In this document: piece after piece, positions 1-27,917 of the stretch
Position numbering within the stretch: the first letter of the stretch is position 1
How the letters are laid out: every line of letters begins with the position of its first letter
IMG/VR virus record: IMGVR_UViG_3300027861_000157
Span: 1 to 27,917 of that record
Strand: one strand, 5' to 3'
DNA from: a virus
Length of the DNA stretch: 27,917 nucleotides
Position numbers and translations under genes: made by a program
The notes under the pieces: model-generated
The model's database searches: none
Seen by the model: only the letters and a program-made list of their open reading frames with translations
Told to the model about the DNA's origin: nothing

Positions 1-150
1 TTGCTTCACAGATTCAAGACAAATAGCTTCCGTCTGATCTTTGACGTATTGAAGTGCGTATCCGTCTTGCTTCACAGCTTCAAGACAAATAGCTTCCGTC
101 TGATCTTTGACGTATTGAAGTGCGTCTCCGTCTTGCTTCACAGCTTCAAG
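1..150. repeat. 66-bp coding tandem repeat
   Basis: The unit starting ttgcttcacag repeats at positions 1, 67 and 133 (third copy partial, homologous to about 153). Copies differ by only a few bases (for example gattcaag/gcttcaag and gcgtatcc/gcgtctcc). Each unit encodes 22 residues on the minus strand. The array continues beyond the window. Confidence 0.9.
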
Positions 151-207
151 ACTCTCTACCTCTGTAAAATACTTGTAACTCTCGTTCTTCATCTTACGTA
201 AATTCAT
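1..207 (-). CDS. DUF4116-like repeat protein (5' part, runs off left edge)
   Basis: The reading frame opens at ATG 207-205, behind a strong Shine-Dalgarno (AAGGAGGA, about 213-221), and stays open to the window edge, giving 69 codons of a longer gene. After a short N-terminus (MNLRKMKNESYKYFTEVES) it consists of 22-residue repeats of the type LEAVKQDGDALQYVKDQTEA-IC. Two full copies and the start of a third are visible. This matches the DUF4116 repeat seen in phage and bacterial proteins; its function is unknown. The DNA repeat is 66 bp (units starting near 1, 67 and 133) and nearly identical between copies, so unit number may vary by slippage or recombination. It has its own promoter and leader hairpin, unlike the tail genes upstream. 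An open frame on the opposite strand is only a by-product of the repeat. Confidence 0.8.
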   Translation of the reverse strand, partial: MNLRKMKNESYKYFTEVESLEAVKQDGDALQYVKDQTEAICLEAVKQDGYALQYVKDQTEAICLESVKQ

Positions 208-221
208 TTCTGTTCCTCCTT

Positions 222-276
222 AAAAAGAGCAGACCGAACACTTGGAAGGAGGGCGGGAGGGTGTGTCCGATCTGCT
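222..276 (-). terminator. Intrinsic terminator / attenuator hairpin in leader of the repeat gene
   Basis: In the minus-strand RNA a 14-bp stem (276-263 with 241-228, including two G-U pairs) closes a C-rich 21-nt loop and is followed by C and five U (226-222). It lies between the promoter at 309-337 and the start codon at 207, so it could attenuate the repeat gene as well as end the tail transcript. The loop contains CCTCCTT (252-246), exactly complementary to the Shine-Dalgarno AAGGAGG (221-215). Confidence 0.75.
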
Positions 277-308
277 AAAGTTTGTTTTAAATACTCCATC
301 CACGAGTC

Positions 309-337
309 ATCATACACGCCAAAAGGGTGTATGTCAA
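309..337 (-). promoter_or_regulatory. Sigma70-type promoter for the DUF4116-like gene, with overlapping inverted repeat
   Basis: On the minus strand, -35 TTGACA (337-332), a 17-bp spacer and -10 TATGAT (314-309) are close to consensus. Transcription would start near 302. An inverted repeat ATACAC...GTGTAT lies between and overlaps the two boxes, so it could be an operator. Confidence 0.8.
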
Positions 338-367
338 AAACTATTTAGGATTTATTTGAAAAAAGAT

Positions 368-1195
368 TTAGTGGAACATACCGACGCGGTAATACTGTGA
401 TTCGTCTGGCAATAACCAAACACCAGATATAGCGGTTAGTGACAGTGTGCCGACCGTAGATGTTCCATCGCCGGAAAAGGATGCGCGTATCTGATTGAAA
501 CTATCACCTACGCCTGCAACTAATATCCTTCCAAGTCTAGGATTTCCACCTGCCGATATCTTATAGTTGCCGTTTATATATTGGTTATTGAGTTGTGATG
601 CACTATATAGCCCCTCTGTTCTACCGACAACAACATCATCAAGACCTAGCTCTATAGTAACACCGATAGTTTGAATATCGGTAAACCATGAAACATAAAG
701 AAAGCCACCATCTTTTAACGCAATATAGCTGTCGTTAGCAGTTAATGTTGTCTCGTCAATGTCAACCCATTCGCTAACGCTATCAATTACGAATCCACTT
801 ATATCATCAACTCGGTAATCTGTCTGTGCTGAAAGAAGAGTGGCTTTCGGTTGTGCAGAACTAAAAGGGCTAATGGACGCGTACCCCCCGGACGCGCTTA
901 GTACCTTAAAGCCTGTTTTCCCTTGCTCTCCATACCATTGACCGGATACAGTACCGAAATCATCACCATTGCTAGGGATTGTTCCGTTGTAGGTGATAGA
1001 TACCTTTCCGTCTTCTGGCTTTGTTCCTTCACCATTAGCGTCAATAGGTAACGCTGTAGGTATAATGCACAGTAAAGCCGCTGATAGACTATCTGCATTC
1101 GGCTTGTTAATCTGATAAACCCCGTCAATCTTGTCGGTGATATGTGCAAAAGACCATGCGGGGATAATCTCACCTGATACGTTCTTTATTTTCAT
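368..1195 (-). CDS. Hypothetical phage tail/baseplate protein, 275 aa
   Basis: Not recognised by family. It is the last gene of the tail operon: its ATG overlaps the stop of the upstream 594-aa gene (ATGA), and its stop is followed about 30 bp later by a new promoter. The sequence is rich in Gly, Ser and Thr with alternating hydrophobic residues, typical of beta-rich virion proteins, and has no signal peptide or membrane segment. N-terminal residues run MKIKNVSGEIIPAWSF. Position suggests a distal tail or fibre-associated structural protein; that is inference from context only. Confidence 0.6.
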   Translation of the reverse strand: MKIKNVSGEIIPAWSFAHITDKIDGVYQINKPNADSLSAALLCIIPTALPIDANGEGTKPEDGKVSITYNGTIPSNGDDFGTVSGQWYGEQGKTGFKVLSASGGYASISPFSSAQPKATLLSAQTDYRVDDISGFVIDSVSEWVDIDETTLTANDSYIALKDGGFLYVSWFTDIQTIGVTIELGLDDVVVGRTEGLYSASQLNNQYINGNYKISAGGNPRLGRILVAGVGDSFNQIRASFSGDGTSTVGTLSLTAISGVWLLPDESQYYRVGMFH

Positions 1196-2976
1196 TTGTG
1201 ATCCCTTGTGACGTAAGGTTCAGTCGTTTTATTCCATACCCTATCCTCAACTGCTTGCTGATTGTGAGCTTGTATTATCTGCGACTCTCTAAGTTTGCGA
1301 GGGTCAATGTACGGGCTTAATTGCTTACCAACACCTACCGCTGTAGTCGGTCCATTCTCGTTAATATTGAAAGTAACCTCTTCTATATTACCATTAGGGC
1401 TATAGTGACGAATACCAACGAAGAGCAGATCCTTGCCATCGCTAAAGCTACTAGCATAAGAAGGTACAAGCTCCTCTTTAATTCGGCTACTTGCTTCTAT
1501 GTCAGTTGGTATCTTATCAATAGTAGAGTTACCGGCATATTCCAACTTAGTTAAATCTACCCCCGAAAGAGCGTAGCGGCAAAGATTCCTAATGTACAAA
1601 TCATCCCGCCGTAAATGACCGTAGATGCCTTCGACTGGTTCATAATCAATTTTGTATATATCTTCGATAACAGCCTTTGTGCTCTCTGTCTTTGTGTATA
1701 CTTCAGCCTCAAAACAACAAACTAAACGAAGAGTCGCACCTATCATCTTTTCATCATCATCAATATCAAACACTCTCTCGCGGAATCGTATAACACCTTC
1801 CGTTTTATCAATGACATAATCTGGTAGAGCCTCGGTATCAGACGTTGACTGGTTAGCATCCTTGTCTTGGAAGTAAGTATCTGTCTTGAATTCCCCCTTG
1901 ACGTATCCTTTTGCGAACTTCCTCTCACCGTTAACTAGCTGGAAGTCCTCGCATAGAATATCACTCCAAAGGCTTACCACGTCCTCGCGGTTGTAAACAG
2001 TATCGCCTATATTGAATGTATCAGGAAGTCGATAAGTCTTGAAAACGTAATCAGTTGATAGCTTTTTATACGTCTCCACCCAATCAGGGTTAGATAGTAC
2101 CCCCGTCACTTCGTAATCTTCGCAACCCGCATACCATCCGTCAGGTGGTCGATATGCGATAATACCACTATCGTCAGAAGTGGGGTACCAGTTTGTAGTT
2201 TCATCCGTATCGCGCTGGAATATCCAAGCAGGACAAACGGATACTAAATCCAGTTCAACTTGATATATATTGCGACCACCCACAAACTGTGAGAATTCCG
2301 GTACTATCTTACCTGAACGCGATAGCTTGTATGTTTTCGCAGTATCTTTGATTTCTTTATCTGTAGGAATCGCGCCTGTAGAGTCAAGCTGAATCCGGCA
2401 ATTAGCAAGAACACCATCTACAAGCGTAGGTGAAATAACATACCCGTAGTTAGCGCATAACGACTGAAGCTCATACGAAGGGCTAGACGCTACCCAGTTG
2501 ACATAAGGATAGATATCGGGACCCGGTAAACCATCCTCTCCTAAGTCTTCACCCGCGTCATTTTGCCAAACACCCGGCACGTCAAGCAATGAAACCAACA
2601 CCCCGAAAAGCTGAAATAAAGACTTCTTTTCGCCTACCTTATTACCGCCTGAATCCACACGATTATATTCACCTGTAATAGTTTGAGCGTAACGCCACTT
2701 CCATCGCCAATCCATTACGTTCACTCTTAATGGCGAACCGCCACTAGCCATAGTATCGGCTGTGAAATCATTCCCCCTACAATCCGGTATTGTAATTGTG
2801 TTTTCACCGTCTGACATAATAAGCGAACCTGAATAAGGAAGGCTTTTACGTGTCTCTGTCTCGCTACCGGAACTCCAAGCAATGCCCAAAGAGTGCATAT
2901 CCGGGTCAACGCCATTAGTGAGAGAAACACTAGCGTCTCGTATGTCTTCATATCCGTCAAAACTAACACTACTCAT
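1192..2976 (-). CDS. Tail/baseplate hub-like protein, 594 aa
   Basis: I place the start at ATG 2976 (MSSVSFDGYEDIRD), which overlaps the TAG stop of the upstream gene. An upstream in-frame start near 3018 would overlap that gene further and has no better ribosome site. The N-terminal part has the look of phage tail hub proteins (motif VNVMDWRWKWRYAQTITGEYN-like, residues about 90-110), followed by mixed segments with many aromatic and acidic residues. It sits late in the tail operon, after the fibre genes. The role as a hub or tail-tip component is inferred from position and this local resemblance; no catalytic motif is evident. Confidence 0.6.
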   Translation of the reverse strand: MSSVSFDGYEDIRDASVSLTNGVDPDMHSLGIAWSSGSETETRKSLPYSGSLIMSDGENTITIPDCRGNDFTADTMASGGSPLRVNVMDWRWKWRYAQTITGEYNRVDSGGNKVGEKKSLFQLFGVLVSLLDVPGVWQNDAGEDLGEDGLPGPDIYPYVNWVASSPSYELQSLCANYGYVISPTLVDGVLANCRIQLDSTGAIPTDKEIKDTAKTYKLSRSGKIVPEFSQFVGGRNIYQVELDLVSVCPAWIFQRDTDETTNWYPTSDDSGIIAYRPPDGWYAGCEDYEVTGVLSNPDWVETYKKLSTDYVFKTYRLPDTFNIGDTVYNREDVVSLWSDILCEDFQLVNGERKFAKGYVKGEFKTDTYFQDKDANQSTSDTEALPDYVIDKTEGVIRFRERVFDIDDDEKMIGATLRLVCCFEAEVYTKTESTKAVIEDIYKIDYEPVEGIYGHLRRDDLYIRNLCRYALSGVDLTKLEYAGNSTIDKIPTDIEASSRIKEELVPSYASSFSDGKDLLFVGIRHYSPNGNIEEVTFNINENGPTTAVGVGKQLSPYIDPRKLRESQIIQAHNQQAVEDRVWNKTTEPYVTRDHK

Positions 2977-3811
2977 TAGACATACCCCACTGGATATCTG
3001 GACCCGAAATAGCACCACCCGGATAGTCTAGAAGCAACTCGGATACCTCGCCTTTGTTCTCGCTTGAATCTCTAGCACACACAGCCACGTATTTAGCCTC
3101 TGCTTGCGCGTAGCGGTACATATGGCACACTCCAGCACCCTTGGCATCCTGCGTAGCGTCTGGCGTCCCTGACGTGCTTACAGGGCTTGTATCTGAAAAC
3201 CATAGGGCGAAGTCGTGAGGGTCACTAGCTCCATACGTTTCGACCCAGTTCCAGTATATGTCTCTCCCACGCTTTGTCAAGTCCTCTGCCCATAATCTTC
3301 TAACGGGAACGGGGATAGGAGCGACCACATCACCACCGGATATCTCTACACGCAAAACCCTAGCTGTACGACAATCATCCCAGTAGTTACCCCACGGACG
3401 CGCTTCTACGTCATAAATACCATCTGAAACACTTGCTGCTAGTGTCGTATACCCTGACTGAATAAATCCTAGTTGCGTTATGGTTCCTGTAGATACATCT
3501 CTCGCGTAAAGCATCCATCCCTTATCTACAAACGCATTACTTACAGACACATCTCTACTCTGAACGGTTGACGCTATATCGAATACAGATAAATCGCTAC
3601 CCCTGTACCTGAAATATATATTGAATTTAGAAGCGTCAGAGGATCGCATTATCTGGCTTACATCACATATGCTATTGTCTTGAGCCTGTGTATTTGCTCT
3701 AACATCATATACACTACAAGTGCTAGACAGTACCGTTGTTTGCCATACGGCATTATCGCCACTAGGAAACGTGCCGTTGTCACCGCTAGGAAAAGTAAGA
3801 TTAGTAACCAT
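2969..3811 (-). CDS. Hypothetical tail protein, 280 aa, N-terminal FPSGDN duplication
   Basis: Beta-rich, Ser/Asp/Val-rich protein between the assembly-type 97-aa gene and the hub-like gene. Residues 7-20 hold a short duplication (FPSGDN-GT-FPSGDN), visible in DNA as a repeated segment near 3750-3795. The C-terminal half has Fn3-like features (a segment LWFSDTSPVSTSGTPDATQ and a YVAVCARDSSENKGEVSE end resembling the last strands of an Fn3 domain). It ends in TAG and overlaps the next start. Probably a virion tail component; the exact role is unknown. Confidence 0.6.
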   Translation of the reverse strand: MVTNLTFPSGDNGTFPSGDNAVWQTTVLSSTCSVYDVRANTQAQDNSICDVSQIMRSSDASKFNIYFRYRGSDLSVFDIASTVQSRDVSVSNAFVDKGWMLYARDVSTGTITQLGFIQSGYTTLAASVSDGIYDVEARPWGNYWDDCRTARVLRVEISGGDVVAPIPVPVRRLWAEDLTKRGRDIYWNWVETYGASDPHDFALWFSDTSPVSTSGTPDATQDAKGAGVCHMYRYAQAEAKYVAVCARDSSENKGEVSELLLDYPGGAISGPDIQWGMSNE

Positions 3812-3813
3812 AT

Positions 3814-4107
3814 TTATCCTTTAGGATACTTAGCCTTAACAGCCTTAACCTTATCGAGCATTGAATCCATATCCACGCTATCACTGTCAAAGTATTTCCA
3901 TATCGCGTCAAGCTGATCGCCGATAGGTGGATATGCTGCTCGTCTCAAATCGTCTACGCACATGTCAATCTCTTCGTAAGGCAATACTACTCCACCGTTC
4001 GCTACCCATTTATCAAAATCGCACCGATCTGTATTCATTTTGTCGTTTGGTATTACAGCACCGTCACTTATTCTAATAATGCTATCGTCACCCGTTTGCT
4101 TATACAT
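3814..4107 (-). CDS. Small tail-fibre-associated/XkdW-like protein, 97 aa
   Basis: Begins MYKQTGDDSIIRISDGAVIP and ends with the pattern AAYPPIGDQLDAIWKYF followed by a helix ending VKAKYPKG. The combination of a ligand-like N-terminal segment, an AYPPIGDQLDAI-type motif and a terminal KAKYPK is common in small phage proteins encoded directly after tail fibre genes (XkdW and tail-assembly-like proteins). It lies directly downstream of the large fibre gene, which fits. Function as a fibre accessory or assembly factor is inferred from family and position. Confidence 0.65.
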   Translation of the reverse strand: MYKQTGDDSIIRISDGAVIPNDKMNTDRCDFDKWVANGGVVLPYEEIDMCVDDLRRAAYPPIGDQLDAIWKYFDSDSVDMDSMLDKVKAVKAKYPKG

Positions 4108-4117
4108 AAATTCCCCC

Positions 4118-7100
4118 TTAAAGATCTGAACTTGCAGTTATACCAAACTGCATAAAGCTTGTCGCACCCGTGATAGTATACTGCGCCTCAACCCCATCAT
4201 TGTTAGTGCCAGCAAGTACGGGGGTGTTTCCGTTGTTGAACGTGGTGTTATTGAAACCAACTGTAGGAACAGTACGCATGACCGCAGGAAAACTGAACCA
4301 CTCAAACGTATTCCCACTTGTTACTGTTGTTATTGGTCGCATAATCCACTGCTTCCCTCCGACGCTGCCGTCATTCTGAAAATAATACCTTTGACACTTT
4401 GATAAAACCGTTCCAGCATCTAATGTCTCGAAATCTGTTGCTATGCTTCCCGATTCGAGTTGAACAAGTGCTATCTTGAAGTTATTGGCAGTATTGTCTA
4501 GCCCGTTGACTTGGTTTGATGTTGCGTAATATGCTCCTGTCGTCCAATTGTCTGCCGTTGCTTGGAGTGACGTACCAGCACCTACGGTAAAATTAACCCT
4601 AAGTCCGATCCCTGTATCATAAAGCCACGTTGTTGAAGTGTCAACTGGTATCGTAATTTCTGCCTTTTCCCAAGCATTGGTAGTTGATTGTGTGTACTCA
4701 GAAACATATGATCTGTCTTGTGCGCTATTTAAAAGACTTATACAATACACACCCGTCTTTGTGTGCTTATGCCAGAATGATAAAGTTACATTGCGAGTAC
4801 CTGCTTTACCAAAACCAAACCTAGCTGTGTTTAAACCCTCCATTCGCTGCTCTACAAACATAGCCTCACCAGCTAGTAGACTTGCGTCCGCTGTAGTCAT
4901 GTCAACATGTAGGCACTGAGTAGTGTATGTTGTTGACTCGGCTGCTGTCGGTGCGTCTGCTGTTTTTATAACATCAGCCACCGCGACCGCACTGTAATTA
5001 TAGAAACGCCACATGTCGGCTGTTATGTCAAGTGTTGATGGTGCAGTGAAGCTTACCCCACGTTGCCAAGGGTTGGTCATAAAATCACCACCAATAATTG
5101 CGTTTTTTGCTAATCCTGCCCCACCGCCACCTAAAGCGGCATATTCAGCAGCAGTAAGATGATAGTATTCTTCCGCTGTGCCACCCTGCAAACCACCTAG
5201 CCCGTTATGCTCACTTGCTACACTTCCGGTAATTAATGTTTCCCAAGGGTAGATAATAGTAAACAAGTTTGTCTCTGATTTCTTAACGATAATCTTTGCA
5301 ATTAAAATACCAGTCTGAATCACCTCCGCTGGCATATTAGAAGGAATCTCAGCCTCTCTTGCCTCTGATTCAGTATAGCTTCCTTGACCATACACAACGT
5401 GAAGAGTCCCGCCGTTTGACAAGTACGCCCAATGAACGCCATATTGTTGACTTGCGAGAGTTGCAAGACCTGTGCCGTAGTCGTTATACTGTAAGTTATC
5501 AATAGTCGTAGAGGAAGTTGCCTGTTGCCAGTCTCCATCGTTATAGAAGTAATTGAATGTATCAGAGCCGGAAGTGTCAAGTGCCGCTGTCGTGAATCTC
5601 CAAAAGGCGAAATACAAAACACCCGCCGTGATAGCTAGCTTCCTATCTCCCGTCTCGGTAGTAATCATTCCATAGATTCTATCACGCCCGTACTTCTCAA
5701 ACAAACGGAATGCGCTTTTTGCGTCATAGTTTGCCAAGTTCAGAGGTACATTTGAAATATGCACAGTAGAGTTATGTCGATATACCGTTCCTACTGGGAT
5801 TTGATCCGTAAGGGTTACAGTTGATATGTCCGTTGTTACTGCTATAATGGGACTTCCGCCGTTGTAATTAAAGTAAATGTAGTTCATCATGTCATCTGTC
5901 AACTCTACATCGGTATCTCCTGCGTAGGTCACAGCAACAGGCATTGATAAATCACTATCGGTAGTTTTCATCTGTGCCGTGCCGCTTGCAACGTCAACCT
6001 TACCCGCGCCAGCGTCTGTTATTACAAAACCAGTTAAAAGAGTAGACGAATCCTTTGTAGGTATCCAGTCGTTAAGGGTCTGGTTTACAGTTTGTAAGTC
6101 AGTGTCAGTTATCGAAAGAGGTTTATTAGTGTCTACCCATGTGCTTGCGTCTGGCTCAATCGCCGAAGCAGGATGAGAACCGATAGCGGTACGATTGATA
6201 AGCGTTTGGTGATCTGTAGAGCTACCACCCACAACCTGTGCGCCGGGCATTCCTCTGTAATCCGTAACTGCTTCAATACGACAATCGCCCGTAGTTCCTG
6301 TGTACGTTGATCGGCAACGGAAAGTAACTCGGAAAAGCGGCACCTGTTCAGGAGCAATCGCCGAAGGAAGAGACAAATCCCCAGGTTCCTCTACTTGTGC
6401 GCCAGATAAAGACAGATATGTATTTTGTCCTTGGAATATGACGTTCTGGCGTGTGTTCTTGCGAGTCCAAGAAAACACAAACATATTCACGTAAGTATTG
6501 TTTGCAAGTTCCGTCTGACCCCATGTACCACCTGAAAGCTCATTATAGTCAAGATATGTTCCTGTAGTCTTGAATGGGTTAGTCGCAGCATCATCCCAAT
6601 CTAAACGGTTTACAGAATCTAAACCAGCGCGATACGCAATCGTGTACGTACCACTAGCAAGAGAGTCAATTAGCTTCTCAATATCTTCGTCGTACATCCC
6701 ACCTGAAGATACAGAGAAATTTACAGAATCATCATTAGTGCTGTCTTCTAAAATGTAATCAGATAACGAACACCCAAGAGGAGAGGTCACTAGCTTCGCA
6801 CCTACCGTTTCGTGCATATTCTCATGAAGTCTTGCAGTGAATTCCTGCGAGTGTCTTTCCTCAAACTCAATAGCTTTAGCCGACGCTTGATCTGTGTTAT
6901 AGTAAACACGACCTACGATAGCATTAGTGCATATATCCGCGCTAGTTGCCACGGTAGCAGTGGTAGAACCGGAGGCATAGTAAACCCAATACTGTCCCGT
7001 TACATCCGCATGAGCCGCCGTAGTCTCGCTACTAGCTGAAGAGTTCACACCGTTCACAGCTACATCGGTAGTAGATGTAATCGTAAACTGTCTTGTTACC

Positions 7101-7231
7101 GCGCTATAGACAATCGAATACGCCGTAGGGTCTGCTAAACCATGCGCTGTAACATTATCAATATGACCTGTTGCGCCAGCGTCTTCGGTTACGTTTGTCC
7201 CCGCTCCGTCAACTAATGATCTATCTGCCAT
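4118..7231 (-). CDS. Large tail fibre / receptor-binding protein, 1037 aa
   Basis: Largest gene in the window, placed after the tail and baseplate genes. It is rich in Thr, Ser, Gly and Asn without transmembrane segments. The N-terminal third carries many short beta repeats and the segment EFEERHSQEFTARLHENMHE. From about residue 710 there is a recognisable C-terminal module beginning NAIIGGDFMTNPWQRG, followed by ADMWRFY, NVTLSFWHKH, FKIALVQLESG and ATDFE. This pattern is typical of carbohydrate-binding-like domains at the ends of phage tail fibres. It probably binds the host surface. No catalytic residues or chaperone domain were recognised. Confidence 0.8.
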   Translation of the reverse strand: MADRSLVDGAGTNVTEDAGATGHIDNVTAHGLADPTAYSIVYSAVTRQFTITSTTDVAVNGVNSSASSETTAAHADVTGQYWVYYASGSTTATVATSADICTNAIVGRVYYNTDQASAKAIEFEERHSQEFTARLHENMHETVGAKLVTSPLGCSLSDYILEDSTNDDSVNFSVSSGGMYDEDIEKLIDSLASGTYTIAYRAGLDSVNRLDWDDAATNPFKTTGTYLDYNELSGGTWGQTELANNTYVNMFVFSWTRKNTRQNVIFQGQNTYLSLSGAQVEEPGDLSLPSAIAPEQVPLFRVTFRCRSTYTGTTGDCRIEAVTDYRGMPGAQVVGGSSTDHQTLINRTAIGSHPASAIEPDASTWVDTNKPLSITDTDLQTVNQTLNDWIPTKDSSTLLTGFVITDAGAGKVDVASGTAQMKTTDSDLSMPVAVTYAGDTDVELTDDMMNYIYFNYNGGSPIIAVTTDISTVTLTDQIPVGTVYRHNSTVHISNVPLNLANYDAKSAFRLFEKYGRDRIYGMITTETGDRKLAITAGVLYFAFWRFTTAALDTSGSDTFNYFYNDGDWQQATSSTTIDNLQYNDYGTGLATLASQQYGVHWAYLSNGGTLHVVYGQGSYTESEAREAEIPSNMPAEVIQTGILIAKIIVKKSETNLFTIIYPWETLITGSVASEHNGLGGLQGGTAEEYYHLTAAEYAALGGGGAGLAKNAIIGGDFMTNPWQRGVSFTAPSTLDITADMWRFYNYSAVAVADVIKTADAPTAAESTTYTTQCLHVDMTTADASLLAGEAMFVEQRMEGLNTARFGFGKAGTRNVTLSFWHKHTKTGVYCISLLNSAQDRSYVSEYTQSTTNAWEKAEITIPVDTSTTWLYDTGIGLRVNFTVGAGTSLQATADNWTTGAYYATSNQVNGLDNTANNFKIALVQLESGSIATDFETLDAGTVLSKCQRYYFQNDGSVGGKQWIMRPITTVTSGNTFEWFSFPAVMRTVPTVGFNNTTFNNGNTPVLAGTNNDGVEAQYTITGATSFMQFGITASSDL

Positions 7232-7234
7232 TTT

Positions 7235-8749
7235 CTAGCTCCAAAAAGAGTTAATAGAAGAGTCCACATCTGAACGCGCCCTAGCATCTGATACAATCCA
7301 CTCTCTACGCCAGATACCGTATATCGAACCCGCCGCCAACTCTGTAAGCGGTAAAGCATCCGTAGTAGAAGGGTAATCCGTAAATGTCACGTTTTCAGGT
7401 GCCGTGTAAACAGTCGAAGGGTTTTCAAATTGGTCTGTAGAAGGAGCATCCGCGCCTAAGTCAACATCACTCATAGGCTCAATCGAATCCGCTGGACTCC
7501 ATGACACAGCCGTATACCCCCTCATGCCAAGAGCGGAATCACCATCGGCAACAGCATAGGTAGAACTCGATACTTGAATATTATTACCGTCTCCGAAATC
7601 ACCATCTACAGCTTTAAGAATCATATCACCAGCTGCATCGTTGCCGCCCCACGTTCCCGAAGTTACCACGATTTGATCTACAACAGCCGTTGCCCCGCTT
7701 GTCTCATCTTCAATAGTCGCACCCTTGACGATTTCTGTAGTGCCACCGTCAAACGAAAGCGTAGCCCATTCAACAGCTTGACTGTAAAAGCTATTAGCTG
7801 AACGGTACTTGATATAGCGACAGTCACCCGCGCCACCGTTTACGGTTGTATTCTTAACCCATAATCCGCGTGAATCCCAATCACTAGCGTCTGTAGCGAC
7901 GAAAGAACCCGCCGCCGTAGTCAACCCACCACTTGCCATAGTCGTTGCGGTTCCCGCTGGCTTATTGGTATACGCTTCAAGACCTACCATTGAGTCTGTG
8001 CTGTCGGTATTCTTGACAACTTCAAGCATATATCGTGTATATCCATCACCGTCAATCGCAGTTTCGTACCCTTCGTAATCCGGTGTCAATGTTCTTTCTG
8101 GTTTAGCTAAAATGAATTCGTCAGTTTGATTGTCACCGGGTAAAGAACCCGCAACTACATCAACTTGAATCCATCCATTAAATGTATCGTCTGTGATAAT
8201 ACCCGCCGATACATCGCCAGATACATCAAGCCCGGGTCCGTAATTATCCGCGCCGACTTTAATATATAATTCATCCTGTGAGAAATCATAGAACACAGAC
8301 ATGGTGCCAATGTCGAGTTGCTGGGATGCCTTAGTAATCGTCAACCCTGTAACATTGGTTCCGGTGGTGCTAATCAATTCAGGTAATGACCCATTCATTG
8401 ACAACCCGTAAAGCTCAGTATCGCCTCTGTAGTTGCCGCCGATAAACATCTTGTAGGTATCACCCGACACAGGCACACCCGGAAGGGATCGCGCAAGAGT
8501 CAACGTATCACTTGACGCTGTGAAGTCTTTTACATGGAAGAATTGACCACGTAAAGCAGCCGTAGTGGTGTCACCCTCAAACCTACCTACTGCACCATTC
8601 CAGTAATCATCCGCTTGCGTCAACGCGGCATCAACGATAGTCGTTGCAGTACCGCTATCGGCTGTCTGCTCTGTGATCGTGCCTCCATCTGCAACTAAAT
8701 ACTTTGAAGCGAAATAGTATCTAAGTTTATCCGCTGTCGGTGTTCCCAT
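7235..8749 (-). CDS. Virion tail protein (fibre/baseplate-like), 504 aa
   Basis: Acidic protein rich in Gly, Thr, Asp and Ala that ends in TAG just before the large fibre gene. Residues about 340-385 hold a segment (ATIEDETSGATAVVDQIV, then GTWGGNDAAGDMIL) of the kind repeated in phage fibre and capsid-associated proteins. The C-terminus has PENVTFTDYPSTTDALPLTE and an aromatic IYGIWRREWIV stretch. No enzyme motif is seen. Position between the small Fn3-like protein and the fibre suggests a tail-tip or fibre-base protein. Confidence 0.65.
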   Translation of the reverse strand: MGTPTADKLRYYFASKYLVADGGTITEQTADSGTATTIVDAALTQADDYWNGAVGRFEGDTTTAALRGQFFHVKDFTASSDTLTLARSLPGVPVSGDTYKMFIGGNYRGDTELYGLSMNGSLPELISTTGTNVTGLTITKASQQLDIGTMSVFYDFSQDELYIKVGADNYGPGLDVSGDVSAGIITDDTFNGWIQVDVVAGSLPGDNQTDEFILAKPERTLTPDYEGYETAIDGDGYTRYMLEVVKNTDSTDSMVGLEAYTNKPAGTATTMASGGLTTAAGSFVATDASDWDSRGLWVKNTTVNGGAGDCRYIKYRSANSFYSQAVEWATLSFDGGTTEIVKGATIEDETSGATAVVDQIVVTSGTWGGNDAAGDMILKAVDGDFGDGNNIQVSSSTYAVADGDSALGMRGYTAVSWSPADSIEPMSDVDLGADAPSTDQFENPSTVYTAPENVTFTDYPSTTDALPLTELAAGSIYGIWRREWIVSDARARSDVDSSINSFWS

Positions 8750-8752
8750 TAT

Positions 8753-9265
8753 CTACTCCTCAATCGTAAAAGTGAAATCGCCACCTGTGCCTATTACACT
8801 CATATCCGTAACCGAATCCGGTAAGTCGTAAACATATTCAGGAAACTTCTCTACTGTAGATTCATTCCCTACCGCGTCTACCGCTTGAACTCTAAAGAAA
8901 TGCCATCCCTCTACGCAAGCTAATGGAATTCTTTGCGAAAGAAAAGCTACAGATGTATTCTGAGATGCGTTATATACTAATCTTTCAGCCTCACCGGGAG
9001 GCGTTTGGTATATCGCGTAATAGTCAGCATCCGCTACAGGTTGCCAAATAATCAACGGGTGTAATTGCGGCTCTTTGTATGCTGTAAACTCTTCGTCGTG
9101 AACTTCTAACGCTACCACATCTTCGGGAGCGTAGTTTATATCCGAGCCATCGGTTGACTGTTGAAGAAATACACCGTCCGTAGCTACGAATCCATCACCC
9201 GAATACGATACCCGTACTCCTGATTGATTAGCCGCTTCATAATTGGTGACTTCAATACCAGCCAT
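8753..9265 (-). CDS. Fn3-like tail protein, 170 aa
   Basis: Starts in a TAATG overlap with the stop of the 239-aa gene. Residues about 70-145 resemble a fibronectin type III domain: HPLIIWQPVADADYYAIYQ, then a central strand, then FFRVQAVDAVGNES, the usual Fn3 G-strand ending. It is followed by a DLPDSVTDMSV linker. Such domains decorate phage tail proteins and may mediate weak surface binding. Its role here as a tail-tip component is inferred from domain and position. Confidence 0.65.
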   Translation of the reverse strand: MAGIEVTNYEAANQSGVRVSYSGDGFVATDGVFLQQSTDGSDINYAPEDVVALEVHDEEFTAYKEPQLHPLIIWQPVADADYYAIYQTPPGEAERLVYNASQNTSVAFLSQRIPLACVEGWHFFRVQAVDAVGNESTVEKFPEYVYDLPDSVTDMSVIGTGGDFTFTIEE

Positions 9266-9984
9266 TATGCCGTTTCCTCAATTTCATCCGTCCATGTATT
9301 CGGTGCCGTGTTCTTAAACTCTGTTGCGCTACCGTATTGGTAAGTCCAACTGATAGTAAAACGCTGCTCTCCTGACTCCTGATACCGTGGGCTTTTTGTT
9401 ATCCGTGGATTCTCTTCCATCTCCTGCCCCGGAAATAGCTTGCCCGGTGGTACAGGGTAGTTTGTTTTCGCAGTTGCGCTTCCGCTCTGTGTCGCTCTGT
9501 AGATTGTCTTGGCATTCGTCTGGTATTTCTTCGGAGTGCTTGAAATCGTCTCCATGAAAATATGCCTAGCACCACCACCGTAAAACGTAAGCGTCTCTTG
9601 AAAGCTTACAAGCTCATCAGACTTGACAATATCAGCGTAACCCGTTACCGTTAATTCTATAGTGCGTTGGTTTGCGTATTCCGCGCCTGTGCCTTTTGGG
9701 TATCCGATGGTTTGCGTATGACAATTCGTTACTTCATGTGCGCTCTTAGTTGTTCCGTTGTTGTTGTATAGCGTCAAGGTTCCTTCGGGTACAGATAAGG
9801 CGGTTACAAGAGCATCAATTCCGGTAGTAATGTCAGCCTGTGAATTAGCCTGAATTACCGTGGTGATTTGCCATGTCTGCTCTGCCTTGTCGGGTCTGCC
9901 GCGTGAATCAAATACAGTGCTTGTGCTAATCTGCATCGCGGTTGTAGATTCGTTGAATGAGTATGATTCGTATTTTAACTTCAT
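9265..9984 (-). CDS. Tail protein following the tape measure (Dit-like position), 239 aa
   Basis: Begins MKLKYESYSFNESTTAMQIS, the same first 40 or so residues as the chimeric gene upstream, but continues into its own body (TTVIQANSQADITTGIDALV...). It has a beta-rich composition and ends DEIEETA. In siphovirus gene order the gene after the tape measure usually encodes a distal-tail or minor tail protein, which is the likely role. The start codon is immediately preceded by the end of the chimeric gene, and its 5' end is part of a 296-bp direct repeat. Confidence 0.65.
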   Translation of the reverse strand: MKLKYESYSFNESTTAMQISTSTVFDSRGRPDKAEQTWQITTVIQANSQADITTGIDALVTALSVPEGTLTLYNNNGTTKSAHEVTNCHTQTIGYPKGTGAEYANQRTIELTVTGYADIVKSDELVSFQETLTFYGGGARHIFMETISSTPKKYQTNAKTIYRATQSGSATAKTNYPVPPGKLFPGQEMEENPRITKSPRYQESGEQRFTISWTYQYGSATEFKNTAPNTWTDEIEETA

Positions 9985-10158
9985 CTATCCTACCCTCTGT
10001 AGTCTTGCCTGATTCTTCTTTTCAAGTTCGCCTTTAATCCCCTGCTCTATAGCATCGGCTGCACCATCAGCGGCTTGATTCATTTGATCGCCAAGATTAA
10101 CACCCCTAGCGCGTTGACGGGCAATGCCAGCACTAAACGCTTCCGTTCCTCTATCTTC
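9863..10158 (-). repeat. 296-bp direct repeat, copy 1
   Basis: Nearly identical to 10448-10743 at a constant offset of 585 bp. It spans the last residues of the chimeric gene, the TAG stop and the first 40 codons of the 239-aa gene. The differences I see are few: three near 9889-9898 (T/C, C/G, A/C) and single ones near 10004 and in the ctatcttc/ctgtcttc end. Confidence 0.9.
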
Positions 10159-10569
10159 ACCCATTGAAGAAAGTACAGACTCAGGCGAAATCCCGGTAAC
10201 TGCGGAAAACACATCACCCGACGTGCCAAGTACGGACCCTATTCCCTTTCCAAGAGAATAGAATGCGCCCGGTATCTTCAACGCCCACTCAGCGATGGTT
10301 TTTGCGTACCCAGCAGCACTCTTTAATCCCTCAACAAACTCCCTGTTGTTTTTTACAAATGTTTCAACGCCAGCGTTAACACCTTCGAATGCTTTCCCGA
10401 ACTCTTCAACGACTTTAGTTGCTGTCGGCAAAAACTTAGTGCCGATAGTGATTTGCCATGTCTGCTCTGTCTTGTCCGGTCTGACGCGTGAATCAAATAC
10501 AGTGCTTGTGCTAATCTGCATCGCGGTTGTAGATTCGTTGAATGAGTATGATTCGTATTTTAACTTCAT
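9985..10569 (-). CDS. Chimeric gene: start of the next tail gene fused to a second tape-measure C-terminus, 194 aa
   Basis: Residues 1-40 match the N-terminus of the downstream 239-aa tail protein, with VRPDKTEQ in place of GRPDKAEQ. From residue 42 (IGTKFLPTATKVVEEFGK) the sequence is homologous to the tape-measure C-terminus. The middle (about 80 residues) has diverged, while the last 56 residues (from EDRGTEAFSAG to LQRVG) are identical to the tape measure. The frame is intact and keeps the duplicated context of the 239-aa gene's start. This looks like a tandem duplication of the tape-measure/tail-gene junction whose copies now carry different inner segments. It could be a functional alternative C-terminus, a non-functional relic, or an assembly join of strain variants. 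Confidence 0.75.
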   Translation of the reverse strand: MKLKYESYSFNESTTAMQISTSTVFDSRVRPDKTEQTWQITIGTKFLPTATKVVEEFGKAFEGVNAGVETFVKNNREFVEGLKSAAGYAKTIAEWALKIPGAFYSLGKGIGSVLGTSGDVFSAVTGISPESVLSSMGEDRGTEAFSAGIARQRARGVNLGDQMNQAADGAADAIEQGIKGELEKKNQARLQRVG

Positions 10570-10743
10570 CTATCCTACCCTCTGTAGTCGTGCCTGATTC
10601 TTCTTTTCAAGTTCGCCTTTAATCCCCTGCTCTATAGCATCGGCTGCACCATCAGCGGCTTGATTCATTTGATCGCCAAGATTAACACCCCTAGCGCGTT
10701 GACGGGCAATGCCAGCACTAAACGCTTCCGTTCCTCTGTCTTC
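10448..10743 (-). repeat. 296-bp direct repeat, copy 2
   Basis: Partner of 9863-10158. It spans the tape-measure 3' end, its stop and the first 40 codons of the chimeric gene. A second homologous pair of about 56 bp with two mismatches (10392-10447 and 10956-11011, offset 564) bounds the other side of the duplicated unit. Between the two pairs the inner segments are diverged and differ by 21 bp. Confidence 0.9.
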
Positions 10744-12036
10744 CGCTCCAAAACCTAGGGCAGCGTCAGCAACAACACCGACAGCGGCTGTTGTTAATTG
10801 GGTAGCAAACTTAGATGACTTATAAAGCCACTCTGGGACAAGTAAAGCCCACTCGACCATTTCCTTCAATAGAGATACAGCACCCTTTAGACCTTCGATA
10901 AATTCGGAATTCTCACTATAGAACTCAGCACCACCAGCGGCAACCTCTCCCATTACTTTCCCGAACTCTTCAACGGCTTTAATTGCTGTCGGCAAAAACT
11001 TAGTGCCGATATCTACACTGAGAACTTTCAACTTGTTAAGCTCTTTGTTGAACTTAAAAGCGTCTGAATCTGCAACAGTTCTAAACGCATCGCCTGAAGC
11101 TCCTGTTGATTTCGTTAGAGCATCTTGAATAGACGCGAACTCTTCAGCCTGTTCACCAGCTAGACCTAGAACAGCGGTAAGACCACGAACATTAGGGAAG
11201 AGATTCGCCATCGCATCTGTATCGCCGTCTGTCTTCTCTTTAATATCAGCAAGGAAGTTTAGAAAGCCCTTACTCTTTAGCGCGGTAGATGATAGCTCAA
11301 TACCGTATTGCTGTGCCGCCGCCTTTGCATTTTCCGAAGGTAGCAAAACAGACGTAAGCGCATTCTTTAAGAACGTAGCAGCATTCGCCGTATTAATACC
11401 GCCCTTAGTTAGTGTCGCGGTTGCCGCAAACAAGTCCTCAAGTGACACTTCCAACTCAGCCGCAAACGGTAATACTTGCCCCATGTTCTGGGCAAGTTCC
11501 GACATTGTGGTTTTACCCTTTTTGACCGTCTCAAACATAATATCCGAGATACGATCAACACCACCAGCCGCTTCGCCGTAAGAGTTCAAAACATTAGTAA
11601 GAACGTCAACAGCTTCCGAAGTAGAAGCAACGCCACCAATCGCCGCCTTGGTTGCAGTACCTAGGAACTCCATCGCATCGGCTGCATCAACACCAGCGGA
11701 TACAGCTTGATAAAGTGCCTTCGCTAACTCTTGTGGACCCTTGCCAGTCTCTTTCGATAGTTGCAATATTTCATCATTAAATACTCCCAGTTCCTTATTT
11801 GACACATCAATGATCGTAGCAACTTCAGCCATTGCCTCACCGAATGCTACAGCGTCAAAAGTGGCTTTAGTTAATGCGGCACCAATAACAAAAGCACCGC
11901 GAGAGAACGCTTGAAATGCACCTGTAGCTAACCGTTTCACGTTCTTCATGGATAGCTGCAAGTTGGCAATCTGGGATATACCCTTCTTGCCTACTTTCGC
12001 GTTTAGTTCAATACGAACAGCTTTAGTAATTGCCAT
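10570..12036 (-). CDS. Tail tape measure protein (TP901-1 family), 488 aa
   Basis: N-terminal core typical of TP901-type tape measures: hydrophobic helix AFSRGAFVIGAALTKATFD (residues about 43-61), FGEAMAEVATIIDVSNKEL, ELAKALYQAVSAGVDAADA and FLGTATKAAIGGVASTSEA. These are followed by the FPNVRGLTAVLGLAGEQAE segment. The protein sets tail length and is ejected with DNA. It starts inside the 3' end of the chaperone T-frame (14-bp overlap), so translation is probably coupled. At 488 residues it is a short tape measure. Its C-terminus from IGTKFLPTAIKAVEEFGK exists in a second, diverged version just downstream. Confidence 0.9.
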   Translation of the reverse strand: MAITKAVRIELNAKVGKKGISQIANLQLSMKNVKRLATGAFQAFSRGAFVIGAALTKATFDAVAFGEAMAEVATIIDVSNKELGVFNDEILQLSKETGKGPQELAKALYQAVSAGVDAADAMEFLGTATKAAIGGVASTSEAVDVLTNVLNSYGEAAGGVDRISDIMFETVKKGKTTMSELAQNMGQVLPFAAELEVSLEDLFAATATLTKGGINTANAATFLKNALTSVLLPSENAKAAAQQYGIELSSTALKSKGFLNFLADIKEKTDGDTDAMANLFPNVRGLTAVLGLAGEQAEEFASIQDALTKSTGASGDAFRTVADSDAFKFNKELNKLKVLSVDIGTKFLPTAIKAVEEFGKVMGEVAAGGAEFYSENSEFIEGLKGAVSLLKEMVEWALLVPEWLYKSSKFATQLTTAAVGVVADAALGFGAEDRGTEAFSAGIARQRARGVNLGDQMNQAADGAADAIEQGIKGELEKKNQARLQRVG

Positions 12037-12376
12037 TGAGTTTCCGTTCTATCTCGCGTTCAGTCTCGCTAAGCCTGAAGAAAGCCCACGCCGCACGATA
12101 GTTAATTTCACCGTATCCCATTTGGAATACACGCCACTTTGCATAGATGTCTTTATTTGATTCTGTCCACTTGTGAGATTCCACAGGGCAACCCTTGCAG
12201 TTGACTACTTGCCGTGCGGGTCTTGGCACAAGATGACCGTTGACGTATTGCGGTTTGCCTCTTTTCTCAGGGTCTTCATTTCTAAAACTAAAGTGCTGAT
12301 ACTTCCTACAGAAATCACAGTGACCTTCTTTGGATAATTCGGGGTAGACCATGTGAAGCTCTAACCCCGATATTAG
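12023..12376 (-). CDS. Tail assembly chaperone, T-type domain made by -1 frameshift
   Basis: Open in the -1 frame relative to the upstream chaperone gene from the slippery heptamer onward (LISGLELH, then MVYPELSKEGHCDFC). The whole 109-residue ORF from ATG 12352 is in that frame, so a frameshift would give a fusion of about 222 residues, as in lambda gpG-gpGT. It could instead start alone at ATG 12352, but no clear Shine-Dalgarno is seen there. The domain has two Cys pairs (CDFC and CKGC), suggesting metal binding, and a C-terminal charged helix. It ends within the start of the tape measure gene, the standard place for this chaperone. Confidence 0.8.
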   Translation of the reverse strand, partial: LISGLELHMVYPELSKEGHCDFCRKYQHFSFRNEDPEKRGKPQYVNGHLVPRPARQVVNCKGCPVESHKWTESNKDIYAKWRVFQMGYGEINYRAAWAFFRLSETEREIERKLNGNY

Positions 12377-12690
12377 TTTTTTACTTCTGCACTCGCGCCG
12401 TCAATCGCTTCCACAATCTTTGCCAGAATCATAACATCGTCGATTGCTAGGAGCTCTTTCTCTGTAAACTTAGTAGGCAACGTCCAACTCTTCATCTGAG
12501 CGACAATGAAATTGAATACAGCTTTTCCTTTGCCTAAGTCGTTGATATCCATTCCGTATGACAACTTGCCAGCGGAATCCGGCACGGTAAACGTAATATC
12601 AAAAGGTTTGTAACCGTCTACATCAATCGTCTCTGTGCGCTCTTCGCCGTGTGAGTAATTAAATCCAATCTCTTTCAACTTCTTAGCCAT
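12373..12690 (-). CDS. Tail assembly chaperone, G-type, 105 aa
   Basis: Start chosen at ATG 12690 (MAKKLKEIGFNYSHG) behind GGAGG (about 12698-12702). A longer in-frame opening near 12762 would run into the tail tube gene and lacks a ribosome site. The small acidic helical protein lies between tail tube and tape measure, where lambda G and its equivalents occur, and ends in AEVKN just past a slippery sequence. It should bind the tape measure during tail assembly and be absent from the mature virion (family knowledge). Confidence 0.8.
   Translation of the reverse strand: MAKKLKEIGFNYSHGEERTETIDVDGYKPFDITFTVPDSAGKLSYGMDINDLGKGKAVFNFIVAQMKSWTLPTKFTEKELLAIDDVMILAKIVEAIDGASAEVKN
12376..12382 (-). 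promoter_or_regulatory. -1 programmed ribosomal frameshift site AAAAAAC
   Basis: In the zero frame the end of the G-type chaperone reads GTA AAA AAC TAA, so A AAA AAC forms a canonical X XXY YYZ slippery heptamer one codon before the stop. A -1 slip continues as CTA ATA TCG into the T-type frame without a stop. Confidence 0.85.
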
Positions 12691-12713
12691 TGTTAATCCT
12701 CCTGCTTTAAAAA

Positions 12714-13592
12714 TTATGCGTATGTGATCGACATAATATCGCCTTCGCCTGATTTCAACCAAGCGCGTAAATTTAGAGTACCTTTGATAGATTCAACACC
12801 CGACATATCAGGGACGCTTGACGTTCCAATGTTGGTTGTTTCAGGCATCGTGATAGTCACAGAGTTAGCACCGTTTGTCATAGTCAGTACAACAGCACCT
12901 ACGTCTGTATCGGTTCCGGCTTTGCTAAACAAATCAGCCCACGTATCGGCGTTATAATCAAACTCAAGATCGAGCGTACATTTCTGCACGTTACTCATTA
13001 CACTTGAGCGGGTGTTTGAGTTGTGGAATCTCTCTTCAAGTGCGTAATCAAACTTCCAATTCATACCCGTAGGAAAGTATGTATTGCCACCGATAGAGAA
13101 AGTAACATCCTGAAAGAGCATAACATCCGGCACCGCTAACGCCGCTACGGTTCCCGTATCCGCTTCCGTCTTTCCCATCACGTCAAGAACCCACGCGAGA
13201 GGTTCGTTTTCCGATCCGCTAATCTCCAAAGAACTCAAGAAGCAATCGGCGTAAGTCTCAGTGTTAAAGTTCCGGTCTGCTACAATTGCAATCGCGATAT
13301 CTTCTGCGTTATCAGCTGGCGTAAACGTGCCTGTAGTCTCATCAAAACATTCACCCAACAAAATATCTGCATGAGCGTATGAAGGTTGAATAGTAATGGC
13401 ACCCTTCACATCTGTCTTGACAACTTGCCGCCCGGTATTAGCGGGTTTCTGTGTGCCAATCATGGCGTTTTCGTCTGGCTCATAAAACGTGTACTCTGCT
13501 TTCACCGTATTGTCAGTAATCCTCATTGCGGTTGCTGCAACACTACCAGTTGAAGAAGTACCAAAAAGAAGGTCTTTACTCTTGTCAGCCAT
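12714..13592 (-). CDS. Major tail tube protein, 292 aa
   Basis: Located directly before the tail chaperone and after the tail-terminator-like gene, the usual slot for the tube protein. It begins MADKSKDLLFGTSSTGSVAA, has an internal SYAHADILLGECFDETTGTF segment with later SSLEISGSENEPLAW and KCTLDLEFDY strands, and ends in an Ig-like strand pattern (ESIKGTLNLRAWLKSGEGD). These are typical of tube proteins with duplicated beta-sandwich parts. It would polymerise into the tail tube. The assignment rests on order and overall pattern rather than a diagnostic motif. Confidence 0.75.
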   Translation of the reverse strand: MADKSKDLLFGTSSTGSVAATAMRITDNTVKAEYTFYEPDENAMIGTQKPANTGRQVVKTDVKGAITIQPSYAHADILLGECFDETTGTFTPADNAEDIAIAIVADRNFNTETYADCFLSSLEISGSENEPLAWVLDVMGKTEADTGTVAALAVPDVMLFQDVTFSIGGNTYFPTGMNWKFDYALEERFHNSNTRSSVMSNVQKCTLDLEFDYNADTWADLFSKAGTDTDVGAVVLTMTNGANSVTITMPETTNIGTSSVPDMSGVESIKGTLNLRAWLKSGEGDIMSITYA

Positions 13593-13595
13593 TTC

Positions 13596-15683
13596 TTACC
13601 CCTTATTTCTCAGTTTTGTGAACGAAAGTGTAATTAGTGAGTGCGTATAGCCCTTTTTATCTAGCTCGAAATCATCTACAGCGTTAGGGCTTTCGGCATT
13701 TATGCAGTAACAAATCGTATACCCTGCAAGCCTTGACCCCAAGAACATATCTTGTATCTGCTCTCTAACGACAAACGCCTGAGAGACTTGCGCTTCGTCC
13801 GTAGACTCTTCAAGGTATGCCACGTTGACGCGATAGACTGCACTGTTTAGTTGCGAGTGGTCTGGTTCCATTTCATCACGCTCAGAGAAAACCTTAATCT
13901 GAGAAGTAGCAAGACCAACGCCTTTCGGTGGTACCTCAACAACAGCCTCGACAGTATCGCCGCCTGAATCTTTCAACCCTTCTGCGTTAATCTTAGCAGC
14001 TACAGCATCCATCACTTGCCAGAATTCGGAGATAGTGCCATCTGTAGCGCGGAAGTAAACCATCTCACCCACGGTTATCCCGCCCGTTCCTGTCGATTCA
14101 ACTACAGCCCAATACGCACCCGCCGCAAGTGCGGATGTGTCGCTACCATTCGCTGCTATAGTTGCGCGAAGTGTCTTGTCTTTACCAACCACTGGTATTG
14201 TATAGACCTTGTTAGCTGTTCCAGCATCAGCACCGGATACAGTATATGTTACAGTACCGTCTTCTTCGTCCACTACAGCCAAGTCGGGTGGCGTAGGTGC
14301 ATCGCCACCACTTCCGGGCGTGAATGCTTCCCATGCGCTTTTGTTGCCATTAGTGTCCACGGAACGAACATACAACATTACATCCGTACCTACTAAGTCT
14401 TCGTAAACCCAGTTAGATACTACTGAATCTTTTGTAATATCATCTTCTGCAAACGTCCAATACGTTGAAGGGCTTGCCTGCCATTCTGGAAGACTTAAAC
14501 CGTTCTTTGCAAGGAACGTATCGACAGTATCAATCACAGCCCTTAATTCGCAATGCGAGAAATCGGAATCATCGGGGTCAACCCATATCATCACGTAATT
14601 GTCAGTCTCAAACAGTGCAAACTTAGTCGTTGTTGGAACATTTGGAGGCGTTACATCTGCATCATAACTGTCACATGAGAAATCATCAAAGGTGCCGTCT
14701 ACGTGTACTTGTATTATTTTGGTCTTAAAGTAACGGTATCTATTACCAGTATCCATTTCGATTTTTAGTTCTGCGAGTGTCAGCCAAGTTCCATTCCATG
14801 TTGCACCAGCTTCTACCTCCGCTGCATCTGCAAAACTTTGATCTGTTGCGTAGTCTGCATATTGGTATACAGCTGTTGTACCAAAAGATGTATTAGCTTC
14901 GGCTGTGGAATTATCCCATGCCTGCGTAAGAGCAGAATCTTGGTAGGTTTCGCCTGCATCATGGATAAGAGCTTCCCCAGAAGGATTATAATAATCCGTA
15001 TCAGGTGCATAGGTTGCGGGTTTCTCTTCGGGATAAAATCGTACATCGCAAATTGCTCCGTTAAATTCTGTAGAGCTGGCTGTGTTTCCTGCTGATAGTA
15101 TTTTCAACGGAGCATTAAAGTCATACAGTGCGGACGTGTAGGCTTCGGTGTCTTTCGATACGCCATCAACTGAAAGTGTCGCACCGTTTGTTGCTCCGTA
15201 AGTGAATTGTATTTCGTACCAAGTATCTTCGCTCAATGCCGAACCTACGAGACTTTGTGAATTACTAGAACCGCTTGTGGAATATGCGACCCCTATTAAA
15301 CCACTATCTATGTATAGGAATATACTTCTACTTGGCGACCATCCGCCAAAAACGCCTGTATAGGTGCCAGCCAAATCCGCCGCAGTCGGTTTGATCCGCA
15401 TACGCCATGTAAAGTCATCTCGGAAATCCGAACTCCAAGGGATTGTGTTATAGTTTGTGCCGTCACCCTTAGTAGCAAAACGACCTCCGAACGCACCCGC
15501 GACTTGAGTTAGAGCCGCGTCCCTTACTCCGTCAGTATATTCAGAACCTACATCTGTCATTACGGTGCCGCTTGCTTCTTCCATCAGATAGACTCTAGGT
15601 ATGTTGTCAGTTTTGATAGAATCGCTGGCTACGGTTGTGCCGCGTATATTAGAGAATTGATTATCGTTTGTCCAGATAGCCAT
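13596..15683 (-). CDS. LamG/Fn3 protein with tail-terminator-like C-terminus, 695 aa
   Basis: Three parts are visible. Residues about 25-220 form a LamG/concanavalin-like domain (FTWRMRIKPTAADLAG, TWYEIQFTYGATNGATLSVDG, FNGAICDVRFY). Residues about 345-450 form an Fn3-like domain starting after DVTPPNVP and ending with YVRSVDTNGNKSAWE. The last 120 or so residues (from FWQVMDAVAAKINAEGL through VNVAYLEE to HSLITLSFTKLRNKG) look like a phage tail terminator or minor tail protein of gpU/gp17 type. Position just before the tail tube supports the terminator assignment. Display of LamG and Fn3 domains on a neck/terminator protein is unusual and suggests surface-exposed decoration. Confidence 0.7.
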   Translation of the reverse strand: MAIWTNDNQFSNIRGTTVASDSIKTDNIPRVYLMEEASGTVMTDVGSEYTDGVRDAALTQVAGAFGGRFATKGDGTNYNTIPWSSDFRDDFTWRMRIKPTAADLAGTYTGVFGGWSPSRSIFLYIDSGLIGVAYSTSGSSNSQSLVGSALSEDTWYEIQFTYGATNGATLSVDGVSKDTEAYTSALYDFNAPLKILSAGNTASSTEFNGAICDVRFYPEEKPATYAPDTDYYNPSGEALIHDAGETYQDSALTQAWDNSTAEANTSFGTTAVYQYADYATDQSFADAAEVEAGATWNGTWLTLAELKIEMDTGNRYRYFKTKIIQVHVDGTFDDFSCDSYDADVTPPNVPTTTKFALFETDNYVMIWVDPDDSDFSHCELRAVIDTVDTFLAKNGLSLPEWQASPSTYWTFAEDDITKDSVVSNWVYEDLVGTDVMLYVRSVDTNGNKSAWEAFTPGSGGDAPTPPDLAVVDEEDGTVTYTVSGADAGTANKVYTIPVVGKDKTLRATIAANGSDTSALAAGAYWAVVESTGTGGITVGEMVYFRATDGTISEFWQVMDAVAAKINAEGLKDSGGDTVEAVVEVPPKGVGLATSQIKVFSERDEMEPDHSQLNSAVYRVNVAYLEESTDEAQVSQAFVVREQIQDMFLGSRLAGYTICYCINAESPNAVDDFELDKKGYTHSLITLSFTKLRNKG

Positions 15684-15788
15684 TTATTCACGACCCTTTT
15701 GAAAGCTGTAATACCACACGATAATTATTGCGGAAAGTGCACTAAAGATATAACCTATATACCTTAATACTATATCTTCTGGACTCAT
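15684..15788 (-). CDS. 34-aa single-pass membrane protein
   Basis: ATG 15788 overlaps the TGA stop of the upstream 84-aa gene (ATGA), and its TAA is directly followed by the ATG of the LamG protein. The sequence MSPEDIVLRYIGYIFSALSA is followed by IIIVWYYSFQKGRE, giving one hydrophobic helix (residues about 8-27) with a basic C-terminal tail. It is probably a real operon member because it fills the gap exactly. Function unknown; a small holin or spanin-like role is possible but unsupported. Confidence 0.6.
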   Translation of the reverse strand: MSPEDIVLRYIGYIFSALSAIIIVWYYSFQKGRE

Positions 15789-16039
15789 TGTCTACCTTTC
15801 GCAATCATAGAAGAAATATCGTCAAGCTGATTCTCTATGCGTTCAAGTCTGCTCTTGATATCATCCTTAAACTCTTTCAGTGCTTCCTTATCTGAGTATG
15901 TAGCTTGAGCGTGAACATAAACACCGCCTAGACCACATAACATAGATAGCAACAAACCAAGAATGAAAGTACGAACCCATGACGGTATCGCGTTGTCTTC
16001 GAGCTTCCAGATTCGCTCTTTATACTCGCATGGGTTCAT
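15785..16039 (-). CDS. Small membrane protein with coiled coil (holin/XhlA-like), 84 aa
   Basis: A Shine-Dalgarno (TAGGAG) overlaps the stop of the 29-aa ORF before it. The N-terminal 20 residues (MNPCEYKERIWKLEDNAIPS) precede one hydrophobic segment, WVRTFILGLLLSMLCGLGGV (residues about 21-43). A charged helix follows with heptad-like spacing (FKDDIKSRLERIENQLDDIS, residues about 57-76). This arrangement resembles XhlA/hemolysin-type phage membrane proteins. No lysin is seen nearby, so a lysis role is uncertain; a membrane-anchoring or ejection role is equally possible. Confidence 0.6.
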   Translation of the reverse strand: MNPCEYKERIWKLEDNAIPSWVRTFILGLLLSMLCGLGGVYVHAQATYSDKEALKEFKDDIKSRLERIENQLDDISSMIAKGRQ

Positions 16040-16047
16040 GTGCTCTC

Positions 16048-16137
16048 CTAAAAGTTTAACTCTAGCCTGAATCCGTAAACCGCTTTGTATGCCTTTAGCT
16101 CTTCCATTAGATGTCTGTTATCTCTATTGTCGTACAT
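16048..16137 (-). CDS. 29-aa ORF between lipoprotein and membrane protein
   Basis: ATG 16137 overlaps the TAA of the lipoprotein gene (TAATG). The product is MYDNRDNRHLMEELKAYKAV followed by YGFRLELNF, ending in TAG, which itself overlaps the Shine-Dalgarno of the next gene. The tight fit suggests a translated small gene. It is amphipathic and charged with no recognisable family. Confidence 0.45.
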   Translation of the reverse strand: MYDNRDNRHLMEELKAYKAVYGFRLELNF

Positions 16138-16742
16138 TAGCTCTTTTCGGATTTCTCCAACGCGCCAACGGATTTTAGGTCTAGGTATCGCTCCTCGATT
16201 GCGTCCGCTTGAAGATTCTCCAACGCCTCTTTCTTGATTGCTTCGCCAGAATTCGGTACTTTGCTTGCAGCTACAATCAGTGTATTCACAAGCTCTCTCT
16301 CTTCGGATAGATTCTCGTTTGCCTCTTGCATCCTGTCGATTGATTTGTCCACTATCCCCTCTGCGAATTCTTTGTCTTCCTTCTCTTCGTTCCGTTGCTT
16401 GCGAAAGAATCTGGCAGCACCTCCCGCTAATGCAAGTAGTGCTAACAGTCCAGCGTTTGCCGTGTCTGCATACTCGCCCATAAAAGGAGTAGCTATCTTA
16501 ACCGCCGCTTGTGCTGCTGTTGCTCCTTGGCTGACCTGTGTTGCAATCGCCTCGCCCTTGGTAGCCGTCGCATCGCTAATGATTTCAATGTCTGCAACGT
16601 CCTCAATAACCGTCACAACATCACTTGCCGCGCTTGCTACAGGTGCCGCACCGTCTGCCGTCCTTTTAGAAAGCATATCAAAATTGAAGTCACCGCAACC
16701 ACCAAAACAAACCAATGCCGCGATTAGAATAAACTTCTTCAT
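16137..16742 (-). CDS. Phage-encoded lipoprotein with internal membrane segment, 201 aa
   Basis: The N-terminus MKKFILIAALVCFGGCGDFN is a lipoprotein signal peptide with lipobox FGGC (Cys16). Residues about 95-113 (ANAGLLALLALAGGAARFF) are a hydrophobic segment followed by RKQRNEEKEDK, and then a long charged helical region to the C-terminus. The start overlaps the stop of the gp10/gpG-like gene. Its site, inside the connector and tail-terminator gene block, is unusual. Similar phage proteins with a lipobox plus one late hydrophobic segment are of unknown function. Superinfection exclusion, envelope penetration or holin-like activity are all possible. Confidence 0.7.
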   Translation of the reverse strand: MKKFILIAALVCFGGCGDFNFDMLSKRTADGAAPVASAASDVVTVIEDVADIEIISDATATKGEAIATQVSQGATAAQAAVKIATPFMGEYADTANAGLLALLALAGGAARFFRKQRNEEKEDKEFAEGIVDKSIDRMQEANENLSEERELVNTLIVAASKVPNSGEAIKKEALENLQADAIEERYLDLKSVGALEKSEKS

Positions 16743-17410
16743 CCTGTCCTCCCTCTTAATCTCATCTTCTCGTAGTAATCAGCGTATGCCGATTCTGTAA
16801 ATCTTTCGTCTTCTTTTGTGATACCTAAGATTGTACGCGCAGGGACTCTCTTCCCTTTGTACGTTCCACCGTTTTGTAGCTTCTCAATCCACTGAGTACC
16901 GGGTGTATATCCGTAGCTAAATGAGGTTTTGCTTGTTCGTGTTGATCGACCGGGAGTGCTTAGAAACTTCCATATCTGACGCTTACGACCAATATATCCG
17001 CGCTTTTCCGCTTCACCCTGTCCTCTTGCTGTTGCTAGTACAAGCGGTTTTCTATCAGGCTTCGAAGGTGGTCCATATTTCAATCGATACCTACGCGCTG
17101 CCTTCTTGCCTTTCGCCGTCTTAATCGGTTGCCTTAAAGCAGAACCGCCATTATTAACTGACTTAGGGCGTTTCACTCCGTCACCCTTCGAAAGAATCAT
17201 AGGGACATCATCGCCGATTTTCGGGAATGGTTTTGAGTATCCAGCCGCCCAAGGAACACCATTAACATCTACATGCTTCTTCATTCTGTCTTTGGCTTTG
17301 TTCCGATAATACTTTCCGAGCTTATTATGAACAGGACTCCATCCTCGAGAGCCGGGACTCTGCATGTTTTTCAGATACTTATCCAACTGAGGCAATGTCA
17401 TTACAGTCAT
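16739..17410 (-). CDS. Virion morphogenesis / tail completion protein (HK97 gp10 or Mu gpG-like), 223 aa
   Basis: Strongly basic protein with the order typical of this family: an N-terminal helix (LPQLDKYLKNMQ), then NGVPWAAGYSKPFPKIGDD, a long basic middle, and the conserved C-terminal YKGKRVPARTILGITKED followed by a final helix. The motif vPAR-x-iLGi-x-x-eD is characteristic of phage virion morphogenesis proteins that work at the head-tail junction. It overlaps both neighbouring genes by 4 bp. At 223 residues it is somewhat long, because of an inserted basic segment of KGKKAARRYRLKYGPPSKPD type. Confidence 0.75.
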   Translation of the reverse strand: MTVMTLPQLDKYLKNMQSPGSRGWSPVHNKLGKYYRNKAKDRMKKHVDVNGVPWAAGYSKPFPKIGDDVPMILSKGDGVKRPKSVNNGGSALRQPIKTAKGKKAARRYRLKYGPPSKPDRKPLVLATARGQGEAEKRGYIGRKRQIWKFLSTPGRSTRTSKTSFSYGYTPGTQWIEKLQNGGTYKGKRVPARTILGITKEDERFTESAYADYYEKMRLRGRTG

Positions 17411-17745
17411 ACAATCTCCGTCACAGGTATCATGTATTCACCTGTGTCAATCTTGTATTCGTAATCTTCCATGTATTTATAAACAATACCCGCCGCTGTT
17501 ATCGTGTCTTTCGCTTCCGGAGTAGCTTGAACCTCACTAAGAATCAAATCCGTCTTCTTAATATAGAAAACCTTCATAACATCACGCAAAAACACACCGT
17601 TTACATCTTGCGTCTCGACTTCCACCTCTGTACGTATAGCTGTAACCTCTACAGAATCAACACCCCGCGTATACGTGACTGTATCGCCGAAGACAGATTG
17701 CCAAGCTGGTAGTGTGGCTTTCGCCGCTACTTCAAATACGCTCAA
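17407..17745 (-). CDS. Head completion / head-tail joining protein, 112 aa
   Basis: Small beta-rich protein (MSVFEVAAKATLPAWQSVFG, TVTYTRGVDSVEVTAIRTEV, VFYIKKTDLIL, IVYKYMEDYEYKIDTGEYMI). Size, composition and position between head genes and the gp10-like gene match phage head-closure or stopper proteins such as lambda gpFII and SPP1 gp16 types. It overlaps the FkbM gene upstream and the gp10-like gene downstream by 4 bp each, so the inserted modification genes are translationally coupled to the connector genes. Confidence 0.65.
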   Translation of the reverse strand: MSVFEVAAKATLPAWQSVFGDTVTYTRGVDSVEVTAIRTEVEVETQDVNGVFLRDVMKVFYIKKTDLILSEVQATPEAKDTITAAGIVYKYMEDYEYKIDTGEYMIPVTEIV

Positions 17746-18290
17746 TGTGTGGCTACCTCAATCTCTATGTCGTATCCGTCCAGTATAGCCATGACCTCTT
17801 CATGTGGCATGGTCTGATCGAACTTATCACCGTGTAGCTCAATATACATCTTGTCAATTAACTTCAACGCGCCGTCTTTGTGCATTTTCTTGATTACTTC
17901 GTATTCCGCGCCTTCAATATCCATCTTGAGAAAAACGTAGTCAGTCTTAGATAGATGATGTAAGCACCAATCGGAGAAATCGAAACAAGGCACATCTACA
18001 GGGATTGAATAATCCAAGTCACCTGTACATTTGTTCAGTAGTACTGTCGCGCTCTGACTGCACGGCTTTTTAGGGTTCATGTAGAAATGAATCTCTCCAT
18101 CATACACCCACGCCGCATCTTCTATAATCTCGATATTCTCAAAGCGATTATTCGTCTTACGCCACATCGGGTCTTGCAGACAATTCAAGCATGGTTCAAT
18201 CGCATAACAAATATCGACCTCATTATGAACAGCCAAATATTCGTAGACCGTCTTCCCGATATGTGCGCCGCAATCTATGTATACGTTCAT
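17742..18290 (-). CDS. FkbM-family SAM-dependent methyltransferase, 182 aa
   Basis: Motif I is YIDCGAHIGKTV (residues 4-15), with the following acidic EP (residues 32-33) for ribose binding. The FkbM signature VFLKMDIEGAEYEVIKKM (residues about 118-135) is present, followed by KMYIELH. These are the conserved parts of class I O-methyltransferases of the FkbM family, which often methylate sugars. The gene overlaps the glycosyltransferase by an ATGA and is followed by another 4-bp overlap. It is short for the family but all core motifs are present. A substrate in the glycan added by the neighbouring enzyme is inferred. Confidence 0.85.
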   Translation of the reverse strand: MNVYIDCGAHIGKTVYEYLAVHNEVDICYAIEPCLNCLQDPMWRKTNNRFENIEIIEDAAWVYDGEIHFYMNPKKPCSQSATVLLNKCTGDLDYSIPVDVPCFDFSDWCLHHLSKTDYVFLKMDIEGAEYEVIKKMHKDGALKLIDKMYIELHGDKFDQTMPHEEVMAILDGYDIEIEVATH

Positions 18291-19006
18291 GCTGGATATG
18301 TCCCATCGTTATGAATAAGGTCTTTATAGCCTCGCATATGCTGAAAGATATTACACTCTTTGTCAATGTCAACTCTAGGATACTCATCTGGAAAAGCAGC
18401 TAACTTAACGCTTGTCTGCTCTGTGCCTCTATATCTTGTAGCAAATATAACATCACGCTCTACAGTAGCTACCTTCTCAAAGAACTCAAGAACGTACTCG
18501 CGCTTGCCTATCCAACATCCTGCGTTCAGGTGCTGATACTTAGTTTTAAACTTAGCCTCAAATACATCGCAGTCATGGAGTGGCTTGCATCTTTTGGGCC
18601 ATGTGCCGTTAGATGCATTAAAAAGCAATTCACAATCGAAATCCAAGAACCGCTTAACAATGTGCGAAGGATGTTCAGTTAGCACAACATCGAAAGCGTC
18701 AAGACCGATAATGTATTCCGCTGTACTCTGACGGGCGAAATCAATGGTCATAAACACCTTGTCGATATTACTCCAACTCTCTTGATCCTTCTTTAATACG
18801 TTTATTTCTGCGCCTAGAGAATCAAGGCTCTTCTCTACGACTGATTTATTGTGATCTGTACTCCAAGTAATCACATCGTAACTAGGAACTTCTACAGCTT
18901 CGGATACAAACTTTGTGCGTACCAGTTCACCCCATAGCGGCAGCCGTCTGGTCTTGCCTGGAGCGTGATACACAATAGGCTCTGAATTTGTACGGACGTT
19001 CTTCAT
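18287..19006 (-). CDS. PLOD/LH3-like glycosyltransferase, 239 aa
   Basis: Start taken at ATG 19006 (MKNVRTNSEP); a GTG three codons upstream is also in frame. The second half matches the glycosyltransferase domain of procollagen-lysine (PLOD/LH3) enzymes. YIIGLDAFDVVL holds the acidic metal/UDP-binding motif (D103, D106). ELLFNASNGTWP, YQHLNAGCWIGKREYV and PRVDIDKECNIFQ (residues about 210-222) follow in family order. It should transfer a sugar from a nucleotide donor. The protein ends at DGTYPA, where many relatives continue into an H-x-NG motif, so the C-terminus may be shortened. Coupling to an FkbM methyltransferase and adjacency to the capsid gene suggest virion glycosylation; that is inference. 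Confidence 0.8.
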   Translation of the reverse strand: MKNVRTNSEPIVYHAPGKTRRLPLWGELVRTKFVSEAVEVPSYDVITWSTDHNKSVVEKSLDSLGAEINVLKKDQESWSNIDKVFMTIDFARQSTAEYIIGLDAFDVVLTEHPSHIVKRFLDFDCELLFNASNGTWPKRCKPLHDCDVFEAKFKTKYQHLNAGCWIGKREYVLEFFEKVATVERDVIFATRYRGTEQTSVKLAAFPDEYPRVDIDKECNIFQHMRGYKDLIHNDGTYPA

Positions 19007-19013
19007 AAGATGC

Positions 19014-19037
19014 ACCCCCCACCCGAAAGCGGGGGGT
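19014..19037 (-). terminator. Strong GC hairpin after the capsid gene, overlapping the glycosyltransferase ribosome site
   Basis: A 9-bp stem (arms 19014-19020 and 19031-19037, extended by a G-U and a C-G pair in the minus-strand RNA) closes a 6-nt or shorter loop. There is no U-tract, so it may be a processing or RNA-stability element rather than a full terminator. Its 3' arm is a G-run that is also the only Shine-Dalgarno-like sequence for the next gene. Confidence 0.6.
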
Positions 19038-19050
19038 TAATCTCCTCTAC

Positions 19051-20010
19051 TTAGGCTTCGACTTCCAGAAGGAATCCGGCTTTTTCGTCAACAATCAACT
19101 GAGTTTCGTTGAGCTTACCACGAACAATCTCACTCTCAGTCCCCTCTTCCCAATAGGTGCTGATGCGAACATCGGTATCGGCAATGTCAGACCAAACCAA
19201 CAACCGAGCGAGTGCCTGTTCAGAAGGCGAATCAGTCTCAGCAATACGCGCAACCATAGCATACTGGTCTGTCCAGATTTCACCGTTGGACGCGTCTTGA
19301 CCTTCCTTGGAACTATTAGACAGGGCAGTACCAGTAATGACATACTTAACACCAAGCAAGCTGGCGAGAGCCGCGTTCATCGTCTCTTCCGTTGCGAGTT
19401 GGGTAGTTGCCATCAGGCGAGCAAGAATCTTCGTATTAACAGTGAGAAGGTTCTGACGCTGCGTTTCACTCATGATGACTGCATTAGCCTTAAGACCGCT
19501 GTTGATTCTTAGCTGCGTCTTAGCGTATGCAACCTGCGAAATAACGTCTGTCCCAGCCGTAGACCAAGCTGCGGAACCGTAGTCCTTGTACGTGTTCTTT
19601 CCGGTCGTAAAGGTCGTGGTGTTCATAATCAAGTCTTCAACACGCGCCTCACGGTCTGCCAATAACTTACCTTTGATTACCTTTGCGGAATTCAAATGCA
19701 CGTCAAACAAGTTTTTGTAGTCTGCAATTTGCTCAATCGGGAGCTTTTCTTCCAGACCATAACCCGAACACGCATAATCAAAAGAGCTAGTCGTGGTATC
19801 GGTGCGGGGGTAAACTGCGCCATCCGCTCGTGCAAGAGTTTCGCCTGAAGGCAAAGTTGATTCACGGTCGATAACTGCAAATGTACCAGTGCGGTTCATC
19901 GACATGATAGGACGCGCAACACGCGCCGCGATAAAGTCCTGTACCGGGTTGAACTCCATAAGTGCCTTAGACACATAAGGTGCAACCAGTGCTGTGCTTT
20001 TAATAGCCAT
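19051..20010 (-). CDS. Major capsid protein, 319 aa
   Basis: Located after protease/scaffold and decoration genes, with a good ribosome site (AAGGAG). N-terminus MAIKSTALVAPYVSKALMEF. It shows HK97-fold style segments: GTFAVIDRESTLPSGETLAR, SSFDYACSGYGLEEKLPIEQ, an ADREARVEDLIM long helix, ANAVIMSETQRQNLLTVN, and the C-terminal IRISTYWEEG-like P-domain strand (DVRISTYWEEGTESEIVRG). The order is typical of capsid proteins of about 300-340 residues encoded with a separate decoration protein (lambda E type). The shell subunit role is well supported by context. Confidence 0.85.
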   Translation of the reverse strand: MAIKSTALVAPYVSKALMEFNPVQDFIAARVARPIMSMNRTGTFAVIDRESTLPSGETLARADGAVYPRTDTTTSSFDYACSGYGLEEKLPIEQIADYKNLFDVHLNSAKVIKGKLLADREARVEDLIMNTTTFTTGKNTYKDYGSAAWSTAGTDVISQVAYAKTQLRINSGLKANAVIMSETQRQNLLTVNTKILARLMATTQLATEETMNAALASLLGVKYVITGTALSNSSKEGQDASNGEIWTDQYAMVARIAETDSPSEQALARLLVWSDIADTDVRISTYWEEGTESEIVRGKLNETQLIVDEKAGFLLEVEA

Positions 20011-20021
20011 TCAATTTCTCC

Positions 20022-20405
20022 TTAAGAAATATCGTCATTGCCGCCGCGAATCGGGCAAACTTCAATGATGTCATCAGCAGCAGTAGCCGCTTCAAGCGCA
20101 ACACCAACAACGGTCAACGAAGTAGTCACATCATCCACTTCACCGTCTGCCATAGTGTAAACAACTGCTCCCTTAGCAAACGCACCAGTCGCAATACACT
20201 TCACGGTTCCAGTTCCCGCAAGCGTCACCGCAACAACGCCACCAGAAACAGCCGCTTGCTGCGCGTGTCCGACATATGTATTATCTTCGGACGCAACGCC
20301 ACCAGTAGCAACAGCAACACCAGCGACAAGTTTCACCGCCGCATACTGCTTAATCGTGCCACCAGCGATAAGGTTAATAGGCGTTCCAGCCTGTTGAGTA
20401 GCCAT
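20022..20405 (-). CDS. Capsid decoration protein (DUF2190-like), 127 aa
   Basis: Small Ala/Val/Gly-rich beta protein, MATQQAGTPINLIAGGTIKQ, AAVKLVAGVAVATGG, GHAQQAAVSGGVVAV and GTVKCIATGAFAKGA, the pattern of DUF2190 and related head-decoration proteins. The start overlaps the scaffold stop (TAATG) and the gene precedes the major capsid gene, as lambda D precedes E. It should bind the outside of the shell after expansion (family knowledge). Confidence 0.8.
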   Translation of the reverse strand: MATQQAGTPINLIAGGTIKQYAAVKLVAGVAVATGGVASEDNTYVGHAQQAAVSGGVVAVTLAGTGTVKCIATGAFAKGAVVYTMADGEVDDVTTSLTVVGVALEAATAADDIIEVCPIRGGNDDIS

Positions 20406-20824
20406 TATTTATTCTCCTTTGCTTTTGCATACGACTCAGGGCTAGCACTCACGCAAAACTTAATAGCTTCAGCGGGAGACTTACCAAGTGCCATCTGCTC
20501 TTGAACGAGAGAGTCAAAATCTTTTCCGACCTTCTCTTTACCAGCGTCAACCGCGTCTCCGCCTTCGGATTCGTCGCTCGCGCTTTCTTTCTTTGATTCT
20601 GTTACACTTGCCTCAAGTTCAAGAATCCGCGTTTTAGCGGTAGAAAGTTCGACTTTCAAAACTTCAGCGTGCGCTACTTTTGCCTCTGTAACACTTGCGC
20701 CGGACTTAAATTGCTCCGCAACAAACGTCGGATTTTCGGGGAACTCTTCAGCAAGAGCATTGAACCGTTCAAGCTCCGGATTCCCTTCATCCTTAATCAC
20801 TTCAACTTCCTTCTTCTCTTCCAT
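20405..20824 (-). CDS. Internal start: free scaffold protein (Nu3-like), 139 aa
   Basis: Codon 248 of the protease-scaffold gene is ATG (20824-20822), preceded in frame by AAGGAAAATGAA. This puts the Shine-Dalgarno AAGGA at good spacing. Starting here would yield just the charged helical scaffold domain. Lambda makes Nu3 from an internal start in C in the same way, so an extra product is likely. Not shown experimentally. Confidence 0.6.
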   Translation of the reverse strand: MEEKKEVEVIKDEGNPELERFNALAEEFPENPTFVAEQFKSGASVTEAKVAHAEVLKVELSTAKTRILELEASVTESKKESASDESEGGDAVDAGKEKVGKDFDSLVQEQMALGKSPAEAIKFCVSASPESYAKAKENK

Positions 20825-21565
20825 TTCATTTTCCTTTTTCAAACTAGACAAAGATTCAACCGAATCTACTATATGCGTCTCAGACTCTGCTGAGTAACGA
20901 CTCATAAACTCCTGAACAACTTCAGGATTCGCCTTCATCAACTCAAATACTTCGGGGTGCGTATCAAAGAACTCTGTAGCTTGCCCTGCGAATGTCTCTT
21001 GTGACCATGCGGAAAACAAGCCGTCGGGGTTTGCAGCAGGATCGTCCACAACATCAGCAGCGTGTAATTTACCAAGCTCAATAAACGTATCGCCACCTGC
21101 ATCGGCAAAACCTTCGTCACCCTGCTTTACAACTTCACCATCATTGACCTTGTAAGAATCGCCGGGAGTGAATACAATCGACAAGCCAAACATATCGGGT
21201 TCGTTTTTCGCCATACCTATAACGTAGCCGTGCAAATTCCCGTTAGGTGTTTCTTTTGACTCGTTAGAAAGGAACAAATCGCCACGCGCAATGTCTCCGT
21301 CTGCTCTGAAGTTCTTGACTCGTCCAATGAAAGAACCGAGGGCGGTTGAGCACATATTGGGGTGTCCGAATCGTGCTTTGATTCCGCTTTTCTTCGCGTT
21401 ACCCTGTTCAACTGCGGATTCAACGAATGATGTATCAAGACTGACTCCATGCCCCTTTGCCTCCCCTGCCGTGACTACAGCAACACCAAATATGATACCT
21501 TTTTCGGTGTCTACACCTTCAGGCGCGGATTTAAAAGCATTAGTAGAAAACCATTTCTTACTCAT
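20405..21565 (-). CDS. Prohead protease with C-terminal scaffold domain, 386 aa
   Basis: Residues 1-190 resemble phage prohead proteases: IKARFGHPNMCSTALGSFIG (candidate catalytic His68), GRVKNFRADG, DLFLSNES, then EPDMFGLSIVF with candidate nucleophile Ser129, and KLHAADVVDDPAANPDGLFS. Residues from about 245 on are charged, helical and Glu/Lys-rich (MEEKKEVEVIKDEGNPELER...), typical of a scaffold. The protease-scaffold fusion parallels lambda C/Nu3. It overlaps the portal stop by 8 bp and its own stop overlaps the decoration gene. The catalytic residues are inferred from motif context. Confidence 0.8.
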   Translation of the reverse strand: MSKKWFSTNAFKSAPEGVDTEKGIIFGVAVVTAGEAKGHGVSLDTSFVESAVEQGNAKKSGIKARFGHPNMCSTALGSFIGRVKNFRADGDIARGDLFLSNESKETPNGNLHGYVIGMAKNEPDMFGLSIVFTPGDSYKVNDGEVVKQGDEGFADAGGDTFIELGKLHAADVVDDPAANPDGLFSAWSQETFAGQATEFFDTHPEVFELMKANPEVVQEFMSRYSAESETHIVDSVESLSSLKKENEMEEKKEVEVIKDEGNPELERFNALAEEFPENPTFVAEQFKSGASVTEAKVAHAEVLKVELSTAKTRILELEASVTESKKESASDESEGGDAVDAGKEKVGKDFDSLVQEQMALGKSPAEAIKFCVSASPESYAKAKENK

Positions 21566-23033
21566 CTTCTTCTTCCTCTACTGGTTCTTCTTTTTTTGGC
21601 TCATCCGCATTTGTCATAGCAGCGGCTTGCGTCTTACCTATTTCCGTAGCGGCGAATTCATGCCACGATACCTTTTCGCCAGTTGCTTCCTCTACTTCTT
21701 GCGCGGCTTTAATCGCACGAATCATATCCGCCTTAGCTTCTGCTGTTTGATCGTCTGGGTCAATGTCACGGGCCTTCAATGCCTTCGTGTGGGTCGTGAG
21801 ATTTCTGTCTAGCATCAGACCTACAGCTTTAGCCTCTTTCTCAGGGTCAACCCACGGGAACGGTGGCGTAATCCACTCATGCTTAAGATACGCTTTATCA
21901 TTCGGGATAAGACCCTTACGCATCCACTCACCGACTTTCCACTTGTAAACTCTTGTGTGGAATTGACGGATAAGTAGTCGCTGCCATCCCTCAAACACTA
22001 AATCAGCCTGAATCAGCGAAGCCCTTGCGCTTGAATAGTTTGTCTGACTCCAATCCAAAAGAGCAAGCTCTAACGGAATACCAAGCGGGTTAGCCAATAG
22101 CCGGATATACATTCTGATTGATTCGGGGAAATTGCTTGCAGGGCGGTCTTGCTGAATGCCCTTAATCTCTTCGCCTTCTTCACCCCAAAACATAGTACCT
22201 TGATCTACGTCATTGATTCGAGTAGTCACATCGCCAGAAGTATCTGAATCACCTTGAGGGTCTTCTGTGCTGTTTTCACTACCGCCTTCTTTACGGGTGA
22301 TAGATATTGCGAACCTTGCCAGAAGTTGCCACGCGATAGCCTCGGAATCCAAGATATCATTGATTCTGTGTAGGTTAGGGAATGATGACACAAGAGCGGG
22401 GATACCACGGGTAGCGGATGAGCGTTTCATAAGATTAGCAACGAAAATACAGTCTCTAGCGTTAATCTGATCGTAGGTGCCACTTGAATACGTGTCGCTC
22501 TTAGTCTCTACCCAGTACCGAAGTGGCTTGCCGATTCGCGACTTTTCGACTCCCTGCTCCACGTTCTTTTCGCTGAACGGGCTAGAGATTCTTTCCGATT
22601 CGATTAACTGTAGCTGACCTTTTGAGCGTACCTTGTTTGCTAGAATATCGCCAGCTACGATAGTGTCTCGTAAGATAATCGCTTCAACCTCACGCCATGT
22701 ATGAACCCCCATGACTTCGGGGTACATAGCAAAATCCTTCCAAAGCTCAGTCTCAATTAGCGTGTTGACTTCTTTGGATGGCGTTTGCGCGTTAAGCGTG
22801 AATCCCTTTGCGCCTAATATATTATCTACAGCGCGGTTGATTACGGATTCATAGATGGGGTGATTTCTGTCATACGACCGCGATTGGTCTACAAGCTCTT
22901 CGCGGTCATCACGCATGAAGTAATCAGCCGTTCCGGACTGGTAGGATAAACCGTCGCGCCGATTTGACTTAATGGCGTTAAAGCCATTAGCGAAACGCTT
23001 TGTAAGTCCGTCTTTATTGTACTTTAACTGCAC
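21558..23033 (-). CDS. Portal protein, lambda gpB family, 491 aa
   Basis: Recognisable parts of the lambda-type portal family: DQSRSYDRNHPIYESVINRAVDNILGAKG-type N-terminal region (residues about 48-76), EAIILRDTIVAGDILANKV, LQLIESERISSP, an ARDCIFVANL strand, RGIPALVSSFPNLHRINDIL, and the NPLGIPLELALLDWSQTNYSSARASLIQA segment (residues about 325-355). It forms the twelve-subunit DNA entry ring at one capsid vertex. The start overlaps the gpW-like gene by 10 bp. The C-terminus is Glu-rich (EEPVEEEEDE). Confidence 0.9.
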   Translation of the reverse strand: MQLKYNKDGLTKRFANGFNAIKSNRRDGLSYQSGTADYFMRDDREELVDQSRSYDRNHPIYESVINRAVDNILGAKGFTLNAQTPSKEVNTLIETELWKDFAMYPEVMGVHTWREVEAIILRDTIVAGDILANKVRSKGQLQLIESERISSPFSEKNVEQGVEKSRIGKPLRYWVETKSDTYSSGTYDQINARDCIFVANLMKRSSATRGIPALVSSFPNLHRINDILDSEAIAWQLLARFAISITRKEGGSENSTEDPQGDSDTSGDVTTRINDVDQGTMFWGEEGEEIKGIQQDRPASNFPESIRMYIRLLANPLGIPLELALLDWSQTNYSSARASLIQADLVFEGWQRLLIRQFHTRVYKWKVGEWMRKGLIPNDKAYLKHEWITPPFPWVDPEKEAKAVGLMLDRNLTTHTKALKARDIDPDDQTAEAKADMIRAIKAAQEVEEATGEKVSWHEFAATEIGKTQAAAMTNADEPKKEEPVEEEEDE

Positions 23034-23236
23034 TTAGGGATTCCCCGTGTGAATGAGTTGTTTGAAGCCTTAGACAGTAAGCCGGAATACATTCTCCGCG
23101 CATCGATTAAATCTTTCATAGTCTGAAATGTGATAGATTTACCATCTACAGAAATGGATTGCGCCCCACCACCCGCATACATCGCAAGCACAGCGGCATC
23201 AATCGCATCAATAATCGCCTGATAGTTTGTTGCCAT
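23024..23236 (-). CDS. gpW-like head-tail joining protein, 70 aa
   Basis: Short protein MATNYQAIIDAIDAAVLAMY followed by AGGGAQSISVDGKSITFQTM and a final helix. Size, helix-hairpin-helix pattern and location between the terminase and the portal gene match lambda W and related small phage proteins. It would attach to the portal complex after packaging. It is the first gene after the promoter-RNA-terminator region. Family assignment is from pattern and position. Confidence 0.65.
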   Translation of the reverse strand: MATNYQAIIDAIDAAVLAMYAGGGAQSISVDGKSITFQTMKDLIDARRMYSGLLSKASNNSFTRGIPKCS

Positions 23237-23253
23237 GTAATCTCCAAGGACTA

Positions 23254-23293
23254 AAAGAAAACGCCACTCAGGTATTCAGCCCTGAATGGCGTT
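23254..23293 (-). terminator. Intrinsic terminator upstream of the gpW-like gene
   Basis: Minus-strand RNA: 13-bp stem (arms 23281-23293 and 23260-23272, one G-U pair), 8-nt loop, then UUCUUUU. The wobble pair is an A-C mismatch in the other orientation, favouring the minus strand. Confidence 0.75.
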
Positions 23294-23354
23294 CTCTCCG
23301 AAGTCTGGTAGAAGGGGGATCAATCCCAGCTATTCAGCCCGAAAACTTAGTTTT

Positions 23355-23405
23355 AAAAAAAGACGGCGGTAACGATCCTATCTTTAATCTTGCGTGAGAA
23401 CCGCC
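23355..23405 (-). terminator. Intrinsic terminator ending the structured RNA
   Basis: Minus-strand RNA: GGCGGU (23405-23400) pairs with ACCGCC (23370-23365) across a 29-nt loop, followed by GUC and seven U (to 23355). The long loop makes it less certain than the second terminator 60 bp further on. Confidence 0.6.
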
Positions 23406-23547
23406 TAACTACATAAACGCTTTCGCGTCGAGCAAGGGATACTATCCCAAGTGGGGTTACAAAAACACCGGGAATGATGATCGGACTACTTATTTCGTCT
23501 GCGGCGTTTCATGCCTTCGCATCTATCACCCCCGGCAGGAGGTACTT
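23355..23547 (-). ncRNA. Structured phage RNA of about 190 nt with its own promoter and terminator
   Basis: Transcription from the promoter at 23554-23581 would start near 23547. About 10 nt later a 13-bp stem begins (arms 23525-23537 and 23466-23478; four G-U pairs in the minus strand that would be A-C mismatches in the plus strand). It is followed by a hairpin GGGAU-AGU-AUCCC (23448-23436), a GNRA tetraloop hairpin ACGC-GAAA-GCGU (23428-23417) and the terminator. No protein ORF of note lies inside. It matches no RNA family I know (it is not tmRNA or tRNA). It could be a small regulatory RNA or a cis-acting leader of the head operon. Confidence 0.6.
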
Positions 23548-23553
23548 ACTATA

Positions 23554-23581
23554 AGTGTACTCACTTTTTAGCGTTTGTCAA
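23554..23581 (-). promoter_or_regulatory. Sigma70-type promoter for the structured RNA / head operon
   Basis: Minus strand -35 TTGACA (23581-23576), 16-bp spacer, -10 TACACT (23559-23554). A TATAGT just downstream is too far from the -35 box to pair with it. Confidence 0.75.
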
Positions 23582-23610
23582 TACAGTGTATGCTATGGGT
23601 GCTAACGTAA

Positions 23611-23874
23611 TCAAATTATCTTAATCGTATCGTCTACTGCGTTCTTTGTTCGCCGTCCACATTGCTCACACTCGCAGTATTGAGTCTTTGTGCGCTTTGG
23701 TCTTAGACATTCAGGATAACGCTTATCTACATCCGTGATTGTGTTCTTTACAGCCATAACACCGCCACACTCTTTACACTCTAACCCACTGTGACGCTTG
23801 CGCGGTTCCTCTTTCTTCGCTACCTTTTTCGCCACCTTCTTTGTTGTCTTCTTTGCTGTCTTCTTCTTAGCCAT
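23611..23874 (-). CDS. Lysine-rich zinc-ribbon protein, 87 aa
   Basis: Starts in a TAATG overlap with the terminase stop. Residues 1-29 are Lys/Ala-rich (AKKKTAKKTTKKVAKKVAKK), like histone H1 tails, followed by a zinc-ribbon pattern. That pattern is CKECGG (about residues 33-38), a Cys in YPECLRP, and CECEQCGRR (about residues 67-75). It recalls Ogr/Com-type phage zinc proteins. A nucleic-acid-binding role, perhaps in packaging or late gene control, is plausible but inferred. It is the last gene before the 374-bp non-coding stretch. Confidence 0.65.
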   Translation of the reverse strand: MAKKKTAKKTTKKVAKKVAKKEEPRKRHSGLECKECGGVMAVKNTITDVDKRYPECLRPKRTKTQYCECEQCGRRTKNAVDDTIKII

Positions 23875-25943
23875 TAGTATTTCCTCCTTACTCCTCTACC
23901 CGATACAGCCGGACGCTTCCGAACTGTTTTGATTCTCACTATAGCCTCTTCAAGTGACACACCCATACGGGATGCCGCCATATGACAGTTTACAATCGTA
24001 TCCCATATATGGTTATCGCGTCTGTTGATCTTGTTTTTCCATGCGTTATACGTCTCACCTGTTTTCTTTCTGAATTCAGGGTGTGCGGATTCCGATGTAA
24101 TGCTCTGTATTAGCTCACTGTTGCCCTTCTTACCGTTCAGGTTGAACGATAGGCACCCTCTACCACCCATGCCAACCCTGAGTCTCGCATCTACTAAATC
24201 CTTCCAGTAGTTAGCGTGAACGTGATAGACGAATTGCCTTGAGTCCTTCGCTTCACCGTACCACCACCCTGCGCCGTGAGGGACTTTAACCGCTCTGCTT
24301 TTTGGTATTGAGAAATTGTCCGTACCTTCACCCTTCACAGGGAATGTAATATGCTTATACGGATTCCGATTGCAATAATTATACACCGTATTCGCCTGAT
24401 AGCCAGAATCTATCAATAAAAGCTGAACCTCATAGCGGATACCGTTTCTCTCGCCTTTGTAGTGACGCTCTAATATGTTAGGGATAGCCGTCTCTAGCCC
24501 ATCCGTCAACGCTACATCAGCGGGTTTGCTTTCGTCTACTTTAAACGTACCCCAGTCAATAATAGACCCTGTGAACCCTTCCCCAAACGCACAAACGGAA
24601 TAGTGAATATCTGTCCGTGTTCCACAGTCAACGTGAACTACTACAGTTTCTAGCCCATGCGGCACAATCCCACGCTCAAGACCATTCTCCTTCAGCGCAA
24701 CCTCTTGAATAGTCAAAGGTTTCATAATGCCTTCGTATTCGTCGATAGGTTCGTTCTGAAGTTCAGACAGGAACGTTTCAAGACCGTCATCGGCGATTAC
24801 GTTGTATGCGTGTTGGATTGCGCTAGACTCAACCTCCGTACCGTCTTCAAGGATGTTGCATTGGTCTTCACCGTCATATACATGACCACCTACATACGCG
24901 AGAGGAAGCGTACAGCCATGACCGTTATCCATAGCGACACGGTTATCCAAATAGAACGAATGTGCCGCCCTAGCGTCTGGATCATCTTCACTCTTTTCCT
25001 TCCGTAGTCTAATGTATTCTTTCCATAGTTCCGGTATATCTTCAGGCATCTCATACAGGAACGTGTAGCGTTTACCATTCCAAGCCGGGTATGTCTCTTT
25101 ATCGGTGTATTGGTCTCCGATGTCGTTTTTCTCGATAATCGTACACAGCATAAATAAAGAGATATTCTTACCCATTCCTACTAATTGAGTAATACCTTTA
25201 TTGATAATCTTCTTACGCTTGTTAATTACGCCAGCACTCGCCGCGGCTTCATCCCCCATAGGGTCATCAATTACAACCCCGTCCGGTCTACCCATTTCCC
25301 CTAACGAACCTCGGATACCAGAATTCAAACCAGTGGTAGCGACACGCGCACCAGAACACTTAGAACCCGCAACCGTAGGCAATACAATTTCGCTTGCAGT
25401 CCATCGCAAATCACAAGGAACTCCATCGACCATTAAAGATGCCGCTCTCTGAGGTCTACCCTCTAGGGCTATGATAGGTGCCGTTACTTCGGGGAAGTCC
25501 TCTAGTAGCGTCTTATCGCCCTGTATGCCACGCTCTAGCCAAGCCTTAAGGATTACAAGACGATCATCAGAGAGAGAGTGATTTTCACAAGCATAGATAA
25601 AGAACTTGCGATGACCGTAAAGCACAGCCCAAAGGATAGCAATCAAACACCAAATCGTTTTACCACCGCCGCGAGGTGCCGCCCTAGCAGCACGACCACC
25701 GTACAACGCTACCCGCTGGAAGTCAGCAGCAATCTCTTTGTGCATATCAGCAGGTGCAAGGTATAGTAGAGGCTTACAATAGGTTTCAGCAAACAATAGC
25801 AGGCTCCCCGAACAACGCTCACGCCGTTCAGGGTCTTTCACCGGAGGGATTTCGATATCTAATCCGCTTTGACGCTTCCGGTAGTCTCTTTGGTGTTGTA
25901 CGCTTCCTTTGTTAGCTATTCTTCTTTTCCCCATACATGGCAT
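23874..25943 (-). CDS. terL: Terminase large subunit, 689 aa
   Basis: ATPase domain: Walker A APRGGGKT (residues 89-96), then FFIYACENHSLSDDRL and Walker B VVIDDP (residues about 223-228) followed by MGDEAAAS. The nuclease-like C-terminal half has VVVHVDCGTRTDIHYSVCAF and LLIDSGYQANTVYNYC strands with acidic residues typical of RNase H-fold terminase nucleases, and an ending NHIWDTIVNCHMAASRMGV. It packages DNA through the portal. Start ATG 25943 immediately follows the TAG of the interrupted zinc-ribbon ORF; an inner ATG (codon 4, MGKRRIA) is an alternative. No small subunit is recognisable upstream. Confidence 0.9.
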   Translation of the reverse strand: MPCMGKRRIANKGSVQHQRDYRKRQSGLDIEIPPVKDPERRERCSGSLLLFAETYCKPLLYLAPADMHKEIAADFQRVALYGGRAARAAPRGGGKTIWCLIAILWAVLYGHRKFFIYACENHSLSDDRLVILKAWLERGIQGDKTLLEDFPEVTAPIIALEGRPQRAASLMVDGVPCDLRWTASEIVLPTVAGSKCSGARVATTGLNSGIRGSLGEMGRPDGVVIDDPMGDEAAASAGVINKRKKIINKGITQLVGMGKNISLFMLCTIIEKNDIGDQYTDKETYPAWNGKRYTFLYEMPEDIPELWKEYIRLRKEKSEDDPDARAAHSFYLDNRVAMDNGHGCTLPLAYVGGHVYDGEDQCNILEDGTEVESSAIQHAYNVIADDGLETFLSELQNEPIDEYEGIMKPLTIQEVALKENGLERGIVPHGLETVVVHVDCGTRTDIHYSVCAFGEGFTGSIIDWGTFKVDESKPADVALTDGLETAIPNILERHYKGERNGIRYEVQLLLIDSGYQANTVYNYCNRNPYKHITFPVKGEGTDNFSIPKSRAVKVPHGAGWWYGEAKDSRQFVYHVHANYWKDLVDARLRVGMGGRGCLSFNLNGKKGNSELIQSITSESAHPEFRKKTGETYNAWKNKINRRDNHIWDTIVNCHMAASRMGVSLEEAIVRIKTVRKRPAVSGRGVRRKY

Positions 25944-26069
25944 CTACATCTTTGTTGTCGGCAACCGTCCGCAATGTTCGCACATAAATCTCTTGCTATC
26001 ATCAAAAACGAATTGCGAAGACTCACACTCGGAACACTATAACGGCTTAACTTGCTTGACCTCTACCAT
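25944..26069 (-). pseudogene. Zinc-ribbon ORF interrupted by an in-frame amber codon
   Basis: From ATG 26069 the frame reads MVEVKQVKPL, then TAG (26039-26037), and then continues in the same frame as CSECESSQFVFDDSKRFMCE and HCGRLPTTKM. It ends at TAG 25946-25944, exactly before the terminase ATG. The two CxxC pairs are a standard zinc ribbon, and an intact version would need only one base change (such as TAT or TAC). TAG is a normal stop in at least six genes here, so general recoding is unlikely. It is either a recent pseudogene, a sequencing error, or a readthrough case. Confidence 0.6.
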
Positions 26070-26078
26070 CACTCCTAC

Positions 26079-26282
26079 TTATCTATCATCGCTAAATCTA
26101 CGGTCGATAGTATCTTCCTCACATCCAAACCGACCAGCTTTATTATCACTGTTATGTGCCGGATCATATTGAGAATGTTGCCTTACGCTATTCTGCTTAC
26201 CAGTTCCACAGCACCGAGAGCAAGTCATATCGGCTATACGACCTGTGCCATTACATCTAATACATGGGTATTTGTGTTTCAT
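26079..26282 (-). CDS. DnaJ-type zinc-finger small protein, 67 aa
   Basis: Contains two CxxCxGTG-type units, CIRCNGTGR (residues 7-15) and CSRCCGTGK (residues 21-29), like the cysteine-rich zinc domain of DnaJ, with only half as many units. The rest is polar and charged. It starts in a TAATG overlap with the 40-aa ORF. It probably binds zinc; its role in the phage is unknown. Confidence 0.7.
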   Translation of the reverse strand: MKHKYPCIRCNGTGRIADMTCSRCCGTGKQNSVRQHSQYDPAHNSDNKAGRFGCEEDTIDRRFSDDR

Positions 26283-26404
26283 TACGCTACTCCTAAGATT
26301 CTCATATCATTCTCTGGAGGTGGAGGTGGCAGTAGATTATTTTCCGCATGCGCCTTTTTGCGATGCTTACGAAAGAATTCAGCCGATGATTGTTGTTCCA
26401 TCAT
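26282..26404 (-). CDS. 40-aa ORF with poly-proline segment
   Basis: ATG 26404 overlaps the stop of the upstream 63-aa gene (ATGA) and its TAA overlaps the next ATG. The product is MMEQQSSAEFFRKHRKKAHA, then ENNLLPPPPPENDMRILGVA. No family is recognised. Tight overlaps on both sides support translation. Confidence 0.5.
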   Translation of the reverse strand: MMEQQSSAEFFRKHRKKAHAENNLLPPPPPENDMRILGVA

Positions 26405-26592
26405 TCCCCCTCCTTAATGAATCGCTCTACCTCTGAAATCATTACGTCCAACCTCATGTCAGCCGGAAACCTCATTCCAAGCTCCTCACCGGGCTTTTCG
26501 TTTATGTATACGAAAACAACGTCTTTCGGCTCACCCTTCTCGATGTTCTTTTGTACGTAAAGAAATTTTAGCGGCACTGTCTTCTTATTCAT
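26401..26592 (-). CDS. Hypothetical 63-aa protein
   Basis: Good ribosome site (AAGGAGGGGG) overlapping the upstream gene's end. Sequence MNKKTVPLKFLYVQKNIEKG followed by EPKDVVFVYINEKPGEELGM and an acidic helix. Not recognised. It is a compact alpha/beta-like small protein in a chain of overlapping small genes before the terminase. Confidence 0.6.
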   Translation of the reverse strand: MNKKTVPLKFLYVQKNIEKGEPKDVVFVYINEKPGEELGMRFPADMRLDVMISEVERFIKEGE

Positions 26593-26719
26593 TCCCCCTC
26601 CTTCGGTGGCTTAGGCGCGTACCAACTTTTAACGCAAGCCAACCCAAAGTCAATACCGCAGCATGACTTGTCTTCTCGATTTTATCAACGCATTCCTTCG
26701 CCTCTTTACTTACATTCAT
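26585..26719 (-). CDS. 44-aa ORF coupled to the radical SAM gene
   Basis: ATG 26719 overlaps the TGA of the radical SAM gene, and its ribosome site (GGAGGAATGAGAT) lies within that gene's last codons. The product starts MNVSKEAKECVDKIEKTSHA and continues AVLTLGWLALKVGTRLSHRR to end RGNE. It has a short hydrophobic helix and a basic tail. It overlaps the next gene by 8 bp. Unknown function. Confidence 0.5.
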   Translation of the reverse strand: MNVSKEAKECVDKIEKTSHAAVLTLGWLALKVGTRLSHRRRGNE

Positions 26720-27555
26720 ATCTCATTCCTCCCGTTATAATCGCACTTGAAATCCATGCAATACTTACTGCAAATCGGATCGTCATATGATGAGTGTGTA
26801 CTATACCACTCGTCCCTTTCATCCATCATTTCAGAACCAAACTCCCCAATAGGATCACCTCCCTCGCGTATATATACAGCACACGGGTAATGATGAATAC
26901 CTTTAATAGAAACGTCATCAAGAGCAAGAAAACATTTGTCTGATTTCAATGTGCCGCGCATCCCCAGCCCCTTAGAAAACCTTTTTACGCGATACGACAT
27001 AATCTCATGTTCCGGCATATCAATTAAACCATCAATTACGGATGACTCGCTTTGGCTAATTGTTCCGATCTTAATATCAGACACACCCAGATCAGAAATA
27101 AATTTCAGCATCTCATTACTGCTATCGACTGTTCCTATCTGAACGTCGGCACCGATTCCGACTAAAAACTCAATGACACTAATCACGTATGCATTTTTAT
27201 CATGGAGAGATATAGCAAAAGACCTACACCCAGCTTTAAAAATTTCCTCATACAGACCAATATCCGCCGAACCATTTGTAGACATCCTGACAGTCATTCT
27301 ATTCGCAGCACTTACAATATCAACTATGTCATCCCGAACAGTAGGCTCTCCACCTGTAATATGGTAGAACTTACACCCCCTAGACTCAAGGTATTTTATA
27401 ACATCAAGTATAAATGAGAGCGGCTGATCGTCTGAACTATCTACCGAATTACAAAACGAGCAGTTAAAATTGCACTTACTGGTTACGAGGTGCTCGCAAT
27501 AATATATACCAAGGTGACCGTCTCTATCCTTAGTCATTCCATGAAACCCACCCAT
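26716..27555 (-). CDS. Radical SAM protein, 279 aa
   Basis: Residues 28-35 CNFNCSFC give the radical SAM CxxxCxxC motif for a [4Fe-4S] cluster. HITGGEP (residues 65-71) is the SAM-binding GGE motif, and STNG (92-95) and an AISLHDK strand follow as expected. The C-terminus has a further cysteine group CSKYCMDFKC (residues 262-271) and an isolated PCAVYIREGG, suggesting a SPASM/twitch-like auxiliary cluster site. It is probably an oxygen-sensitive enzyme acting on a protein, peptide or nucleotide; QueE is less likely because its N-terminal signature is missing. The gene sits upstream of the terminase in the same operon. Confidence 0.85.
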   Translation of the reverse strand: MGGFHGMTKDRDGHLGIYYCEHLVTSKCNFNCSFCNSVDSSDDQPLSFILDVIKYLESRGCKFYHITGGEPTVRDDIVDIVSAANRMTVRMSTNGSADIGLYEEIFKAGCRSFAISLHDKNAYVISVIEFLVGIGADVQIGTVDSSNEMLKFISDLGVSDIKIGTISQSESSVIDGLIDMPEHEIMSYRVKRFSKGLGMRGTLKSDKCFLALDDVSIKGIHHYPCAVYIREGGDPIGEFGSEMMDERDEWYSTHSSYDDPICSKYCMDFKCDYNGRNEI

Positions 27556-27840
27556 ATCTCATTCCTCCTATACTAGCCGCCTATATGATCAATCTCTTCA
27601 TCACACGGATTTCTCGGAGCGCGACCCACAAATTCACAACCATCATAGCACACCGGGAAATACACGTATATCTCGCTCCATGCAGTAAACGGTTTACCGT
27701 TCGCAGAGCCAAATCCATCGTCAAATGGTCTGTCAAGTTCAATCTCATCCAGAGTGCAACTTATGATAACGTCATCGCCTGCACTCTCAGCAATCAAATT
27801 ACGCCATGTAGTCAAATCATTCATATCTCATTCCTCCTAT
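26717..27840 (-). repeat. Identical ribosome-site leader at three genes
   Basis: The plus-strand string catatctcattcctcctat occurs at 27822-27840 and 27553-27571, and its first 16 bases occur at 26717-26732. Each is the start codon plus leader of a gene (27824, 27555 and 26719). The third copy lies inside the coding end of the radical SAM gene. Confidence 0.85.
27573..27824 (-). CDS. Hypothetical 83-aa protein, first gene of the operon
   Basis: Starts MNDLTTWRNLIAESAGDDVI and has DEIELDRPFDDGFGSANGKP followed by FTAWSEIYVYFPVCYDGCE and a final PRNPCDEEIDHIGG. The pattern suggests a small folded domain of the kind common in phage accessory genes, not one I can assign. It has the same 19-nt start leader as the radical SAM gene and is directly behind a strong promoter. 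Confidence 0.65.
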   Translation of the reverse strand: MNDLTTWRNLIAESAGDDVIISCTLDEIELDRPFDDGFGSANGKPFTAWSEIYVYFPVCYDGCEFVGRAPRNPCDEEIDHIGG

Positions 27841-27845
27841 TCCGT

Positions 27846-27874
27846 ATTCTACTCGATCATCAACCCGTTGTCAA
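27846..27874 (-). promoter_or_regulatory. Sigma70-type promoter for the radical SAM / terminase operon
   Basis: Minus strand -35 TTGACA (27874-27869), 17-bp spacer, -10 TAGAAT (27851-27846). The start point falls near 27839, leaving a leader of about 15 nt that is essentially the ribosome site. Confidence 0.8.
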
Positions 27875-27917
27875 GGAGCAATTTAGCTAAAAAAGTAACG
27901 GTCAACCCCCCCCCCAT

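What the first reader, a model, noticed from the sequence alone, without database searches (positions are those of the whole stretch)
17742..19037. Glycosyltransferase-methyltransferase cassette directly after the capsid gene
A PLOD/LH3-like glycosyltransferase and an FkbM methyltransferase lie between the major capsid gene and the connector genes, joined to each other and to the next gene by 4-bp overlaps. PLOD-type enzymes glycosylate hydroxylysine in collagen, and FkbM enzymes often cap sugars by O-methylation. Co-expression with capsid proteins suggests a phage-encoded system that glycosylates and methylates virion proteins, perhaps against host or environmental recognition. The alternative is modification of the host surface. 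The substrate is not visible in the sequence.
Basis: partly seen in the sequence, partly recalled or inferred. Interest (0 to 1): 0.8.

Follow-up and report, generated by a model that had tools for sequence, protein, structure and literature searches.

The report
Phage capsid-linked sugar-transfer and methylation cassette
Next to its capsid gene this uncultured phage carries a sugar-transferring enzyme, related to the human enzyme that sugar-coats collagen but with its active-site parts in a rearranged order, followed by a methylating enzyme; distant relatives keep the same pair in the same place, so the phage probably decorates its own particle with methylated sugar.

Summary
Between the major capsid gene (MCP) and the head-tail joining gene lie a PLOD/LH3-type glycosyltransferase (GT, 18287-19006) and an FkbM methyltransferase (MT, 17742-18290), with 4-bp overlaps. 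(1) The cassette is old and capsid-linked. GT follows MCP directly in six relatives (MCP 36-88% identical). MT follows in the four whose records reach it and is fused to GT in a fifth; the sixth breaks off inside GT. Three relatives add a family-2 GT. All 15 sister-group records tested lack both genes. Capsid-linked GTs form one clade and are under purifying selection. (2) The GT has the LH3 fold (Z 17.1), but its catalytic His-x-x-G motif, C-terminal in LH3 and R699, is N-terminal here: a circular permutation by motif order, shared by about 20 viral GTs. The substrate remains unknown. Best explanation: late-expressed glycosylation and O-methylation of a virion protein (0.55); host-surface modification is the main rival. 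New variant of a known kind.

The parts
18287..19006 (-). GT: PLOD/LH3-type GT-A glycosyltransferase with permuted order. N-terminal H14-x-x-G17 motif, then K83, D103xxD106, W136, N161, E196-Q197
   Evidence: Pfam GT_PLOD 8.7e-11; profile match to LH3 4.2e-14 and R699 1.1e-13; AF2 pLDDT 84.4, pTM 0.87; LH3 Z 17.1; residue positions
17742..18290 (-). MT: FkbM-family SAM-dependent methyltransferase (DCGAHIGKT at residue 6, KMDIEGAE at residue 122)
   Evidence: PF05050 1.3e-15; TIGR01444 2.9e-20; AF2 pLDDT 89.4; best solved match FkbM 2py6 Z 9.4
19014..19037 (-). 10-bp GC-rich hairpin with UUCG loop between MCP stop and GT start. Its 3' arm holds GGGGGG, a possible Shine-Dalgarno of GT; probable attenuator or mRNA-stabilising element (inferred)
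   Evidence: -24.5 kcal/mol, z -4.4, 0 of 200 shuffles as stable; pairing kept in L002 with three substitutions; strong hairpin in the same place in L008, L009, L010, L089, L113
19051..20010 (-). Major capsid protein, immediately upstream
   Evidence: phrog_1005 4.8e-30
20022..20405 (-). Capsid cement (decoration) protein, candidate substrate
   Evidence: PF09956 2.5e-06
17407..17745 (-). Head-tail joining protein, downstream neighbour
   Evidence: PF25138 5.7e-10
16739..17410 (-). Tail completion/neck protein, next downstream gene
   Evidence: phrog_26 3.4e-4

Best explanation
A two-gene virion-decorating cassette in the head operon. GT, a single-domain, Mn-dependent GT-A enzyme of the LH3/R699 type whose polypeptide is circularly permuted relative to LH3, transfers a sugar from a UDP-sugar to a side chain, or to a host- or phage-added first sugar, of a protein made at the same time, most likely a head protein such as the MCP or cement protein. 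MT then O-methylates that sugar with SAM, capping it. Some relatives extend the glycan with a family-2 GT and a second methyltransferase. A hairpin after MCP keeps the enzymes at catalytic levels. The likely benefit is a changed particle surface (adsorption to surroundings, stability, recognition). Shown: enzyme families, intact catalytic residues, motif order, conserved position, co-presence and co-absence of GT and MT, GT-MT fusion in one relative, purifying selection, hairpin. Inferred: substrate, donor sugar, metal use, order of reactions, 3D placement of the N-terminal His, expression level, benefit.
For: Same-site conservation with MCP in L002, L008, L009, L010, L089 and L113. GT and MT co-occur in 3 of 3 cassette records and are both absent from 15 of 15 other MCP-relative records searched whole. 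L089 has GT and FkbM in one ORF, and L011 has GT fused to Methyltransf_24. Cassette phages lie in one MCP clade, 100/100; their GTs form one clade, 99/99, with L008/L009/L113 grouped in both trees. dN/dS 0.072 for GT against 0.118 for MCP. Catalytic residues of R699 (PMC11838735: K62, D83, D86, W118, N138, D163/Q164, H216, K222) map to K83, D103, D106, W136, N161, E196/Q197, H14, R20. LH3 fold Z 17.1, next family Z 11.8. No membrane segment by hydropathy: maximum 19-residue mean 0.94 in GT, 0.66 in MT, as expected for cytosolic acceptors. Phage capsid glycosylation is known from Che8-type mycobacteriophages (cited in PMC11256854, PMC12619734).
Against: No substrate is visible. LH3-type enzymes extend an existing sugar, and in window and L010 no second GT lies in the cassette (L089 ends inside MT), so what primes the glycan is unknown. 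Position in the head operon also fits a 'moron' with another role. Glu114 of R699 is lost, so the acceptor differs from galactosyl-hydroxylysine. L090, sister to L089 on the MCP tree, has a different small gene after MCP (its record then ends). No mass spectrometry exists.
Confidence: 0.55

Rival explanations
1. Host-surface modification: GT and MT alter a host envelope glycan (LPS, S-layer, capsule) late in infection, for example to block superinfection or to stop new virions sticking to debris; the capsid position is only a convenient late-expressed site.
For: GT and FkbM enzymes are common in polysaccharide clusters (own knowledge); more distant permuted GTs (L195, L201) sit among sugar-nucleotide and polysaccharide-type genes. 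Temperate phages are known to convert serotype with glycosyltransferases (cited in PMC12619734).
Against: No transmembrane segment in GT or MT; the cassette is locked to the MCP/head-tail site across an MCP clade with members only 36-44% identical to the window, and is absent from the sister clade.
Confidence: 0.22
2. The GT makes a small molecule (a disaccharide like R699's kojibiose, or a glycosylated metabolite) that MT methylates; neither acts on the virion.
For: R699 makes kojibiose from free glucose (PMC11838735); the acceptor-binding Glu114 is replaced here.
Against: Does not explain strict linkage to capsid genes and co-inheritance with them.
Confidence: 0.08
3. Collagen-like hydroxylysine glycosylation of a phage protein, as in LH3 and as suggested by cyanophage proteins that join GT25, PLOD-GT and 2OG-oxygenase domains beside tail-fibre genes.
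For: GT family relationship.
Against: No 2OG oxygenase (PF13640) in the window or in any of the six capsid-linked relatives' records, but present in normal-order phages (several records are fragments). No Gly-X-Y repeats of five or more units in the window. Glu114 lost.
Confidence: 0.05
4. DNA or nucleotide modification: GT glycosylates a modified base of phage DNA.
For: Phage GTs that modify DNA are known (Pyle et al. 2024, cited in PMC12619734).
Against: Late head-operon position; nearest fold is a protein-glycan transferase; no hypermodified-base pathway gene recognised among the genes annotated in the window.
Confidence: 0.04

Closest known systems
LH3/PLOD3 GT domain (human collagen galactosylhydroxylysyl glucosyltransferase; PDB 6wfv, 6fxr)
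   Same: GT-A fold, Z 17.1 over 185 residues; DxxD, catalytic Lys, Trp, Asn, Asp/Glu-Gln and His-x-x-G motifs present
   Different: His motif and about 37 residues are at the N-terminus instead of the C-terminus; no accessory or lysyl-hydroxylase domain; acceptor Glu replaced by Ser; 20% identity
Mimivirus R699 (PDB 9dyt; PMC9546862, PMC11838735)
   Same: Viral member of the same GT family; most of the active-site positions compared keep an identical or like residue
   Different: R699 has normal order plus a second Rossmann domain and dimerises; here a single permuted domain, E114 to S132, D162 to T195
Cyanophage/roseophage GT25 + PLOD-GT + 2OG-oxygenase proteins (S-CAM9, S-PRM1, CRP-6)
   Same: Phage-encoded PLOD GT domain beside structural genes
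   Different: Normal order, fused to GT25-like and oxygenase-like parts, beside tail-fibre rather than capsid genes
Mycobacteriophage virion glycosylation (Che8, Rita; Freeman et al. 2023, read only through PMC11256854 and PMC12619734)
   Same: Phage-encoded glycosyltransferases thought to glycosylate capsid and tail tube
   Different: In Maravista, an F1 phage of the Che8 group, the GTs lie near the 3' end of the genome rather than after MCP (PMC11256854); enzyme families not compared here
FkbM methyltransferases (PF05050, TIGR01444; PDB 2py6)
   Same: Both profiles above cut-off; best solved fold match 2py6 Z 9.4
   Different: Short single-domain phage form conserved with the capsid-linked GT; substrate unknown

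Membership tests
PLOD/LH3 GT domain (PF25342) | Profile score above curated cut-off | tested here: met
   41.9 bits, cut-off 27
PLOD/LH3 GT domain (PF25342) | GT-A fold closest to LH3/R699 | tested here: met
   13 LH3/R699 rows Z 15.1-17.1, next family Z 11.8
PLOD/LH3 GT domain (PF25342) | Metal and donor site: DxxD, catalytic Lys, His motif, basic residue after His | tested here: met
   D103, D106, K83, H14, R20 by alignment to R699/LH3; H14, K83, D103, D106 invariant in A4
PLOD/LH3 GT domain (PF25342) | Domain order with the His motif C-terminal | tested here: not met
   Second profile alignment pairs query 1-37 with template 209-244, P 0.0024; N-terminal block score 28.6 against 300 column shuffles, maximum 21.5; N-type and C-type mutually exclusive, 21 vs 63 (three C flags are FQHMxG or IHNDG, not the motif). 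It is therefore filed as a permuted relative, not a canonical LH3 GT domain
Collagen galactosylhydroxylysyl glucosyltransferase | Acceptor Glu (R699 E114) | tested here: not met
   S132; Ser/Ala/Cys/Val in the capsid-linked clade
Collagen galactosylhydroxylysyl glucosyltransferase | Lysyl hydroxylase in the same pathway | tested here: inconclusive
   No PF13640 match in 7 records, several of them fragments
FkbM methyltransferase | Profile and SAM motifs | tested here: met
Phage virion glycosylation system | Glycan on virion protein | not testable with these tools
   Needs mass spectrometry of virions
Phage virion glycosylation system | Conserved linkage of GT (and modifying enzymes) to capsid genes | tested here: met
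   Window and six relatives (GT in all seven; MT in all that reach it); 0 of 15 sister-group records

The most novel reading that the evidence does not exclude
A naturally circularly permuted family of LH3-type glycosyltransferases exists in phages and large viruses, and one clade of it, paired or fused with an FkbM methyltransferase, is a dedicated capsid-modifying system that builds an O-methylated glycan on the phage head without hydroxylysine.
Probability: 0.45. Interest if true: 0.75.

Novelty: new variant of a known kind. Interest (0 to 1): 0.62.

Why it matters
Phage virion glycosylation is documented in few phages. A syntenic GT+methyltransferase cassette beside the capsid gene gives a genomic signature with which to find more, and O-methyl capping would be a new twist. 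A circularly permuted LH3-type fold would give a small single-domain model for the human collagen glucosyltransferase and a case of natural permutation through a metal-binding active site. I found no report of it in the papers I could search.

Tried and rejected
Close relatives of GT and MCP by single-protein scans: only L002. MT in annotated phages by tblastn: none. Bacterial or archaeal homologues of GT in 84,980 species genomes by pattern scans: no confirmed relative; this limits but does not exclude a cellular origin. Geometric check of H14 against the metal site: model coordinates are not present in the Python box, so 3D placement stays inferred. Rfam: no match in the window. Several family searches failed on my own coordinate errors and were redone or dropped; a first tree display failed and was redone. 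Freeman et al. 2023 is not held. Literature on permuted GT-A enzymes: two hits by title and abstract, neither about PLOD or LH3; not opened. Literature on FkbM and sugar O-methylation: nothing of use.

Full report
OBSERVATION. The window is a whole IMG/VR record of 27,917 bases. All head genes read leftwards: terminase, portal, protease, cement protein, major capsid protein (MCP), GT, MT, head-tail joining, neck (the protease is named by position and by conservation in relatives, it has no family match). GT is 18287-19006 and MT 17742-18290. The four-base overlaps are ATGA (GT/MT), TTGA (MT/head-tail joining, start codon inferred) and ATGA (next pair).

IDENTITY OF THE ENZYMES. GT matches Pfam GT_PLOD (8.7e-11). 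A profile of nine relatives (A4) finds LH3 and mimivirus R699 among solved structures at 4.2e-14 and 1.1e-13. The AlphaFold model (pLDDT 84.4, pTM 0.87) is closest to LH3 (Z 17.1, rmsd 2.6, 185 residues) and R699 (Z 15.5); the next family, GT6, is at 11.8. MT is FkbM by Pfam and NCBIfam, and its model is closest to FkbM 2py6 (Z 9.4; that Z alone is only modestly above the Rossmann background).

PERMUTED ORDER. In LH3 and R699 the His that contacts the sugar and, in R699, the Lys that binds UDP lie at the C-terminal end of the GT domain, in a motif HGNGPxK (R699 H216 and K222, PMC11838735). Here that motif is at the N-terminus: N3..P10 I V Y H14 A P G17 K T R20. Profile-profile comparison with 74 normal-order domains gives a main alignment (query 27-237 to template 6-215, P 2.4e-27) and a second alignment (query 1-37 to template 209-244, P 0.0024); the following ones are noise, P 0.23 and worse. 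The N-terminal block alone scores 28.6; 300 column shuffles average 10.1 and never exceed 21.5. The same second alignment appears with LH3 (residues 220-241) and R699 (206-226), though each is weak on its own. The structure alignment agrees: model 38-239 pairs with LH3 34-237, leaving the model's first 37 residues and LH3's His-bearing end unpaired. Distant members are clearer: L200 begins MKLRNKITGTWPFITHGNGPSK, close to LH3's RNVAYDTLPIVVHGNGPTK. Across fetched loci 63 GT domains carry the motif C-terminally, 21 N-terminally and 9 were unclassified; no domain carries both real motifs (three extra C-terminal flags are FQHMxG or IHNDG strings). Which order is ancestral is not known, and 3D placement of H14 was not measured.

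ACTIVE SITE. Mapping by the R699 alignment: K62 to K83, D83 to D103, D86 to D106, W118 to W136, N138 to N161, D163-Q164 to E196-Q197, H216 to H14, K222 to R20. E114, which binds the acceptor in R699, is S132 here and Ser/Ala/Cys/Val in the capsid-linked clade. Catalysis should be intact; the acceptor should differ.

CONSERVED CASSETTE. Scans with GT, MCP and MT profiles gave: L002, portal-protease-cement-MCP-GT, record ends in GT; L010, MCP-GT-MT-head-tail joining; L008, MCP-GT-GT2-MT (record ends in MT); L009, MCP-GT-Methyltransf_24-GT2-MT-connectors; L113, MCP-GT-GT2-MT-head-tail joining; L089, MCP then GT and FkbM in one ORF, record ends in the FkbM part. MT ends in EVATH or EEATH in window, L009 and L010. 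L011 has a GT-Methyltransf_24 fusion beside a portal-like gene. Most other MCP relatives go from MCP to head-tail joining or another connector gene, some with one small ORF between. Whole records of 15 of them contain neither GT nor MT, while three cassette controls contain both. On the MCP tree the seven cassette phages plus L090 form one clade at 100/100. L090 has a small unrelated gene after MCP and its record then ends, so its state is unknown. The GT tree makes the capsid-linked GTs one clade at 99/99, and the GT2-bearing trio groups in both trees. Simplest reading: one acquisition, then inheritance with the capsid. dN/dS of GT between window and L002 is 0.072, lower than MCP, cement protein or protease.

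EXPRESSION. Every cassette phage has a strong hairpin between MCP stop and GT start. In the window it is -24.5 kcal/mol, z -4.4; in L002 three substitutions all keep pairing around a UUCG loop; in L089 it is a GC stem followed by TTTTT, an intrinsic terminator by sequence (its shuffles keep base composition only). MCP and enzymes are therefore probably not made in equal amounts. The 3' arm of the window hairpin contains the likely ribosome-binding site of GT, so translation may also be damped (inference).

FUNCTION. Late-operon position, cytosolic enzymes without membrane segments, strict linkage to capsid genes and a GT family that acts on protein-linked sugar point to glycosylation of a virion protein, with MT capping the sugar. 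This is inference. The hydroxylysine route is disfavoured: no 2OG oxygenase was found in any of seven capsid-linked records (several are fragments), and no Gly-X-Y tract of five or more units in the window. Host-surface modification cannot be excluded: more distant permuted GTs lie in polysaccharide-type clusters.

NOVELTY. Phage virion glycosylation, PLOD-type viral GTs (mimivirus R699) and FkbM enzymes are known. The permuted order and the conserved GT-FkbM capsid cassette were not found in the papers searched. I rate it a new variant of a known kind.

Noticed in passing
window 9863-10158 and 10448-10743: 98% identical direct repeat spaced 585 bp: a recent tandem duplication that makes ORF 9985-10569 a chimera of the start of gene 9265-9984 and the end of the tape-measure-like gene 10570-12036. 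Could be real or an assembly artefact.
   Followed up: partly
window 1-152: 66-bp tandem repeat, 2.3 copies, encoding 22-residue repeats (LEAVKQDGYALQYVKDQTEAIC) on the minus strand at the record's end.
   Followed up: no
window 26716-27555 (-): Radical SAM protein (PF04055 4.1e-14) upstream of the terminase; best NCBIfam scores are to MoaA but far below cut-offs. Role in a phage unknown.
   Followed up: partly
L003 3491-5260, L004 2964-4829, L006 3167-5008, L007 3164-5008: Cyanophage/roseophage proteins that fuse a GT25-like domain, a PLOD GT domain and a 2OG oxygenase-like end, next to tail-fibre genes: resembles a whole collagen-type hydroxylation and glycosylation pathway in one polypeptide.
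   Followed up: partly
L200 1393-4163, L205 6592-9402: Permuted PLOD-type GT beside 2OG-oxygenase-like proteins and (L200) a GT25-like protein in other phage records: a second context for the permuted family.
   Followed up: no
L013/L206 and L037/L203 (records of 204 and 380 kb): Permuted GT in large viral records, in L013 fused to an NAD-epimerase-like domain; L037 carries further copies with in-frame stops.
   Followed up: no
window 23237-23610: About 375 bp without an ORF of 60 aa between the small gene after the terminase and the gene before the portal; the matching stretch exists in L002 (about 480-840); no Rfam match.
   Followed up: no

Follow-up and report, generated by a model that had tools for sequence, protein, structure and literature searches.

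A candidate conditional leader RNA ahead of the head-tail operon of a tailed phage

Why does a tailed phage carry a promoter, structured RNA and terminators, without any protein, directly in front of its head operon? The locus that raises this question lies in a virus record of 27,917 bases, called the window here, which covers part of the genome of a tailed phage. Its recognised genes all lie on the minus strand, in the order radical-SAM protein, TerL, small zinc-ribbon-like protein, gpW-like adaptor, portal, scaffold-like protein, major head protein (MCP) and tail genes including the tape measure. The TerL is of the GpA type (PF20454) and the portal belongs to the lambda family (PF05136). 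The portal of the best cultured phages is only about 25% identical to that of the window. The region at 23237-23610 had been described from the sequence alone as a protein-free stretch of 374 bp; this is correct, and a hidden protein is excluded, as no open frame runs across it. A blastn comparison of the region with phage and plasmid collections gave no match, a Legionella piece appearing at E 0.3.

The insert and its one relative

Viral and genome scans by motif or by the portal, MCP and TerL proteins identified a sole true relative, L002 (L004 is the same), which is one contig of 5,515 bases whose portal and MCP are 80% and 88% identical to those of the window. On reading the loci, L003, L005, L006, L012 and L013 proved to be chance matches to the motif, and L007 was rejected as a relative carrying the cassette, being a distant phage in which the insert is absent. 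The order of genes in L002 is that of the window, with the zinc-ribbon gene followed by the cassette, gpW and portal. Its zinc-ribbon protein weakly resembles the Ogr/Delta late activators (E 0.011, below the cut-off), a possible kinship that we treat as a lead only. The L002 portal frame is interrupted (L002:1217-1242) and has about 35-40 codons fewer than that of the window. In four distant phages of the same portal family (L007, L008, L009 and L010) the TerL gene abuts the gpW or portal gene where the window has its insert, so that the present lineage has either gained the element or retained it.

Several other features of the window were noted. A strong promoter, TTGACA-17-TAGAAT (27874-27846, minus strand), heads the operon of the radical-SAM and TerL genes, and its short leader has no terminator. 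Gene starts at 27824, 27555 and 26716 (minus strand) share a near-identical 20-nt block of Shine-Dalgarno (SD) sequence and start codon, GGAGGAATGAGATATGAATG. Genes for accessory enzymes (2OG-Fe oxygenase-like, methyltransferase-like and radical SAM) lie among or beside the structural genes, at 16739-19015 and 26716-27555 (minus strand), and a 296-nt direct repeat, 98% identical between 9863-10158 and 10448-10743, lies where the tape-measure gene meets the gene next to it. Between the MCP gene and the next gene, a hairpin is conserved (19051-18990, minus strand; L002:4937-4985), with the form ACCCCCCGC-UUUC-GGGUGGGGGGU in the window and GCCCCCUGCC...GGGUGGGGGGU in L002. It sits between the SD sequence GGAGAU and the probable ATG, and may bring this distant SD near the start codon.

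The features of the locus, in minus-strand order, are as follows.

23611-23874, minus strand: gene for an 87-aa Lys-rich zinc-ribbon-like protein, upstream of the cassette
23554-23581, minus strand: sigma-70-type promoter TTGACA-16-TACACT, with a predicted start at about 23547-23546
23459-23546, minus strand: E1, an 88-nt three-way-junction RNA with 5' leader AGUACCUCCU, closing stem P1, hairpins P2 and P3, and U-tract GUGUUUUUGU; same predicted fold in the window and L002
23529-23544, minus strand: alternative early hairpin, CCUCC (23542-23538) with GGGGG (23533-23529) and loop UGCC, a prediction from prefix folding only
23525-23536, minus strand: P1 5' arm GCCGGGGGUGAU, from fold and alignment
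23484-23499, minus strand: P3 hairpin GAC-GAAAUAAGUA-GUC, nearly invariant in the alignment
23467-23478, minus strand: P1 3' arm AUCAUUCCCGGU, followed by the U-tract, from fold and alignment
23350-23458, minus strand: variable middle of 109 nt with a GAAA tetraloop hairpin and a weak seven-U terminator, 41/101 identical to L002
23299-23349, minus strand: first half of E3, with UAAGUUUUCGGGCUGA and a branched hairpin; 45/51 positions shared with L002 (P 4e-6 given the four-fold-site rate)
23253-23298, minus strand: T2, an intrinsic terminator with an 18-19-bp stem and UUUUCUUUU at its 3' end; 0/1000 shuffles as good
23239-23254, minus strand: stretch UUAGUCCUUGGAGAUU with the gpW Shine-Dalgarno; predicted pairing partner AGUUUUCGGGCUGA (within 23349-23334), 14 pairs in both phages
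23024-23236, minus strand: gpW-like head-tail adaptor gene (PHROG 2545, E 8e-5), first gene of the head operon

A promoter and a three-way-junction RNA

The sequence-only reading had placed a TTGACA promoter on the minus strand, where it is indeed found (TTGACA at 23581-23576, 16 nt, and TACACT at 23559-23554). L002 has TTGACA-16-TATGAT at the same place, giving a shared consensus of TTGACA-16-TAYRMT; the hexamers and the spacer length are kept, and spacer identity is only 7/16. No other promoter-like site with at least 9/12 matches was found on the minus strand from about 23420 to 19000. Transcripts of the head genes must therefore start at 23547 or upstream and cross T2.

An RNA of about 190 nt had been proposed to follow this promoter. 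The proposed unit was delimited wrongly, because shuffled sequence folds just as well as these 193 nt (z 0.01, with 93/200 shuffles as good); an energy at the shuffled mean is by itself no sign of selection, and the conserved unit is about 88 nt long. When the relative is added, two parts are better than chance, 23546-23459 (E1) and 23349-23237 (E3). As a yardstick of conservation, four-fold degenerate sites in four genes are 47-65% identical between the window and L002, or 0.58 when pooled. Four blocks exceed this background, over the 5' end of the RNA with the first arm of the stem (18/18), around P3 (18/19), at the second stem arm and U-tract (13/13) and before the last terminator (45/51). 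By this comparison, E1 and E3 are conserved far above the four-fold sites, and the middle is not. The middle (23458-23350) folds no better than shuffles and is unrelated in L002. Two structures that had been proposed there are present without being conserved, the part that holds both being replaced in L002: a GNRA hairpin with the loop GAAA (23429-23417) and a terminator with seven U (23405-23355), which is weak because its 6-bp stem has a 29-nt loop. A tRNA reading of the L002 middle, which has a T-arm-like GGTGGTTCGAATCTACC, was ruled out by ARAGORN and Rfam, by which no tRNA or tmRNA was found in the window or L002.

E1 begins at about +1, and its GC-rich closing stem runs into GUGUUUUUGU, a terminator-like arrangement that we term T1. 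Predicted independently in the window and L002, the fold has the same shape, with P1, P2, P3 and the U-tract right behind P1. A first stem about 10 nt downstream of the likely start point had been noticed previously and is real, although it has 12 pairs (GCCGGGGGUGAU with AUCAUUCCCGGU, 23536-23525 with 23478-23467), of which three rather than four are G-U, plus 3 + 2 more pairs across two bulges. Eight P1 pairs are aligned between the phages, and the three that vary all change between G-C and G-U with pairing kept; a ninth pair, present in the individual folds, is flipped between the two phages, U-A against A-U. With one relative, the search for covariation in this stem yields pair-preserving changes, but most pairs are invariant. 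The single-sequence fold energy of E1 is not unusual in either phage (z -1.44 and -0.69). By alifold, the minus strand of E1 gives z -2.66, with 4/1000 column shuffles as good, and the opposite strand z 0.04, with 487/1000. This difference and the pair-preserving changes in P1 support the earlier claim of strand-specific selection on an RNA.

It is highly improbable, in our judgement, that the locus provides ordinary insulation, with a head-gene promoter, a leaky damping terminator and no switch, and that E1 is conserved for something other than an RNA, for example as a packaging site or a binding site on the DNA. Two points favour such a reading, namely that leaky terminators are common inside phage operons and that only two sequences of the cassette are known, but the confinement of pair-preserving changes to one strand argues against it.

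Energies from prefix folding predict that E1 changes shape as it is made. In both phages, the early hairpin CCUCC-UGCC-GGGGG is predicted up to about 70-75 nt, and P1 replaces it at about 79 nt, directly before the U-tract. The first 10 nt of E1 are invariant between the window and L002 and unpaired in the final fold. Its pairing with the translation starts in the window is somewhat better for this 5' seed than for shuffled versions (6/200).

These features bring in the main rival to the reading that we prefer, namely that the insert between terL and gpW is an RNA moron, a self-contained cassette of promoter, RNA and terminator. E1 would then be a free small RNA, about 88 nt long and with the U-tract at its 3' end, whose single-stranded 5' end AGUACCUCCU, complementary to SD sequences, would repress phage or host mRNAs in trans, and T2 would merely insulate gpW. 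The promoter and terminator-like U-tract that closely flank E1, its invariant and unpaired first 10 nt, and the abutting TerL and gpW genes of the family all agree with this proposal, as does a size similar to that of lambda PreS and other small RNAs of phages (PMC12197685). Like morons and phage small RNAs, the cassette has its own promoter and terminator and is inserted between genes that abut in relatives; it differs from a moron in having no protein, and in that the conserved element behind it is tied to the gpW ribosome-binding site. The effect of the seed is generic for any anti-SD sequence, and the early hairpin can hide it. A trans-acting small RNA also leaves unexplained the conservation of E3 (45/51 before T2), its pairing with the gpW SD and the position of T2 between the promoter and the head genes. 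We consider this rival possible but unlikely.

Terminator T2, the gpW ribosome-binding site and a second operon head

E3 (23349-23237, minus strand) comprises a branched hairpin, the terminator T2 with its stem of 18-19 bp, and a predicted helix that covers the gpW SD. The second terminator that had been reported before the gpW-like gene (23298-23253) is strong and ranks first among the compact terminator-like hairpins in the whole window, consisting of a stable GC-rich hairpin followed by a U-tract as expected of an intrinsic terminator. Its stem differs from that of L002 by one compensatory A-U/U-A change and one G-C/G-U change, and T2 contributes most of the alifold score of the whole of E3 (z -7.6). 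Upstream of T2, AGUUUUCGGGCUGA is able to form 14 bp with UUAG(U/C)CCUUGGAGAUU, a stretch containing the gpW SD, in both phages. The energy of this duplex is reached by 36/5000 and 43/5000 shuffles in the two phages, so that the significance per sequence is only about 0.7-0.9%; some 200 further 17-mers in the window pair equally well.

Neither this pairing nor the following leader, at the other end of the window, figured in the sequence-only reading.

207-337, minus strand: second operon head, with TTGACA-17-TATGAT (337-309), a 13-bp terminator hairpin (275-229), a U-tract, SD AAGGAGG (221-215) and ATG (207), in the same order as the gpW leader

The terminator loop of this second leader, CCUCCUU, is complementary to the SD AAGGAGG just behind the U-tract (duplex -11.5 kcal/mol). 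A 66-nt tandem repeat follows the leader at the left end of the record (1-152). Normally, the order of such elements is terminator, promoter and gene. The order promoter, terminator, SD and gene of the gpW leader recurs once in the window, at 337-207, and this repetition is in our view the best argument that these are leaders controlling read-through rather than stray terminators.

Comparison with known systems and the proposed mechanism

That no known RNA is recognisable here by sequence had been claimed before and agrees with our Rfam search, in which covariance models including phage pRNA, riboswitches, small RNAs and ribozymes gave no family above gathering in the window and only chance-level hits up to E 5. 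A hammerhead reading of GACGAAA...GUC was rejected, since the core is incomplete on inspection and Rfam is negative.

In layout, the closest system is the lambda late promoter pR', where a 6S leader and the terminator tR' precede the late operon, whose genes need Q-controlled read-through. Here too, and likewise in L002, a terminator (T2, 23298-23253) lies between the promoter (23581-23554) and the first gene (gpW, 23236). The cassette differs in its location between terL and gpW, in having its own junction RNA and SD-masking pairing, and in a promoter spacer that is not conserved; its identity of only 7/16 between the two phages speaks against a shared Q-binding element within it. No Q-type antiterminator gene was found among the proteins of the window searched in Pfam or PHROGs, the record being a 27.9-kb fragment.

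The closest RNA idea is put of phage HK022; the cassette is assigned neither to this class nor to the lambda arrangement. HK022 putL, of about 70 nt, lies just downstream of its promoter (PMC9378689). Factor-independent antitermination by put goes through the beta' zinc-binding domain. Like put, E1 is an RNA structure with which a phage transcript begins and which has terminators downstream. However, put consists of two adjacent stems, and E1 is a three-way junction closed by a long stem that runs into a U-tract. A local alignment of E1 with putL was not above shuffles, and membership was rejected on this ground and on the different fold. It seems very unlikely to us that E1 acts like put, as a cis-acting antitermination RNA that binds its own polymerase, which then passes T2 and later terminators. 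In its favour, the transcript opens with a structured RNA, a strong terminator follows before the genes and no protein factor is recognisable, but E1 ends in a U-tract as terminators do, which an antiterminator does not need. Attenuators and SD-sequestering leaders also resemble the cassette in their alternative hairpins, a terminator directly before the SD and an SD held in a stem; in the cassette, no leader peptide is seen and there is no known ligand-binding family (Rfam negative).

We give about an even chance to the reading in which the head-tail operon has its promoter, together with a conditional leader, in this cassette. A conserved promoter, RNA folds on the minus strand, T2 between promoter and gpW, and a second operon head built alike are observed. 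Polymerase would start at about 23547 and make E1 first, and P1 would close only as its last bases emerge, just before the U-tract, so that polymerase could stop there. Termination at T1 would yield a short RNA of about 88 nt, and termination at the strong T2, directly before gpW, one of about 290 nt. Expression of the head genes would require polymerase to pass T2, and pairing with AGUUUUCGGGCUGA would leave the gpW SD of the read-through RNA partly masked. Late in infection, read-through would be raised by a switch, for which an antitermination factor of the phage or E1 itself is the most likely candidate. Real stops at T1 and T2, the relevance of SD masking and the identity of the switch are what we infer.

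The conservation of the promoter with a diverged spacer, the alifold scores of E1 and E3 (z -2.66 and -7.6), stem pairs kept through compensatory change, the position of T2 before the gpW SD and the tie of E3 to gpW through SD pairing all argue for a conditional leader. Against it, most pairs never vary between the two sequences, the fold energy of E1 alone is ordinary, the SD pairing reaches a significance of only about 0.7-0.9% in each sequence, and the window has no recognisable antitermination gene. Moreover, a polymerase modified upstream might ignore T2, in which case the leader need not regulate anything, and the promoter could serve a free small RNA only. A bolder version, which we regard as quite unlikely, is that E1 is a new phage RNA whose switch from the early 5' hairpin to the three-way-junction terminator stem decides whether polymerase enters the head operon, with a second gate masking the gpW ribosome-binding site.

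The phage lineage that carries the cassette has no close cultured member in the collections searched. Very few phages are known to gate their late genes by RNA elements that need no dedicated protein, and this conserved, Rfam-negative leader between terL and gpW would be a compact test case for control of read-through and translation in one cassette.
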